Shown in pieces: positions 1-64,000 of a stretch of DNA of 64,000 nucleotides. Every line of letters starts with the position of its first letter. Positions within the stretch are counted from its first letter, which is position 1. The stretch comes from Ruminococcus sp. GTDB taxonomy: Bacteria > Bacillota > Clostridia > Oscillospirales > Ruminococcaceae. A model generated the notes under the pieces. The model searched no databases. It saw only the letters and a program-made list of their open reading frames with translations, and was not told where the DNA came from. The stretch covers positions 1 to 64,000 of the forward strand of contig JAEEVL010000002.1 in NCBI GenBank assembly GCA_016290875.1, given 5' to 3'. The position numbers were made by a program, and so were the translations under genes.

Positions 1-85
1 ACATCTTCCTTTCGCGTTTCGAGTTTTTACTTGTGATGTCAAGAGTTGTCCGGACGTCTTAACTGTGTTCAGTATACACGCTCTC

Positions 86-114
86 TTGACAAAAGTCAAT
101 AGATATAGTATACT
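86..114 (+). promoter_or_regulatory. sigma-A type promoter upstream of 64-aa ORF
   Basis: TTGACA - 17 nt - TATACT. Confidence 0.7.
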
Positions 115-259
115 ATCTCTACTGAGTTCAATCTATAATCTATTTTTATGAACAAATTGTAAACTTTTAGTTTCTATCTATTTATACAGCTATTTTCAAA
201 GCAATCCGCAGTGTTATACATTCTGACGAAATAGAACACTATTTCTGAAAGGAGTTATT

Positions 260-454
260 ATGTTTGAGATAGAAGCACACTACCATGACAGAAAAATATA
301 TCTTTCCGATGGCAGAGTTTATCCGCTTGGAGAGATACTTCTGCGCTATTTTTCAATGAATTTTTATGACTTAGGCGAACTGTTTGACGTATGTGAACGT
401 GCAAAAACAGAGCTGAACATCAGTTCCTTGTTCGGACACATTAACTTTTTCTGA
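260..454 (+). CDS. small hypothetical protein (64 aa)
   Basis: ORF with good SD (GAAAGGAG) and an upstream consensus promoter; no recognised family. Confidence 0.6.
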   Translation: MFEIEAHYHDRKIYLSDGRVYPLGEILLRYFSMNFYDLGELFDVCERAKTELNISSLFGHINFF

Positions 455-484
455 ACCGCCTAAAAATCTGTGAATCTTTAATAC

Positions 485-513
485 TTGACAATTACAAATC
501 ATTATGGTACAAT
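485..513 (+). promoter_or_regulatory. sigma-A type promoter for secreted peptide/ABC operon
   Basis: TTGACA - 17 nt - TACAAT, 75 nt before the ATG at 589. Confidence 0.75.
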
Positions 514-588
514 AACTCCGTTGCTATTTTTCAAAAAATAGTAACACACAATAGTATGTGAATTGGAGAAGAATCAGGAGAAATAACT

Positions 589-993
589 ATGTTAAAAATC
601 AAAAAATCAATAATCGCAGTAAGTGTTCTGACAACTTTCCTTTCAATTAACTTGCTCAACGCAAGCGCCAATTCACCTGCAACCCACGGCAGATTACATA
701 TGGAGTACCATTATGTGCCTATTTTTAAGGATTATGCTTGTGGAAGCACAGATACAAATATTGGATATAATGGCAATAATGTAGATCAGCTTTGGGTTAA
801 AACTACCGTAAAAGTAACTAACAAAAGCGGTGACACAGTAACAGAAAAGTCTGAGGGGTACGGAAATGATGCTTTAGAAGGTAAGAAAAGTGCAACCGCA
901 AAAATCAGAAATATCAAGAAAGCTAATGGCACTCATTCTGGCGGATGCAAAAACGGTCCTTCAGCTACTACATACACCTCACGTACAAGATAA
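589..993 (+). CDS. Sec-secreted small protein, bacteriocin-like (lactococcin 972-like context)
   Basis: 134 aa; K-rich N-terminus, hydrophobic core, ASA-like cleavage site; mature part has only 2 Cys and is rich in G/T/K/N; followed by two FtsX-like permeases and an ABC ATPase. Confidence 0.6.
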   Translation: MLKIKKSIIAVSVLTTFLSINLLNASANSPATHGRLHMEYHYVPIFKDYACGSTDTNIGYNGNNVDQLWVKTTVKVTNKSGDTVTEKSEGYGNDALEGKKSATAKIRNIKKANGTHSGGCKNGPSATTYTSRTR

Positions 994-1094
994 AACACAA
1001 CATATAATAATATAATTACTATTTAATTTACTATACTTTATTCTCCAAGCCACAGCACTATTATTATTAAAATTTGTAAAACGGGATCAATATA

Positions 1095-2129
1095 ATGAAA
1101 ATTATAAAGCTAATATTTATTAACATAACAAAACTGATCCGTGAAAGCAGATCAGTTTTTATTTTTATTCTAACAGGAATCATAGCATCCAGTTTTGGAA
1201 TACTATTCTATTCTGGATATTTTATGTATAACCATTATAACACGTATTATGCTTGTGAAGTCGACATAACTACTGACAGCAATAATTCATCAGAAGAATT
1301 AAAGCAGCTTGTTAAAACTATTATTTCTGAAAGCTCATTTAATACGCTTGTAATGAGCGAAAAAGATTCCGGATTTTCAGACACTGATGTTCTTGGAGTG
1401 TATTATGGAAAGATAGAGAATTTTTTGCTTACCGGCTCAGAATATACCAGTGATGAAACTAATCCAATTGCTTTCCTTTCTGAGGATATAGTAGAACAGC
1501 TTGACTACCATAGAAATATCACTAATGAAAATATCGTCTATGACGGCAAAACTTTTACTGTTTCTGGAATACATAGGAGTTTCTATGCATTCTGTGTACC
1601 CCCTCTATATTACATTGAAAATTATGATGTAAACAACATCCACATAGAACTAGACGATATTATATCAGATAATCTACGGAATTACTTAGATTCATCTGAT
1701 ATAGAATACAGAATAACCAATAATGAGTCACCTTTTAATTCAAGTGAATTCATTATTTCACTTTCCTTGATAATAATAATTTTTTCCCTTTCATTTGTTA
1801 ATATTCTGATGATGTTTTCTTTCTGGAATATAAAAATGAAACAAACTTTTACAGTATATTATATATATGGCTGCAGTCGATTAAAAAAATTTTTTATTGT
1901 ATCCGGACAGATGTTCTTTATATCATTTACAGGAACCATCATAGGTAGTATCCTATACGCTTGTGTATATAAACCTCTCGGAAAACTAAAGATAGTTTAT
2001 TCAGATGATATTAAAGCATATATTCCTATCTTCCTGATAATACTTGCAGTACTACTTGCATTTTCAATTTACTGGGGAATTAAAACTTCGTTAACACAGG
2101 AAAAAACATTTATATTAAAGGAGAAATAA
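1095..2129 (+). CDS. FtsX/MacB-like ABC transporter permease
   Basis: N-terminal TM, extracytoplasmic domain, three C-terminal TMs; directly abuts the next permease. Confidence 0.7.
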   Translation: MKIIKLIFINITKLIRESRSVFIFILTGIIASSFGILFYSGYFMYNHYNTYYACEVDITTDSNNSSEELKQLVKTIISESSFNTLVMSEKDSGFSDTDVLGVYYGKIENFLLTGSEYTSDETNPIAFLSEDIVEQLDYHRNITNENIVYDGKTFTVSGIHRSFYAFCVPPLYYIENYDVNNIHIELDDIISDNLRNYLDSSDIEYRITNNESPFNSSEFIISLSLIIIIFSLSFVNILMMFSFWNIKMKQTFTVYYIYGCSRLKKFFIVSGQMFFISFTGTIIGSILYACVYKPLGKLKIVYSDDIKAYIPIFLIILAVLLAFSIYWGIKTSLTQEKTFILKEK

Positions 2130-3317
2130 ATGAAAGGAATAATAATATGTACTGCTGATCTTATAAAAAAACATATTAAACAGAATATAGTTCTTATGAT
2201 ACAAATAGCTGTAACGATATTGATATTTCTTGGATTCATCGGTAAATTACAATATATATCATCAAAATCTGACATAGCTGAAACGTTTAATTCTAGTAAA
2301 GCTTTATACTACACTCCTTTTTCATTTACGTCTCAGGATATTACTGCTGAAAAAATAATCAAGGATAATTCTTTGGATATTCTCGAAATCGGATGTGTAA
2401 ATCATATGGTTATAAAGAGCAATGATAATCTATATTTATGTCTTGGTTACAATGATGCTATAATTGAACGATGCAATCTGAAATTATCATCAGGAAAATG
2501 GTTCGACGAATATGATAAAACTGACGCTATACCAATCATATCTTTGAACAACAGTTTTTCATTGAATGATACGTTAATGCTTGAAGACAATAACGGAAAA
2601 AAATATGAAGCAGTTGTAATTGGATCCATTTCACCTGATGACTATGTGATAGAGTTCAATCATTCAGGAAATAAGAATGTAATGTCTATAGAGTTTTTTG
2701 CACAAAAACCACAATCAGCATTTATCGTTCCATACAACAGTAAAAAACTGCCAACCGTAACAGACGATTTTGATCACAAACATTTAATTGATGATAGTCC
2801 TGGATTCGTAGGAGAACTTCTTTTCTGCAAAGAAAAATCAGATAATGTTACAATCGAAAAAGCATTTAGCGAATATGGTGAAATTACTGATATTGACCAG
2901 ATGATAGAAAACTATAAAAGAGACATAAAATTTGATTTCATTTCAAACGGAATTATTTTATTTGTATTTACCCTACTTACTGCAGCTGGAATAGGCGGAA
3001 TAAATGGTATGCAAAGTCGCCTTGACAGAAGAAATTATATAATTTATTATATGCTTGGAGCGAATAAAAAAGAATGTGCAGCCATTGAATTTCTCCGAAT
3101 GTTTTCAATCGCAACTACTGGTTTCTTCATCGCTATATTTTTGTATAACGTATCTTCTATAAGAAATCTGCTATATTCAAGTGAAATAATGATAAACATA
3201 TCAACTTTTTGTCTTTCGTTTATCTATATCTTATTTATTTTCTGTATAGTTTCAATGAAATATGTTATAGACCTTGGCAAAGGAAGCCTTATCGATCATT
3301 ACAAAAATCAGGAGTAA
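2130..3317 (+). CDS. FtsX-like ABC transporter permease
   Basis: Same topology; C-terminal block 'GIGGINGMQSRLDRRNYIIYYMLGANKKE' typical of FtsX permeases. Confidence 0.7.
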   Translation: MKGIIICTADLIKKHIKQNIVLMIQIAVTILIFLGFIGKLQYISSKSDIAETFNSSKALYYTPFSFTSQDITAEKIIKDNSLDILEIGCVNHMVIKSNDNLYLCLGYNDAIIERCNLKLSSGKWFDEYDKTDAIPIISLNNSFSLNDTLMLEDNNGKKYEAVVIGSISPDDYVIEFNHSGNKNVMSIEFFAQKPQSAFIVPYNSKKLPTVTDDFDHKHLIDDSPGFVGELLFCKEKSDNVTIEKAFSEYGEITDIDQMIENYKRDIKFDFISNGIILFVFTLLTAAGIGGINGMQSRLDRRNYIIYYMLGANKKECAAIEFLRMFSIATTGFFIAIFLYNVSSIRNLLYSSEIMINISTFCLSFIYILFIFCIVSMKYVIDLGKGSLIDHYKNQE

Positions 3318-3322
3318 AAATC

Positions 3323-3979
3323 ATGCCTATCAAACTAACAAATATATCAAAATCTTTTAACGGTAATTCGTCGAACAAAATAAATGTCCTAAAAAAAATC
3401 GACCTTGAGATACAGGATAATGACATGGTTGCAATAATGGGACGATCTGGAGCTGGAAAATCGACTTTGTTAAATATAATAGGTTGCCTTGATTCTCCAG
3501 ATGAAGGTGAGTATCTTCTTGACGGTCAGGACATCAGCAAACTCAGTAACTCAAATCTTTCTAATTTACGAAATAGTAAATTTGGTTTTATAATGCAGGA
3601 CTTCGCCCTAATTGAAGATGAAACTGTTAGGCATAACATACTGTTGCCGACATATTTTTCAAGAACCAAAATCAATACAAGTTGTGAAGATCTTGCAAAA
3701 AAACTTGGAATATACAAGCTACTTGATACCAAAGCCAGTCTCCTATCCGGTGGAGAAAAACAGCGCACCGCTATAGCTAGAGCTATTATAAATGATTCAA
3801 AATATATTATTGCTGACGAACCAACTGGGGCTCTTGACAGCGTGAATGCCGAAATGATAATGAATATTATTTCAGATTTGCATAAAACAGGAAAAACCAT
3901 AATCATTGTTACTCATGATATAATAATTGCTGAAAAATGCCAACGTGTCCTTACTATTTCTGATGGACATCTAGATTAA
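3323..3979 (+). CDS. ABC transporter ATP-binding protein (LolD/MacB type)
   Basis: Walker A GRSGAGKST, signature LLSGGEKQR, Walker B YIIADEPTGALD; ATG at 3323 follows GGAG. Confidence 0.95.
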   Translation: MPIKLTNISKSFNGNSSNKINVLKKIDLEIQDNDMVAIMGRSGAGKSTLLNIIGCLDSPDEGEYLLDGQDISKLSNSNLSNLRNSKFGFIMQDFALIEDETVRHNILLPTYFSRTKINTSCEDLAKKLGIYKLLDTKASLLSGGEKQRTAIARAIINDSKYIIADEPTGALDSVNAEMIMNIISDLHKTGKTIIIVTHDIIIAEKCQRVLTISDGHLD

Positions 3980-4561
3980 TCATTGACAATCATAACAGTA
4001 TAATGAAACAACAACTCATTACCTTGATATAAACAAGGATTATTGCAGATAACAGAATTTAAATAAAAGACTATTTATTCATAAAAGGAATCTTTTGCAA
4101 TTTTGTTATTATAATTAACTGAAGGCCAGGCATAAATAATCTCCATGAACTAATAAAATCCAGAGAGTGTGTTGTTAATCCCGATTTTTCGCAAATTCAA
4201 ATTCAGTATCTTCCAATGTTTGTGAGTTTGTTGATTGTCTGTCCTCCTTTCTGCTCCACATTTTATAACATTATCTTTTACAGCAACTTGCAGAGTCGAT
4301 CACATAGTAATTAAAAATTCCTATAATCTTATTTTTACTGATACATCTAAGATAATCTTAACAGTGATACGCAATAATTACAATACAAACCATATTTTCA
4401 TGATTAATCAAAATCGAATACTGAACAACTATGAAATATGTCACAAAGCGTTTCATGAATTATAGTAAAAAACAGGAACAATAAAAATCTTTGAGAGGAT
4501 ATTTAAGTAGTTTATTATTTGAATTTGAATTTAAATACTCAGATTATAAATATACTATACA

Positions 4562-4588
4562 AAATCCCGATGCTCAGCATCGGGATTT
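4562..4588. terminator. perfect hairpin, probable bidirectional terminator
   Basis: AAATCCCGATGC-TCA-GCATCGGGATTT. Confidence 0.75.
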
Positions 4589-4713
4589 GTTGTCCTATTC
4601 GATTTGATTTTTGTTTTTCTGCGTTAAGAATATCTTACATCAGAAAGGTTTCACCCAGTAAGCTTCGTAATACTTCTGTATGAGTACCACCGTTATGAGC
4701 GGCTTTGTTCGTA

Positions 4714-6042
4714 TTACTTGAGTGATGCGAAATATGATTCAAAATCAAGCTTGCCGTTTGATGATACATATGTATAATACTTGAGTATCATTGAAGCATC
4801 ATCAGCCTTAGCGATTTCATCGTGATCGGAATCAGCACACTTCTTCTGGATAGGTGAAAGGATAGAACCCTCTGAACTCGAGAGGAGTACGTAGTTCCTC
4901 AGAGTTATACTTGCGTCCTGAGCAGTGTACTTGCCGTCAAAGTCGACATCTCCCTGGAGGATGTTGCCGGCAACTGTCTTGTATCTGTCGATAACATTGA
5001 CAGGATAATCAGCGCGGTTGTTGAGACTCAGGAAAGTTGAAGTGAGCAGACCGTTATCGTCGTGAAGATCTCCGATAGTATAAAGGATATTTGCAGCGAT
5101 AGCGAGGTGACCTCTCTGATTGGGGTGGAAGTCTCTCTCTTCTCCGGCGAGCTCGATATTTGTGAAGTAGCTTGCACTGCCGGGATTTTCGGCAGTAGGT
5201 TTAACGCCTTCCGGAAGAGCTGTGAAGTCGCTGTATATATCAGCTACCTGAACGCCGTCTAACTTCTTGATCTGAGCGCTGAGTTCGTCGATAACGCCCT
5301 TGAAGTTGCTGGTGATCATATCAGCTGTTGAGGAATCGACAGAAGCGCTGCCGAAGAATGCGGTTGTGAGCTGGAAAGGATTGTAAACAGTCTGAATGAT
5401 GATCTTGGCATTAGGATTGATAGCCTTGATAGCGGAAACAGAATCCTTGATGTTGGGGATTATGATATTGGGGATAGTACCAACATATCCCTCATCGTCG
5501 TATCTGAGGTTAGCGCAGAGTTTTTTGAGTTCTGCACCGAGTTCGATCATATTTGCAGTTCCGCCGCCTGCATATGCCTTGACTTTTTCAATATCAAGGT
5601 ATCTCAACAGATCGCTTATTGTAGGATCAGCCGGTATATCAGATGCTGAAACTCCGTCCTGGAGGAGCTTTTTCTTTGAACCGAATGTAAGAAGGCGCTT
5701 TGATGCGTAGTGCAGAAGGTCGTTTGCGCCGACAGAAATGACAATGTATTCAGAGTTCTTTACTGTTTTCTTGTCAGAGTCGGAAAGTGACTTTATCTTA
5801 TTGAGCATATCTGTTGATGTAGCTCCGGAAACTGCGTAATTTGCAGCGGTTCCGCCGAGATAGTCAGCGCATATCTCACCGTAGTTGTGCTCGGAAGAGC
5901 TGAGACCGTAGCCGGCTGCTATACTGTCGCCGAAGAGCGCGATATCTTTATCGGTATCCGTACCTGCTGAAGAAACAGCAAGGGAGCTCATTGCAGAAGC
6001 CGCAATTGATGCGGATATAAGTAATGAAATGATTTTTTTCAT
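4714..6042 (-). CDS. secreted SGNH/GDSL hydrolase with C-terminal type I dockerin
   Basis: Signal peptide; FGDS, GAND and DFHPN blocks; two dockerin Ca-binding repeats (GDVDFDGKYTAQDASITLRNYV / DSDHDEIAKADDASMILKYYT). Confidence 0.9.
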   Translation of the reverse strand: MKKIISLLISASIAASAMSSLAVSSAGTDTDKDIALFGDSIAAGYGLSSSEHNYGEICADYLGGTAANYAVSGATSTDMLNKIKSLSDSDKKTVKNSEYIVISVGANDLLHYASKRLLTFGSKKKLLQDGVSASDIPADPTISDLLRYLDIEKVKAYAGGGTANMIELGAELKKLCANLRYDDEGYVGTIPNIIIPNIKDSVSAIKAINPNAKIIIQTVYNPFQLTTAFFGSASVDSSTADMITSNFKGVIDELSAQIKKLDGVQVADIYSDFTALPEGVKPTAENPGSASYFTNIELAGEERDFHPNQRGHLAIAANILYTIGDLHDDNGLLTSTFLSLNNRADYPVNVIDRYKTVAGNILQGDVDFDGKYTAQDASITLRNYVLLSSSEGSILSPIQKKCADSDHDEIAKADDASMILKYYTYVSSNGKLDFESYFASLK

Positions 6043-6124
6043 TGGTAGCCTCCTTTCGGGATATAACCCTGTTTAAATTATATACTTTTTTGAAAGATGT
6101 GTCAAGACATAAAATATGTAAATA

Positions 6125-6871
6125 TCAGCAGCAGAGGATAGCTGCAACTGTTATATTGTCCTTGCCTTTGTTGGCTAACGCCTTTTCAAGAAGAAGCTCA
6201 AGACGTTCCGACAGACTGCGTGGGAGCTCCATTATTTCCTCGATGTCGATAGGGGAAACATAGTCGGAGAGTCCGTCCGTGCAGAGTATCAGTATATCGC
6301 CGAATTCGATACCGCCGCTTATCGGAGAGATATCTATCTTCGGCTTTGTGCTGACGTTGCCGAAAGCCGGGAAGATGATATTCCTGTGGACGTGTGTGCG
6401 GCGTTCTGCGAGGGTTATCGAGCCCTCTTCGTAGAGAAGCTGCACGAGCGACTGATCGCGTGAGATCTGGCTTATCCTGCCGCTGCGGAAGCGGTAAAGG
6501 CGCGAATCGCCGACGTTGAAAGTCATGATGCTGCCGCGCTCGTCAACGGCAATACCGCAGAGCGTAGCCTGCATATTATGGTTGTCAGGGTTCTCCGTGC
6601 CGTACTGAGCAAGCCGGCTATGTATCGAAAGAAGTTCACCTGAGAGGTCTGTACGGCTGGTGTAGTGGAGTTCGCTTATCATATCAAGGCACATCTTTGA
6701 AGCGACTTCGCCGGATAATTCTCCGGAAACTCCGTCTGATACAGCTGCTATGAAAGGGGCATCGAGCTCCTGTTCGGAAGTTCCGTCGTTCAGGACGCTT
6801 TTTCCGATAAGCAGAGCGTCCTCGTTGTGTGGCATGATACCTTTATTGGTAAGACCGCAGCAATAGTACAT
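6125..6871 (-). CDS. PP2C-family serine/threonine phosphatase
   Basis: NEDALL, SDGVSGE, VGDSRLYRF, CTDGLSD, DNITV motifs. Confidence 0.9.
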   Translation of the reverse strand: MYYCCGLTNKGIMPHNEDALLIGKSVLNDGTSEQELDAPFIAAVSDGVSGELSGEVASKMCLDMISELHYTSRTDLSGELLSIHSRLAQYGTENPDNHNMQATLCGIAVDERGSIMTFNVGDSRLYRFRSGRISQISRDQSLVQLLYEEGSITLAERRTHVHRNIIFPAFGNVSTKPKIDISPISGGIEFGDILILCTDGLSDYVSPIDIEEIMELPRSLSERLELLLEKALANKGKDNITVAAILCC

Positions 6872-6889
6872 ATGTGTGATACCTTTCAG

Positions 6890-7675
6890 TTATTGGATAT
6901 TGTAGAGGGCCATACCGTTGCGGCAGGTTATCTCAAGCAGTTCATCGACCGGTATGCCTTTTATCTCGGCAGCTTTCTCTGCTGTGTAAGCTATCATAGA
7001 ACTGTCGCAGCGCTGACCGCGGAACGGCACGGGTGCCATATACGGGCAGTCTGTTTCAAGGAGCAGTCTGTCGAGCGGAACAGCTTCGAGCGCACGGAGA
7101 GCCTTTTTTGCATTCTTGAAAGTGAGGACTCCGGTGAAGCCGATGTACATACCGAGCTTGATTATCTCTTTTGCTGTTTCTGCCGAGCCGCTGAAGCAGT
7201 GAACTACGCCTTTAGGCTGGAATTCGCGCAGGAGGTCAAGAGTATCCTCGCAGGCATCGCGGCTGTGGACTATAACCGGCATATCGAGTTCGCGGGCAAG
7301 TTCGAGCTGCTCGCGGAAGAGCTTTATCTGATTATCGCGGTCGTAACCCTCATAGTGGTAGTCAAGACCTATCTCACCGACAGCGCGTACCTTTGGGTTT
7401 TCGCTTATTGTACGGCGGACCGTGTCGAGGTAATCGGCAGGATTTGAGTCAACTGATTCCGGGTGGACTCCGGCTGCCGCATAGATGTAGCCGTATTTCT
7501 GTGAGAGCTCTGAGTTCTCAGCTATGTCCTCAACGGATGAAGAGGCGAGAGTTACGTATTTGACACCTTTTTCCGGCAGTGAAGAGAGGATCTGTTCTCT
7601 GTCCTCATCAAAGGCATGGTCTGCGTAGTGTGCGTGGGTATCGAAGATATTGTTCAAGTGTATACCTCCGCTCAC
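6890..7675 (-). CDS. tatD: TatD family metal-dependent hydrolase
   Basis: FDTHAHY, GEIGLDYHYE, HSRDA, HCFSG, LETDCPYMAP. Confidence 0.95.
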   Translation of the reverse strand: MSGGIHLNNIFDTHAHYADHAFDEDREQILSSLPEKGVKYVTLASSSVEDIAENSELSQKYGYIYAAAGVHPESVDSNPADYLDTVRRTISENPKVRAVGEIGLDYHYEGYDRDNQIKLFREQLELARELDMPVIVHSRDACEDTLDLLREFQPKGVVHCFSGSAETAKEIIKLGMYIGFTGVLTFKNAKKALRALEAVPLDRLLLETDCPYMAPVPFRGQRCDSSMIAYTAEKAAEIKGIPVDELLEITCRNGMALYNIQ

Positions 7676-8592
7676 TTAGCTCTCGTCGGAGGCTCTGTAG
7701 GATCGCAGAAGTATTCCTCGGGCAGGTTCGAGATGAATGAATCGCTGGGGATGAAGTCGTTCTCAGCGTCTGTTCCGTCAACACAGGCAGCAAAAGCGAT
7801 GCTTGAACCGTAATTGAACATATACTTTATAGCTTCCTTCTTCTTGTCGTAATCAACAGCTGTGATATTTGTATTTGGCAGCATATTGATTATTTCGGTG
7901 AAGTATCTGTCAAAGTTCGTAGCGATACGGTCGCCGTCGGAACCGTTTATCATATAGCTGATGATAGTTGCAGCCTTGAGAGCACGCTCAGGCTCGCCGC
8001 CGGGGAACTTGTTGTATGTGAGGTACATTGTGATCTCGTCAGCTGCGAGAGTTTCGAGTGTGCCGTCTCCGGGATAGCCGTTGAGCTTGATGTCAACAGG
8101 GTAGTTTACTCCGCCGAAGAGGTCACATACGTGCTCGAAAGCGTTGACATCGAATACCATATACTTGCTTATGTCGACTTTCAGAGCTTCTTCGATGAAC
8201 TCCTCTGCAGCCTGTGCGCCGCCGCGGGTGTATTTATCCTTGAGAGCTATCTGAGTGCCCTCTTTTTCGGAATAGAGGATGGAGTTTGAAGGAACGCCTA
8301 TGAAGAGAACTTCCTTCTTATAGGGAACGGAGCGCATTACAACGAAGGTAGCTGAAGCGTCTGACGCAGCTTCGGGATCGTCGAGAATGAGAAGAAGCGT
8401 ATGGCTGTCCTCAGCGGATACGGAAATAGAGCCGTTTCTTGGCTGAGGTTCTTTTATGTCATCTTCTTTTTTACCGATGTAGTTATGGTAGATGAAGTAG
8501 CCTGCACCGCCTACGATGATCGTTGCGATGAAGATGGTAACAAGGAACGGGATGGCTATGCTTCCGGTTTTCTTTTTGCGTTTTTCTGACAT
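7672..8592 (-). CDS. membrane-anchored LCP-like (LytR-CpsA-Psr) protein
   Basis: N-terminal TM; LLLILDD..., GVPSNSILYSEKEG, LFGGVNYPVDI; AAAGGAG SD places the start at 8592. Confidence 0.7.
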   Translation of the reverse strand: MSEKRKKKTGSIAIPFLVTIFIATIIVGGAGYFIYHNYIGKKEDDIKEPQPRNGSISVSAEDSHTLLLILDDPEAASDASATFVVMRSVPYKKEVLFIGVPSNSILYSEKEGTQIALKDKYTRGGAQAAEEFIEEALKVDISKYMVFDVNAFEHVCDLFGGVNYPVDIKLNGYPGDGTLETLAADEITMYLTYNKFPGGEPERALKAATIISYMINGSDGDRIATNFDRYFTEIINMLPNTNITAVDYDKKKEAIKYMFNYGSSIAFAACVDGTDAENDFIPSDSFISNLPEEYFCDPTEPPTRAK

Positions 8593-8893
8593 TTTGGTAC
8601 TCTCCTTTAAAAATGATACATAATATATCAAAATTGATTACTTATCGTATATAAATGCGATGAAAATATGCACAGTAAAATGAATAAAAACGTTTTTACG
8701 TTTTTGATGTTAAAAACTGGTTGGCTTCAATGCGTTTATCAACAGGTTTTTCAACATTTTCCACACTGAAAGTTAACTTTGAATGTTTAAACACATCATT
8801 CAACAGTCGGTTGAAAACGAACGTATCTTCACTCCGTAAAACTTCCGATGGGATAAAAAACAGTCGGCGAAAAGTATTTTTATTGAAATAAAC

Positions 8894-8921
8894 TTGAAAA
8901 ATCCTGCAAATGTGATATAAT
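8894..8921 (+). promoter_or_regulatory. plus-strand sigma-A-like promoter antisense to SLOG-family gene
   Basis: TTGAAA - 16 nt - TATAAT with TG upstream of -10; no plus-strand gene follows. Confidence 0.45.
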
Positions 8922-9625
8922 TAGTGTTGGGACTCTCGCCGCGGCCGGATAAAAGGATTGGGCAGGAGCGAAATACGCTGCCTTACAGAACCTATATCCG
9001 TACCGGCTTCATCTATGATGCGGCAGAGGTCATCGTTGCTGAATTCAGCGACTCTTTTGCCGCTGTTGTTCAGATAGGCAACTGTCTGATGAGTCCCTGA
9101 GCGGTATTCGGAATGATTATAATAAGCTATGGCAGCTGATGAACAGTCAGCCATAAAGTAGTTGCGTGTACGGTAGAGCTCCTTTCCTGCGCCGGTCTTG
9201 GAATAAACTATATCCGGATCGGGATTAGTACAGGTAAGGGTGTCGCAGTACATCTCGACATTGCGTAGTATCTCAAGCTCGACAGGACGAAAGCGTTCTG
9301 CGTGGCGGAGATACGGCATAGCGCCTATGAGCTTTATATCAGCACCGCTGTTTTTCAAGCGGATGATATACTGAGCTGCCCAGAGGTCTGTTCCGGTCGA
9401 GAGACCGTCTATGAAGCAGGTGTAACCGGCTTCGACAGCAAGATCAATGTATCTGCACAGCATGAGCTGTATCCCGGTGACGGTCAGTTCAAGAAAAGCA
9501 TTGTCGTTCCGGTAAGGAATGACGCTCTTGATCCTGTGACCGGTTATACATACGGTCTTGTCAGGCTGAGGTATGAAACGTTCCGGCGGCGTCAGCCATA
9601 TGCCGGATGTCAGTGATCTTAGCAA
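8921..9625 (-). CDS. SLOG/DUF1273-family protein (YpsA-like)
   Basis: CITGHR, FIDGLSTGTDLWAAQ, 'RNYFMADCSSAAIAYYN'. Confidence 0.75.
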   Translation of the reverse strand: MLRSLTSGIWLTPPERFIPQPDKTVCITGHRIKSVIPYRNDNAFLELTVTGIQLMLCRYIDLAVEAGYTCFIDGLSTGTDLWAAQYIIRLKNSGADIKLIGAMPYLRHAERFRPVELEILRNVEMYCDTLTCTNPDPDIVYSKTGAGKELYRTRNYFMADCSSAAIAYYNHSEYRSGTHQTVAYLNNSGKRVAEFSNDDLCRIIDEAGTDIGSVRQRISLLPNPFIRPRRESQH

Positions 9626-9745
9626 GTCAACACCTCCAATATCATACTATATGATTATAGCATAATACATTATAGATTTCAAGAAGTTTTTAAGATATGT
9701 AATATTATTTTAACCGCTTGTATTGCGAAAGAAAGGAATGATAGA

Positions 9746-10882
9746 ATGAAACCCTATCTCAAAAGAGCCTGGGCAGAGGTGTCTCTCTCCAAGCTCAGAC
9801 AGAATATGGAGATAATCAGGGGACTCAACTCGGACAGCACAGATATAATGGCTGTCGTAAAGGCTGACGCTTACGGACACGGCTATGACAGAGTCTGCCA
9901 TTGTCTTGCTGAGGACTGCGGTATACGCTATTTTGCGGTATCCAATCTCGACGAAGCGCTGGCGGTAAGACAGCTCTGCCCGGATGCTGATATACTGATA
10001 CTCGGCTATACTCCTCCGGAGTATGCTCACGAGATCTCGGAGAACAACATAATCCAGGGCGTTGTCTCCATGGAGTATGCACAGTCTCTCTGTCATAACA
10101 GCAAGGATAAGGTCCGCTGCCACATCAAGATAGATACAGGTATGGGCAGAATAGGACTCAGATATGATACTCCGGCTGAATGTGCTGAGGAGATAATCCG
10201 TATCTGCGGCATAGAAGGCCTTTCTGTTGAGGGTATATATACTCATTTCGCAGTTGCAGACAGCGATGATCCCGACAATATAAGCTACACCGATCATCAG
10301 CAGGCTTACATCACAGATACCTATGACGAGCTTGTCAGAAGGGGAGTTAAGCTGGAGCATATGCACTTCATGAACAGCGCTGCTACCTGTTACCGCAACG
10401 ACAGCAGGAGTACTCTTTCGCGTGCCGGTATCATAATATACGGACTTCACCCTGATATCAGCCTTGATATCCCCGAGGGACTTGAACCTGTTATGGAGCT
10501 CAAAGCCGTTATCTCACAGGTCAAGACGGTTCCGGCAGGCACCTGTATAAGCTATGGCAGGACATTCGTTTCCGACAGGGAAATGCGTGTAGCAACAGTT
10601 ACCATAGGCTATGCGGACGGCTATTCGAGACTTCTCAGCTCAAAGGGCGAGATACTTGTTCACGGTAAGCGCTGCCGTATAGTCGGAAGAGTCTGCATGG
10701 ACCAGCTTATGATAGATGTTTCTGATGTGCCCGAAGCAGAGTCCGGCGACATCGTTACTCTCATCGGTCGCGACGGCGATGACATTATAACCGCAGACGA
10801 GCTTGCCTCGGTCTACGGAACTATCGGCTATGAAGTAGTATGCGGCATCTCAAAGAGAGTGCCGAGAATATACATTGACTGA
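9746..10882 (+). CDS. alr: alanine racemase
   Basis: AVVKADAYGHG PLP-lysine motif; C-terminal CMDQLMIDV. Confidence 0.97.
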   Translation: MKPYLKRAWAEVSLSKLRQNMEIIRGLNSDSTDIMAVVKADAYGHGYDRVCHCLAEDCGIRYFAVSNLDEALAVRQLCPDADILILGYTPPEYAHEISENNIIQGVVSMEYAQSLCHNSKDKVRCHIKIDTGMGRIGLRYDTPAECAEEIIRICGIEGLSVEGIYTHFAVADSDDPDNISYTDHQQAYITDTYDELVRRGVKLEHMHFMNSAATCYRNDSRSTLSRAGIIIYGLHPDISLDIPEGLEPVMELKAVISQVKTVPAGTCISYGRTFVSDREMRVATVTIGYADGYSRLLSSKGEILVHGKRCRIVGRVCMDQLMIDVSDVPEAESGDIVTLIGRDGDDIITADELASVYGTIGYEVVCGISKRVPRIYID

Positions 10883-10911
10883 ACACTATATAATATGTAA
10901 GGAGAATAAAA

Positions 10912-11319
10912 ATGGACGTTATCGAACTCACAAGAGAGCTTGGAAAGGCAATACAGCAGGACGACAGATTTATCGCATACAATCTTGCAAAGCAGGTGAA
11001 CGACAATGACAAGGAGCTCAACGAGGATGTTGAGAAGTTTTCAAAGCTCCGCGAGGAACTCAACGAGGTAATGAAGGACGTCAAGTCTTCTGATACAAAC
11101 CATCTCAAGGAGCTCGACGAGAACATAAAGGCTACATACAAGAAGATAATGAGCAACAAGAATATGATCGTATTCCAGGCTGCTCAGAAGAACCTTGAGG
11201 ACCTTGTCAACAATATACAGCAGATAATCACAATGTGCGCTAACGGAGAGGATCCGGAGACCTGCCAGCCTTCAAGCGGCTGCTCGGGAAGCTGCTCTAC
11301 CTGCGGAGGCTGCGGCTGA
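10912..11319 (+). CDS. ylbF: YlbF/YmcA-family protein with Cys-rich C-terminus
   Basis: Helical YlbF-like sequence; tail CQPSSGCSGSCSTCGGCG; 1-nt overlap with mutS. Confidence 0.8.
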   Translation: MDVIELTRELGKAIQQDDRFIAYNLAKQVNDNDKELNEDVEKFSKLREELNEVMKDVKSSDTNHLKELDENIKATYKKIMSNKNMIVFQAAQKNLEDLVNNIQQIITMCANGEDPETCQPSSGCSGSCSTCGGCG

Positions 11320-13940
11320 TGGAGATCGACAGAAGTAAGATCTCCCCGATGATGCGCCAGTACTTCGAGGTCAAGGACAAGTATGAGGACTGTGTGCTGT
11401 TTTTCAGACTGGGAGATTTCTACGAGATGTTCTTCGACGATGCCATTAGGGTATCTAAAGCGCTTGAACTCACTCTTACCGGCAGGGACTGCGGTCTCGA
11501 GGAACGTGCGCCCATGTGCGGAGTACCGTTCCACGCAGCAGATATGTACATCAAGCGCCTTATAGATATGGGCTTCAAGGTGGCTGTCTGCGAACAGCTC
11601 ACCGATCCTGCCGAGACAAAGGGCATTGTTGTCAGAGATGTTATCAGAGTCGTGACTCCTGGTACTCTCACTGACAGCAGTATGCTCGACGACGGCAGAA
11701 ACAACTATATATGCAGCATTTTCTACGACGAGGAGAACAAGACCTGCGGTGTGGCTTCTGCGGATATTTCGACCGGTGAAGCTGCTGTCAGCAAATTTGA
11801 GGGCAAGGATATGGAGGCAGGAGTCATTAATGAGCTCAGCCGCATACAGCCGTCTGAGATAATATTTCCGGACAGCTTTTTCAGCATGAAGAATGTTGCG
11901 GATTTTGTAAAGCTCAGACTCGGAAGCGCAGTTACACTGCGTGATGCAGAGCGTTTTGCCCCGTCACAGAACATCGGCATAGTTACCGAGCTGCTCGGAG
12001 TAACAGACGCTTCAGAGCTCGGGATAAGCACCGACGGCGCGGACTGCGCTGCCGTATGCGGACTGTTTGAGTATATCAGGGACACTCAGAAGTCCTCTGT
12101 TTCGAGATTTACAGGTATTGAGGTAGTGGGCGAGGACGCATTCATGGGACTCGATCTCAATGCAAGGCGGAATCTTGAGCTCACGGAAACTCTCCGCAAT
12201 AAGGAGAAGAAAGGCTCTCTGCTTTGGGTGCTCGATTCGACAAAGACTTCAATGGGCAGACGTATGCTCAAAAACTGGATAGAACAGCCGCTTAAAAGTC
12301 CGGCCAAGATAATCGCAAGACTTGATGCAGTTGAAGCACTCTACAAAAAGAGCGTTGTCATGGGCGAGCTCGCAGAACTGCTCGAAAGAGTATACGATCT
12401 CGAGCGCCTTATGACCAAGGTAATGTACAAAACGGCTACTCCCCGCGACCTGAAGGCGCTTTCAGCAACAGCCGCACAGCTTCCCTGCATAAAGGCAGAG
12501 CTTTCAAAGCTGAACGATTCAAAGCTGCTTGCAAGGCTGTGCGATGATATATCCGACCTCGGCGAGATAGTCAACCTTGTGGAAAACGCCATTATGGACG
12601 AGCCGCCTGTTTCCGTCAAGGACGGCGGCGTTATCAAGGAAGGCTTCAACGAGGAACTTGACAACCTCCGCCACATAATGAACAACGGCAAGGACATCAT
12701 CGAGGAGATAGCACAGCGCGAGAAGGAGTCTACCGGCATCAAGAACCTGAAAATAGGCTTCAACCGTGTATTCGGCTACTATCTTGAAGTCACACGTTCC
12801 TACTATGATCTTATACCGGAAGGCTGGATACGCAAGCAGACTCTTGCGAACGCCGAGCGTTTCATCACAGAGGAACTCAAAAATGCCGAAAACTCCATAC
12901 TCGGCGCAAAGGACAAGGCTCTCTCTCTCGAAGCGGATATATTCTCAGAGGTAAGAGACTTCCTTGCAACAAAGCTTGCACCCGTACAGCAGACTGCTGC
13001 TGCGGTCGCTGCGGTGGACGTTCTTTGTTCTTTCGCTGATGTTGCGCTGAGAAACCAGTACGTTAAGCCGGATATAGCTCTCGACGGAGCTATCGACATA
13101 AAAGCCGGACGTCACCCTGTTGTCGAGCTTATGCTCACGGACGAGGTATTCGTACCGAATGATGTTCACATCGACACAAAGGCTGACCGTATGTCCATAA
13201 TCACAGGACCGAATATGTCCGGTAAATCCACATATATGCGTCAGACTGCACTCATAGTCCTTATGGCTCAGATCGGATGCTTCGTGCCTGCCGATGCGGC
13301 TAAAATATCGGTAGTGGATAAGATATTCACCCGAGTGGGAGCTTCCGACGACCTCACAGCAGGACAGTCCACATTCATGGTGGAGATGAGCGAGGTCTCT
13401 GACATTCTCAAAAACGCTACCCCGAACAGCCTTGTCATTCTCGACGAGGTGGGACGCGGAACTTCTACATTTGACGGCGTGAGCATTGCCCGTGCCGTTG
13501 CAGAACACATCTGCACATCGAAAAAACTCGGCTGCAAGACTCTCTTTGCGACTCACTACCATGAGCTCATCGGACTCGAGAACGAGCTTGAGGGCGTGAA
13601 GAATTACAGTATTGCGGTAAACAAACACGGCGGAACTATACGTTTCCTGCGTAAGATAGTGCGCGGCGGAGTTGATGACAGCTACGGCGTTGATGTTGCT
13701 AAGCTGGCAGGACTGCCGGCAAAGGTCGTCAGCCGTGCGAGAGAGCTTCTTGAGGAAATGGAAAAGGCTCACGCTTCCGGGAGCACAGATGCCGCTCCGG
13801 CAGAGCATGAGCAGATGAGCTTCGGTGCTGTAAGCAGCGAGAAGGCGCTTGATATGCTGAAAAAGACCAACATCGACGAGCTTTCCGATGCCGAGTGCAG
13901 AGAGCTCCTCAGAGATATGATACAGACTATGGAGGGATAA
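11319..13940 (+). CDS. mutS: DNA mismatch repair protein MutS
   Basis: GDFYEMFFDDA, TGPNMSGKSTYMRQ, DEVGRGTSTFDG, FATHYHEL. Confidence 0.99.
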   Translation: MEIDRSKISPMMRQYFEVKDKYEDCVLFFRLGDFYEMFFDDAIRVSKALELTLTGRDCGLEERAPMCGVPFHAADMYIKRLIDMGFKVAVCEQLTDPAETKGIVVRDVIRVVTPGTLTDSSMLDDGRNNYICSIFYDEENKTCGVASADISTGEAAVSKFEGKDMEAGVINELSRIQPSEIIFPDSFFSMKNVADFVKLRLGSAVTLRDAERFAPSQNIGIVTELLGVTDASELGISTDGADCAAVCGLFEYIRDTQKSSVSRFTGIEVVGEDAFMGLDLNARRNLELTETLRNKEKKGSLLWVLDSTKTSMGRRMLKNWIEQPLKSPAKIIARLDAVEALYKKSVVMGELAELLERVYDLERLMTKVMYKTATPRDLKALSATAAQLPCIKAELSKLNDSKLLARLCDDISDLGEIVNLVENAIMDEPPVSVKDGGVIKEGFNEELDNLRHIMNNGKDIIEEIAQREKESTGIKNLKIGFNRVFGYYLEVTRSYYDLIPEGWIRKQTLANAERFITEELKNAENSILGAKDKALSLEADIFSEVRDFLATKLAPVQQTAAAVAAVDVLCSFADVALRNQYVKPDIALDGAIDIKAGRHPVVELMLTDEVFVPNDVHIDTKADRMSIITGPNMSGKSTYMRQTALIVLMAQIGCFVPADAAKISVVDKIFTRVGASDDLTAGQSTFMVEMSEVSDILKNATPNSLVILDEVGRGTSTFDGVSIARAVAEHICTSKKLGCKTLFATHYHELIGLENELEGVKNYSIAVNKHGGTIRFLRKIVRGGVDDSYGVDVAKLAGLPAKVVSRARELLEEMEKAHASGSTDAAPAEHEQMSFGAVSSEKALDMLKKTNIDELSDAECRELLRDMIQTMEG

Positions 13941-13942
13941 GC

Positions 13943-14350
13943 TTGAATCTTAAAGTAAATGAAGAAATAATGCACCGGGAACTCAGCCAGTTCGGCGTTC
14001 CATATAATGCGCCGTGCTATATATCGATAATCACTCCTTCGTATTTATGGACTTGGGGTACGAGTTTCAAGACCGGATATGCCGCATATACCAACAACGG
14101 AGAGCTTCTTCTGTTCATAGACTGCCTTATGGGCAACAGACTGGAAGTCCTCACAGAAGACGGCGTGAAGTCATGCTCCTATAAGAAACAGTTTCTTATT
14201 CCGCAGCATTCGATCAAGATATCCGGCATAGCCAACGGAAAGAAGTACAAGTATGAGATACACATACCGCACAAGGTAGCCGGAAAGTTTGCTTCACAGG
14301 CTGAAAATTCAGCTGAACTCCTGTCATTCCTCGAAGGCTGGCAGCGATAA
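13943..14350 (+). CDS. hypothetical protein (135 aa)
   Basis: GGAGGG SD before TTG at 13943, in frame with the ORF. Confidence 0.65.
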   Translation: MNLKVNEEIMHRELSQFGVPYNAPCYISIITPSYLWTWGTSFKTGYAAYTNNGELLLFIDCLMGNRLEVLTEDGVKSCSYKKQFLIPQHSIKISGIANGKKYKYEIHIPHKVAGKFASQAENSAELLSFLEGWQR

Positions 14351-14391
14351 GCCATAATTAAACTTGAAATATACTGAACGGAGGTCATACA

Positions 14392-15018
14392 ATGCCCGCA
14401 TATTTCAGCATAGTCCTTGAATTTGACCGCGATGACATAGGTGTCAATACAGTTGATGAGCTTTGCTTCTATCTGAAGCACGCCGGACTCCGTTTCCGCA
14501 GCGGTGCCTTTGGCGCAGAAAAGCTCTCACAGGGCGAGATAACTGCCCATAACCAGGAACTGCTCCTGCATAACTTTGAACCTGATCCCAACGAGGAGCG
14601 CGGCGACAGCTACTTCCAGTCGGAGTTTGACGTCGAGGGTTTCTCAGGAGCCCGCGGCTTCTATCTGAACAATACTCCCTCAGACGGCAGATACGAATAC
14701 GTTATCGTGATACCGGAAGAGGAGATATACGAAGAGAACGAGCCTAAAACTCTGAAAAAGGAAACAGCAGTAAGACTCCTGCATCTGCTCGAATGGATAT
14801 GGCATATGCCGTCTATACGCACTATTCAGACACTTACCGAGAAGTGCGACGATATAACCCCCGAAACAGAGTTTAAGACAGGCGGACTGCCGCAGGCTCA
14901 CCCCTATGCGGTCGTGACCGAGAGACAGCTCAAAACCCTCAACACAGAGGGCTTTGAAGTGAAGCCGTTCCACATCGGCGGCGTTATGCTCACTAATAAA
15001 AACTACAAATTTATATAA
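14392..15018 (+). CDS. hypothetical protein (208 aa)
   Basis: Good SD (CGGAGG), coding-like composition; no recognised family. Confidence 0.7.
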   Translation: MPAYFSIVLEFDRDDIGVNTVDELCFYLKHAGLRFRSGAFGAEKLSQGEITAHNQELLLHNFEPDPNEERGDSYFQSEFDVEGFSGARGFYLNNTPSDGRYEYVIVIPEEEIYEENEPKTLKKETAVRLLHLLEWIWHMPSIRTIQTLTEKCDDITPETEFKTGGLPQAHPYAVVTERQLKTLNTEGFEVKPFHIGGVMLTNKNYKFI

Positions 15019-15048
15019 TGCCTCTGTGCGGGTAAATACGTTATTATC

Positions 15049-15260
15049 GGGGCAAACCTTTCTGAGGAAAGGTTCTTCCCCGAACCCCTTTCCAAAGACT
15101 TTATTTTTGTTTTTCCCGGAATGGTACTCCGGTCCGGAGATAAAATAAAGCTGCACTGTCATCAATTCCTGATAGTACGGTACCATTCCGGGAAAAACCA
15201 GATAAAAGTTTTCGGAAGGGAGTCTGAGGGAGAACCATTTCTCAAAAGGGTTTCCCTCAG
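15049..15260. repeat. long imperfect inverted repeat / MITE-like hairpin element
   Basis: Ends GGGGCAAACCTTTCTGAGGAAAGGTTCTTCCCC ... GGGAGAACCATTTCTCAAAAGGGTTTCCCTC; internal 18-bp perfect arms TTTTTCCCGGAATGGTAC (15110-15127) / GTACCATTCCGGGAAAAA (15180-15197). Confidence 0.85.
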
Positions 15261-15313
15261 TAAATGACGAATGTACTTGCATAGAAGCATTAAATAAGAT
15301 CGGAGAAGATGAA

Positions 15314-15925
15314 ATGAAAAAAGCTATGACGATCTCTTACGAAGTCGGAAACAACCTATATCTCAACTTTACGAACAAGTGTCCCTGTGCGTGCACGTTC
15401 TGCATAAGGACTCACGCGGACGGCGCATACGGTTCTGATCCGTTATGGCTTGAGCATGAACCTACTATGGACGAGATAAAGGCTGACCTTGACAAGAGGG
15501 ATACAGCGAAGTATGACGAGATAGTGTTCTGCGGATACGGTGAGCCGACCGAAAGGCTTGATGCTGTTGTGGAAGCAGCTGCATATCTCAGGGAAAAGGG
15601 CTGTAAGAAGCTCCGTATCAACACAAACGGTCTCGGTGATCTTGTGAACGGCAGGAGCATAGCTGATGAGCTGTGCGAAGCTCTTGACGTAGTGTCTGTA
15701 AGTCTCAATGCAGGCACTAAGGACGAGTACATGGCAGTCACACGCCCGAGATTTGACAATGCCTGGGAGGCTATGCAGCAGTTCACGGCTGACTGCGTAA
15801 AGACCGGCAAAGCTGAGGTAATGATGTCCGTTGTCGATGTTATTCCTCAGGAACAGATAGAGGCTTCAAAGGAAGTCGCTGCGAAGCTCGGAGCTGTGCT
15901 TCGTATCCGTACATTCGATGATTGA
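15314..15925 (+). CDS. radical SAM protein, TatD-associated family
   Basis: CPCACTFC (CxxxCxxC), FCGYGEPTER; ~200 aa family normally linked to TatD. Confidence 0.85.
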   Translation: MKKAMTISYEVGNNLYLNFTNKCPCACTFCIRTHADGAYGSDPLWLEHEPTMDEIKADLDKRDTAKYDEIVFCGYGEPTERLDAVVEAAAYLREKGCKKLRINTNGLGDLVNGRSIADELCEALDVVSVSLNAGTKDEYMAVTRPRFDNAWEAMQQFTADCVKTGKAEVMMSVVDVIPQEQIEASKEVAAKLGAVLRIRTFDD

Positions 15926-16075
15926 TGTGCAGAGTGCATAATTTTCAACAGCTCTATTTGTATAAGATTTTGTGGTAGCTCTATGGAAATCTTTTCCTGG
16001 ATATGTTATAATATAAAAAGGATTTTTCGTCTGAAATACGGACGAAGCTCTTCAGACTGACAGGAGGAATATACT

Positions 16076-16210
16076 ATGGATCACAAAAAGATCATTATAG
16101 CTGCTGCGGCTGCGACAGTATTTACAGCCGGACTTACAGCTGCTTGCGTCGTTGTCTGCAAGCGGTTGCTGGACAAGAACTACATTCCGGTCAGCGTATC
16201 AAACAGTTAA
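16076..16210 (+). CDS. small single-TM protein (44 aa)
   Basis: [52 protein letters not shown]; absent from the supplied ORF track. Confidence 0.55.
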
Positions 16211-16235
16211 TTTTTATAAAAGAAGGTTGAATAAA

Positions 16236-17303
16236 ATGGAAATCAAATTCGTTAAAGCAGACAAGCTCAAGGCTAAGCCCCAGCCCGGCGACAAGCTCGG
16301 CTTCGGCCACATCTTCACAGACTATATGCTCGTAATGCCTTATGATGAAGGTCAGGGCTGGCACGATCCTGAGATCAGACCTTACGCTCCTATCGAGCTT
16401 TCACCTGCTGCTATGTGTCTCCACTACGGTCAGGAAGTATTTGAGGGCCTCAAGGCTTACAGAACAGCTGACAACAAGGTACAGCTCTTCCGTCCGCAGG
16501 AAAATTTCAAGAGACTCAATCAGTCCAACGAGAGACTTGTTATCCCTGAGCTCCCTGAGGATCTCGCACTCAACTGCCTTATGGAACTCCTCAAGGTAGA
16601 GAAGGACTGGGTTCCTTCAAAGGAAGGCGAGTCACTTTATATCCGTCCGTTCATTATCGCTGTTGATCCTTTCCTCGGCGTTAAGCCCGGTGCACAGTAC
16701 CTCTTCATCATCATCCTTTCACCTTCAGGCGCTTACTACGAGAGCGGTCTCAACCCTGTAAACATCTACGTTGAGAGCAAGTATGTCCGCGCTGTAAGAG
16801 GCGGTATGGGCTTTGCAAAGACAGGCGGAAACTACGCTGCTTCACTTATCGGTCAGGACGAGGCTCACAAGCAGAACTACTCACAGGTTCTCTGGCTCGA
16901 CGGTGTTGAGCAGAAGTACATCGAAGAAGTCGGCGCTATGAACATCTTCTTCGTTATCGACGGCAAGGTAGTTACGCCTATGCTCCAGGGCTCTATCCTC
17001 CCCGGTATCACAAGAAAGTCCGCTATCGAGGTATGCAAGGCAAAGGGACTCACAGTAGAGGAGAGACGTATCACTATCCAGGAAGTTGCTGACGCTTATG
17101 ACGCTGGCAAGCTCGACGAGGTATTCGGTACAGGTACAGCTGCGGTTATCTCACCTGTTGGCCACCTCAAGTGGAACGACAAGGTTATGGAGATCAACGA
17201 CAACAAGATCGGTAAGATCTCACAGATGCTCTACGATACAATGACTGGTATCCAGTGGGGCAAGATCGAGGATACATTCGGCTGGGTAGTACCGGTTGAA
17301 TAA
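16236..17303 (+). CDS. ilvE: branched-chain amino acid aminotransferase
   Basis: Class IV aminotransferase; [22 protein letters not shown]. Confidence 0.96.
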
Positions 17304-17317
17304 TAACTGATATCAGA

Positions 17318-17345
17318 GGACGGACTTCGGTTCGTCCTTTTTTTA
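17318..17345 (+). terminator. rho-independent terminator after ilvE
   Basis: GGACGGACTTCGGTTCGTCC + T-run. Confidence 0.9.
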
Positions 17346-17395
17346 ATGCATAATTAAGAATTCATAATTCATAATTATTGGTATCGCTGCGCGAT
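17345..17395. repeat. partial copy of ~107-bp MITE-like repeat
   Basis: AATTCATAATTCATAATTATTGGTATCGCTGCGCGAT shared with 19924-20030 and 21294-21403. Confidence 0.8.
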
Positions 17396-17461
17396 GAATA
17401 AAAATGTGTAATGGTATGGTACTGCAAATACACATGAATAAATTTGCCAGCCGACCGAAGG

Positions 17462-17606
17462 TTCGGCGAAGAAGAGTCAAAAGCTGACAAAGGGAGGTAG
17501 GGAGAGGAAGGAGGAGCAACGAGGGGGAAACGTAGGGATAGGGGGAAATGTCAGCTTTTGCACCGGTTTTATATTTTTCCGCCTTCGCCGAAGTTTCCCC
17601 CTCGTT
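17462..17606. repeat. complex inverted-repeat element with G-rich interior
   Basis: Pairs: TTCGGCGAAG 17462-17471 / 17583-17592; AAAAGCTGACA 17479-17489 / 17549-17559; AACGAGGGGGAAAC 17518-17531 / 17593-17606. Confidence 0.75.
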
Positions 17607-17687
17607 ATAGAGTAACAATACAGGATTTACAATAATCAGAATAATGAAGTGACGGTATCACGGGATACACAGACTGTTTTATTCAGC

Positions 17688-17780
17688 ACGGACGCCGAAA
17701 CGCGAGTCCCGGCTGTCGCTTCGTTCGGTGCATCTACTTGCAGAGGTGCCCACCGGACGCCGGAACGGCGCCCCTACACA
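17688..17780. repeat. GC-rich intergenic repeat-like segment (GGCGCCCCTACA end)
   Basis: Compositionally distinct; terminal GCGCCCCTACA also at 20064-20074 in another intergenic region. Confidence 0.5.
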
Positions 17781-17899
17781 GTTAAAGCGTATCAGTAAAT
17801 AAACGTAACGGCAGGCACACTGCAAATGTTTCACGGCACTAATACCTATCATTATGGTGTGCTTAAATATGAACAAATTGTAAACATTCGTCCACAGAC

Positions 17900-17928
17900 T
17901 TGATTTTTCATGCAAATAGTTATATACT
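17900..17928 (+). promoter_or_regulatory. htpG promoter
   Basis: TTGATT - 17 nt - TATACT. Confidence 0.8.
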
Positions 17929-17932
17929 TAAT

Positions 17933-17959
17933 TTAGCACTCAAAGAACGAGAGTGCTAA
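17933..17959 (+). promoter_or_regulatory. CIRCE operator (HrcA site)
   Basis: TTAGCACTC-N9-GAGTGCTAA, perfect match, just downstream of the -10. Confidence 0.95.
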
Positions 17960-17982
17960 AATTTATTCCGGAGATGTTTATA

Positions 17983-19884
17983 ATGGAAACAAAGCAGTTT
18001 AAAGCAGAGTCCAGACGACTCCTCGAAATGATGATCCACTCGATCTACACTCACAAGGAAATATTCCTGAGAGAGCTTATATCAAACGCCAGCGACGCTA
18101 TCGATAAGTTATACTTCAAGTCGCTCACTGACGACAAGGTCGGTCTCAGCAAGGACGATTTCGCTATCTGGATCACTCCCGATAAGGACGCTAAGACTCT
18201 TAAAATAACCGATAACGGTATCGGTATGACTGAGGAAGAGCTCGAGAATAACCTCGGTACTATCGCTAACAGCGGCTCTTTCAAGTTCAAGAACGAGAAC
18301 AAGCTCGAAGAGGACAATCAGATAATCGGACAGTTCGGTGTAGGCTTCTACTCGGCATTCATGGTAGCCAAGAAGGTAACTGTAATATCCAAGGCTTACG
18401 GCAGCGACAAGGCTTACAAATGGGAGTCTGAGGGCGTTGACGGCTACACTATCTCAGAGGCTGACAAGACCAGCGCCGGTACTGAGATAATCCTCGAGAT
18501 ACTCGACGATACTGACGACGAGAGCTATTCTGAGTTCCTCGACCAGTACAGAATAAAGTCACTCATCAAGAAGTATTCCGACTATATCCGCTTCCCCATC
18601 AAGATGGAAGTTTCACACAGCCGTCCTAAGGAGCAGTCCGAGGAGGACAAGGAAGCTAAGAAGCCCCTCGAGTATGAGGACTTCATCGAGGTAGAGACTC
18701 TCAACAGCATGGTGCCGCTCTGGAAGAAGAACCGCAGCGAGCTCAAGGAAGAGGACTACAAGCACTTCTACACAGAGAAGTTCTACGACTACAACGAACC
18801 TCTGAAGTATTCACACATCAGCAACGAAATGCCTGCGTATAACGCATTGCTCTATATACCGTCAAAGGCTCCCTTCGACTATTACTCACGCGAGTACGAA
18901 AAGGGACTCCAGCTGTATTCAAACGGCGTCCTTATCATGGACAAGTGTGCAGACCTTCTGCCGGACTATTTCAGCTTCGTAAAGGGACTTGTTGACTCCG
19001 AGGACCTCTCCCTCAATATCTCCCGTGAAATGCTCCAGCACGACCGTCAGCTCAAGACTATTGCAAAGAGCATCGAGAAGACTATCAGCAGCGAGCTGAA
19101 GAAGATGCTCAAGAATGACCGCGAGAACTACGAAAAGTTCTGGGAGGCATTCGGCTTACAGCTCAAGTACGGTATTTACAGCGACTTCGGTATGCACAAG
19201 GACAAGCTCCAGGAGCTCATAATGTTCAAGTCATCCAAGGAGAAGAAGCTGGTAACTCTCGACGAGTACGTTACCGGAATGGGCGAGGAGCAGAAGTACA
19301 TCTACTACGCAACAGGCGAGAGCATCGCACGTATCGAACAGCTCCCTCAGACAGAACTCGTTCTCGACAAGGGCTATGAGATACTCTACCTCACCGACAG
19401 CGTTGACGAATTCGCAGTAAAGGCTATCCGCCAGTACAAGGACAAGGAGTTCCGCTCAGTATCTGCTGATGACCTCGGCATTGATACAGAGGAGAAGAAG
19501 GAAGAGCTCAAGGCCAAGGAGGAGGAGAACTCCGACCTTCTCAAGGAGCTTTCTGACGCTCTCAGCGGCAAGGTAGCAAAGGTTGTTCTCTCACAGAGAC
19601 TCCGTTCGCACCCGGTTTGCCTGACCAGCGAAGGCGAGATCTCACTCGAAATGGAAAAGGTGCTCAACTCTATGCCTAACGGCGAGAAGATACAGGCACA
19701 GCGTGTTCTCGAGATAAACCCCGAGCACGATATCTTCGGCAGACTCAAGGCTGTCAACGAAGCCGGCGACAAGGACAAGCTCGGCAAGTACGCTAAGCTT
19801 CTCTACGATCAGGCTCTCCTCATCGAGGGTATGAGCATTGAAGATCCGGTTGAGTTCTCAAACCTCATCTGCGAGCTTATGTAA
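17983..19884 (+). CDS. htpG: molecular chaperone HtpG (Hsp90)
   Basis: [54 protein letters not shown] precedes ATG 17983. Confidence 0.98.
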
Positions 19885-19897
19885 TAACGATAACTAA

Positions 19898-19925
19898 GGG
19901 CGGACTTCGTGTCCGCTCTTTTTTT
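19898..19925 (+). terminator. rho-independent terminator after htpG
   Basis: GGGCGGACTTCGTGTCCGCTC + T8. Confidence 0.9.
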
Positions 19926-20030
19926 AATTCATAATGCATAATGCGTAATTCATAATTGTTGGTATCGCTGCGCGATATATTTGAATTGGTCTGCTTCAGC
20001 AGACACATTTAATTATGCATTATGAATTAA
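19924..20030. repeat. MITE-like repeat, left copy
   Basis: 107 bp with TIR TTAATTCATAATGCATAAT; ~7 mismatches to the reverse complement of 21294-21403. Confidence 0.9.
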
Positions 20031-20105
20031 TAAAGTGTGTTTGTGCTTTGGGCACACGGAATGCGCCCCTACATAGAAAACTATGCAAGAATGAATAATT
20101 TGTTC

Positions 20106-20144
20106 CCCTGTGACTCTCTCATTCTTTCATCCTTTCATTCTTGG
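20106..20144. repeat. inner 39-bp inverted repeat, left arm
   Basis: CCCTGTGACTCTCTCATTCTTTCATCCTTTCATTCTTGG; one mismatch to the reverse complement of 21220-21258. Confidence 0.9.
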
Positions 20145-20261
20145 AATTGTAAACATTCTGTGAACATTTCTGCTTATACAACGGTTTCCCATTGAAAAAA
20201 TGCGTTTTTGTACCCTTTTATAGAAGCGCTTTTATTTTTTTTCAATGAAAGGAATCATATC

Positions 20262-21245
20262 ATGAGTATTTACGATTACATCACATTCACGGACATTATC
20301 ACATCCAAGACAGACTGGCTTTGGTATCCCTACATTCCAAAGGGCAAGGTAACTATCATTATGGGCGACCCCGGCGAGGGAAAGACTACTCTCGCGCTGA
20401 ACATCGCTGCTTCTGTCTCTAACGGAAAGCCTTTCTGGGGCGGTGAGGACAGAGTTCCTGCCGATGTTATCTATCAGACGGCTGAGGACGGTCTCTCAGA
20501 TACCATAAAGCCCCGTCTTGAAGCCGCAAACGCCGACTGTTCGCGTATACATACTATAAACGAACTCGACAGAGGCTTTGAACTGACAGACGAGAGACTT
20601 CCCGACGTAATACAGGAGCTTGGTGCGGAACTCGTTATAATCGACCCTATACAGGCATTTCTCGGTCCTAAGGTCGATATGAACCGTGCCAACGAGATTA
20701 GACCGTACATGAGTTATCTTGCAGGTATAGCCAATCAGTATAACTGTGCCGTTGTTCTTATCGGACACCTGAACAAGAATACCGGTGCAAAGGCAGCTTA
20801 CCGTGCTATCGGAAGCATAGACATAACTGCCGCTGCACGAAGCGTCCTGATAGTGGCTAAGGACAAGGGCGCTCCTGAAAACAGAGTAGTAGCGCATATA
20901 AAGAGCAGTCTTGCACCGCAGGGAAAGACAGTGGCTTTTGAGCTTGGCGATAACAGCGGCTTTGCCTATAAAGGTGAATACAAGGCTGATATAGACGACC
21001 TTCTGCTTGGAATAGCGTCCGGCAGGGAGAAGGTTTCTGACAGAGCAAGAGAGATGATCCTGAAATTCATGCCTGACAGTGAGAGTGAAGTTCCTGCTGC
21101 ACAGGTAATAGAAGCTGCTTCGAATGAAGGCATCTCACCTGATACGCTCGGCTGTGTGAAACGTGCTATGGGTATAGGTTCAAAGAAAAGGGACGGCGTA
21201 TGGTACTGGAGATATAACTCCAAGAATGAAAGGCTGAAAGAATGA
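20262..21245 (+). CDS. RepA/AAA_25-type RecA-fold ATPase
   Basis: GDPGEGKTT Walker A, ELVIIDPIQAF Walker B, VVLIGHLNKN; similar proteins are typical of phage/ICE/plasmid modules; SD AAAGGAA. Confidence 0.85.
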   Translation: MSIYDYITFTDIITSKTDWLWYPYIPKGKVTIIMGDPGEGKTTLALNIAASVSNGKPFWGGEDRVPADVIYQTAEDGLSDTIKPRLEAANADCSRIHTINELDRGFELTDERLPDVIQELGAELVIIDPIQAFLGPKVDMNRANEIRPYMSYLAGIANQYNCAVVLIGHLNKNTGAKAAYRAIGSIDITAAARSVLIVAKDKGAPENRVVAHIKSSLAPQGKTVAFELGDNSGFAYKGEYKADIDDLLLGIASGREKVSDRAREMILKFMPDSESEVPAAQVIEAASNEGISPDTLGCVKRAMGIGSKKRDGVWYWRYNSKNERLKE

Positions 21246-21258
21246 GAGAGTCACAGGG
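21220..21258. repeat. inner 39-bp inverted repeat, right arm (overlaps CDS 3' end)
   Basis: CCAAGAATGAAAGGCTGAAAGAATGAGAGAGTCACAGGG. Confidence 0.9.
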
Positions 21259-21293
21259 AGGAAGTATTTTCATTCTTGCTTAATTCTTAAAAA

Positions 21294-21403
21294 TTCATAA
21301 TTCATAATGCAGAATTGAATGTATCTGCTGAAGCAGACCAATTCAAATACATCGCGCAGCGATACCAATAATTATGAATTACGCATTATGCATTACGAAT
21401 TAA
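21294..21403. repeat. MITE-like repeat, right copy (inverted)
   Basis: Contains the reverse complement of the 19924-20030 element. Confidence 0.9.
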
Positions 21404-21413
21404 AGCAACGCTC

Positions 21414-21442
21414 TTGTCAGCCGTCGGGATATGTGTTATAAT
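21414..21442 (+). promoter_or_regulatory. miaB promoter
   Basis: TTGTCA - 17 nt - TATAAT with TGTG extension. Confidence 0.7.
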
Positions 21443-21487
21443 AACTATGTATGTTTAAAAACAGTCAATGAATGAGAGGTGCGTATT

Positions 21488-22855
21488 TTGAACGACAACA
21501 AGGCTCTGATAGAAGAGATAAAGGAAATATACGGTCAGGCGGAGCACAGGGCTTATGTGCGGAGTTTCGGCTGTCAGCTGAACGTTTCTGACGGTGAGAA
21601 GATAAAGGGAGTCCTCAGCGGTATGGGCTTCACCTTTACCGAGGACGAGAGAGAGGCCGACCTTATCATACTCAACACCTGCGCTGTCAGGGAATCCGCA
21701 GAGGACAGAGTCTTCGGCATAGTCGGCAGCATGAAGAAGCTCAAGGAGGAAAAGCCTTCGCTCATCATCGGCATAGCCGGCTGTATGACCGCTCAGGATC
21801 ACATCGCGGAGAAGATAAAGCGTTCCTATCCGCAGGTGGACTTCGTTCTCGGAACATCGGCGATAAACGGTCTTCCGGCACTTCTCAGGGACTGCCTGCA
21901 CGGCAGGAAGTTCGGTGCCGACATAGCTGAATATGACGACTTTTCGGCAGCTGTTCCGCAGATACGCGAGAGCAGCTACAAGGCTTCCGTGCCGATAATG
22001 TTCGGCTGCAACAACTTCTGTACCTATTGTATAGTACCTTACGTCCGCGGCAGGGAGCGCAGCAGGCGACCGGAGGACATAATCGCAGAGGTGAAGTCTC
22101 TTGCGGCTTCCGGCTACAAAGAGATAATGCTCCTCGGACAGAACGTAAACTCCTACGGCAACGATCTCGGCGGCGAAATGAGCTTCCCCCAGCTTTTACG
22201 GGAGCTCAACAAGATAGAGGGCGATTTCATCATACGCTTCATGTCGTCGCACCCGAAGGACGCTTCACGCGAGCTTATTGACACGATATTCGAGTGTGAC
22301 AAGGTGGCAAAGCACCTGCACCTGCCTGTTCAGAGCGGCAGCAGTGACGTCCTCAGACGCATGAACCGACGCTATACCGCTGAAAAGTACCTCGAAACAG
22401 TTGATTACATATACAGCAGGGATCCGGAATTCTCCCTCACGACAGACCTGATAGTCGGTTTCCCTGACGAAACAGACGAGGATTTCCAGGCTACGCTTGA
22501 TATAATTAGACGTGTAAAGTACGACAACATCTACTCGTTCATCTACTCGAAGCGCTCGGGTACGAAGGCTGCCGAGATGCCGGATGCTGTTTCCGATGAG
22601 ACAAAGAGCCGCCGTATGAGGGAGCTCCTCGAGGTACAGAGGGAGATATCCACAGAGCATTACAAGAGATTCATCGGCAGGAGAATGAGAGTCCTTGCAG
22701 ACGACGTTTCCAAGAAGCGCAAGGGCTATATGACCGGAAAGAGCAGCGAATTCATCATAGTTGAGTTCGAGGGCAGTGAATCTCTGATAGGAAAGTTCGT
22801 CGATGTCGAGATAACCGGTGCTATGAACTGGGCTGTTGTCGGAAAGATAGTCTGA
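21488..22855 (+). CDS. miaB: tRNA-2-methylthio-N6-dimethylallyladenosine synthase
   Basis: RSFGCQLN, FGCNNFCTYCIVPYVRGRERSR; TTG at 21488 fits the SD better than the track's GTG at 21479. Confidence 0.95.
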   Translation: MNDNKALIEEIKEIYGQAEHRAYVRSFGCQLNVSDGEKIKGVLSGMGFTFTEDEREADLIILNTCAVRESAEDRVFGIVGSMKKLKEEKPSLIIGIAGCMTAQDHIAEKIKRSYPQVDFVLGTSAINGLPALLRDCLHGRKFGADIAEYDDFSAAVPQIRESSYKASVPIMFGCNNFCTYCIVPYVRGRERSRRPEDIIAEVKSLAASGYKEIMLLGQNVNSYGNDLGGEMSFPQLLRELNKIEGDFIIRFMSSHPKDASRELIDTIFECDKVAKHLHLPVQSGSSDVLRRMNRRYTAEKYLETVDYIYSRDPEFSLTTDLIVGFPDETDEDFQATLDIIRRVKYDNIYSFIYSKRSGTKAAEMPDAVSDETKSRRMRELLEVQREISTEHYKRFIGRRMRVLADDVSKKRKGYMTGKSSEFIIVEFEGSESLIGKFVDVEITGAMNWAVVGKIV

Positions 22856-22885
22856 ACGCCTGTTTTACCCCAGAAAGGAAGCATT

Positions 22886-24904
22886 ATGCCAACCATTAAA
22901 GTCCTCAGCAAAGAAATATCCGAGCTCATCGCCGCAGGAGAGGTCATCGAAAGGCCTTCTTCTGTCATAAAGGAGCTTGTGGAGAACTCCATAGACTCCG
23001 GAGCGAGACATATAACCGTCGAGATAAAGAACGGCGGCACGACCTATATGCGCGTGACCGATGACGGCTGCGGAATGGCTTTTGACGACGTGCCGAAGGC
23101 TTTCCTGCGCCATGCCACCAGCAAGATAACCGAGAGATGCGATCTCGAGAATATCCATACCCTCGGTTTCAGAGGCGAAGCGCTTGCGTCTGTGGCAGCT
23201 GTTGCGTGTGTGGAGGTCATGACCAAGCAGCGCGAAGATACCTACGGTACGCTCTATCAGATAGAGGGCAGCAGCGAAGTCTCCCACGAGCAGAGCGGCT
23301 GTCCGGACGGCACCACCATCGTTATCCGTGACCTGTTCTACAACGTGCCTGCACGCCGGAAGTTCATGAAAAAGGACGTAACAGAGGCGAATGCAGTCAG
23401 TCAGATACTTCAGAAGATAACCATGTCCCACCCGGGCATAGCTTTCAAGTTCATACGCGACAACAAGGTCGAGTTCAATTCGAGCGGCGACGGAGAGCTG
23501 TACTCCGCGGTCTATGCTATCTATGGCAGAGACTTCGTCCGTGACCTGATAGAGCTCGACTATGAGTACAACGGCGTACATATCAGCGGATATGCCGTAA
23601 AACCGCTCTACTCCAAGACGAACAGAACATTTCAGAACTTCTTCGTCAACGGCAGATATGTCCGTTCAAGGCTTTGCTCATCGGCGCTGGAGAACGCCTA
23701 CACCAACCTGATAATGACCGGAAAGTTCCCCTGCTGCGTCATGATGATAGACATGCCGCCGGCGGAAATGGACGTAAATATCCATCCGGCAAAGGCCGAG
23801 GTGCGCTTCACGAACGAGAAGAACGTCGCCGATGCCATATATTTCGCGGTAAAGAACGCCTTTATGGAAGCCGGTCTGATATACGATTTTGAGCTTAAAA
23901 GAAAGGTGGACTGGACTGAGAAGCCTGTGGAGGAAGAGCCCGTGAAGCAGGAGCAGTTCATCTTCACTCCCATAGACAAGATAGCCGAAACAGAGCAGAA
24001 AATGGCTGAGAAAGCTCCTGTGCCGGCACCGGCTGAGCCTGTTGTGACAGCTCCGGCACCTGCCCCTGTCCCGAAGGAGGATAATACAGAACCGGAAACA
24101 GCCGATATAAAACCTTTTGAGGCTTACAGCCGACCTGTAACAGAAGCTCCGGCGGCACAGCCGATACCTCAGAAAGCAGAGATACCGGAACCGGCAAAGC
24201 CTGAGCCTGTTATTCAGAAAGCTCCCGAGCCCGAAAAGGTCGAGGGATTCAGCTACATAAACAGCGCGAGCCTGCAAAGGGCAGCCGAGCCTGAGAAGCC
24301 TGTTGTCCCCGAGGAGAGCGAATGGACGAAAAAGACGGAGATAAGCGTTATTGGCGAGATATTCGGAGTATACATAATCGCTGAGACCACCGACAAGAAG
24401 ATGGTCATGATAGACAAGCACGCAGCTCACGAGCGCATAATATTCGAGGATCTCAAGCGCAGGAACTGCCGCCAGTACAGTCAGATGCTGATGACAGGAG
24501 TCAAGGTGCTGCTTGCCGGAGACGATTTCAGCGCACTCGAATCAAATACGGAAATGCTTGCGGATATGGGATTCAGCTTTGATTTCTCACAGCGCCCGTG
24601 CGTTGTGGCAACGGCTGTCCCTACCTTCATAATGGAACTGGATATGGAGGAGGTCATCGCAGAGATAGCCGAAAACCTGAGAATGTACCGCCACGATCCG
24701 CAGTCACATACACTGGACGATATGCTCCACACAGTAGCCTGCAAATCGGCGATACGCGGCAATGACAAGAATACCCGCGAAGAGCTTCAGGCACTTGCAG
24801 AGAGAGTCTACGGTGATGATACGATAAGACATTGTCCACACGGCAGACCGGTGATGTTTATAATGAACAAGTCAAACATCGAGCATCAGTTCGGCAGGGC
24901 ATGA
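22886..24904 (+). CDS. mutL: DNA mismatch repair protein MutL
   Basis: IAAGEVIERPSSVIKELVENSIDSGA, DDGCGM, GFRGEAL; C-terminal DKHAAHERIIFE; Pro/Glu/Ala-rich linker. Confidence 0.98.
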   Translation: MPTIKVLSKEISELIAAGEVIERPSSVIKELVENSIDSGARHITVEIKNGGTTYMRVTDDGCGMAFDDVPKAFLRHATSKITERCDLENIHTLGFRGEALASVAAVACVEVMTKQREDTYGTLYQIEGSSEVSHEQSGCPDGTTIVIRDLFYNVPARRKFMKKDVTEANAVSQILQKITMSHPGIAFKFIRDNKVEFNSSGDGELYSAVYAIYGRDFVRDLIELDYEYNGVHISGYAVKPLYSKTNRTFQNFFVNGRYVRSRLCSSALENAYTNLIMTGKFPCCVMMIDMPPAEMDVNIHPAKAEVRFTNEKNVADAIYFAVKNAFMEAGLIYDFELKRKVDWTEKPVEEEPVKQEQFIFTPIDKIAETEQKMAEKAPVPAPAEPVVTAPAPAPVPKEDNTEPETADIKPFEAYSRPVTEAPAAQPIPQKAEIPEPAKPEPVIQKAPEPEKVEGFSYINSASLQRAAEPEKPVVPEESEWTKKTEISVIGEIFGVYIIAETTDKKMVMIDKHAAHERIIFEDLKRRNCRQYSQMLMTGVKVLLAGDDFSALESNTEMLADMGFSFDFSQRPCVVATAVPTFIMELDMEEVIAEIAENLRMYRHDPQSHTLDDMLHTVACKSAIRGNDKNTREELQALAERVYGDDTIRHCPHGRPVMFIMNKSNIEHQFGRA

Positions 24905-24920
24905 CGCAGGGAGGAGAGAA

Positions 24921-25874
24921 ATGACTCAGACAGGAAATAAACCGCGTGTCCTTGCGGTCGTGGGACCTACTGCGTCCGGCAAGACATGGCTGGGAGTCCA
25001 GCTTGCGAAGATATACGGCGGAGAGGTCATATCTGCCGATTCCATGCAGATATACAAGGGTATGGACATAGCCTCCGCAAAGCCGACGGAAGCGGAAAAG
25101 GAGGGTATACCTCACCACCTCATGGGCTTTCTTGATATGGATGTAACGTTCAGTGCAGCGGACTATGTGAAGCTTGCCAAAGAGAAGATAGACGAAGTCC
25201 TAAGCCGCGGAAAACTGCCTATAATCGTGGGCGGAACAGGTCTGTATGTGGACTCTCTCCTCGAGAATGTGAAGTTTTCTGAGGGCGGCAGCGATGAAGC
25301 CTACCGTGAGGAGCTTATGGCCTTTGCCCGTGAACAGGGCGCGGAAGCGCTCCACGCAAGGCTTGCAGAAAAGGATCCGGAAGCCGCAGCGGCTATCCAC
25401 CCGAACAATATAATAAGAGTAGTCCGTGCGCTCGAGGTCTGCCACGTCACCGGAAGGCGTTTCAGCAAGCTGAAAGCCGAGAGCCGCACCGAGGAGAGCC
25501 CCTATGACTCGCTTATACTCGGCCTCAGCTACGAGGACAGGGCAGTGCTCTACCGCAGGATAGACCTGAGAGTTGAAGAAATGGCGAAAAACGGTCTCGT
25601 TGAAGAGGCGAGAGAGCTCTGGGAAGCCGGCGGGATGAAGACTTCTGCCAACGCTATCGGCTACAAGGAGCTGATACCTTACTTCGCCGGAGAGATGTCT
25701 CTTGAGGAGTGTATCGCTAAAATTCAGCAGGAAACGCGCCGCTACGCCAAAAGACAATTGACGTGGTTTAGAAAAAATGACCGTATTAAGTGGATTATTT
25801 TGGGCGAATTTGATAAAAAGACTGAAATTTTAGAAAAATCACAAAAATGTATAGCAAATTTTTGGAATATATGA
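24921..25874 (+). CDS. miaA: tRNA dimethylallyltransferase
   Basis: GPTASGKTWL, SADSMQIYKGMDIASAKP. Confidence 0.98.
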   Translation: MTQTGNKPRVLAVVGPTASGKTWLGVQLAKIYGGEVISADSMQIYKGMDIASAKPTEAEKEGIPHHLMGFLDMDVTFSAADYVKLAKEKIDEVLSRGKLPIIVGGTGLYVDSLLENVKFSEGGSDEAYREELMAFAREQGAEALHARLAEKDPEAAAAIHPNNIIRVVRALEVCHVTGRRFSKLKAESRTEESPYDSLILGLSYEDRAVLYRRIDLRVEEMAKNGLVEEARELWEAGGMKTSANAIGYKELIPYFAGEMSLEECIAKIQQETRRYAKRQLTWFRKNDRIKWIILGEFDKKTEILEKSQKCIANFWNI

Positions 25875-25974
25875 TATAATGTAGTGTGTGTATTTCTGTT
25901 TATAATCAGAAATCATCACAGAGATGTATTATACGGTCGAAGACCGCAAATATTAAAGACAGGAGCAAATGTGT

Positions 25975-26214
25975 ATGAACAAGACGATCAATCTGCAGGA
26001 CGTGTTCCTCAATCAGTGCAGAAAAGACAAGATCGTAGTTACGATCATCCTTACAAACGGATTCCAGTTCAAGGGAATGGTTAGAGGCTTTGACAGCTAT
26101 GTTGCTATCTTCGACTGTGAAGGAAAGCAGCAGCTCGTTTACAAGCACGCTATCTCTACTATCATCCCTGCAAGACCTGTTTCTATCCTCGACGCTGCAG
26201 AGAAAAGCGAATAA
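25975..26214 (+). CDS. hfq: RNA chaperone Hfq
   Basis: Sm1 [15 protein letters not shown], Sm2 YKHAIST; downstream of miaA. Confidence 0.97.
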
Positions 26215-26226
26215 GGTGCTGATTAA

Positions 26227-27483
26227 ATGCGCTTTTTAAGACCGGAAGGCAGCTTTATGGTGAAAATGCTGCGCAATACGGTGCTTGTCCTGTTCGTTGT
26301 AGTCTTTATCAGCGTAATCTACAACATGAAGAACAGGGAGAGCGATACCGAGAGCGCACTCATCGCAGAAGCTACCGCCTCCGCAGAGTTCAAAGGCGTT
26401 TTTATAAGAGCCGAACAGCCGGTAAAATACAGCGGCAACGGCGTTCTTGTATACAATGTCTCCGACGGCGGAAGACTGGGTAACGGAAGCGTTATCGCAG
26501 AAGCTTACCCCGACGGCTCTCAGATGACCGTCCGCCGTGAAGAGGCTGCTGTACAGAAACAGCTCGACCTGCTTAAAAAGATACAGAACCCCGGTACCCG
26601 TGAGGCTGCCCAGCCGGCAGAACTCTCGGCAGGTATCGAGGAGATATACCGCAATCTCATGCTCTGCCGCGACAAGCAGGACTATGATGAGATAGCCGGT
26701 CTGAAGGACGAGCTCCTCGTAAAGATGAGCACCTATCAGATCATAACAGGCGAAGTCTCAGACTTCAGTCAGCAGATCATCGACCTGCAGTACAGGCTCA
26801 GCCAGCTGAAGGTCCAGGAAAAGACCGCTACCGAAGTGATCTCTTCACCGAGATCATGCTATTTCGTGAGCTACTGTGACGGATATGAGGAAACTCTCAA
26901 CAAGAGCGCACTCGATACCCTTACCGCAGATCAGCTGCTCGAGATAGAGGATAAGAGGTCTGATGATCCCAGAGTCGTTGGAAAGCTGATAGACGGTTAC
27001 AGCTGGTATCTTGCCGGAGTCGTTGACAACTCCCACCAGGAGTACAAGGTCGGCGACTATGTGCGCATACGTCCGGAATCTTCTCAGGACATCTTCTCAG
27101 CCGAGGTGCTCGACATAAGGGACGACGGAAATCAGAAAAAGTCGGTCCTCATACTTGCCTGCCGTGAATTCAGCAGCGAGCTCGTTCAGCACAGAACAGA
27201 GAACATCGAGCTTGTAAGAGGTACCTACCGCGGACTCAAAGTGCCGCGTGAAGCCATCCGCTTCGTTACTGCTGAAGAGACTGAAGGTGAAGGCGAAAAC
27301 GCCGTGACCAAGGAAGTTACCTACAAGGGCGTTTATGTCCTTAAAGGCGAACAGGTACAGTTCAAAAAGATAGATGTTATCTATGAGGGCAGCAATTACG
27401 TTCTCTCCTCTCTCGATCATACCGGCGATGACAGCTATCTTGTACTATATGACGATATTATGATCGAAGGTGTTGATGAATAA
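26227..27483 (+). CDS. HlyD-like membrane-anchored adaptor protein
   Basis: N-terminal TM, biotinyl-lipoyl-like GGRLGNGSVIAEAYPDG, coiled region; genomic position. Confidence 0.65.
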   Translation: MRFLRPEGSFMVKMLRNTVLVLFVVVFISVIYNMKNRESDTESALIAEATASAEFKGVFIRAEQPVKYSGNGVLVYNVSDGGRLGNGSVIAEAYPDGSQMTVRREEAAVQKQLDLLKKIQNPGTREAAQPAELSAGIEEIYRNLMLCRDKQDYDEIAGLKDELLVKMSTYQIITGEVSDFSQQIIDLQYRLSQLKVQEKTATEVISSPRSCYFVSYCDGYEETLNKSALDTLTADQLLEIEDKRSDDPRVVGKLIDGYSWYLAGVVDNSHQEYKVGDYVRIRPESSQDIFSAEVLDIRDDGNQKKSVLILACREFSSELVQHRTENIELVRGTYRGLKVPREAIRFVTAEETEGEGENAVTKEVTYKGVYVLKGEQVQFKKIDVIYEGSNYVLSSLDHTGDDSYLVLYDDIMIEGVDE

Positions 27484-28170
27484 GTGGAGAACGACTTCAG
27501 CTATGTCGGCGAAAACCTTAAAAGAATAAGGGATAACGTCCGCGAAGCCTGCGCAAAGGCAGGAAGAGAAGAGGACAGCGTAAGGATCATGGCTGTCACA
27601 AAGACAGTTGCCCCTGAGATCGTGAACTATGCGATACAGCAGGGAATGGACCTTCTCGGCGAAAACCGTGTCCAGGAATTTCTCTCAAAAAAAGACATCT
27701 ACCTTAAAAGTGCAGAGGTGCATATGATCGGTCACCTCCAGACTAACAAGGTAAAATATATCATAAACGACGTGAGTATGATCCAGTCGGTGGACAGCGA
27801 AAAGCTGCTCGCCGAGATAAGCCGCCTTGCTGTAAAGAACGGCAGGACTATGGATATACTCTGTGAGGTAAATATCGGCGGTGAGGATTCAAAGAGCGGC
27901 ATCGCTCCCGAAGCTCTCCGCGGACTGCTCGAAAAGGCGGCTCAGACCGAAGGCGTTCGCCTGAGGGGACTGATGACAATACCGCCTCCGTCAGACAGCG
28001 ATATTTTCCTCGGAAGAATGAAAGAGCTCTATGACAGTTTTTCCGATGAATTCTCAATGGACGTGCTGTCTATGGGAATGACTCACGATTATGCTGCGGC
28101 AGTCCGCATGGGTTCAACTCTCGTAAGAGTTGGAACAGGGCTGTTCGGAGCAAGAAACTATGCAATATGA
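27484..28170 (+). CDS. ylmE: YggS-family PLP-binding protein
   Basis: MAVTKTV, GENRVQE, HMIGHLQTNKVKYI, SMGMTHDY; GTG start. Confidence 0.95.
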   Translation: MENDFSYVGENLKRIRDNVREACAKAGREEDSVRIMAVTKTVAPEIVNYAIQQGMDLLGENRVQEFLSKKDIYLKSAEVHMIGHLQTNKVKYIINDVSMIQSVDSEKLLAEISRLAVKNGRTMDILCEVNIGGEDSKSGIAPEALRGLLEKAAQTEGVRLRGLMTIPPPSDSDIFLGRMKELYDSFSDEFSMDVLSMGMTHDYAAAVRMGSTLVRVGTGLFGARNYAI

Positions 28171-28285
28171 CGCTATGGCGTGAATACGCGCGATCACAGC
28201 GGAATGCTGAAAGACCACGGAGATCCGCATTGCTCCCGCGGTGTCAAAAAATAAATATATCAAATGCGGAGAAGGAGTATTTAGG

Positions 28286-28765
28286 ATGAAATTGTTTGAG
28301 AACATTAAGGAATTTTTCTTTGCTGCTGAGGACGAGGATTTCGACGAGGCAGATGTACCGGTACGTGCAGGCGCAGAGAGACCTAACTATGCCCGTTCTG
28401 AAGCAGAAGATCCCACAGCCGTTGCTATGGCTGCCGCAGAAGGCGGTACAGGCAGAAGAAACAAAGTCGTTAATATCCAGACAACTGCACAGCTCCAGGT
28501 CGTTCTCGTAAAGCCTTCAGCTTTTACAGATGCAAAGCAGATCGCAGATCATCTTATCGCCAAGAAGACAGTTGTTCTCAATCTTGAGACAGCTTCTCCC
28601 GAGAACAAGAGAAGGATCATTGATTTCCTCGTTGGTGTTGCTTACGCTAACGGCGGAAGCCTCAAGCCTGTTGCAAACCTGACATATATCATCACTCCCT
28701 ATAATGTTGGCTTTATCGGCGAAGACCTCGTGGGAGAGCTGGAGAACAACGGCGTATTTATCTGA
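28286..28765 (+). CDS. sepF: cell division protein SepF
   Basis: VVLVKPSAFTDAKQIADHL, RIIDFLVGVAYANGGSL. Confidence 0.95.
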   Translation: MKLFENIKEFFFAAEDEDFDEADVPVRAGAERPNYARSEAEDPTAVAMAAAEGGTGRRNKVVNIQTTAQLQVVLVKPSAFTDAKQIADHLIAKKTVVLNLETASPENKRRIIDFLVGVAYANGGSLKPVANLTYIITPYNVGFIGEDLVGELENNGVFI

Positions 28766-29523
28766 TGAACTCGCCTGAGGACAAGCTCTTTGAGGCAAAG
28801 CTCGGAGATATGACCGACCGCTGTGAGAGATACGCCTCGCCGGTGTATTCCTCATTTTTAGACGAGCGTCAGTGCATACTGGCACAGCAATGGTGTCAGC
28901 GTAATGCAGGAGAGCTCGGTTACAGTTTCAGCGGCGGCTATGAGGGAGCAAGAAGAAAAATGCTTGCGGTCTTTCCGGTGTTTTGTGCGGATTATGTTGA
29001 TAACGAATATCCGATGAAGTGCCTGACGCTGACCTACCGTAAGGAGGACAAGCTCACGCACAGGGATATTCTCGGAACTTTTATGGGACAGCGTTTAAAA
29101 CGCGAAGTCATCGGGGATATTATAGTCGGTGAGGGCGAAGCGCAGACCTTCGTCACGGACGTTGCGGCAAAGTCGCTGATGTCGTCTGTGTCAAAGATAG
29201 GAAGAGTCGGCGTAAAGCTCACAGACAGCAAAGGATTTGAGCTCGATACGGAACAGAGCTTCAAGGAGATCGGCGGAACGGTCGCTTCGTTAAGGCTGGA
29301 CTGCGTAGTCAGTCTTGCTGCGAACCTAAGCCGTGAAAAAGCTGCTGCCCTTATTCGTGCCGACAAGGTGGAGATAAACCACTTCCCGGCGTCTTCTGTC
29401 TCACAGGAATTGAAGGAGGGGGACACCCTCTCGATAAGAGGAAGCGGCAGATATATCCTTTCCGGTATAGACGGTCTGACGAAAAAAGGCCGCATACACA
29501 TAAATCTTCGTAAATATATTTAG
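28765..29523 (+). CDS. ylmH: S4-domain RNA-binding protein YlmH
   Basis: Position between sepF and divIVA; C-terminal S4 (LRLDCVVSLAANLSREKAAALIRADKVEIN). Confidence 0.92.
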   Translation: MNSPEDKLFEAKLGDMTDRCERYASPVYSSFLDERQCILAQQWCQRNAGELGYSFSGGYEGARRKMLAVFPVFCADYVDNEYPMKCLTLTYRKEDKLTHRDILGTFMGQRLKREVIGDIIVGEGEAQTFVTDVAAKSLMSSVSKIGRVGVKLTDSKGFELDTEQSFKEIGGTVASLRLDCVVSLAANLSREKAAALIRADKVEINHFPASSVSQELKEGDTLSIRGSGRYILSGIDGLTKKGRIHINLRKYI

Positions 29524-29535
29524 AGGTGAATGAAA

Positions 29536-30084
29536 ATGATAACAGCAAAAGACGTAAGAAATAAGAGATTTGAAAAGGCAGCCTTCGGTTACAAGCAGGA
29601 GGAGATCGACGAATTTCTTTCACAGCTCGAAGCTGAGCTCGACGAAATGGAGCGCGAGCGTGCAGAGGCTAACAATAAGATACAGATACTTGCCGACAAG
29701 GTAAGAGAATATATGAAGGATGAGGACGCTCTCAAGGACGCTCTTCTCGGCGCTCAGAAGCAGGGCCACCAGGTGATCGCCGAGGCTCAGGAAAAGGCTG
29801 ACGCTATCCTTGCTGAAGCTCAGGCTAAGGCTGACGAGCTCGAGGACGAGGCTGTTCGCCAGCACGCTGAGGCTATGGAGAAGAACCGCGAGGAGATCGC
29901 CAAGGAGAAGGAAGCTCTCATCGAGGCTCAGCAGCAGGTAGCTGATTTCAAGAAGAGCCTCTTTGATATGTACAAGAGCCATCTCGAACTCATCTCATCT
30001 ATGCCCGAGACTTTTGAGGATGCTGCTCCGGCTTACGAGCCCGAAACAGCTGAGGAGATCGCAGCAGCTGTTGCAGCTGAATAA
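29536..30084 (+). CDS. divIVA: DivIVA domain protein
   Basis: TAKDVRNKRFEKAAFGYKQEEIDEFL, coiled coil. Confidence 0.95.
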   Translation: MITAKDVRNKRFEKAAFGYKQEEIDEFLSQLEAELDEMERERAEANNKIQILADKVREYMKDEDALKDALLGAQKQGHQVIAEAQEKADAILAEAQAKADELEDEAVRQHAEAMEKNREEIAKEKEALIEAQQQVADFKKSLFDMYKSHLELISSMPETFEDAAPAYEPETAEEIAAAVAAE

Positions 30085-30159
30085 GATAAGTTTATAATTA
30101 TTTATAAATAATAAGCACGAAAGGAGGAGCTTGCCGATGTATGGCAGGCTCACGTGAAA

Positions 30160-32940
30160 ATGGCACAGGATTATAATACCACCCTGAATTTACCGGTAAC
30201 AGAATTCCCGATGCGCGGAAACCTTCCGAAGAGAGAACCTGAAACTCTCGAAAAATGGGAAAAACAGAGACTCTATTACAAGATCATTGAGAAGAATAAG
30301 GACAAGAAGACCTATATTCTCCATGATGGACCTCCCTATGCAAACGGCGAGATACACATGGGTCATGCTCTTAACAAGAGCCTTAAGGATTTCATCGTCA
30401 AGTATAAGAATATGAGCGGATTCTGTGCGCCATACGTTCCCGGCTGGGACACTCACGGACTTCCTATCGAGCTGAAGGCTATGAAGGCTATCGGCGTCAA
30501 GGACGGCGCTATCCCTCCGACAGAGCTCAGAAAGCACTGCCGTGAATATGCAATGACTCAGGTCGCAAACCAGATGAAGGGCTTCAAGAGACTCGGTTCA
30601 CTGGGCGACTATGACTATCCCTACCTCACACTCCGTCCTGAGTATGAGGCAAGACAGGTCGAGGTATTCGGCACTATGGTCAAGAAGGGCTATATGTACA
30701 AGGGACTCAAGCCGGTTTACTGGTGCCCTGACTGTAATACAGCTCTCGCAGAGGCTGAGATCGAGTATTCAAACGATCCCTGCTACTCTATCTATGTAAA
30801 GTTCAATGTTACCGATGACAAGGGTATGTTCAGCGGTATGGGACTCGACCTCTCCAAGATATACTTCGTTATCTGGACAACAACTACATGGACTATCCCC
30901 GGAAACCTGGCTATCTGCCTCGGACCGCAGTACAATTATACACTCGTTCACGTTGGCGACGAGTACTATGTAATGGCTGAAGAGCTCGTTAAGACCACTA
31001 TGGAGACTGCCGGTATCACTGAGTATACCACAGAGGGCATCTTCACAGGTGCAGAGCTCGAGGGCATGAAGACAAAGCACCCCCTCTATGACCGTCCGTC
31101 ACCGATCATCGTCGGCGACCATGTTACACTCGAAAGCGGTACAGGCTGTGTTCATACAGCTCCCGGTTACGGTGTAGAGGACTTTGAGGTCTGCAAGAAG
31201 TACGATGACATCGGTATCATCGTATGCGTTGACTCCAAGGGTAAGCAGACTGCCGAGGCTGGCGAATTCGAGGGCATGGACACAGATCAGGCGAACAAGG
31301 CTATCGCTGCTAAGCTCACAGAGCTCGGCGCAATGCTCGCTACACAGAAGATCGTCCACCAGTATCCTCACTGCTGGAGATGTAACAGCCCTATCATATA
31401 CAGAGCAACTGAGCAGTGGTTCTGTTCAGTAAACGGATTCAAGGATGACGCTATCAAGGCTATCGAGTCCGTTAAGTGGATCCCTGAGTGGGGTGAGGAC
31501 CGCATCAAGGGAATGGTACGCGACAGAAGCGACTGGTGTATCTCCCGTCAGAGAACATGGGGCGTTCCGATACCTGTTGTTTACTGTAAGGACTGCGGTA
31601 AGCCCATCTGCACAGATGAGACTATCAAGGCTATCGCTGATCTCTTCCGCAAAGAGGGAAGTGACACATGGTGGACAAAGGAGCCTTCCGAGTTCATCCC
31701 TGCAAGCGTTAAGTGCGAGTGCGGCTGCGGCGAATTCACAAAGGAATTCGACATCATGGACGTATGGTTCGACAGCGGCGTATCCCATACATCAGTAATG
31801 GAAGGCGATGACTTCCCGAGCCTTACATGGCCGGCTGATCTCTATCTCGAGGGTGCAGACCAGTACAGAGGATGGTTCCAGTCATCACTTCTTACATCAG
31901 TAGTATACAAGGGTGCTTCTCCTTACAAGGCAGTATGCACACACGGCTGGGTAGTTGACGGCGAAGGCAAGGCTATGCACAAGTCTCTCGGCAACGGTAT
32001 CGACCCGAGCGAGATCACAGACCAGTACGGTGCTGATATCCTCCGTCTGTGGGTCGCTTCTTCTGACTACCACAGCGATATACGTATCTCCAAGCCTATC
32101 CTCAGCCAGCTTTCCGATGCTTACAAGAAGATCAGAAACACAGCTCGTTTCATTCTCGGAAACCTCGGCAACGGCAAGGGCTTTGATCCCGATAAGGACA
32201 GCGTATCCGACGATCAGCTCACAGAGCTCGACAAGTGGGCACTTATGCGTCTTGACACCCTCATCGACAAGGTGAAGGAAGGCTATGAGGCATTTGATTT
32301 CCACATCGCATTCCACGCTATCCATAACTTCTGCGTAATCGATATGTCGAACTTCTATCTCGACATCATCAAGGACAGACTCTACTGCGAGAAGGAGGAC
32401 TCAGTCCTCAGACGTGCTGCTCAGACAGCTATGTACCGCATACTGAGCGCTGTTGCAAGACTTGCAGCTCCTATCATCTCATTCACAGCTGAGGAGATCT
32501 GGCAGTTCATGCCGCACGCAGCTGCTGATGATACAGAGAGCGTATTCCTCAATCAGATGCCTGAGAAGAGCAGCATCGAGTTCAGCGCAGAGTACATTGA
32601 AAAGTGGGACTTCATTTACAGCACAAGAGAGGCTGTAAACAAGGTCCTCGAAGATGCAAGAAATGCTAAGACTATCGGTAAGTCACTCGAAGCTAAGATA
32701 ATCATCAAGAGCAGTGATGCTGACTTCGACCGTTACAGCGCACTTGCTGACCACCTCAAGGACATCCTCATCGTATCAGGCGTTGAGGTCGAGAAGTCCG
32801 GTGCTGCTGAGACTTCATTCGAGGTTGCTAAGGCTGACGGCGAGAAGTGTGAGCGCTGCTGGTGCTACTCCAAGTACGTTGGTACAAACCACGATCACCC
32901 GACTCTCTGTGAGAGATGTGCGATCGCTGTTGAAGCATAA
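30160..32940 (+). CDS. ileS: isoleucyl-tRNA synthetase
   Basis: HIGH-type DGPPYANGEIHMGHA, KMSKS variant AMHKSLGN, C-terminal Zn site CERCWCYSKYV. Confidence 0.98.
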   Translation: MAQDYNTTLNLPVTEFPMRGNLPKREPETLEKWEKQRLYYKIIEKNKDKKTYILHDGPPYANGEIHMGHALNKSLKDFIVKYKNMSGFCAPYVPGWDTHGLPIELKAMKAIGVKDGAIPPTELRKHCREYAMTQVANQMKGFKRLGSLGDYDYPYLTLRPEYEARQVEVFGTMVKKGYMYKGLKPVYWCPDCNTALAEAEIEYSNDPCYSIYVKFNVTDDKGMFSGMGLDLSKIYFVIWTTTTWTIPGNLAICLGPQYNYTLVHVGDEYYVMAEELVKTTMETAGITEYTTEGIFTGAELEGMKTKHPLYDRPSPIIVGDHVTLESGTGCVHTAPGYGVEDFEVCKKYDDIGIIVCVDSKGKQTAEAGEFEGMDTDQANKAIAAKLTELGAMLATQKIVHQYPHCWRCNSPIIYRATEQWFCSVNGFKDDAIKAIESVKWIPEWGEDRIKGMVRDRSDWCISRQRTWGVPIPVVYCKDCGKPICTDETIKAIADLFRKEGSDTWWTKEPSEFIPASVKCECGCGEFTKEFDIMDVWFDSGVSHTSVMEGDDFPSLTWPADLYLEGADQYRGWFQSSLLTSVVYKGASPYKAVCTHGWVVDGEGKAMHKSLGNGIDPSEITDQYGADILRLWVASSDYHSDIRISKPILSQLSDAYKKIRNTARFILGNLGNGKGFDPDKDSVSDDQLTELDKWALMRLDTLIDKVKEGYEAFDFHIAFHAIHNFCVIDMSNFYLDIIKDRLYCEKEDSVLRRAAQTAMYRILSAVARLAAPIISFTAEEIWQFMPHAAADDTESVFLNQMPEKSSIEFSAEYIEKWDFIYSTREAVNKVLEDARNAKTIGKSLEAKIIIKSSDADFDRYSALADHLKDILIVSGVEVEKSGAAETSFEVAKADGEKCERCWCYSKYVGTNHDHPTLCERCAIAVEA

Positions 32941-33002
32941 TTTGAACTATATTGCCTGCTGCCGGTCGGGGCGGCAGGCGTATTATTTGAAAGGATAGAT
33001 AT

Positions 33003-33533
33003 ATGGCTGTATTGCTTGTAGCGGCTGTCATCGTTCTGATATTTGCCGATCAGGCTGTTAAATACTGGGCTGTTCATTATCTCAAGGAGCGCGGTAGTAT
33101 CCGCTTCATACACTTCGGAGACTTCAAGGTGTTAGACCTGACTTATCTCGAAAACGATGGCGCGATATTCGGAAGTATGTCGGGACAGAAGTGGTTCCTT
33201 ATCGGCTTCACTTCGATAGTCCTCGTGCTTGGGATATATCTGCTGTTTAAGTACATGAAGCGCTCGAAGCTCCTGACACTGGCGATACTTCTGTTCGTGT
33301 CCGGCGGTATCGGAAATATAATCGACCGTCTAAGACAGGGATATGTAGTGGATATGTTCGATGTCAAGCTGTTCAAGTTCGCAATATTCAATGTGGCTGA
33401 CATATACGTGACCTGTGCTTTTGTGCTCCTTATGATCTACGTGATATTCGTTGATCCTAAGATACAGGCAAAGACAAAAGCTGAAGCAGAAGCTGCAAAG
33501 GCTTCCGCAGAAAAGGATGCTGCCAATGAGTGA
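33003..33533 (+). CDS. lspA: lipoprotein signal peptidase
   Basis: ENDGAIFG, GGIGNIIDRL, FNVADIYV. Confidence 0.96.
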   Translation: MAVLLVAAVIVLIFADQAVKYWAVHYLKERGSIRFIHFGDFKVLDLTYLENDGAIFGSMSGQKWFLIGFTSIVLVLGIYLLFKYMKRSKLLTLAILLFVSGGIGNIIDRLRQGYVVDMFDVKLFKFAIFNVADIYVTCAFVLLMIYVIFVDPKIQAKTKAEAEAAKASAEKDAANE

Positions 33534-34437
33534 GACAGTAACTCTCACGCCTGAGAGCGGCGACCGCGGTACACGCATAGACAAGTATATTTCGGATAAT
33601 ATTGCGCTGACTCGTTCGGCTGTGCAGGGGCTCATAGAAAAGGGAATGGTCACGGCCGACGGCGGCAGTATCGCTAAGAATTACAAGCTGCGCGGCGGCG
33701 AGTCCATCACAGTTGAGATACCCGAGCCGGAGCCAATGGACGCTGTTCCGGAGGACATACCGCTCGATATAATTTATGAGGACGACGATCTTCTCGTCGT
33801 GAACAAGCCTAAGGGCATGGTGGTTCACCCTGCACACGGCAACTACACCGGGACTCTCGTCAATGCTCTGCTTCACCATTGCGGTGACAGTCTTTCGGGG
33901 ATAAACGGCGTGATACGTCCGGGAATAGTCCACCGTATAGACAAGAACACGAGTGGACTGCTCATAGTTGCGAAGAATGACGCGGCTCATCTGAAGCTTG
34001 CCGAGCAGATAAAGGTCCACAGTTTTACGCGCGAGTACGAAGCTGTTGTGACCGGCGCGATGAAGCAGGAGAGCGGCACAGTCGATGCACCTATCGGCAG
34101 GCATAAGACTGACCGCAAGAAGATGTGCGTTACTGCGGAGAATTCCCGCAACGCCGTAACTCATTACGAAGTTTTGAAGCAGTACGGCGGTTTTGCTCAT
34201 CTGCGCCTGAGACTCGAGACCGGAAGAACTCATCAGATCAGAGTGCATATGGCATATATAGGACATCCGGTCCTTGGCGATGATGTTTACGGAAAGCCTT
34301 ACAAGGGGCTTGAGGGACAATGTCTCCACGCCCGCAAGATAGGTTTTATCCACCCTTCAACAGGGGAATATATGGAGTTTCAGAGTGAACTGCCCGATTA
34401 TTTCAGAGCAGTCCTCAACAAACTCGAAAAGATGTAG
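33526..34437 (+). CDS. rluD: RluA/RluD-family pseudouridine synthase
   Basis: S4 domain; HRIDKNTSGLLIVAKN; GRTHQIRVH. Confidence 0.95.
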   Translation: MSETVTLTPESGDRGTRIDKYISDNIALTRSAVQGLIEKGMVTADGGSIAKNYKLRGGESITVEIPEPEPMDAVPEDIPLDIIYEDDDLLVVNKPKGMVVHPAHGNYTGTLVNALLHHCGDSLSGINGVIRPGIVHRIDKNTSGLLIVAKNDAAHLKLAEQIKVHSFTREYEAVVTGAMKQESGTVDAPIGRHKTDRKKMCVTAENSRNAVTHYEVLKQYGGFAHLRLRLETGRTHQIRVHMAYIGHPVLGDDVYGKPYKGLEGQCLHARKIGFIHPSTGEYMEFQSELPDYFRAVLNKLEKM

Positions 34438-34447
34438 GAGGCAGCCA

Positions 34448-35269
34448 TTGTTTGAAGATATTAGCAAAGTTATCCTGCTGAGCGATATGGACGGAACGCT
34501 CCTCAACGGAAAAAAGCAGATCACAGATATTGACCGTGCCGCGATAAAGCGTTTCAGGGAGCTCGGCGGAAAGTTCACGGTGGCTACCGGCAGAACGATA
34601 CAGTCCTTTGACCAGTTCCGCAGGCTGATAGATATGCCTTACCCCGTTATAATGTATAACGGAGCGGCGATACATGACTTCACTTCCGGGAAAACGCTTT
34701 TCACCTGTCCGCTCCCTGCGGAATGCCGTGAGATAGCGCTTGACCTTTACGAAGCAATGCCGGATGCCGGCGGAGAAGTTCTGAAGATAGACGGTACATA
34801 CGTATTCCGCAACACCGATTATCAGAAGCTCCACACAAAGCTCTGCAATATCGTGCCGGATTACGCTGAGTTCTCCGAGATAGAGGAGGGCGGCTGGCTG
34901 AAGGTGCTGTTCTCTATGGCGCCTGACGATATGGACTTCTTCGGTGCGTATGTGAGAAATCAGGGGTGGGACACTGTTGATTTTGTCCGTTCTTCGGAGA
35001 TGTTCTGGGAAATGCTCCCCAAGGGCGTGAGCAAGGGCTCTGCTCTGAACGAGTACAGGAAGCTTGATGGCTGGCAGGACTACACATTCGTTTCCATAGG
35101 GGACTTTGACAACGATATCGAGATGATACGCGCAGCAGATCTCGGAGCGTGTCCTGCGAATGCAGAAGACAGAGTCAAGGAGGCAGCCGGACTGGTGCTT
35201 TCACATACAAACGAGGATGGAGCTGTGGCTGAACTTATCGACTATATAATAGATAGGTGCGGCTGCTGA
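34448..35269 (+). CDS. Cof-type HAD hydrolase
   Basis: LLSDMDGTLLNG; GDFDNDIEMI; TTG start after AGGAGG. Confidence 0.9.
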   Translation: MFEDISKVILLSDMDGTLLNGKKQITDIDRAAIKRFRELGGKFTVATGRTIQSFDQFRRLIDMPYPVIMYNGAAIHDFTSGKTLFTCPLPAECREIALDLYEAMPDAGGEVLKIDGTYVFRNTDYQKLHTKLCNIVPDYAEFSEIEEGGWLKVLFSMAPDDMDFFGAYVRNQGWDTVDFVRSSEMFWEMLPKGVSKGSALNEYRKLDGWQDYTFVSIGDFDNDIEMIRAADLGACPANAEDRVKEAAGLVLSHTNEDGAVAELIDYIIDRCGC

Positions 35270-35321
35270 AAACGCAAATAACGGCGAAAGCCGGTTTATA
35301 ATAAGATTTACGGAGGTTATT

Positions 35322-36161
35322 ATGGACGCAAAGATCAAAAAGGAATTGCAGAAGACAGCCTGCAAGGTGAGAATGGGCGTTATCGAGGGTACTTACAACG
35401 CCAAGTCGGGACATCCCGGCGGCTCGCTTTCCATAAGCGATACCCTGACATATCTTTATTACAGCAAGATGAACGTTGACGCAAAGGCTCCTGAAAACGC
35501 AGACAGAGACCGTTTCGTGCTCTCTAAGGGACACACAGCTCCTGCACTCTATTCTGTGCTCGCACTCAAGGGCTTCTTCCCTGAGGAAGAGATCAAGTCT
35601 CTCCGTCACATCGGAGCTCTCTTACAGGGACATCCTTGTATCCATATCCCCGGTGTCGATATGTCCAGCGGTTCACTCGGACAGGGCATTTCTGCTGCCT
35701 GCGGAATGGCGCTTGCAGGCAAGCTCGACAATAAGTCCTACAAGGTATACACTATCCTCGGCGACGGTGAGATCGAAGAAGGACAGGTATGGGAAGCTGC
35801 TATGTTCGCTTCTCACTACGACCTCGATAACCTCGTAGCGATCGTTGACAACAACGGTCTTCAGATAGACGGACCTGTTACTGAGGTGTGCTCACCTGAG
35901 CCTATCACAGACAAGTTCGCAGCATTCGGCTGGCACGTTATCACTATGGATGCTCACGATTTCGACAGCATCGAAGCTGCTTTTGCTGAAGCTGACACAG
36001 TCAAGGGCAAGCCTGTGGCTATCATCCAGAAGTCTGTAAAGGGCAAGGGTGTGTCCTTTATGGAGAACCAGGTGGGCTGGCACGGAACAGCTCCCAACAA
36101 GGAACAGTACGAACAGGCAATGGCTGAACTCAGCGCACAGTTAAAGGAATTGGAGGACTAA
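35322..36161 (+). CDS. transketolase, N-terminal subunit
   Basis: SGHPGGSLS, LSKGHTAPALY, GDGEIEEGQVWEA. Confidence 0.96.
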   Translation: MDAKIKKELQKTACKVRMGVIEGTYNAKSGHPGGSLSISDTLTYLYYSKMNVDAKAPENADRDRFVLSKGHTAPALYSVLALKGFFPEEEIKSLRHIGALLQGHPCIHIPGVDMSSGSLGQGISAACGMALAGKLDNKSYKVYTILGDGEIEEGQVWEAAMFASHYDLDNLVAIVDNNGLQIDGPVTEVCSPEPITDKFAAFGWHVITMDAHDFDSIEAAFAEADTVKGKPVAIIQKSVKGKGVSFMENQVGWHGTAPNKEQYEQAMAELSAQLKELED

Positions 36162-36165
36162 GACT

Positions 36166-37110
36166 ATGGCAGATGTTATCAAAAAGGCTACAAGAGAGAG
36201 CTACGGTGAGGCTCTGAGAGATCTTGCCGAGGAATACAAGGATCTTGTTGTACTTGACGCTGACCTTGCAGCTGCAACAAAGACAGGTATCTTCAAGAAG
36301 GCTTACCCCGACCGTTTCTTCGACTGCGGTATCGCAGAAGCTAATATGATGGGCGTTGCTGCAGGTCTTGCAGCCTGCGGAAAAATTCCTTTCGCTTCAA
36401 CATTCGCTATGTTCGCTGCCGGAAGAGCTTACGAGATAGTAAGAAACTCTATCGGCTATCCCCACCTCAATGTTAAGATAGGTGCAACTCACGCAGGTAT
36501 CTCAGTAGGTGAGGACGGTGCTACACACCAGTGCAACGAGGATATCGCTCTTATGAGAACTATCCCCGGTATGACTATCATCAATCCCTGCGACGATGTT
36601 GAGGCCAAGGCTGCCGTAAAGGCTGCTCTTGACTTTAACGGACCTGTATATATGCGTTTCGGACGTCTTGCAGTACCGGTTGTCAATGACGCTGCAAGCT
36701 ATAAGTTCGAGCTCGGCAAGGGCGTTGTTATGAAGGACGGTAAGGACGTTACCATCGTAGCAACAGGTCTTATGGTCAACGAAGCTATCGAAGCTGCAAA
36801 GGCACTCGAGGCAGACGGCATTTCTGCAAGAGTGGTAAATATCCACACTATCAAGCCGCTCGACAAGGAGCTCATCGCTAAGTGCGCAAAGGAGACAGGT
36901 CTTATCGTTACAGCTGAGGAGCACAGCATTATCGGCGGACTCGGTTCAGCAGTTGCTGAGGCAGTAACAGAGAGTTGTCCTGTCAAGGTCGTAAAGATCG
37001 GTGTGAATGACGAATTCGGTCATTCAGGACCTGCTGTTGACCTTCTCAAGGAGTTCGGACTCTCAGCTGAGAACATCGCAAAGACAGTCAAGGCAAATAT
37101 CACCAAGTAA
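36166..37110 (+). CDS. transketolase, C-terminal subunit
   Basis: ATRESYGEAL, FFDCGIAEANMMGVAAGLA. Confidence 0.96.
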   Translation: MADVIKKATRESYGEALRDLAEEYKDLVVLDADLAAATKTGIFKKAYPDRFFDCGIAEANMMGVAAGLAACGKIPFASTFAMFAAGRAYEIVRNSIGYPHLNVKIGATHAGISVGEDGATHQCNEDIALMRTIPGMTIINPCDDVEAKAAVKAALDFNGPVYMRFGRLAVPVVNDAASYKFELGKGVVMKDGKDVTIVATGLMVNEAIEAAKALEADGISARVVNIHTIKPLDKELIAKCAKETGLIVTAEEHSIIGGLGSAVAEAVTESCPVKVVKIGVNDEFGHSGPAVDLLKEFGLSAENIAKTVKANITK

Positions 37111-37116
37111 AACTAT

Positions 37117-37145
37117 CGGGACGTCAGAAGGCGTCCCGTTTTTTT
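37117..37145 (+). terminator. rho-independent terminator after transketolase
   Basis: CGGGACGTCAGAAGGCGTCCCG + T-run. Confidence 0.9.
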
Positions 37146-37168
37146 ACCGTGAAATATTGAAAAACTGC

Positions 37169-37197
37169 TTGACAAGCCCGATGAAATGTGTTATAAT
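37169..37197 (+). promoter_or_regulatory. rpsF operon promoter
   Basis: TTGACA - 17 nt - TATAAT with TGTG extension. Confidence 0.9.
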
Positions 37198-37277
37198 ACT
37201 AAAGTGTCTTGTGAAAAGACATAATTATCCTTGCCCGCAGAGGGTTGTGGGCAGAATCCAGAAGGAGGTGTACATTA

Positions 37278-37577
37278 ATGGCAAAGGTATCCGCTAAGTA
37301 TGAAGTAATGGTCGTATTCAGCCTTAAGAACGGCGAGGAGTCTATGCAGGCTCTCATCCAGAAGTTCAAGGAGAGAATCGAGCGTCACGCCGAAGCTGTT
37401 GAAGTCAACGAGGATTGGGGTAAGCGCAAGCTTGCATATCCTATCGAGGACGAGACAGAGGGTTACTATGTGATCTACACATTCACATCAGCTCCCGATT
37501 ACCCGGCAGAGCTTTCAAGACGTCTCAACATTTCCGATGGCATCCTTCGTTCACTCGTAACTGTTGTCGAGGAATGA
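37278..37577 (+). CDS. rpsF: 30S ribosomal protein S6
   Basis: KYEVMVVFSLKN; rpsF-ssb-rpsR order. Confidence 0.95.
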   Translation: MAKVSAKYEVMVVFSLKNGEESMQALIQKFKERIERHAEAVEVNEDWGKRKLAYPIEDETEGYYVIYTFTSAPDYPAELSRRLNISDGILRSLVTVVEE

Positions 37578-37606
37578 TCACTTCATTATTTTAAGGAGAA
37601 AGTCAG

Positions 37607-38098
37607 ATGAATAAGGTTATTTTAGTTGGCAGACTGACCGCTGATCCCGAACTGAGACAGACTCAGAGCGGCGTATCATCGTGCAGATTTACCGTAGCTG
37701 TTGACAGAAGATTTGCCGATAAGAATACCGGTGAAAGACAGGCTGATTTCATCACCTGTGTAGCCTGGAGACAGACTGCTGAGTTCGTTTCACGCTACTT
37801 CAACAAGGGTAAGATGATCTGTGTTGAGGGAAGCCTTAGAACAGGAAGCTATACCGACAGAAATCACTCTGATGTTACACACTATACAACAGAGGTTTTT
37901 GTAGATAATGTTGAGTTCGTCGGCGGTAAGAATGAAAGCGGCGGAAGTCAGGGCGGCTATCAGAATAGCAACAATAACTATCAGGCTCCTCCTCAGCAGA
38001 ATGCTCCGGCAGCTGCTGCACCAAATAATGACAGTATGTCATACGGTTCGCTGAGTGACTTTGAAGAGATCCTCAGCGACGGCGATGTTCCCTTCTAA
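37607..38098 (+). CDS. ssb: single-stranded DNA-binding protein
   Basis: MNKVILVGRLTADPELR; acidic C-terminal DGDVPF. Confidence 0.98.
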   Translation: MNKVILVGRLTADPELRQTQSGVSSCRFTVAVDRRFADKNTGERQADFITCVAWRQTAEFVSRYFNKGKMICVEGSLRTGSYTDRNHSDVTHYTTEVFVDNVEFVGGKNESGGSQGGYQNSNNNYQAPPQQNAPAAAAPNNDSMSYGSLSDFEEILSDGDVPF

Positions 38099-38171
38099 GG
38101 AAACGCCGTAAAACTGAAACGATTATTATGAAAGGAGTAAACGCATCTTTCACAGATGTGCGGTAGATATT

Positions 38172-38414
38172 ATGGAAAAGGAAAGAAATTCCCGTCCTTC
38201 AAAGAAGCCCCGCAAGAAGGTTTGTATGTTCTGTGCAGACAGAATCGAGAAGATCGATTACAAGGATCTCGCAAAGCTCAGAAAGTGCATGACTGAGAGA
38301 GCTAAGATCCTGCCCAGAAGAGTAACAGGAACTTGTGCTTACCACCAGCGTGAGCTTACAGTAGCTATCAAGAGAGCAAGACATATCGCTCTTCTCCCTT
38401 ACGTTAGCGATTGA
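38172..38414 (+). CDS. rpsR: 30S ribosomal protein S18
   Basis: [48 protein letters not shown]. Confidence 0.98.
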
Positions 38415-38426
38415 CAATAATTAGTC

Positions 38427-38458
38427 AGGGAGGCTTTATGCCTCCCTTTGTTGTTTTA
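38427..38458 (+). terminator. terminator after rpsR
   Basis: AGGGAGGCTTTATGCCTCCCT + T-rich. Confidence 0.85.
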
Positions 38459-38530
38459 TACGTACTTTTGATATGCAAACTATCAGTATGTATGCGCTCC
38501 GACGGCATCACGCGGAGCGGTCAACAGGTC

Positions 38531-38752
38531 TTACCGACTTGAACTTGTATCGTAAGCAAGCTCTTCGTCACTTCTGAACAGAAGTGAGATGCACCATACT
38601 GCTGACAACGCTACAATGATATAGAGCGTTCTGCTGATGATGCTCGCTGAACCGCCAAAGAGCCATGCGATGATATCAAGCTCAAAAATGCCGACCAGAC
38701 CCCAGTTTATTCCTCCGATTATGAGAAGAATAAGCGCTATTTTGTTCCACAT
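38531..38752 (-). CDS. DUF378 family membrane protein
   Basis: IGGINWGLVGIFELDIIAWLFGG. Confidence 0.85.
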   Translation of the reverse strand: MWNKIALILLIIGGINWGLVGIFELDIIAWLFGGSASIISRTLYIIVALSAVWCISLLFRSDEELAYDTSSSR

Positions 38753-38852
38753 AAGAGAACACCTCTTCGGTCGGGATTTTTGAGACGCGATCTGCGTCTG
38801 AGAGTATTATTGCTGAAAAAAAGTGAATTATTCAGGAAAACGGGTGAAAATT

Positions 38853-39476
38853 ATGGCAACTAAAACTAAAATTACTTTGATAATCATAGGTATACTGCTC
38901 TTAGTGCTGGTGTTTATCGGCATTGCGAAATATTTCAGCAAGGGAAACCGCAAGGGCAGAGCGGCTGAACGAAAAGTAGCCGGTGTGCTCAAGAAGTTCG
39001 CCAAAAACGACAACAGCCGCATACTCAACAACGTCTACTTACCGCTCTACAAAAAGACCTGCGAGATAGATCACCTCGTCTTCGGAAGATTCGGTGTCCT
39101 CGTTGTTGAAACAAAGGGCATCTCCGGAACTGTTTCCGGCAAAGGCAAAAAGCTGAAGCACACTCTCGGTGAAGTTGAGCATAAGCTCTACAACCCTGCG
39201 CTTCAGAATCAGACTCATATGGACAATGTTATACACCACCTGAAAAAAGGCGGCTTTGAGAATACTCCGGTATACGGAGCAGTTGTATTCACGGACAAGA
39301 ACATCAGACTCGACGCAAATGTCGGAATGAAGCTCGATCAGTTCAAGGAATACTATTCAAATCTGCCTGACGCTAAGTGCAATCAGGATGTTCTTCTCCA
39401 TTACTTCCAGGAACTCAGAGTGACAAATCCGCTCAGAAAGTTCCTGCACAAGTTCAGCAAGAAGGACTGGGATTGA
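38853..39476 (+). CDS. NERD-domain protein with N-terminal TM
   Basis: GRAAERKVAGVLKKF, EIDHLVFGRFGVLVVETK. Confidence 0.85.
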   Translation: MATKTKITLIIIGILLLVLVFIGIAKYFSKGNRKGRAAERKVAGVLKKFAKNDNSRILNNVYLPLYKKTCEIDHLVFGRFGVLVVETKGISGTVSGKGKKLKHTLGEVEHKLYNPALQNQTHMDNVIHHLKKGGFENTPVYGAVVFTDKNIRLDANVGMKLDQFKEYYSNLPDAKCNQDVLLHYFQELRVTNPLRKFLHKFSKKDWD

Positions 39477-39577
39477 TCACAAAGCGCTAAACGATGATGT
39501 CTGTGAGCTCTTTTGGTGCAAAGCTCGCAGTTTTTAAGGAAATAGGTCACATTTGAGATATGAGGGGTATTATCAAT

Positions 39578-40159
39578 ATGGCTAACATCAGCGAGGTAAA
39601 AGACATTGTAAAAAACCATGAGAAAATGAAAAAGTACGAGAAAGACACAGGACGTATCGGCAAGGCGTATATGATAATCAGCGGTTCGCTGATCTTCATA
39701 TGCATAGGCTGTATGCTGATGACATGGAACCTTGCCGGTATTATCGATATCATAACGCTATCCGCTGTATTTGGTTTCGGATATGGAGGCGTATACTGCC
39801 GCAGTTCGCAGATAGCTGCAGCTGCTCCGCTTGTGTCGCTCATAGCGATATTGTTTTTCGACAGTACGCTGGCAGGGATGTATTATATTATTCTTCCGCT
39901 GTCTGTTGTGCTGATGCTGTTGACTTTCCGTGTAAACAGTACATACAGTTATCTAAGCCAGCAGCCCGGCTTCCCACAGTTCGATGAATTGTTCGAGGCA
40001 CAGAAGGTGCGTTCGGCTGAAGCGACTCGTGAAAAGGAAGAATATTTCAAGCGATTTAAGAAAAAAGCTCTTGCCAGGGAAGACAGTTTTGCTGATCCTT
40101 CTGATGAAGATACGGACAAGACTTCCTTCTCCGGAAGAGGCTTTATGGATTCGATATAA
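39578..40159 (+). CDS. hypothetical membrane protein
   Basis: Several TM stretches; SD GAGGGG before ATG 39578. Confidence 0.65.
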   Translation: MANISEVKDIVKNHEKMKKYEKDTGRIGKAYMIISGSLIFICIGCMLMTWNLAGIIDIITLSAVFGFGYGGVYCRSSQIAAAAPLVSLIAILFFDSTLAGMYYIILPLSVVLMLLTFRVNSTYSYLSQQPGFPQFDELFEAQKVRSAEATREKEEYFKRFKKKALAREDSFADPSDEDTDKTSFSGRGFMDSI

Positions 40160-40162
40160 TGC

Positions 40163-40200
40163 AAAAAGGACTGCCGCGCTGAGCAGCAGTCCTTTTATTT
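40163..40200. terminator. bidirectional terminator
   Basis: AAAAAGGACTGC...GCAGCAGTCCTTTTATTTTT between convergent genes. Confidence 0.85.
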
Positions 40201-40215
40201 TTGATTATCTTCTGG

Positions 40216-40446
40216 TCACTTAACAATAAATCTGTCGATCTCTTTAAGGAATTTGTCTGCGTCGTCTGTATGAGCGTTGAGCTGAATCGGCTTTGAAAGA
40301 TCGAGGCTGAAAATACCCATGATAGACTTTGCATCTACTGCATATCTTCCTGAAACAAGGTCGATATCGAAGTCATAGTGCATAACGATAGTAACGAAAT
40401 CCTTAACATCGTTGATAGCCTGTAAAAATACAGTTGTCTTTGTCAT
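40216..40446 (-). CDS. HPr-like protein lacking the phospho-His site
   Basis: KSIMGIFSLDL motif of HPr Ser-46 region; no GIHARPA motif; SD AGGAGG. Confidence 0.75.
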   Translation of the reverse strand: MTKTTVFLQAINDVKDFVTIVMHYDFDIDLVSGRYAVDAKSIMGIFSLDLSKPIQLNAHTDDADKFLKEIDRFIVK

Positions 40447-40723
40447 ATTCTTACCTCCTGTTGTTCGCTGGTGTGATTGTTTTTTCTTGTTTATTTCTTT
40501 TCCCTGCGGTCTGCCCTGACCGCAACTATATAATAGCATTAATAAATGCCGTTGTCAAGCGATTTACGGTAAATTCGTCAATTTAGTATAATTGAAGTGA
40601 CCGTGTAAGGTACTTTTTTATTAATTGAAGATAGTTATTGAGAGTGCATAAAATCCGTCTCTCGTTTTTGTGCAGATTGCATATGTTAAGAATGAGAAAG
40701 CTGTGTGATAATAAGGTGAAAAA

Positions 40724-42049
40724 ATGTATAGAGTTTTATTTATAACCTTCGGCTGCAAGGTCAATCATTATGAAACTGAGTGTATGAAAGAGACTTTCCG
40801 TGCAAGAAACTGGGAAGTCATAGGCGAAGAAGGTCAGGCTGACGCTGTTGTTATAAATTCGTGTACCGTAACGGCTTCGGGCGACAGCAGAGTTCTCACG
40901 GCACTAAGAAAGGCGAGAACACGTTATCCGGAGGCTGTGATAGCTCTGACCGGCTGTTATCCGCAGGCTGATCCGGAGACTGCGTCGAAGATAACGGAAG
41001 CTGACCTCATATGCGGTACAAAGGACAGGGGACGCACCTGCGAGCTCGTGGAGTCCCTTTTATCCGACCGGAAAAGGACTGTTCTGCTTTCGGATCACAA
41101 GAAAGGCGATCTGTTCGAGCCGATGAAGTGTACCCACTATGAGGACAACACCCGTGCCTTTGTGAAGATACAGGACGGCTGTGACAGGTTCTGCTCATAT
41201 TGTATAATTCCTTATGCGCGTGGACGTTCGCGTTCTAAGCCGCCGGAGCTCCTGCGTGAGGAAGCTGCCGGTATTGCGGCTAACGGCGTAAAGGAAATAG
41301 TTCTCTCTGGGATAAATCTTGCTTTCTATGGTGCCGAAATGGGGCTCACACTCGCTGACGCTGTGGAGATGTGTGCCGGAGTGGACGGCATAGAGCGTAT
41401 AAGACTCGGTTCACTCGAACCCGAAATGATGACGGACAGCCAGCTCGAAAGGCTTGCTGCTGTACCGGGATTCTGTCCGCAGTTTCACTTGTCGCTGCAA
41501 AGCGGCTGTACGCGGACTCTTAAAGCTATGAACCGCAGATATACAGCTGAGGAATACTTTGCACTTACCGAGAGGATAAGACGCTTTTTCCCGGATTGTA
41601 CTTTCACGACTGACGTTATGGTCGGATTTCCGCAGGAGACTGACGATGACCACGCTGAATCCGTTGCCTTTATACGAAAAGTCGGTTTCTCAAAGGTACA
41701 CGTATTCAGATATTCGCGCAGACACGGTACTCCTGCTGACCGTATGAGCGGTCAGGTGCCTGAATCGTTAAAGACAGAGCGCTGGAAGTCGATGACCGCT
41801 GCTGCCGATGAAATGAGAGAGACTTATCTCAGATCGCTCGTCGGAAGAACTGTCCCGGTGCTGTTTGAACGCGAAAACTGCCCTGAATTTCACCAGGGAA
41901 GAGCTCCGGATCATACGCTTATAAAAATTTCTCGAAAAAATCCTGAAAAAAGTTTGCGTAATCGGATAATTAGTGTTATAATAGAAGAGAACGGTCCTGA
42001 TAACTGCTTCGGCAGACCTGTCGTGGACCTGGACTATGATCTTATTTAA
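40724..42049 (+). CDS. mtaB: MtaB-type tRNA methylthiotransferase
   Basis: FITFGCKVNHYETE, IQDGCDRFCSYCIIPYARGRSRS. Confidence 0.94.
   Translation: MYRVLFITFGCKVNHYETECMKETFRARNWEVIGEEGQADAVVINSCTVTASGDSRVLTALRKARTRYPEAVIALTGCYPQADPETASKITEADLICGTKDRGRTCELVESLLSDRKRTVLLSDHKKGDLFEPMKCTHYEDNTRAFVKIQDGCDRFCSYCIIPYARGRSRSKPPELLREEAAGIAANGVKEIVLSGINLAFYGAEMGLTLADAVEMCAGVDGIERIRLGSLEPEMMTDSQLERLAAVPGFCPQFHLSLQSGCTRTLKAMNRRYTAEEYFALTERIRRFFPDCTFTTDVMVGFPQETDDDHAESVAFIRKVGFSKVHVFRYSRRHGTPADRMSGQVPESLKTERWKSMTAAADEMRETYLRSLVGRTVPVLFERENCPEFHQGRAPDHTLIKISRKNPEKSLRNRIISVIIEENGPDNCFGRPVVDLDYDLI
41954..41982 (+). promoter_or_regulatory. putative purL promoter inside mtaB 3' end
   Basis: TTGCGT - 17 nt - TATAAT with TGTG extension. 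Confidence 0.6.
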
Positions 42050-42066
42050 TTCGGAAGGAGATATTT

Positions 42067-45000
42067 ATGTCCGTATTCAGAATTTATGTTGAAAAGAAGC
42101 CTGAGTTCGCAGTAGAGGCACAGTCAGTCCTCAGCGATGTCAGAACCGCTCTGAGACTCAACCTTACAGGTCTCAGGATACTCAACCGTTATGACGCAGA
42201 CAAGCTCAGCGAGGAGGATTTCAAGGCTGCTATCAGCACTGTTTTCTCAGAGCCTGCTGTTGACCTCGTTTATGACGATATGCCCAGAGTCGGCGAGACC
42301 GATCGTGTATTCGCAGTAGAGTACCTCCCCGGTCAGTTCGATCAGAGAGCCGACAGCTGTGAGCAGTGTATACAGATACTCCGTCAGGGCGAGCGCTGCC
42401 GCGTCAGAAACGCAAGAGTGTACATAGTTTCCGGACACATCACGGACGAGGAGTTTGAAAAGCTCAAGTCCTATATCATAAACCCTGTCGAGAGCCGTGA
42501 GGCTTCACTTGAGACTGTTAAGTCACTCGACGCTAATTACGAGATACCCACAACAGTTGAGGTTCTCGAGGGCTTCACAAAGCTCAACGCTATCGGTCTC
42601 CACGCATTTGTTGACAAGTTCGGCCTTGCTATGGACTACGACGACATCAAGTTCTGCCAGGACTACTTCCGCAACGAGGAGCACCGCGATCCTACTATCA
42701 CTGAGATAAGAATGATTGATACCTACTGGTCTGATCACTGCCGTCATACCACATTCCTCACAAATGTTGAGAAGGTAGACATCAAGACTCCTTACATCAA
42801 GGATACATATGATATGTACCTCAATGTCCGCGAGGAGCTCGGCAGAAGCGACCGTCCTGTAACTCTTATGGACATCGGTACTCTCGCTGCAAAGAAGCTC
42901 AAGGCTGACGGACTTCTTCCTGACCTTGACGAGTCCGAGGAGATCAACGCTTGTTCCGTTAAGATAAAGGTTGACATTGACGGCAAGCTCGAGGACTGGA
43001 TCCTCATGTTCAAGAATGAGACTCACAACCACCCGACCGAGATCGAACCTTTCGGCGGTGCTGCTACTTGTCTCGGCGGTGCTATCCGTGATCCGCTCTC
43101 AGGACGTTCATATGTATACCAGGCAATGAGAGTAACAGGTGCTGCAAATCCGCTCGTACCTGTTGAGGACACTATCACAGGTAAGCTTCCGCAGAGAAAG
43201 ATCACTGTCGGAGCTGCTAACGGCTACAGCTCGTACGGCAACCAGATCGGACTTGCTACCGGTCACGTAACTGAGGTATACCACCCCGGCTATGTTGCAA
43301 AGAGAATGGAGATAGGCGCTGTACTCGGTGCTGCTCCTGCTGAGAATATAAGAAGAGAAAGACCTGTTCCGGGCGATGTAGTAATACTCCTCGGCGGCAA
43401 GACCGGACGCGACGGCTGCGGCGGTGCAACAGGTTCTTCAAAATCACATACACTCGAATCCCTCGAAAGCTGCGGCGCAGAAGTTCAGAAGGGTAATCCT
43501 CCTGAGGAGAGAAAGCTCCAGAGACTCTTCCGCAATCCTGAGGTTACAAAGCTCATCAAGCGCTGCAACGACTTTGGCGCAGGCGGTGTATCCGTTGCTA
43601 TCGGTGAGCTCACTGACGGTCTCGTTATTGACCTCAATGCTGTACCCAAGAAGTACGACGGTCTTGACGGTACTGAGATAGCTATTTCCGAGTCACAGGA
43701 GAGAATGGCAGTTGTTGTTGCTCCCGAGGACGTTGAGAAGTTCATGGCTGAGGCTGCTAAGGAAAACCTCGAGGCAACTCTCGTTGCTGACGTTGTTGAA
43801 GAACCCAGACTCAAGATGAACTGGAACGGCAACACTATCGTTGACCTTTCAAGAGAGTTCCTCAACTCAAACGGTGCTCCCAAGTATACAGACATCGAGG
43901 TTGAAGCTCCGGCTGCTGACCGCGATGACGAGCCCGGCGACAGCGCAGATAACTGGTCTGAGCTCATGGCTAACCTCAACGTATGCTCACAGAAGGGACT
44001 CGTTGAGAAGTTCGACTCCACTATCGGTGCAGGAACAGTTCTTATGCCTTTCGGCGGTGTATATCAGATGACACCTTCACAGGCTATGGCTGCAAAGATA
44101 CCGGTACTCACAGGCGAGACCAACACTTGCTCACTCATGGGTTGGGGCTATGATCCTGAAATTTCCGAGAAATCTCCTTATCACGGCGCAATGCTCGCAG
44201 TAGTTGACTCTATCGCTAAGGTAGTTGCTGCCGGAGGTACATATAAGAAGTGCTGGCTCACATTCCAGGAATACTTCGAGAGAACACAGAATGATCCCAG
44301 ACGCTGGGGACAGCCTATGGCTGCACTCCTCGGAGCTTTCAAGGCACAGCTCGAAATGGGCTGCGGCTCTATCGGCGGTAAGGACTCAATGTCCGGTACA
44401 TTCGAGAACATCGACGTTCCGCCTACACTCGTTTCATTCGCAGTATCAACTGCAATGGCTGACAAAATAGTATCTACCGAATTCAAGCAGGCAGGTTCCG
44501 ATGTTATAATGGTAGTTCCTGAGTACGACGAGAATGGTCTCCCTGTATTCGACAGCGTTAAGGCTTGCTTTGACAAGGTAGATAAGCTCATCGCTGACGG
44601 CAGAGCAGCTGCTATATGGACTATCGGCTACGGCGGTGTTGCTGAGGGTATTGCTAAGATGTGCTTCGGTAACAGGCTTGGCTTCGAGTTCAGTCAGAGA
44701 CTCAGCGGAAAGCAGCTCTACAAGCGCGGCAACGGCGGCTTCATAATCGAGCTCACAGACAGCGCTACAAACAGCGAAGAGCTTATCGGTAAGACTATTT
44801 CCGATTACAAGATCGCTGCTATCGACTATACAGTAAGTCTTGACAACCTTCAGAGAGTATGGGAAGGCAAGCTTGAGCCTGTATTCCCGTGCCGCATAAA
44901 GACTACAAACGCTACTCCCGAGGTTTACGCTAATGCAGACAGACTCCATCTCACAGCTTCTATCAAGGCTGCACAGCCGAGAGTCCTCATTCCTGTATTC

Positions 45001-45771
45001 CCCGGAACTAACTGCGAATACGATACAGCAAGAGCTTTCGAGAGAGCCGGAGCTAAGACTGAGACAGTCGTTATCCGCAACCTCTCCGCAGGCGATATCG
45101 AGGAATCGGTAAGCTACTTCGAGAGAGCTATCCGTCACTCACAGATCATCATGATCCCCGGCGGCTTCTCCGGCGGTGACGAGCCTGAGGGAAGCGGTAA
45201 ATTCATCACAGCATTCTTCCGCAACCCGAAGATCAAGGACGCTGTTCACGATCTCCTCAAGAACCGCGACGGTCTTATGCTCGGTATCTGCAATGGCTTC
45301 CAGGCACTCATCAAACTCGGTCTTGTACCTTTCGGTGAGATAATTGATATGCAGGACGAGTCTCCTACGCTCACATTCAATACTATCGCACGCCACCAGT
45401 CAATGATGGTAAATACAAGAATTGCTTCCAACAAGAGCCCGTGGCTCTATGGCTGTGAGGTAGGCGATATCCACACTATCCCGATTTCACACGGTGAGGG
45501 ACGCTTCGTAGCTCCGGCAAGCCTTATCCAGCAGATGGCTAAGAACGGTCAGATCGCTACACAGTATGTTGATATGACAGGTGCTCCTACAATGGACATC
45601 AGATACAACCCGAATACCTCTGTTGAGGCTATCGAGGGTATCACTTCACCTGACGGAAGAGTTCTCGGTAAGATGGGACACTCCGAGCGTATCGGCAGCT
45701 TTATCGCAAAGAACGTTCCCGGCGCAAAGGATCAGAAGATATTCGAGTCCGGCGTTGCATACTTCAAGTAA
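42067..45771 (+). CDS. purL: phosphoribosylformylglycinamidine synthase (PurL/PurQ fusion)
   Basis: 1234 aa; FKNETHNHPTEIEPFGGAATCLGG; C-terminal glutaminase VLIPVFPGTNCEYDTA, GICNGFQ. Confidence 0.97.
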   Translation: MSVFRIYVEKKPEFAVEAQSVLSDVRTALRLNLTGLRILNRYDADKLSEEDFKAAISTVFSEPAVDLVYDDMPRVGETDRVFAVEYLPGQFDQRADSCEQCIQILRQGERCRVRNARVYIVSGHITDEEFEKLKSYIINPVESREASLETVKSLDANYEIPTTVEVLEGFTKLNAIGLHAFVDKFGLAMDYDDIKFCQDYFRNEEHRDPTITEIRMIDTYWSDHCRHTTFLTNVEKVDIKTPYIKDTYDMYLNVREELGRSDRPVTLMDIGTLAAKKLKADGLLPDLDESEEINACSVKIKVDIDGKLEDWILMFKNETHNHPTEIEPFGGAATCLGGAIRDPLSGRSYVYQAMRVTGAANPLVPVEDTITGKLPQRKITVGAANGYSSYGNQIGLATGHVTEVYHPGYVAKRMEIGAVLGAAPAENIRRERPVPGDVVILLGGKTGRDGCGGATGSSKSHTLESLESCGAEVQKGNPPEERKLQRLFRNPEVTKLIKRCNDFGAGGVSVAIGELTDGLVIDLNAVPKKYDGLDGTEIAISESQERMAVVVAPEDVEKFMAEAAKENLEATLVADVVEEPRLKMNWNGNTIVDLSREFLNSNGAPKYTDIEVEAPAADRDDEPGDSADNWSELMANLNVCSQKGLVEKFDSTIGAGTVLMPFGGVYQMTPSQAMAAKIPVLTGETNTCSLMGWGYDPEISEKSPYHGAMLAVVDSIAKVVAAGGTYKKCWLTFQEYFERTQNDPRRWGQPMAALLGAFKAQLEMGCGSIGGKDSMSGTFENIDVPPTLVSFAVSTAMADKIVSTEFKQAGSDVIMVVPEYDENGLPVFDSVKACFDKVDKLIADGRAAAIWTIGYGGVAEGIAKMCFGNRLGFEFSQRLSGKQLYKRGNGGFIIELTDSATNSEELIGKTISDYKIAAIDYTVSLDNLQRVWEGKLEPVFPCRIKTTNATPEVYANADRLHLTASIKAAQPRVLIPVFPGTNCEYDTARAFERAGAKTETVVIRNLSAGDIEESVSYFERAIRHSQIIMIPGGFSGGDEPEGSGKFITAFFRNPKIKDAVHDLLKNRDGLMLGICNGFQALIKLGLVPFGEIIDMQDESPTLTFNTIARHQSMMVNTRIASNKSPWLYGCEVGDIHTIPISHGEGRFVAPASLIQQMAKNGQIATQYVDMTGAPTMDIRYNPNTSVEAIEGITSPDGRVLGKMGHSERIGSFIAKNVPGAKDQKIFESGVAYFK

Positions 45772-45792
45772 TCATTAATAACTAAGAAACGA

Positions 45793-45815
45793 GGGCGCAG
45801 GTGACTGCGCCCTTA
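45793..45815 (+). terminator. terminator after purL
   Basis: GGGCGCAG GTGA CTGCGCCC + TT. Confidence 0.75.
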
Positions 45816-45903
45816 TATTGTCACTACGCTGGCGTTCACAAAAAGTTTACAAATCTGATAGACAAATAATCAGTGGATATTGGTAATAGTTTATAAATTC
45901 AGC

Positions 45904-45932
45904 TTGACTAAAGTTGACATTTGGTGTATAAT
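45904..45932 (+). promoter_or_regulatory. glgA promoter
   Basis: TTGACT - 17 nt - TATAAT. Confidence 0.8.
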
Positions 45933-45986
45933 GTTAATTGTAAAGCTGTACATACTGCTTACAATAGTAGAAGGAGTTGAATTAAT

Positions 45987-47441
45987 ATGAAAAATATACT
46001 TTTTGCGGCATCAGAAAGCGTACCATTCATCAAGACAGGCGGACTCGCTGACGTAGTAGGTGCGCTTCCTCAGTATCTTAATAAAAAGGAATTTGACGTA
46101 AGGGTAATTATGCCCTATTATACGTGTATCCCTGATAAATACAGAAATGATTTCAAGTATGTCACACACTTCTATATGGACTACGGTATGCGCCCCGACA
46201 GCTTTCATGTAGGCATTATGGAATATGAATACAACGGTATCAAATTCTATTTTGTGGACGATGAATACTACTTCAAGTGCGATACTCCCTATTCTTCTGA
46301 TATGAAGTGGGACATCGAGCGCTTTACTTTCTTCTGCAAGGCTGTACTTGCTATTATGCCTGTTATAGGCTTCCGTCCTGACATTATCCATTGTCACGAC
46401 TGGCAGGCTTCACTTATACCGGTGTTCCTGCACACAGCTTTTGCAACTAACCCGTTCTACAGCTCTACAAAGACTATTATGACTATCCACAACCTTAAAT
46501 TCCAGGGCGTGTGGGATATAGATACATTCAAGTACAATACTGCGCTCCCGGACTATATGTTCACACCCGACAAGCTCGAATTCCACAAGGACGCAAATAT
46601 GCTCAAGGGCGGTCTCGTTTATGCTGATTATATCACAACTGTTTCCGAGACTTACGCAGAGGAGATAAAGTATCCGTTCTTCGGTGAACAGCTTGACGGA
46701 CTCCTTAGAGCAAGATCTGCTTCGCTCCGCGGTATCGTCAACGGTATCGACTATAAGGTGTTCGATCCGTCGAATGACAAGAAGATATTTGCGGAATTCG
46801 ACAAGAAGAACGTTAAGGCTCAGAAGGCGATAAATAAGGAAAAGCTCCAGGAAGAGCTCGGTCTGCCTGTGGATAAGGACAAGTATATGATAGCTATTAT
46901 CTCGCGTCTCACCGATCAGAAGGGACTCGACCTTGTAAACTACGCTATGGAGCGTATCTGCGACGAGTTCACTCAGTTCGTAATCATCGGTACAGGTGAT
47001 CCGAGATATGAGAATATGTTCAAACATTATCAGTGGAAGTATCCGGAGAGAGTTTCTGCTAATATAATGTATTCCGATGAGCTCGCACACAAGCTTTATG
47101 CGGCAGCAGACACTATGCTTATGCCCTCGCTCTTTGAACCGTGCGGACTCACACAGCTTATTTCTCTCAGATACGGAACAGTTCCGATAGTTCGTGAGAC
47201 AGGCGGTCTCAAGGATACTGTCGTTCCTTATAATGAGTTTGACGGTACTGGTACAGGCTTCTCGTTCGCTAACTACAACGGTGATGAGATGCTCGGTGCT
47301 ATCAACTACTCAAAGCACATCTACTACAATCACCGAAAGCAGTGGGACAAAATGGTCGTTCGTGATATGGAGTGCGATTTCTCATGGAACAGTTCTGCCC
47401 GTCAATACGAAGGAATGTACGACTGGATGATCAACTGGTGA
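45987..47441 (+). CDS. glgA: glycogen synthase
   Basis: ASESVPFIKTGGLADVVGALP; HCHDWQ; LFEPCGLTQLI. Confidence 0.97.
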   Translation: MKNILFAASESVPFIKTGGLADVVGALPQYLNKKEFDVRVIMPYYTCIPDKYRNDFKYVTHFYMDYGMRPDSFHVGIMEYEYNGIKFYFVDDEYYFKCDTPYSSDMKWDIERFTFFCKAVLAIMPVIGFRPDIIHCHDWQASLIPVFLHTAFATNPFYSSTKTIMTIHNLKFQGVWDIDTFKYNTALPDYMFTPDKLEFHKDANMLKGGLVYADYITTVSETYAEEIKYPFFGEQLDGLLRARSASLRGIVNGIDYKVFDPSNDKKIFAEFDKKNVKAQKAINKEKLQEELGLPVDKDKYMIAIISRLTDQKGLDLVNYAMERICDEFTQFVIIGTGDPRYENMFKHYQWKYPERVSANIMYSDELAHKLYAAADTMLMPSLFEPCGLTQLISLRYGTVPIVRETGGLKDTVVPYNEFDGTGTGFSFANYNGDEMLGAINYSKHIYYNHRKQWDKMVVRDMECDFSWNSSARQYEGMYDWMINW

Positions 47442-47619
47442 GGCATACGCCTCTTTTCCACGTTGGCGCTTGTTTCACTCGCTCACTCTTTACGTGAATG
47501 ATAATTTGCTTTCGCACACGGCGTATAATACGCACATAATAATAACGCAGGGGCGGATAATATCCGCCCTTCAAATCTCATACCGCAGATTTTCGGCATT
47601 TTACGGTGATTTACATATT

Positions 47620-48159
47620 ATGAAAAGAATAATAAAAAAGTATAAAACTAACTGCACCATGCTTCTGGCTGCGGTCATAAACACTATTATCGGTGCTGCA
47701 TTTCTCGGAATGTACTTTGCAGTAGACAGCATTTCCGATGATATTATGAACTCCAATCCGGTAGTAAAGTTCCTGCTTTTACCGGGGTGGCTCTTTCTGG
47801 AGTTGTTTTCGGTCGCAGGACTTGCCATAGGAGTGCCATGTACGGTATGCGGCATTATCTGCTTTATACTTGTTGTCCCTTATCTCGGACGTATGCACAG
47901 TATACGAAAGGCTCGCAGAAAAAACGGCAGAAAGATACCGAAGGACTTGTTGGAGGAAATGCTTCAGTCCGGTGAACTTGACGAACAGGAGTATGAATCT
48001 GAGTTTGCAAAGTATGAGCTGAAAAAGGAGACTGATACCGGAAAGCCGAAACCTTCCGTTAAGGATATAGCTGTAAAAGTGCTCAGCGTCGCTTTTGTCG
48101 GAGGTATAATGGTGTGTATACCGGTGCTGATAGCAAAGTGCATATCCTCTCTGCATTGA
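47620..48159 (+). CDS. small membrane protein, paralog family member 1
   Basis: MKRIIKKYKTN... 2 TM, PKDLLEEMLQSGELDEQEYE, C-terminal TM. Confidence 0.7.
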   Translation: MKRIIKKYKTNCTMLLAAVINTIIGAAFLGMYFAVDSISDDIMNSNPVVKFLLLPGWLFLELFSVAGLAIGVPCTVCGIICFILVVPYLGRMHSIRKARRKNGRKIPKDLLEEMLQSGELDEQEYESEFAKYELKKETDTGKPKPSVKDIAVKVLSVAFVGGIMVCIPVLIAKCISSLH

Positions 48160-48197
48160 TCTGAAATTCATAAACATGAAGGATATTATGGATAAGG

Positions 48198-48806
48198 ATG
48201 AAGTTAAATTATTTTATGAGTGATTTCTGGCAAATATATTATTGTTTTTTCAAGATTGAGGATGCTGTTCCTTTTATTACGCCGCTTATAGTCACAGTGA
48301 TACTAATATGGGCTGTTTTAAAATCTAAAAAAGAAAAGCAGTATTTAGCTGATGTCCAAAGAAACTATTATCTGTATGCCGTAAAAGGTATACGCTGTAA
48401 GGGAAAAGACCTTGTTATCCTGAGCAGTAATCCGCAAAATTTAGTTGTAAAGCTTACTTATTACATCGACGGTTTTGAACATCAGGGCTTCCTTGATAAG
48501 CGCCATTTCGTGAGCTTGCAGGACATCGAGCTTCTCAGGGATGAGAATGGCTGGTTTGATCTCCTTGTACTGCCTGAAAACCTGGAACAATTTTGTTTCG
48601 TGGACTACAGAGACAGGATCGTCCATAAAAAAGCTGCTCTCAATGCCGGAAAAACATATAAGATGCCGGCAGGTGAAAAGATAGTGATTACGATTGGCCT
48701 TTTCTTTGCTGTAATTTCGGTAGTGGCGATTATAGCTGCTATTTGGTTCGTTTTGGTTTATATGCCGGATCATTGCGGCGGAGCCATGACGTTGTTCTTT
48801 CACTAA
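48198..48806 (+). CDS. hypothetical membrane protein
   Basis: Two TM segments; partial degenerate copy at 49445-49603. Confidence 0.65.
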   Translation: MKLNYFMSDFWQIYYCFFKIEDAVPFITPLIVTVILIWAVLKSKKEKQYLADVQRNYYLYAVKGIRCKGKDLVILSSNPQNLVVKLTYYIDGFEHQGFLDKRHFVSLQDIELLRDENGWFDLLVLPENLEQFCFVDYRDRIVHKKAALNAGKTYKMPAGEKIVITIGLFFAVISVVAIIAAIWFVLVYMPDHCGGAMTLFFH

Positions 48807-48838
48807 GTGTATTCAAACGATTGGATAAGGGATTTAGC

Positions 48839-49411
48839 ATGAAAAGATTTATCACAAGATACAAAACTAATAAGATATTATGGTACTGCGGATGGCTGCT
48901 CACAATTGACGGGGGATTCTTAATCGCCTTTGTATGGTTTACAAGAGGCTATATGGATAAGCTTAAAGAATTCGATTTGTGGGAATTTCTGCTTATCTTT
49001 CCTGTGCTGATACATTTGATTATTCTTTTGGCATACGAAGTGCTCAGGCTGGTAGGGATAGCTGCAGGCCTTCCGTGTTTTATTACTGGTGTTGTATTTA
49101 TTCTCCTTACCGCTCCGTACATTAAGCGCAGACTTGAGATATCAGCTCTGAGACGTAAGAACGGCGGATACTTTTCTGAGAAGCTTATCGAGGAAATGTA
49201 TCGATCCGGTGAGTTCAACGACGATGACCGTGCGATTGAGCTGATGAGAAACGAAAGAAGAAGCCTAAAATTAGAGAGAAGCCCATGGTTGATGTTTTTG
49301 TTGAGAACGATAAACGTCGCGATAAAAGTTTTTGTATTTCTGGTTATGATTATTTTGTCGTTTCTTCTTATTATCGCGGTTACACTGGTCTTAGCGATCT
49401 TATTATTGTGA
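48839..49411 (+). CDS. small membrane protein, paralog family member 2
   Basis: MKRFITRYKTNKILWYCGWLLT..., SEKLIEEMYRSGEFNDDD. Confidence 0.7.
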   Translation: MKRFITRYKTNKILWYCGWLLTIDGGFLIAFVWFTRGYMDKLKEFDLWEFLLIFPVLIHLIILLAYEVLRLVGIAAGLPCFITGVVFILLTAPYIKRRLEISALRRKNGGYFSEKLIEEMYRSGEFNDDDRAIELMRNERRSLKLERSPWLMFLLRTINVAIKVFVFLVMIILSFLLIIAVTLVLAILLL

Positions 49412-49444
49412 TAATACTGACTGTCCTTGAATTAGGATTAGAAC

Positions 49445-49603
49445 GGCTGCTTTGATCTCCTTGTACTATCTGAAAATCTGAAACAGTTTTGTTTCATGGA
49501 CTACAGAGACAGGCTCGTCTATAAAAAGCTGCTCTCAATACCGGGAAAACATAATAAGATGCCGGATCATTGCGGCGGAGCTATGACAATATTCTTCCGC
49601 TAA
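49445..49603 (+). pseudogene. degenerate copy of the 48198..48806 gene
   Basis: TTTGATCTCCTTGTACTATCTGAAAA...CATGGACTACAGAGACAGGCTCGTCTATAAAAA...AAGATGCCGGATCATTGCGGCGGAGC matches 48550-48806 with an internal deletion and frameshifts. Confidence 0.85.
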
Positions 49604-49635
49604 GAGTATTCAAAAAATTTAATAAGGAATTTAGC

Positions 49636-50265
49636 ATGAAAAGATTTATTACAAGATACAAAACTAACAAACTACTCCTTGAATTAGGATGGGTGCTGAC
49701 CGTTATGGGAATATTGCACCTTATACTGTTTTTTTGCACAAAGGATTGGGGAAAAGATCTTGACAATGTGTCATGGATAGAAATCATACTCATATTTCCA
49801 CTGATTCTGGACGCACTGATATATGCTTTTGTTGAAACAATAAGGATTTTCGGACTATCTCTCGGACTGTCGTGTGTTATCGGAGGTGTAACGTCACTTG
49901 TCCTTACATTTCCTTATCGAAAGCGTTTCAAAGAAATAAAAACGTTGCGTCGGCAGAATTGCGGAAAGCTGCCGGATGATTTCCTTATGGAAATGTATCA
50001 GTCCGGTGAGCTTAACAAGGTAGAATATGAAAAAGAGATTGAAAATAATCTCAAATTGTCAAAAGAGGAAAAGAGCGGCGATACTCAAAAAGATGTCAAT
50101 AATTATGTGAAGCTTAACTCGCGCCGGAAGAGACGTGATATGTTGCTGGCGTTTTCTATAGGCGTAGGTTCGATAGTAGGAGCAATTATTCTTATACCAT
50201 TATTGATCTTGCTGTTCGTACTTTTATTTATCGGAGTTTTTTGGTTGATGTCGCTTTTCTACTAA
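49636..50265 (+). CDS. small membrane protein, paralog family member 3
   Basis: MKRFITRYKTNKLLLELGWVLT..., PDDFLMEMYQSGELNKVEYE. Confidence 0.7.
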   Translation: MKRFITRYKTNKLLLELGWVLTVMGILHLILFFCTKDWGKDLDNVSWIEIILIFPLILDALIYAFVETIRIFGLSLGLSCVIGGVTSLVLTFPYRKRFKEIKTLRRQNCGKLPDDFLMEMYQSGELNKVEYEKEIENNLKLSKEEKSGDTQKDVNNYVKLNSRRKRRDMLLAFSIGVGSIVGAIILIPLLILLFVLLFIGVFWLMSLFY

Positions 50266-50296
50266 ACAACTATTTTAATATTGAAAAGGAATTTAT

Positions 50297-50956
50297 ATGA
50301 TAAAACTCAAAGGCGCGATTTTTGATATGGACGGTCTGCTGATAGACACCGAAAAGCTCTATCTGCGCTACTGGAAACAGTCGGCGGCAGACTTTGGCTA
50401 CGATATGCGTGATGAACACGTTTACGCGATAAGGAGCCTTGCGCGGAAATACTCTATCCCGAAGCTGAAAGGCTTTTTCGGTGAGGATTTTCCGACCGAG
50501 GACGTTCGTGCGCACCGTACAGAACTGATAAACGCTCATATAGCCGAGCATGGCATAGATCTGAAAAAAGGCGTGTTCGAGCTGCTGGACTACCTCAGAG
50601 ACAACGGTGTAATACTGGCAGTTGCTACGGCTACACCAAGAGAGAGGACTCTGAAATATCTTGAAAAGATAGGCGCAGCAGAGCGCTTTGACGCTGTTGT
50701 CTGCGGAGATATGGTCACAAGCGGAAAGCCTGATCCGGAGATATATCTTACGGCGGCAAGGGAACTCGGAATACCGCCGGAGAACTGTGCGGCGTTTGAG
50801 GATTCTCCTAACGGTCTGAAAGCGGCAAGAGCCGCAGGCTGCCATGTGGTAATGATACCGGATATGACACAGCCTCAGCCGGAGGATAAGCCGTATTATG
50901 ACGCAGTATACAACAGTCTCGACGAGGCGATAGCTTTTTTTGAGGGGAGGATATAA
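50297..50956 (+). CDS. HAD-superfamily hydrolase (beta-phosphoglucomutase-like)
   Basis: GAIFDMDGLLIDTEKLY; SGKPDPEIYL; FEDSPNGLKAA. Confidence 0.93.
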   Translation: MIKLKGAIFDMDGLLIDTEKLYLRYWKQSAADFGYDMRDEHVYAIRSLARKYSIPKLKGFFGEDFPTEDVRAHRTELINAHIAEHGIDLKKGVFELLDYLRDNGVILAVATATPRERTLKYLEKIGAAERFDAVVCGDMVTSGKPDPEIYLTAARELGIPPENCAAFEDSPNGLKAARAAGCHVVMIPDMTQPQPEDKPYYDAVYNSLDEAIAFFEGRI

Positions 50957-50958
50957 TA

Positions 50959-51204
50959 ATGCCCAGCGTATCACAGGTATTCGAGATACCAGGCTACTAT
51001 TACTTTGAAGCAGGTAATGATTTTTCGGGAAGCAAGGGCGATTTTGCCTATAAAATAGTGAACGGAGAACGCTTGCAGGCTATAACCTGGCACGGAAGGC
51101 TCTGTTCAATGAAAGCAGACATAGAGAACGAGGCGGATTTTGAAAAGACTCCCGACGGTTTTGCGGCTTTGGTAAAGTGGCTTGAGGAAACATACAATAA
51201 GTAA
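50959..51204 (+). CDS. hypothetical protein (81 aa)
   Basis: Immediately downstream of HAD gene; coding-like. Confidence 0.6.
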   Translation: MPSVSQVFEIPGYYYFEAGNDFSGSKGDFAYKIVNGERLQAITWHGRLCSMKADIENEADFEKTPDGFAALVKWLEETYNK

Positions 51205-51205
51205 G

Positions 51206-51231
51206 AAAGGGCGACATTGTTCGCCCTTTTG
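51206..51231 (+). terminator. terminator
   Basis: AAAGGGCGACATTGTTCGCCCTTTT. Confidence 0.8.
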
Positions 51232-51388
51232 ACGTTCTCAGACGAGGCGAAAAGGTGAATCAGCATCTCAATGTTAGAAGAATGTTAAATTGGGACTTGA
51301 TTTATTACAAAATCAGTTCATTTCATCACAAAATTGTTACAAAACAGATACAAATATTGAAGCGATGGTATTAATAAGGCTCAAACGG

Positions 51389-51417
51389 TTGACTTTTGCA
51401 AGGAATACTGTTAAAAT
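51389..51417 (+). promoter_or_regulatory. promoter of pseudokinase gene
   Basis: TTGACT - 17 nt - TAAAAT. Confidence 0.65.
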
Positions 51418-51470
51418 ATATATGATGCGCAACTATGCGCAAGTCAATCTGATACAAAGGAGGAACAGCT

Positions 51471-53525
51471 TTGGGAGAACAGACATTCTGCTATAAGTGC
51501 ATGGAAAAAATAGATCCTGAGATCCATATATGTCCGCACTGCGGCTATGACAATAATACTCCGGCTGACCCTATGTATATTGCTCCCGGAACGTTGCTTC
51601 GCGACAGATACCTTATCGGTATGCTTCTCGAATACAACGGTGAAGGTGCTTCCTATGTCGGATATGATATGGCAACGGAATGCCGTGTACTCATAAGGGA
51701 GTATATGCCAATAAACCTTTGCTCAAGAGTCAAGGGCAAGGCTACTATCAGCGTTAACTATAACAATCTTGCCAAGTATAAGGCTTTCATGGCTGAATAT
51801 ACCGAGCTCAACAAGTCTCTCGCAAGACTCAGGAATGATTCCAATATCATCCCTGTACTCGATATGTTCGCTGAGAACAATACGACATATACCGTATTTG
51901 AGAGCGTTGAAGGCGTAAAAATGCTCGATTACCTCAAGGATAATGCCGGTGAGCTCAGCTGGGATCAGGTCTCAAGACTCTTCCCACCGCTTTTCACTAC
52001 TATAGGCAGACTCCATAATGCAGGTATTATCCACAGAGCTATCAGTCCGGAGACTGTATATATGACCGATAAGGGCGAGCTCCGCCTTTCCGGTTTCTGC
52101 ATCTCGCCTGTAAGGACAGCGAATGCAGGTCTTGAATATGAGCTTTTCAAGGGCTATGCTGCTCCTGAGCAGTATTCGGCAAATATCGACAGCAGACAGG
52201 GTTCATGGACTGATGTTTACGGCATATGTGCACTTATCTACCGTGCACTGACCGGATGTATGCCTGTTGATTCAACAAGCAGACTCAGCCACGATGATCT
52301 CTGCGAACCGGCTGTGCTCAATTCACGTATACCTCAGCACGTTTCACGCGTGATAATGGACGGTATGAACCTCAACGTCCGGGACCGTATACAGACGATA
52401 ACAGAACTCGTTACAAGACTTTTCGAGCAGCCGCCTGTTTACAGGAATGCACCTCCGGTACCTCCGCGTCCGGAACAGATACCTCCGCAGCAGTCTGCCG
52501 GAAACTTCAACCAGTATCCTCAGAACGATATGCGTCAGCAGCCTGCATACCGCGACCAGGCACCGCCTCCGCCGCCGTACGGCTATGCTCCGCAGCAGAA
52601 CGGATACTACGAGGATGAAGAGGAATACCGCTACGAAAAGGTGAATACCGTTGACAGACTGAAAGTTCCGGTAATAATCGGAATCCTTCTTCTGTCGATA
52701 CTCATGATCCTTATTGTGGTGATATACAATATACTCCACGATCCCACAAGAGACGACAAAACGTCTGCAAGCCGCAATACATCTGTGACTGACAATGTGG
52801 TATCTGGAACTACCGAAACTTCTTCCGAAGCTTCATCAGAGACTCCGGATACAGAAGTACCGCTCCTCACCGGAAAGTTCTTCGAGCACGAAAAGGAAAA
52901 GTGGGCGGACTATGTTGTTCTTGATGCAACATATGAGTACAACAACGATTATCCCGACAGCGATATGATCTTTGAACAGCTTACCGAAGCAGGTACTATG
53001 GTGCCTAAGGGAAGCGTTATCAAGGTAAAGGTCAGCAAGGGACCTGAATCAGCTATAATCCCGGATTATAACGGACTCACAGTTGCTCAGTACAAGAACA
53101 AGCTCGAGGAATCAGGCATATCTGATTTCAATTACCAGTTCATAGAAGTAAAGACTGTTTACTACGGCGTTCCGGACTCTATTGCAGAGCTCCAGGTGGA
53201 CGGCAAGAGAGTAAACGCTGGTACTTACTTCAGCAACAAGGAAAACAAGAAACTGACTGTTTACTATATCTCCGCGGATGCGCAGATAATCCAGCAGACT
53301 GAAGCTCAGCAGGAATCTGAGAAGGAAACAGAATCTCAGACCGAAGCTAAGCAGGAACAGCCTCAGCAGCAGGAACAGCCCCAGCAGCAGGAGCAGCCTC
53401 AGCAGCAGGAACAGCCCCAGCATCAGGAACAGCCTCAGCAGCAGGAGCAGCCCCAGCAGCAGGAACAGCCCCAGCAGCAGGAGCAGCTTCAGCAGCAGGA
53501 ACAGCAGGGCGGCGAACAGCAGTAA
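51471..53525 (+). CDS. zinc-ribbon / protein kinase-like (probable pseudokinase) / TM / PASTA-like protein with Gln-Pro repeat tail
   Basis: CYKC..CPHCG ribbon; kinase fold with HRAISPET in place of HRDxxPxN and LSGFC in place of DFG; TM at ~VPVIIGILLLSILMILIVVIYN; IPDYNGLTVAQYKNKLEESGI; TTG start after AGGAGG. Confidence 0.85.
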   Translation: MGEQTFCYKCMEKIDPEIHICPHCGYDNNTPADPMYIAPGTLLRDRYLIGMLLEYNGEGASYVGYDMATECRVLIREYMPINLCSRVKGKATISVNYNNLAKYKAFMAEYTELNKSLARLRNDSNIIPVLDMFAENNTTYTVFESVEGVKMLDYLKDNAGELSWDQVSRLFPPLFTTIGRLHNAGIIHRAISPETVYMTDKGELRLSGFCISPVRTANAGLEYELFKGYAAPEQYSANIDSRQGSWTDVYGICALIYRALTGCMPVDSTSRLSHDDLCEPAVLNSRIPQHVSRVIMDGMNLNVRDRIQTITELVTRLFEQPPVYRNAPPVPPRPEQIPPQQSAGNFNQYPQNDMRQQPAYRDQAPPPPPYGYAPQQNGYYEDEEEYRYEKVNTVDRLKVPVIIGILLLSILMILIVVIYNILHDPTRDDKTSASRNTSVTDNVVSGTTETSSEASSETPDTEVPLLTGKFFEHEKEKWADYVVLDATYEYNNDYPDSDMIFEQLTEAGTMVPKGSVIKVKVSKGPESAIIPDYNGLTVAQYKNKLEESGISDFNYQFIEVKTVYYGVPDSIAELQVDGKRVNAGTYFSNKENKKLTVYYISADAQIIQQTEAQQESEKETESQTEAKQEQPQQQEQPQQQEQPQQQEQPQHQEQPQQQEQPQQQEQPQQQEQLQQQEQQGGEQQ
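53355..53505 (+). repeat. 18/36-bp minisatellite encoding (QPQQQE)n
   Basis: Tandem CAGCCTCAGCAGCAGGAACAGCCCCAGCAGCAGGAG units. Confidence 0.9.
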
Positions 53526-53537
53526 TAATGCAGATAC

Positions 53538-53564
53538 AGGGCGGCGAAAAGCCGCCCTTTTCTT
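53538..53564 (+). terminator. terminator
   Basis: AGGGCGGC GAAAA GCCGCCCT + T-rich. Confidence 0.85.
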
Positions 53565-53642
53565 TTGCTCTAAATGTTGCTATTTTTTTGTAGATGTGTT
53601 ATAATATAAGGTAGCTTATTTTTAGTCAGGAAGGAAACGAAA

Positions 53643-54653
53643 ATGGATATAAAAGAAACCGTCAGAGCATTATCTGAGGTCGAGGGTGCTTCCGGAAACG
53701 AGACTCCGGCTGCTGAACTCGCACTTTCAATGCTCAGGGAATACTGTCCCGATGCTGAGATCGTCGGCGGCAATGTTATAGGAAGATTCGGTACACACAG
53801 CGAAGGCAAGCCTTCACTCGTGCTTGATGCACATATAGATCAGGTAGGATTTATCGTTACATACATCACAGATGATGGCTTCGTGAAGGTCGGAAATCTC
53901 GGCGGCATCGATCGCAGACTTCTTCCGGCACAGCCTGTCGTTATACACGGAAAGCGCGACATCAAGGGTGTTATCTGTTCGGTACCGCCGCATCTTTTAA
54001 GCGGTGACAGCGAAGTTCTCAGCATTGACGAGGTCGCTGTTGACACAGGTATGAATGCGGATGAGCTCCGCGCTGTGATAGCTCAGGGAGACAGCATTAC
54101 CTTTGATGTGAAGTTCAGACAGCTTGCCGGAGAACGTGTTACCGGCGGTGCTATGGACGACCGCTGCGGTGTGGCTTCTATACTCCGTGCGCTTGAAATG
54201 CTCGGAGATTCAGCAACAAAGTACAATGTTACTGCTATATTTTCAACTCAGGAGGAACTCGGAGAGAGAGGCGCAAAGATAGGCGCTTTCACGCTGGATG
54301 CCGACATAGCTCTTGCTGTGGACGTCAGCTTTGCATATGCTATCGGTGAGGAAGAGCAGAAGTGCGGAAAACTCGGCGAAGGTCCTATGATCGGCATTTC
54401 TCCCTCACTTGACAGACAGCTCTCTGAGGAACTGATCGCTGTATCTGAGAAAAACGGCATACCTTACCAGCGTGAGGTCATGAGCGGACTTACTTCCACG
54501 AATGCTGACCAGTATTCCGTGAGCCGCGGCGGTGCGAGAGCCTGCACTGTATCCATACCGCTCAGAAATATGCACACTCCTGTCGAGGTCATCGACCTTG
54601 CGGACGTTGAGAATACTGCAAAACTCCTTGCGCAGTTCATTAAGGAGGCGTGA
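53643..54653 (+). CDS. M42 family metallopeptidase
   Basis: LDAHIDQVGFIVTYI, MDDRCGVASI, TQEELGERGAK. Confidence 0.94.
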   Translation: MDIKETVRALSEVEGASGNETPAAELALSMLREYCPDAEIVGGNVIGRFGTHSEGKPSLVLDAHIDQVGFIVTYITDDGFVKVGNLGGIDRRLLPAQPVVIHGKRDIKGVICSVPPHLLSGDSEVLSIDEVAVDTGMNADELRAVIAQGDSITFDVKFRQLAGERVTGGAMDDRCGVASILRALEMLGDSATKYNVTAIFSTQEELGERGAKIGAFTLDADIALAVDVSFAYAIGEEEQKCGKLGEGPMIGISPSLDRQLSEELIAVSEKNGIPYQREVMSGLTSTNADQYSVSRGGARACTVSIPLRNMHTPVEVIDLADVENTAKLLAQFIKEA

Positions 54654-54655
54654 CG

Positions 54656-55687
54656 ATGAAGGAATTACTGAAAGAACTCTGCCTTATCGACGGCGTTTCC
54701 GGTGACGAGGGCGCTGTAAGAGAGAGAATAATCGAAAAGATAGACGGTTATTGCGAATACCGCGTAGATCCGCTCGGAAGCCTTATCTGCTTCAAAAAGG
54801 GACTGAAGACTCCTGATAAGAAGCTGATGATCTGCGCTCATATGGACGAGGTCGGCTTTATCATAACTTATATTCGCGGTGACGGAACACTAAGCTTTGA
54901 CTGTGTAGGCGGCATTGATCCGTCCGTTATCATCGGCAGACAGGTGTCTGTCAGGAGCAGTATCACCGGCGAAAAGATATTCGGCGTTGTAGGTTCTACT
55001 GCTGTACATAATCTCAGCAAGGAGCAGCGAGAGAAAGCTCCGAAGGTAAGCGGTCTCTATATCGACATCGGTGCTGCTGACAGAGCAGATGCTGAAAAAC
55101 TCGTTCGTCAGGGCGACTTTGCTTACTTTGTGTCGGATTTTGAGGAATTCGGCGAAAGACGCATAAAATCAAAGGCTATTGACGACCGTGCAGGCTGTGC
55201 AATGATGGTCGATATGATACGCGGTGAGATACCTTATGATACGTATTTCGTTTTCAATGTGCAGGAGGAGATAGGTCTCAGAGGTTCGACTGCTTCCGCA
55301 TTTGCAGTTGCTCCGGACTTTGCCATTGTCCTTGAATCCACTACAGCTGCTGATATTGACGGGAGCGAGGGAGCAAAGAGAGTATGCGCTCTCGGAGACG
55401 GTCCGGTAGTTTCGTTCATGGACCGCAGCACTCTCTATGACAAGGAGCTCTACCGCCTTGCATTCGATGTTGCATCGGAAAACGGTCTGCCCTGTCAGAC
55501 AAAGTCTATGGTCGCAGGCGGAAACGATGCAGGCGCTATCCACAAGAGCGGCAAGGGCGTCCGCACTATCGCAGTATCAATTCCTTGCAGGTATCTCCAT
55601 TCGCCTTCGAGCGTGATAGAGTACCGCGACTTTGAAAATTCATACAGGCTTGTGAAATTACTCTCCGAAAGGATTCAGCTGCTATGA
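54656..55687 (+). CDS. M42 family metallopeptidase (second)
   Basis: CAHMDEVGFIITYI, IDDRAGCAMM, VQEEIGLRGS. Confidence 0.94.
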   Translation: MKELLKELCLIDGVSGDEGAVRERIIEKIDGYCEYRVDPLGSLICFKKGLKTPDKKLMICAHMDEVGFIITYIRGDGTLSFDCVGGIDPSVIIGRQVSVRSSITGEKIFGVVGSTAVHNLSKEQREKAPKVSGLYIDIGAADRADAEKLVRQGDFAYFVSDFEEFGERRIKSKAIDDRAGCAMMVDMIRGEIPYDTYFVFNVQEEIGLRGSTASAFAVAPDFAIVLESTTAADIDGSEGAKRVCALGDGPVVSFMDRSTLYDKELYRLAFDVASENGLPCQTKSMVAGGNDAGAIHKSGKGVRTIAVSIPCRYLHSPSSVIEYRDFENSYRLVKLLSERIQLL

Positions 55688-56481
55688 TAAAACTCATCGA
55701 ACACGAGCACGAGCTGGATTCCCAGCTTTTGAACAAGACTCTCAACGGCAAGAAGATGCTTGCCTATATGAGGGCTTACGGTCCGAATTACGAGTTCTGC
55801 CGCTTCTACAAGATAACAGGCGATTACGGCGGAGTCGGATATATGTTCATCATAAATTCAACGCTCATAATCTGCACGGACGGCCAGCTCGAACCGAGCG
55901 AGGAGCTCAACCTCTTCGTCAGCATGAATGTACCGTTCCGTATAGAGGGGGACAGGGAAGTCCTTGAGGGCATAAAGATCCCCGAGCGTTATCAGATTCT
56001 CAACAGGACGATATTCGAACTCATACCGGATGAAACTCCGCTCGAATCCATTGAGGAGCACGTTGAATTCAACCCCAAGCTGACTGACGTATACAAGATA
56101 CTCAGCGAGGGATTTCCGAATATCGCGGATTTCTCCCTCTGGTATACCGATACTTCACACCGCTGCCGTCACGGAATAAGCAGGGTGTTCACATACCGCG
56201 GCTCGACAACGGCTTCGGCAGTTTTCGACATCGGAAGTACTGTTCTTATCGGACAGGTGGCTACAAATACCGCGGCACGCGGCAGAGGCTATGCGAGGGA
56301 ATTCCTCAAATGGCTCGCCAAGTTCTTCAACGGACTCGGAAAGAGAGCTTATCTGCTTGCGCTTGACGTAAGAGTGAGCTTCTACAAGGAAATCGGCTTC
56401 AAGGAAGTCGGACGTGAAATAGTCCTTGAGCGTATAGATGTGGTCAAGGACAATGTTACAAAGGGCAAGCTCGTCGGCTGA
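55684..56481 (+). CDS. GNAT-family N-acetyltransferase
   Basis: QVATNTAARGRGYAREFLKWL; FYKEIGFKEVGRE. Confidence 0.85.
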   Translation: MIKLIEHEHELDSQLLNKTLNGKKMLAYMRAYGPNYEFCRFYKITGDYGGVGYMFIINSTLIICTDGQLEPSEELNLFVSMNVPFRIEGDREVLEGIKIPERYQILNRTIFELIPDETPLESIEEHVEFNPKLTDVYKILSEGFPNIADFSLWYTDTSHRCRHGISRVFTYRGSTTASAVFDIGSTVLIGQVATNTAARGRGYAREFLKWLAKFFNGLGKRAYLLALDVRVSFYKEIGFKEVGREIVLERIDVVKDNVTKGKLVG

Positions 56482-56506
56482 TGCTGCCCTACTGAAAGGA
56501 AATAAT

Positions 56507-57766
56507 ATGAACAGCAGGATCTCTGAGATATATGATTTTTCGCCCCGTCTGCTTGAACTTGCTCAGCAGGCTGAGGCTAACTGTAAGGACGCTTTTGTGC
56601 GTATCAGCGATATCGCCGAGTATAACGGCGCAAAGGTGATGAAGGCTTTCACAGATAACAAGGTCAGCGAACCTTGCTTCTACGGTTCAACAGGCTACGG
56701 CTACGGAGATGTCGGCCGTGAGGTAATCGACAAGGTATTCGCACAGGCTCTCGGTACTGAGGACGCTCTTGTGCGCCATAATTTCGTTTCCGGAACACAC
56801 GCTCTGTCTGTGGCTCTCTTCGGAGTTCTCCGCATGGGTGACAAGATGGTGGCTATCACCGGAAAGCCTTACGATACCCTTGAAGAAGTTATCGGTATCA
56901 GCGGCAACAAGGGTAACGGTTCGCTTATGGACTACGGCGTTGAATACGGACAGGTCGATCTCAATGAGGACGGTTCTCCGAAGCTTGACGAGATAACTGA
57001 AGCTGTAAAGGGCGCAAAGGTAGCGTATATTCAGCGTTCAAGAGGCTATTCTCTTCGTCCTGCATTTACAGTTTCGGACATAGAGAAGATGATAGCTGCA
57101 GCACGTAAGGGGAATCCTGACGTTATCGTTATGGTGGACAACTGCTACGGTGAATTCGTCGAGGAGCGTGAGCCCTCTGCTGTCGGAGCTGATATAATGA
57201 TAGGTTCCCTAATCAAGAATGCCGGCGGCGGTATCGCACGTACAGGCGGATATATCGCAGGAAGAGCTGATCTTATCGAGCTCTGCTCATACCGTCTCAC
57301 CTGTGTGGGAATGGGCAAGGAAGTCGGCTGCACTCTCGGTATGAACCGCGAGCTTCTTCTCGGACTCTTCTTCGCTCCGGACGTAGTATCGAATGCTATA
57401 AAGACTTCGGCTTTTGCAAGTGAACTTTTCACTCTTCTCGGCTATGACTGCTCACCGCGCAAGGATGATGCACGCGGAGACATAATCACAGCGATAAAGC
57501 TCGGTGACGAGGAGACTCTCTGTGCTTTCTGCCGCGGTATTCAGAAGGGAGCTCCTGTTGACTCGTTTGTAACTCCCGAGCCGTGGGATATGCCCGGTTA
57601 CTCCGACAAGGTCATCATGGCTGCCGGAGCATTCACAGGCGGAGCTTCGATAGAACTCTCTGCTGACGCACCTCTCCGTGAACCCTATGCAGTATGGATG
57701 CAGGGCGGTATAACTTATACTTCCGGAAAGCTTGGCGTTATGCTCGCAGCAGCAGAAATGATGTGA
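56507..57766 (+). CDS. methionine gamma-lyase/aluminium-resistance family PLP protein
   Basis: FYGSTGYGYGDVGRE, VRHNFVSGTHAL, IGSLIKNAGGGIA. Confidence 0.92.
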   Translation: MNSRISEIYDFSPRLLELAQQAEANCKDAFVRISDIAEYNGAKVMKAFTDNKVSEPCFYGSTGYGYGDVGREVIDKVFAQALGTEDALVRHNFVSGTHALSVALFGVLRMGDKMVAITGKPYDTLEEVIGISGNKGNGSLMDYGVEYGQVDLNEDGSPKLDEITEAVKGAKVAYIQRSRGYSLRPAFTVSDIEKMIAAARKGNPDVIVMVDNCYGEFVEEREPSAVGADIMIGSLIKNAGGGIARTGGYIAGRADLIELCSYRLTCVGMGKEVGCTLGMNRELLLGLFFAPDVVSNAIKTSAFASELFTLLGYDCSPRKDDARGDIITAIKLGDEETLCAFCRGIQKGAPVDSFVTPEPWDMPGYSDKVIMAAGAFTGGASIELSADAPLREPYAVWMQGGITYTSGKLGVMLAAAEMM

Positions 57767-57784
57767 GTTTTTTCGCTGTGACTG

Positions 57785-57813
57785 TTGATATTTGCACAGT
57801 GATATGTTATAAT
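57785..57813 (+). promoter_or_regulatory. pcrA promoter
   Basis: TTGATA - 17 nt - TATAAT. Confidence 0.8.
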
Positions 57814-57897
57814 TGATTTATGATATACGGACACTCAGGGGTACTATAGTATATAAGGTTTTTTGACTACATGATCGATAAGTTTGGGAGATCAGAT

Positions 57898-60258
57898 ATG
57901 AGCACAATTTCTTTTGATGAAGCTAAAAAAGCGGCGCTGAAAAAGTATTTCAGCCGCATGAACGATATGCAGCAGGAGGCGGTCTTTACAGTAGACGGCC
58001 CTGTTCTCGTGCTTGCAGGTGCCGGAAGCGGCAAGACGACAGTTATCGTTAACCGTATAGCTAATATGATAAATTTCGGCAGAGCCTACTCAGCAGAGGG
58101 AAAGGGCAGCGACAGTGATATTGCTTTCCTCAAAGACTATGCTGAGGGCAGGACAGATGATTTTGATACTCTCCGTGACATTGTTGCAGTTGACCCCGTT
58201 AAGCCCTGGAACATTCTTGCCATAACCTTTACCAATAAGGCTGCCGGCGAACTCAGGGAACGTCTTTCGGCAATGCTCGGTGAGGATGGTATGAACATCA
58301 ATGCTTCAACTTTCCATTCTGCCTGTGTACGCATTCTCCGCAGCGAGATAGGTGCGCTCGGCTATGGTCAGAGCTTCACGATATATGATTCCGATGACAG
58401 TCAGCGACTTATCAAGAATATTATGACAGAGCTTGACATATCAGAGAAGCAGCTCGCTCCGAGAGCTATACTCAGCGAGATAAGCTTTGCAAAGGATAAG
58501 CTCATAAGTCCGGAGGAAATGAAGGCGGATGCCGGAATGGACTACCGCAAGAAGACGATAGCACGCATCTACCGCCGCTATCAGGAGAGACTCCGTGCAG
58601 CAGACGCTGTTGACTTCGACGATATACTCTGTCTCACAGTGGAACTCTTTGAGAAGTTCCCGGAGATACTCGAAAAGTATCAGAAACGATATAAATACAT
58701 AATGGTGGACGAGTATCAGGATACCAACCACGTACAGTTCAAGCTGGTATCTATGCTTTCACAGGCACATAAGAACATCTGCGTTGTCGGCGACGATGAC
58801 CAGAGCATATATAAATTCCGCGGCGCTAATATCGAGAACATTCTCGGCTTTGAGAATCAGTTCGATGGTGCAAAGGTTATACGTCTAGAGCAGAATTACC
58901 GCTCGACACAGACTATCCTCGATGCCGCAAACTCTGTTATCGCTAATAATCAGGGCAGAAAGTCAAAGACTCTCTGGACTGCCGGTGACAAGGGTGACAA
59001 GATATACTGGTACAAGGCTATTGACGAGAACGATGAAGCTAAATTCGTTGCTGATACTATCCTCAGCACATACAAGGCTACCGGAAGATATTCCGATTGT
59101 GCGGTGCTCTACCGTATGAATGCCCAGTCAAATACAGTCGAAAGAACACTCGTAAAATGCGGCATTCCCTATAAGGTATATGGCGGTATGCGATTCTTCG
59201 ACCGCAAGGAGATAAAGGACGTCACTTCCTACCTTGCATTCATAAACAACCCCAACGATATGCTCCGCTTCCGCAGGATAATCAACGAGCCGAAGCGCGG
59301 TATCGGTGATTCAACACTTGCACTTATCGAGGACATCAGCCGCGACCTCAAGCTGTCGCCTTATGACGTTCTCCGCACCTGTGACGAGTACGCTCCGCTC
59401 GCTAAGAAGCTCAATCCGCTGAGAAATGCGGCTGAGATGTTCGGCTTCCTTATGGAGAAGCGCGAGGAGCTTCCGCTTGATGAGTTCTTTGACCTGCTGC
59501 TTGACAAGACAGGCTATATGGACTACCTCAAGACTCTCGAGAACCCCGATACAAAGATAGAAAACGTACAGGAACTTCGTTCTTCGATAGTTCAGTATAT
59601 GAACGACAGCGATGAGCCTGACCTGAGCGGCTTCCTTGAGGAAGTAGCGCTCTATTCCGAGGCAGACCGCGACAATTCCACAGATGACAGGGTAACTCTT
59701 ATGACTGTCCACTCCGCAAAGGGACTCGAATACGAAAATGTATTCGTTATAGGTCTTGATGACGGTATCTTCCCGAGCTCACGCAGCTTTGACAGCGAGG
59801 AGGATATGGAGGAGGAGAGAAGACTTGCATATGTTGCCATAACCCGTGCAAAGAAGAAACTCTACCTCACCAATGCGAGACAGCGTATGATATTCGGTCA
59901 GACTCAGCACAATGTAACTTCACGTTTTATGCGTGAGGTGGGTTCAGAGCTGATAGAGAAGCATGACAATGCAGCAGCTATGAAGAACAGTCTTCCGAAG
60001 GACGACAAGACTGTTACAGCAGTACATTCGGCAACTCTTCAGCAGCAGCTTGCGAGAAACAAGATGCACGCAGGTTCTTCAGCAGCGAAGGAGAGCGTTA
60101 CATATACAGCCGGAGAAAAGGTGCTCCACAACGTCTTCGGCGAGGGTACTATCCTCTCTGTAAAGCCAATGTCCAACGACTCTATGCTTGAGATTGCTTT
60201 TGACAAGGTCGGCACAAAGAAGATAATGGCAAATTTCGCAAAGCTCAAGAAGCTCTGA
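57898..60258 (+). CDS. pcrA: UvrD/PcrA-type DNA helicase
   Basis: AGAGSGKTTVIVNRI, VDEYQDTNHVQF, GDDDQSIYKFRGA, TVHSAKGLEYENVFV. Confidence 0.96.
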   Translation: MSTISFDEAKKAALKKYFSRMNDMQQEAVFTVDGPVLVLAGAGSGKTTVIVNRIANMINFGRAYSAEGKGSDSDIAFLKDYAEGRTDDFDTLRDIVAVDPVKPWNILAITFTNKAAGELRERLSAMLGEDGMNINASTFHSACVRILRSEIGALGYGQSFTIYDSDDSQRLIKNIMTELDISEKQLAPRAILSEISFAKDKLISPEEMKADAGMDYRKKTIARIYRRYQERLRAADAVDFDDILCLTVELFEKFPEILEKYQKRYKYIMVDEYQDTNHVQFKLVSMLSQAHKNICVVGDDDQSIYKFRGANIENILGFENQFDGAKVIRLEQNYRSTQTILDAANSVIANNQGRKSKTLWTAGDKGDKIYWYKAIDENDEAKFVADTILSTYKATGRYSDCAVLYRMNAQSNTVERTLVKCGIPYKVYGGMRFFDRKEIKDVTSYLAFINNPNDMLRFRRIINEPKRGIGDSTLALIEDISRDLKLSPYDVLRTCDEYAPLAKKLNPLRNAAEMFGFLMEKREELPLDEFFDLLLDKTGYMDYLKTLENPDTKIENVQELRSSIVQYMNDSDEPDLSGFLEEVALYSEADRDNSTDDRVTLMTVHSAKGLEYENVFVIGLDDGIFPSSRSFDSEEDMEEERRLAYVAITRAKKKLYLTNARQRMIFGQTQHNVTSRFMREVGSELIEKHDNAAAMKNSLPKDDKTVTAVHSATLQQQLARNKMHAGSSAAKESVTYTAGEKVLHNVFGEGTILSVKPMSNDSMLEIAFDKVGTKKIMANFAKLKKL

Positions 60259-60295
60259 TATAAGCAATACTCCATTCTGAAAGGATGTTAGAATA

Positions 60296-61720
60296 ATGAG
60301 AAAAACCAAGATCGTCTGCACGATAGGTCCGGCAACCGATGACGAGAACATCATGCGTGAGCTCATGCTCGCAGGCATGGACGTAGCACGTTTCAACTTT
60401 TCACACGGTGAATATGAGACTCACGAAAAGCGTTTCCGTCAGATAGAGAGACTCAGAAAGGAACTCGACCTTCCTGTGGCAACTCTCCTCGACACAAAGG
60501 GACCTGAGATAAGACTGGGCAGATTTGTTGATGACAAGCCTGTTGAGATATTCGACGGCGATATCTATACCCTGACTACCGAAGATGTTCCGTGTACCAA
60601 TGAAGTCGGAAGCATAACTTTCAAGAAGCTCCCCCGTGACGTAAGCATGGGAACACGTATCCTCATAAATGACGGCGTTATCGAGCTCCTTGCAGAGAAG
60701 GTCACAAAGACTGATATTGTATGCCGCGTCATTCACGGCGGTACTCTCTCAAACAACAAGGGTATCAACGTGCCCGGAGTAAAGCTCTCGATGCCTTACC
60801 TCAGCGAGAGAGATATGGACGACCTTGAATTCGGCTCCAAAATGGGATTTGACTTTATCGCTGCCAGCTTTGTACGTTCGGCGGCAGATATAAACTACCT
60901 CAGAAAATTCACACAGAGCCTTGGCTGGTTCGATGTAAGGATTATAGCAAAGATCGAGAATACTGACGGTGTTGAGAATATCGACGAGATACTCGAAGCA
61001 GCTGACGGTATCATGGTCGCAAGAGGCGATATGGGTGTTGAGATACCTTTCGAGCAGATACCGGCTATCCAGAAAGATCTTATCCACAAGGGATACAATG
61101 CCGGAAAGCAGGTAGTAACAGCTACACAGATGCTCGAGTCCATGATAACAAATCCGAGACCTACCCGTGCTGAGATAACAGACGTTGCAAATGCTATCTA
61201 CGACGGAACCAGTGCTATAATGCTCTCAGGTGAGACAGCTGCCGGTGCTTATCCTGTTGAAACAGTAAAGACAATGGCTCTTATTGCTGAGACAACTGAG
61301 AACAACATCGACTACAAGGGACGCTTTTCAAAGAGAAGCTCCAACCCTGACGGAAATGTTGCAGAAGCTATCGCCCACGCAACTGTTACCACTGCACACG
61401 ACCTTGACGCAAGAGCCATCATCACAGTATCTCTCGGCGGTCAGACAGCAAGACTTATCTCAAAGTACCGCCCGCTCTGTCCTATTATCAGCTGTACTAT
61501 GAGCGAAGTCGTATGCAGACAGATGAATATGAGCTGGGGCGTTATACCATTCATTATAGACGAAAAGACCAATACCGACGACCTTTTTGCCGCAGCAGTA
61601 TCTGCTGCCGAGTCACACAGACTTGTTGAAGACGGTGACCTTGTTGCTATCACTGCCGGAGTTCCGCTTGGAGTATCCGGTACAACAAATCTTATGAAGG
61701 TCGAAAGGATAGGCAAGTAA
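60296..61720 (+). CDS. pyk: pyruvate kinase
   Basis: RKTKIVCTIGPA, DTKGPEIRLG, ARGDMGVEIP, TATQMLESM. Confidence 0.98.
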   Translation: MRKTKIVCTIGPATDDENIMRELMLAGMDVARFNFSHGEYETHEKRFRQIERLRKELDLPVATLLDTKGPEIRLGRFVDDKPVEIFDGDIYTLTTEDVPCTNEVGSITFKKLPRDVSMGTRILINDGVIELLAEKVTKTDIVCRVIHGGTLSNNKGINVPGVKLSMPYLSERDMDDLEFGSKMGFDFIAASFVRSAADINYLRKFTQSLGWFDVRIIAKIENTDGVENIDEILEAADGIMVARGDMGVEIPFEQIPAIQKDLIHKGYNAGKQVVTATQMLESMITNPRPTRAEITDVANAIYDGTSAIMLSGETAAGAYPVETVKTMALIAETTENNIDYKGRFSKRSSNPDGNVAEAIAHATVTTAHDLDARAIITVSLGGQTARLISKYRPLCPIISCTMSEVVCRQMNMSWGVIPFIIDEKTNTDDLFAAAVSAAESHRLVEDGDLVAITAGVPLGVSGTTNLMKVERIGK

Positions 61721-61741
61721 CACTTAATCATCAGCAAAGAT

Positions 61742-61771
61742 GCGGACGCTTCACTCACGTCCGCTTTTTTG
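61742..61771 (+). terminator. terminator after pyk
   Basis: GCGGACGCTTCACTCACGTCCGC + T6. Confidence 0.9.
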
Positions 61772-61927
61772 TTTATTCTGCATACATCACAGGCTAATAA
61801 TTCGGCGTTTTGCCGAAAATGTATTTTTTTGAGAATTTTTGTCTGATTTTGCCGTTTGCTTACGATAGTATATGCGAACACAAGGTGTCAGATGAAAATC
61901 AGAATGATACCAGATGGGGGGATGAGA

Positions 61928-62491
61928 ATGACTGACAATCATATGATCAAACTGTTGAGAAGCTCACCTGATATAGGCAGGAGAGTAGTGTTTGACGAAT
62001 ACTGTAATTATGTATATGCGATAGCCGCAAGCAAGCTCGTAGGCTGCGGGACTCGTGAGGATATCGACGAATGTGTCAGTGACATTTTCGCGGAGATATA
62101 CCGCAGCTTTGAAGAGGACAGGATAGTGGGAGACATCAAGCCTGTTTTGGGAATGATAGCCAAGAGAAGAGCAATAGATTATTTCAGGAAAATATCCGGA
62201 TTATCAGGCAGGACGGTCTCGCTTGAAGACGAGAAAATATGGGAGCAGCAGTCCGGCGAAAGAGTTGATGACGATGTTGAGCTCCGTGAACGAAACCGTA
62301 TTTTAATGGAGAAGATAGATGAGCTCGGTGAACCCGACTCTACGATAATAATACAGCAGTATTTTTACAGCCGTACTGCAAAGGAAATAGCCGGACAAGT
62401 TTCACTTACAGCCGGAAATGTACAGAAGAGGAGCATACGCGCAAGAGAAAGGCTCAAAGCAATGCTTCTTGAAGTTGGTATCAGCTATTGA
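61928..62491 (+). CDS. sigma-70 family (ECF-like) RNA polymerase sigma factor
   Basis: Region 2-like FDEYCNYVYAIAASKL...AIDYFRK; region 4-like RTAKEIAGQVSLTAGNVQKRSIRARERL; GGGGGGATG SD region. Confidence 0.88.
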   Translation: MTDNHMIKLLRSSPDIGRRVVFDEYCNYVYAIAASKLVGCGTREDIDECVSDIFAEIYRSFEEDRIVGDIKPVLGMIAKRRAIDYFRKISGLSGRTVSLEDEKIWEQQSGERVDDDVELRERNRILMEKIDELGEPDSTIIIQQYFYSRTAKEIAGQVSLTAGNVQKRSIRARERLKAMLLEVGISY

Positions 62492-62503
62492 GGAGGTGCT
62501 GTG

Positions 62504-64000
62504 ATGAAAGATAACGGATACAGAATATTCAGAGGGCTCGATGACGAAACAGTAGACAGGATATCAGAAAAATATCCCGTGCTTACAGATCGGGACAGAG
62601 AGCAATTGTTTTCAAAGAGTGAGAAAAAATACAATAAAGAAGCTGAAATGGGAATAAATAATGTTAAAGCCCGAAAGATCGTTGATGACGGCGACGAAGT
62701 CAGCGGTGTTGACAGATATACCGGACGTATGTGGCGCAGATATGCGGCGATGGCGGCAGCTTTCGTTCTTGTTGCTGGCGGTATAGGCGGAAGTGTTGCT
62801 CTTGCAAAGCATATCAGCAAGAACAGGGGCAGTGATGAGCAGGAAGTTACAGAGGAAACAAGCGAATCACAGACAACAGATATAAACGATGATCTCATAG
62901 TTACAGAGCCGGCATCTGATGATGGTACTGAAACAACAGTTACGACAACAGCAGAAGAAACAACGACAGAAATAGTAACGACAACTTTTGCTGCTGATGA
63001 CGGACGTACACCTGCTGATCTTGACGGATTTGCCCAGCAGTGGTTAAACAACTATATGGAGATCACAAGGCAGACAGGAGTGGACAGTGTTCAGCATGAC
63101 GCTGCACCTGTCACTTTCAGGTTGTATGACGGCAGTGAGATCAGCGCGTACTTAATGACGGAAGCGGCTTATCCATCGGCTGAAGGACTTGCAGAGCGTT
63201 TCAATACGATGCTGGCGCCCGGATATGATAACGATAAGTTTATCCCTGATCTGACACATAAGATAGATGACAGAGTCGCAACCCGTGAGGACTTTACAAG
63301 CTGCTTCTTTACATATAATGACGAGCGGTATGTCCTTGCAGCGAATACAGCAATAGAAGGCGAGCGAGTACCGTTGTCAGCTGAGCGTATCTCTGAAAAT
63401 GAGATGCTGGTGCACTGGTATATCCAGGAGCCTGATATGCAGGAAGGCGAGCCGAGAAAAGAACAGACAATGCATCTTGTATGGGTAGACGAATGCAGCG
63501 ACTGGCGTGCTGATGATATAGTTGACGGAAGCAGGTATTTCGGAAAGCCGACAGAGGACGAGGCTAAAGAAATAGCTAAGAAAGTCTTCTCCGGCTATGC
63601 TGCAGTGCATAACGCGTATTATTCTCATACTGTTGGATTGGATACTAATTTTCAGCTTTCATTATGTATCCATACTAAAGATGATCCAAACAACAAGGAT
63701 TACTTGAACTACATAAGGGTTGATGATCCGAGATTTTCAACTCCTGAAGAGATGTATAAATATTTTGCGACAAAGTACACTGAGCATATGGCTAAGCTCG
63801 TTATAGGAAAAGATCTTTCAGCATATCCGGACAGCTATTCATTCCTGGATGACGATACTGATGAAAATGCCTGTGCGGAAATAAGAAAGCTCAATCGCTT
63901 TATAGTGTATAATGGAGACTTATATGTCTGCTCAGGAGGAAACAGCTATTCCCGCGTTAATGGTATACTGGATTTAGAGAAGACGAATTTTGATACTATG
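62504..64000 (+). CDS. membrane-anchored putative anti-sigma factor (truncated at window end)
   Basis: Own translation: MKDNGYRIFRGLDDETVDRISEKYP...; open to the last base; TM RYAAMAAAFVLVAGGIGGSVAL, Thr/Glu-rich linker, extracytoplasmic region; AGGAGG SD after the sigma stop; not in the ORF track. Confidence 0.8.
   Translation, partial: MKDNGYRIFRGLDDETVDRISEKYPVLTDRDREQLFSKSEKKYNKEAEMGINNVKARKIVDDGDEVSGVDRYTGRMWRRYAAMAAAFVLVAGGIGGSVALAKHISKNRGSDEQEVTEETSESQTTDINDDLIVTEPASDDGTETTVTTTAEETTTEIVTTTFAADDGRTPADLDGFAQQWLNNYMEITRQTGVDSVQHDAAPVTFRLYDGSEISAYLMTEAAYPSAEGLAERFNTMLAPGYDNDKFIPDLTHKIDDRVATREDFTSCFFTYNDERYVLAANTAIEGERVPLSAERISENEMLVHWYIQEPDMQEGEPRKEQTMHLVWVDECSDWRADDIVDGSRYFGKPTEDEAKEIAKKVFSGYAAVHNAYYSHTVGLDTNFQLSLCIHTKDDPNNKDYLNYIRVDDPRFSTPEEMYKYFATKYTEHMAKLVIGKDLSAYPDSYSFLDDDTDENACAEIRKLNRFIVYNGDLYVCSGGNSYSRVNGILDLEKTNFDTM

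Follow-up and report, generated by a model that had tools for sequence, protein, structure and literature searches.

Lactococcin 972-type loci encode an unmodified, Sec-secreted peptide together with a membrane component and an ABC ATPase (PMC12345188, PMC11796350, PMC4289311). Streptococcin B was found in the supernatant without ComAB or BlpAB, supporting Sec secretion, and the functions of the B and C genes are unverified in every lactococcin 972 locus (PMC11796350). Here, we analyzed a 64,000-nucleotide stretch of DNA (the window, whose positions are used below) from a 3.4-Mb genome that belongs to the same genus as Ruminococcus flavefaciens ATCC 19208. An initial annotation had proposed that the window carries a comparable one-strand cluster of a secreted peptide, two FtsX-like permeases, and an ATPase.

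Organization of the operon

ORF analysis bore out the proposed cluster with respect to its ORFs, their order, and their strand. The window forms the left end of its contig (C52), and the operon (589 to 3979, plus strand) encodes a 134-aa preprotein followed by permease 1, permease 2, and the ATPase; the membrane component indeed consists of two separate permeases of 344 and 395 aa. The following features were located.

1..433 (+): multicopy mobile-element-like region in the left flank, outside the operon (blastn, 94% identity to L061, another Ruminococcus genome)
485..513 (+): promoter TTGACA-17-TACAAT with an extended -10 (sequence; aligned promoters before the peptide genes of relatives)
520..545 (+): leader hairpin GTTGCTATTTTT/AAAAATAGTAAC near the transcript start (leader fold z, -3.6)
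550..570 (+): predicted 5' arm of a long-range stem, AATAGT-A-TGTG-AA-TTGGAGAA, ending 5 nt before the Shine-Dalgarno sequence
576..580 (+): Shine-Dalgarno sequence AGGAG (conserved in relatives)
589..993 (+): 134-aa Sec-type preprotein (signal at about 1 to 27, cleaved between ASA and N; mature part, 107 aa)
1041..1062 (+): predicted 3' arm of the long-range stem, TTCTCCAA-GC-CACA-GC-ACTATT, complementary to 550..570
1095..2129 (+): FtsX-like half permease 1, 344 aa, 4 predicted transmembrane segments (TM) (PF02687, 26.3 bits; cutoff, 25.5)
2130..3317 (+): FtsX-like half permease 2, 395 aa, 4 predicted TM (PF02687, 22.6 bits, below the cutoff; 50% identical orthologue)
3323..3979 (+): ABC ATPase, LolD/MacB/TIGR03608-like, 218 aa from ATG (PF00005, 7e-32)

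The promoter matches 11 of 12 consensus positions and carries the TG of an extended -10. Such sites were no more common than expected by chance (29 found versus 27.9 expected from shuffles); nevertheless, the promoter, which had been claimed initially, is credible because, in R. flavefaciens ATCC 19208, an aligned site precedes each of the three peptide genes. Relatives also displayed hairpins of 8 to 9 bp at a comparable position of the leader, and their whole leaders were unexceptional in folding (z, -1.3 and -0.2). Among the ORFs of the window, no two-component gene adjoined the operon and no modification genes were found near the peptide gene; the right-hand neighbor is a GDSL esterase gene.

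Two further observations concern the surroundings and the start of permease 1. The gene in the left flank had eight protein-level matches within its own genome. Window positions 1 to 454 form part of a 264-aa gene whose family was not assigned, with copies on C46, C41, C20, C62, C60, and C3; the window copy and two others end after 64 to 77 residues, and this common truncation point suggests that a mobile or recombining element has its breakpoint there. Within the start of permease 1, a 10-bp hairpin (AAAACTGATC/GATCAGTTTT) is followed by a T-rich run (1130 to 1168). This hairpin is not kept in ATCC 19208.

The secreted peptide

The preprotein starts with MLKIKKSIIAVSVLTTFLSINLLNASA, which on inspection is a typical Sec signal with an MLKIKK n-region, a hydrophobic core, and an ASA cleavage site. 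It has no lipobox or double-glycine leader, and the peptide carries no dockerin or anchor motif. The two cysteines described earlier for the mature part are present but are not kept in relatives. Searches of Pfam, NCBIfam, and PHROG yielded no family match for the peptide, and a match to a non-toxin family, which the initial annotation had regarded as an argument against a bacteriocin, was accordingly not among the results. The mature peptide was modeled as an all-beta or beta-rich protein with low confidence (pLDDT, 63.5), and modeling led by an ATCC 19208 peptide came out poorer (pLDDT, 52.6). A fold search with the first, weak model against PDB and BFVD gave no significant match, and a sequence search of PDB gave no credible match for the peptide or the permeases. 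No relatives of the peptide were found in viral, plasmid, and phage collections; a defense library returned matches to the ATPase alone, generic in look, and Rfam matched nothing over window positions 1 to 4700.

A related operon in R. flavefaciens ATCC 19208

The peptide family occurred in 2 of 126 genomes of the genus, namely, the window genome and R. flavefaciens ATCC 19208, and a genome-wide scan with permease 1 likewise found ATCC 19208 as the sole genome. The four-gene order proposed from the window recurs there: three tandem peptide genes lie directly upstream of orthologous genes for both permeases and the ATPase. Between the two genomes, the peptides share 33 to 48% identity, the two permeases 48% and 50%, and the ATPases 73%. 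A separation of the peptide gene from the ABC genes in relatives would have weakened the proposal; in the one relative found, the linkage is kept. The three tandem peptides share 28 to 86% identity in their mature parts, and each gene has a separate promoter. For two of the tandem copies, dN/dS was about 0.4, with no positive selection.

The ATCC 19208 operon has pilin-like genes nearby and differs in its neighborhood from the window operon. The same linkage in different neighborhoods argues for a mobile functional unit of peptide and transporter, as judged from a sample of two genomes. The pilin-like genes and the lack of a toxin-family match would also fit a secreted protein that serves ordinary housekeeping or surface functions (in adhesion or as a cellulosome or pilus accessory) and sits beside an ABC transporter. 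We regard this explanation as improbable: the linkage is the same at two nonsyntenic loci, the family is rare, the peptide is devoid of dockerin and anchor motifs, and Sec peptides are enriched at homologous operons (see below).

Other observations were made at the ATCC 19208 locus. The tandem peptide genes at L019 7772 to 8179 and 8500 to 8907 are identical over their first 173 bases and then show 37 differences, an abrupt change suggestive of gene conversion. Just upstream of the operon, a carrier-protein-like ORF (L019 6481 to 6750) contains a short masked (N) stretch and may be the terminal part of a nonribosomal peptide synthetase.

A wider class of FtsX/ATPase operons

Profiles of permease 2 recovered homologous operons with split or fused FtsX permeases and an ATPase across the order. 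The fused forms are single proteins of 790 to 856 aa, mostly with 8 TM, which correspond to permease 1 and permease 2 in that order. To be counted, an upstream Sec-type protein had to lie within 700 bases, and ORFs of the same contigs served as controls. A small Sec-type protein was directly upstream in 13 of 45 homologous operons, compared to 5 of 54 control ORFs (p, 0.017). The signal peptides were called by a simple script that was loosened once after it had missed visible peptides, and the controls were scored under the same rule. In the Ruminococcus subset, the proportion was 7/12 versus the same 5/54 controls (p, 0.0005), a value that is optimistic because the subset of 12 was picked after the data were seen. 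Profile comparison detected no homology of the compared upstream peptides to the window family. Many homologous operons, including nearly all of the fused ones, had no adjacent Sec peptide. Next to three of the homologous operons lie AgrB-family genes (one of which scored just under the Pfam cutoff), and LytTR response regulators accompany at least two of the three.

FtsX-type transporters frequently have roles in sensing or detoxification. Together with the many peptide-less operons and the Agr/LytTR signaling genes beside some of them, this points to an alternative in which no toxin is made: the peptide would serve as a secreted signal or as a substrate-binding partner, and the FtsX/ATPase set would form a sensor or mechanotransmission complex like those of FtsEX or BceAB-type detoxification modules. 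However, the three tandem, strongly diverged peptides of ATCC 19208 with their own promoters suit toxin variants better, and the window operon is not adjoined by a two-component gene. We consider this alternative unlikely.

Several members of the class showed features of their own. The permease/ATPase operons of L060 (898 to 7906), L055, and L061 have AgrB-family genes and LytTR/GHKL-type regulators next to them; in L060, the ATPase gene is followed by another Sec-type peptide gene, and serine-recombinase-like genes are found near L060 and L061. These AgrB-adjoining loci are possible quorum-controlled bacteriocin islands. In one genus of the family (L135 to L145), a single genome can carry four or more copies of the fused 8-TM FtsX permease; no adjacent Sec peptide was detected for these copies, which are possibly orphan immunity or detoxification modules.

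Complementary mRNA ends around the peptide gene

Each peptide gene is bracketed by complementary sequences, in that an arm just 5' of the Shine-Dalgarno sequence is complementary to an arm about 50 bases past the stop codon. The longest unbroken helix in ATCC 19208 was 18 or 21 bp, G-U pairs included, against a maximum of 16 in 425 control ORFs. The window stem has 18 pairs and two small internal loops; taken alone, it is unexceptional, as its longest run is 10 and its duplex energy ranks 11th of 145 among AT-rich controls. Between the window and ATCC 19208, four compensatory pairs were seen in a 14-pair register, in which 95% of the cells were paired compared to at most 56% in slid registers. 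Because this covariation comes from three distinct sequences and a register chosen by eye, we grade the conserved 5' UTR/3' UTR stem as moderately supported by sequence comparison. The longest-helix test revealed no bracketing stem beyond the null in other peptide operons, and the number of 5'-3' pairs in folds of whole transcripts did not discriminate.

The complementary ends suggest control at the mRNA level. Pairing with covariation was found, and simple masking of the Shine-Dalgarno sequence is unsupported since that sequence lies just beyond the stem. The stem is probably a stability or processing element of the peptide gene; mRNA stabilization or an RNase III-like cleavage that parts the peptide and transporter mRNAs are the likelier readings. 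A further reading, by analogy, would be a foldback of the toxin mRNA of the sort known from type I toxin systems (PMC6733600). We also considered DNA inversion between the bracketing repeats. It is disfavored, as the departures from complementarity in ATCC 19208 are G-U wobbles and the arms in the window are interrupted.

A candidate bacteriocin with a proposed protective transporter

By analogy with the described loci, we lean toward the reading that the operon pairs a bacteriocin-like peptide with an ABC module for immunity/expulsion, and we hold this to be somewhat probable. The preprotein would exit the cell via the Sec pathway, and its beta-rich mature part may act outside, with close relatives as the most likely victims and the cell envelope as the site of action. 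In the membrane, the half-size FtsX permeases would pair and, powered by the ATPase, would drive the peptide out of the membrane or off its target and thereby protect the producer, as is thought for lactococcin 972 loci. This reading is favored by the ATCC 19208 linkage with diverged tandem peptides, the differing neighborhoods, the enrichment of upstream Sec peptides, the Agr-adjoining homologous operons, TIGR03608 as the best model of the ATPase, and the permeases being halves of fused proteins. Against it stand the missing toxin-family match, the weak fold model, the presence of the family in only two genomes, the many peptide-less operons, the unsupported placement of the ATPase in the tree, and the absence of positive selection.

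The TIGR03608 model is titled putative bacteriocin export ABC transporter, and LolCDE-like complexes pull substrates out of the outer leaflet. Hence, the module might chiefly export or mature the peptide by releasing it from the membrane after Sec translocation, serving secretion and not immunity. The Sec-type signal without a lipobox or double-glycine leader and the recovery of streptococcin B from supernatants independently of ComAB and BlpAB (PMC11796350) make this quite unlikely. Immunity by expulsion is favored over export because Sec secretion needs no dedicated ABC exporter and streptococcin B secretion was independent of two known bacteriocin transporters; of the initially proposed export/immunity function, export is the weaker half, as the Sec signal already provides it.

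A profile search of the PF09683 type would overlook the window peptide as well as the other Sec peptides encoded next to homologous transporters. If these are antibacterial, the FtsX/ATPase set would offer a handle for many unrecognized unmodified secreted bacteriocins of rumen and gut Ruminococcus, in which strain competition affects fiber digestion. To our knowledge, an RNA control layer such as the bracketing stem is undescribed for secreted bacteriocins, and the stem would add one. At its boldest, the locus would represent a new Sec-secreted antibacterial family with two-half-permease FtsX protection and a 5'/3' UTR-clamped mRNA that sets peptide and transporter output separately by folding or stem cleavage, a combination that we regard as doubtful.

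Comparison with known systems

The loci of lactococcin 972, streptococcin B, and mediterrocin share with the window a Sec-secreted, unmodified, beta-rich small protein in one short operon, as well as the kind of transporter, i.e., an FtsX/DUF1430-type membrane component and an ATPase resembling the TIGR03608 group. A Sec signal combined with the lack of modification enzymes, a criterion of the lactococcin 972 family, was found on inspection of the peptide and the neighboring genes. The initial annotation had noted that the peptide does not obviously match lactococcin 972, and sequence, profile-profile, and fold searches all agreed. The peptide has no GGG-W motif and did not match PF09683/TIGR01653 at E ≤ 10, profile-profile comparison (hhalign) with the lactococcin 972 family gave a probability of 0.1%, and Foldseek with the low-confidence model found nothing at E ≤ 0.001, the lactococcin 972 structure being absent among the 50 listed matches. 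The PF09683 failure is no strong sign of unrelatedness, because the model, when applied to control peptides of three TIGR01654 loci, found one just below its limit (L071; E, 4e-4; 21.4 of 22 bits) and one weakly (L074; E, 0.1) and missed the third, and because mediterrocin likewise shares only 18% identity with lactococcin 972 (PMC12345188).

The transporters differ in that the window has two half permeases in place of one DUF1430 protein (724 to 776 aa in the compared lactococcin 972-type loci). Neither permease matched the seven-TM DUF1430/TIGR01654 protein, and no such protein was found in the window genome. Permease 1 aligned over the N-terminal half of the fused lactococcin 972-type permeases (83% probability), and permease 2 gave no alignment. 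TIGR03608, the lactococcin 972-group ABC model, was the best NCBIfam model for the ATPase (8.7e-65, 218 bits), with a score below the cutoff of 254.85. In the tree, the window and ATCC 19208 ATPases formed a lineage of their own, and a grouping with lactococcin 972 ATPases was unsupported. Thus, the initially noted likeness to lactococcin 972 clusters holds for the architecture and the best ATPase model and not, by the peptide and permease tests, for family membership.

Vex123/Pep27 of Streptococcus pneumoniae also combines two FtsX-type permeases, one ATPase, and a small peptide gene; the likeness is one of gene content, and Pep27 differs in its length of 27 aa. The split and fused operons of Oscillospirales (e.g., L057, L060, L134, and L148) share the transporter architecture and in many cases an upstream Sec peptide, but their peptides show no detectable homology to the window family, they have no comparable bracketing stem in the longest-helix test, and some carry Agr-type genes. 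The closest counterpart is the ATCC 19208 operon (L019/L038), which has the same peptide family, both permeases, the ATPase, the promoter, the leader hairpin, and the bracketing stem and differs in its three tandem peptide genes and its chromosomal neighborhood. Membership in the lactococcin 972 group is unsupported, and the best reading, by analogy of architecture, is that the window locus would work like a lactococcin 972 locus.
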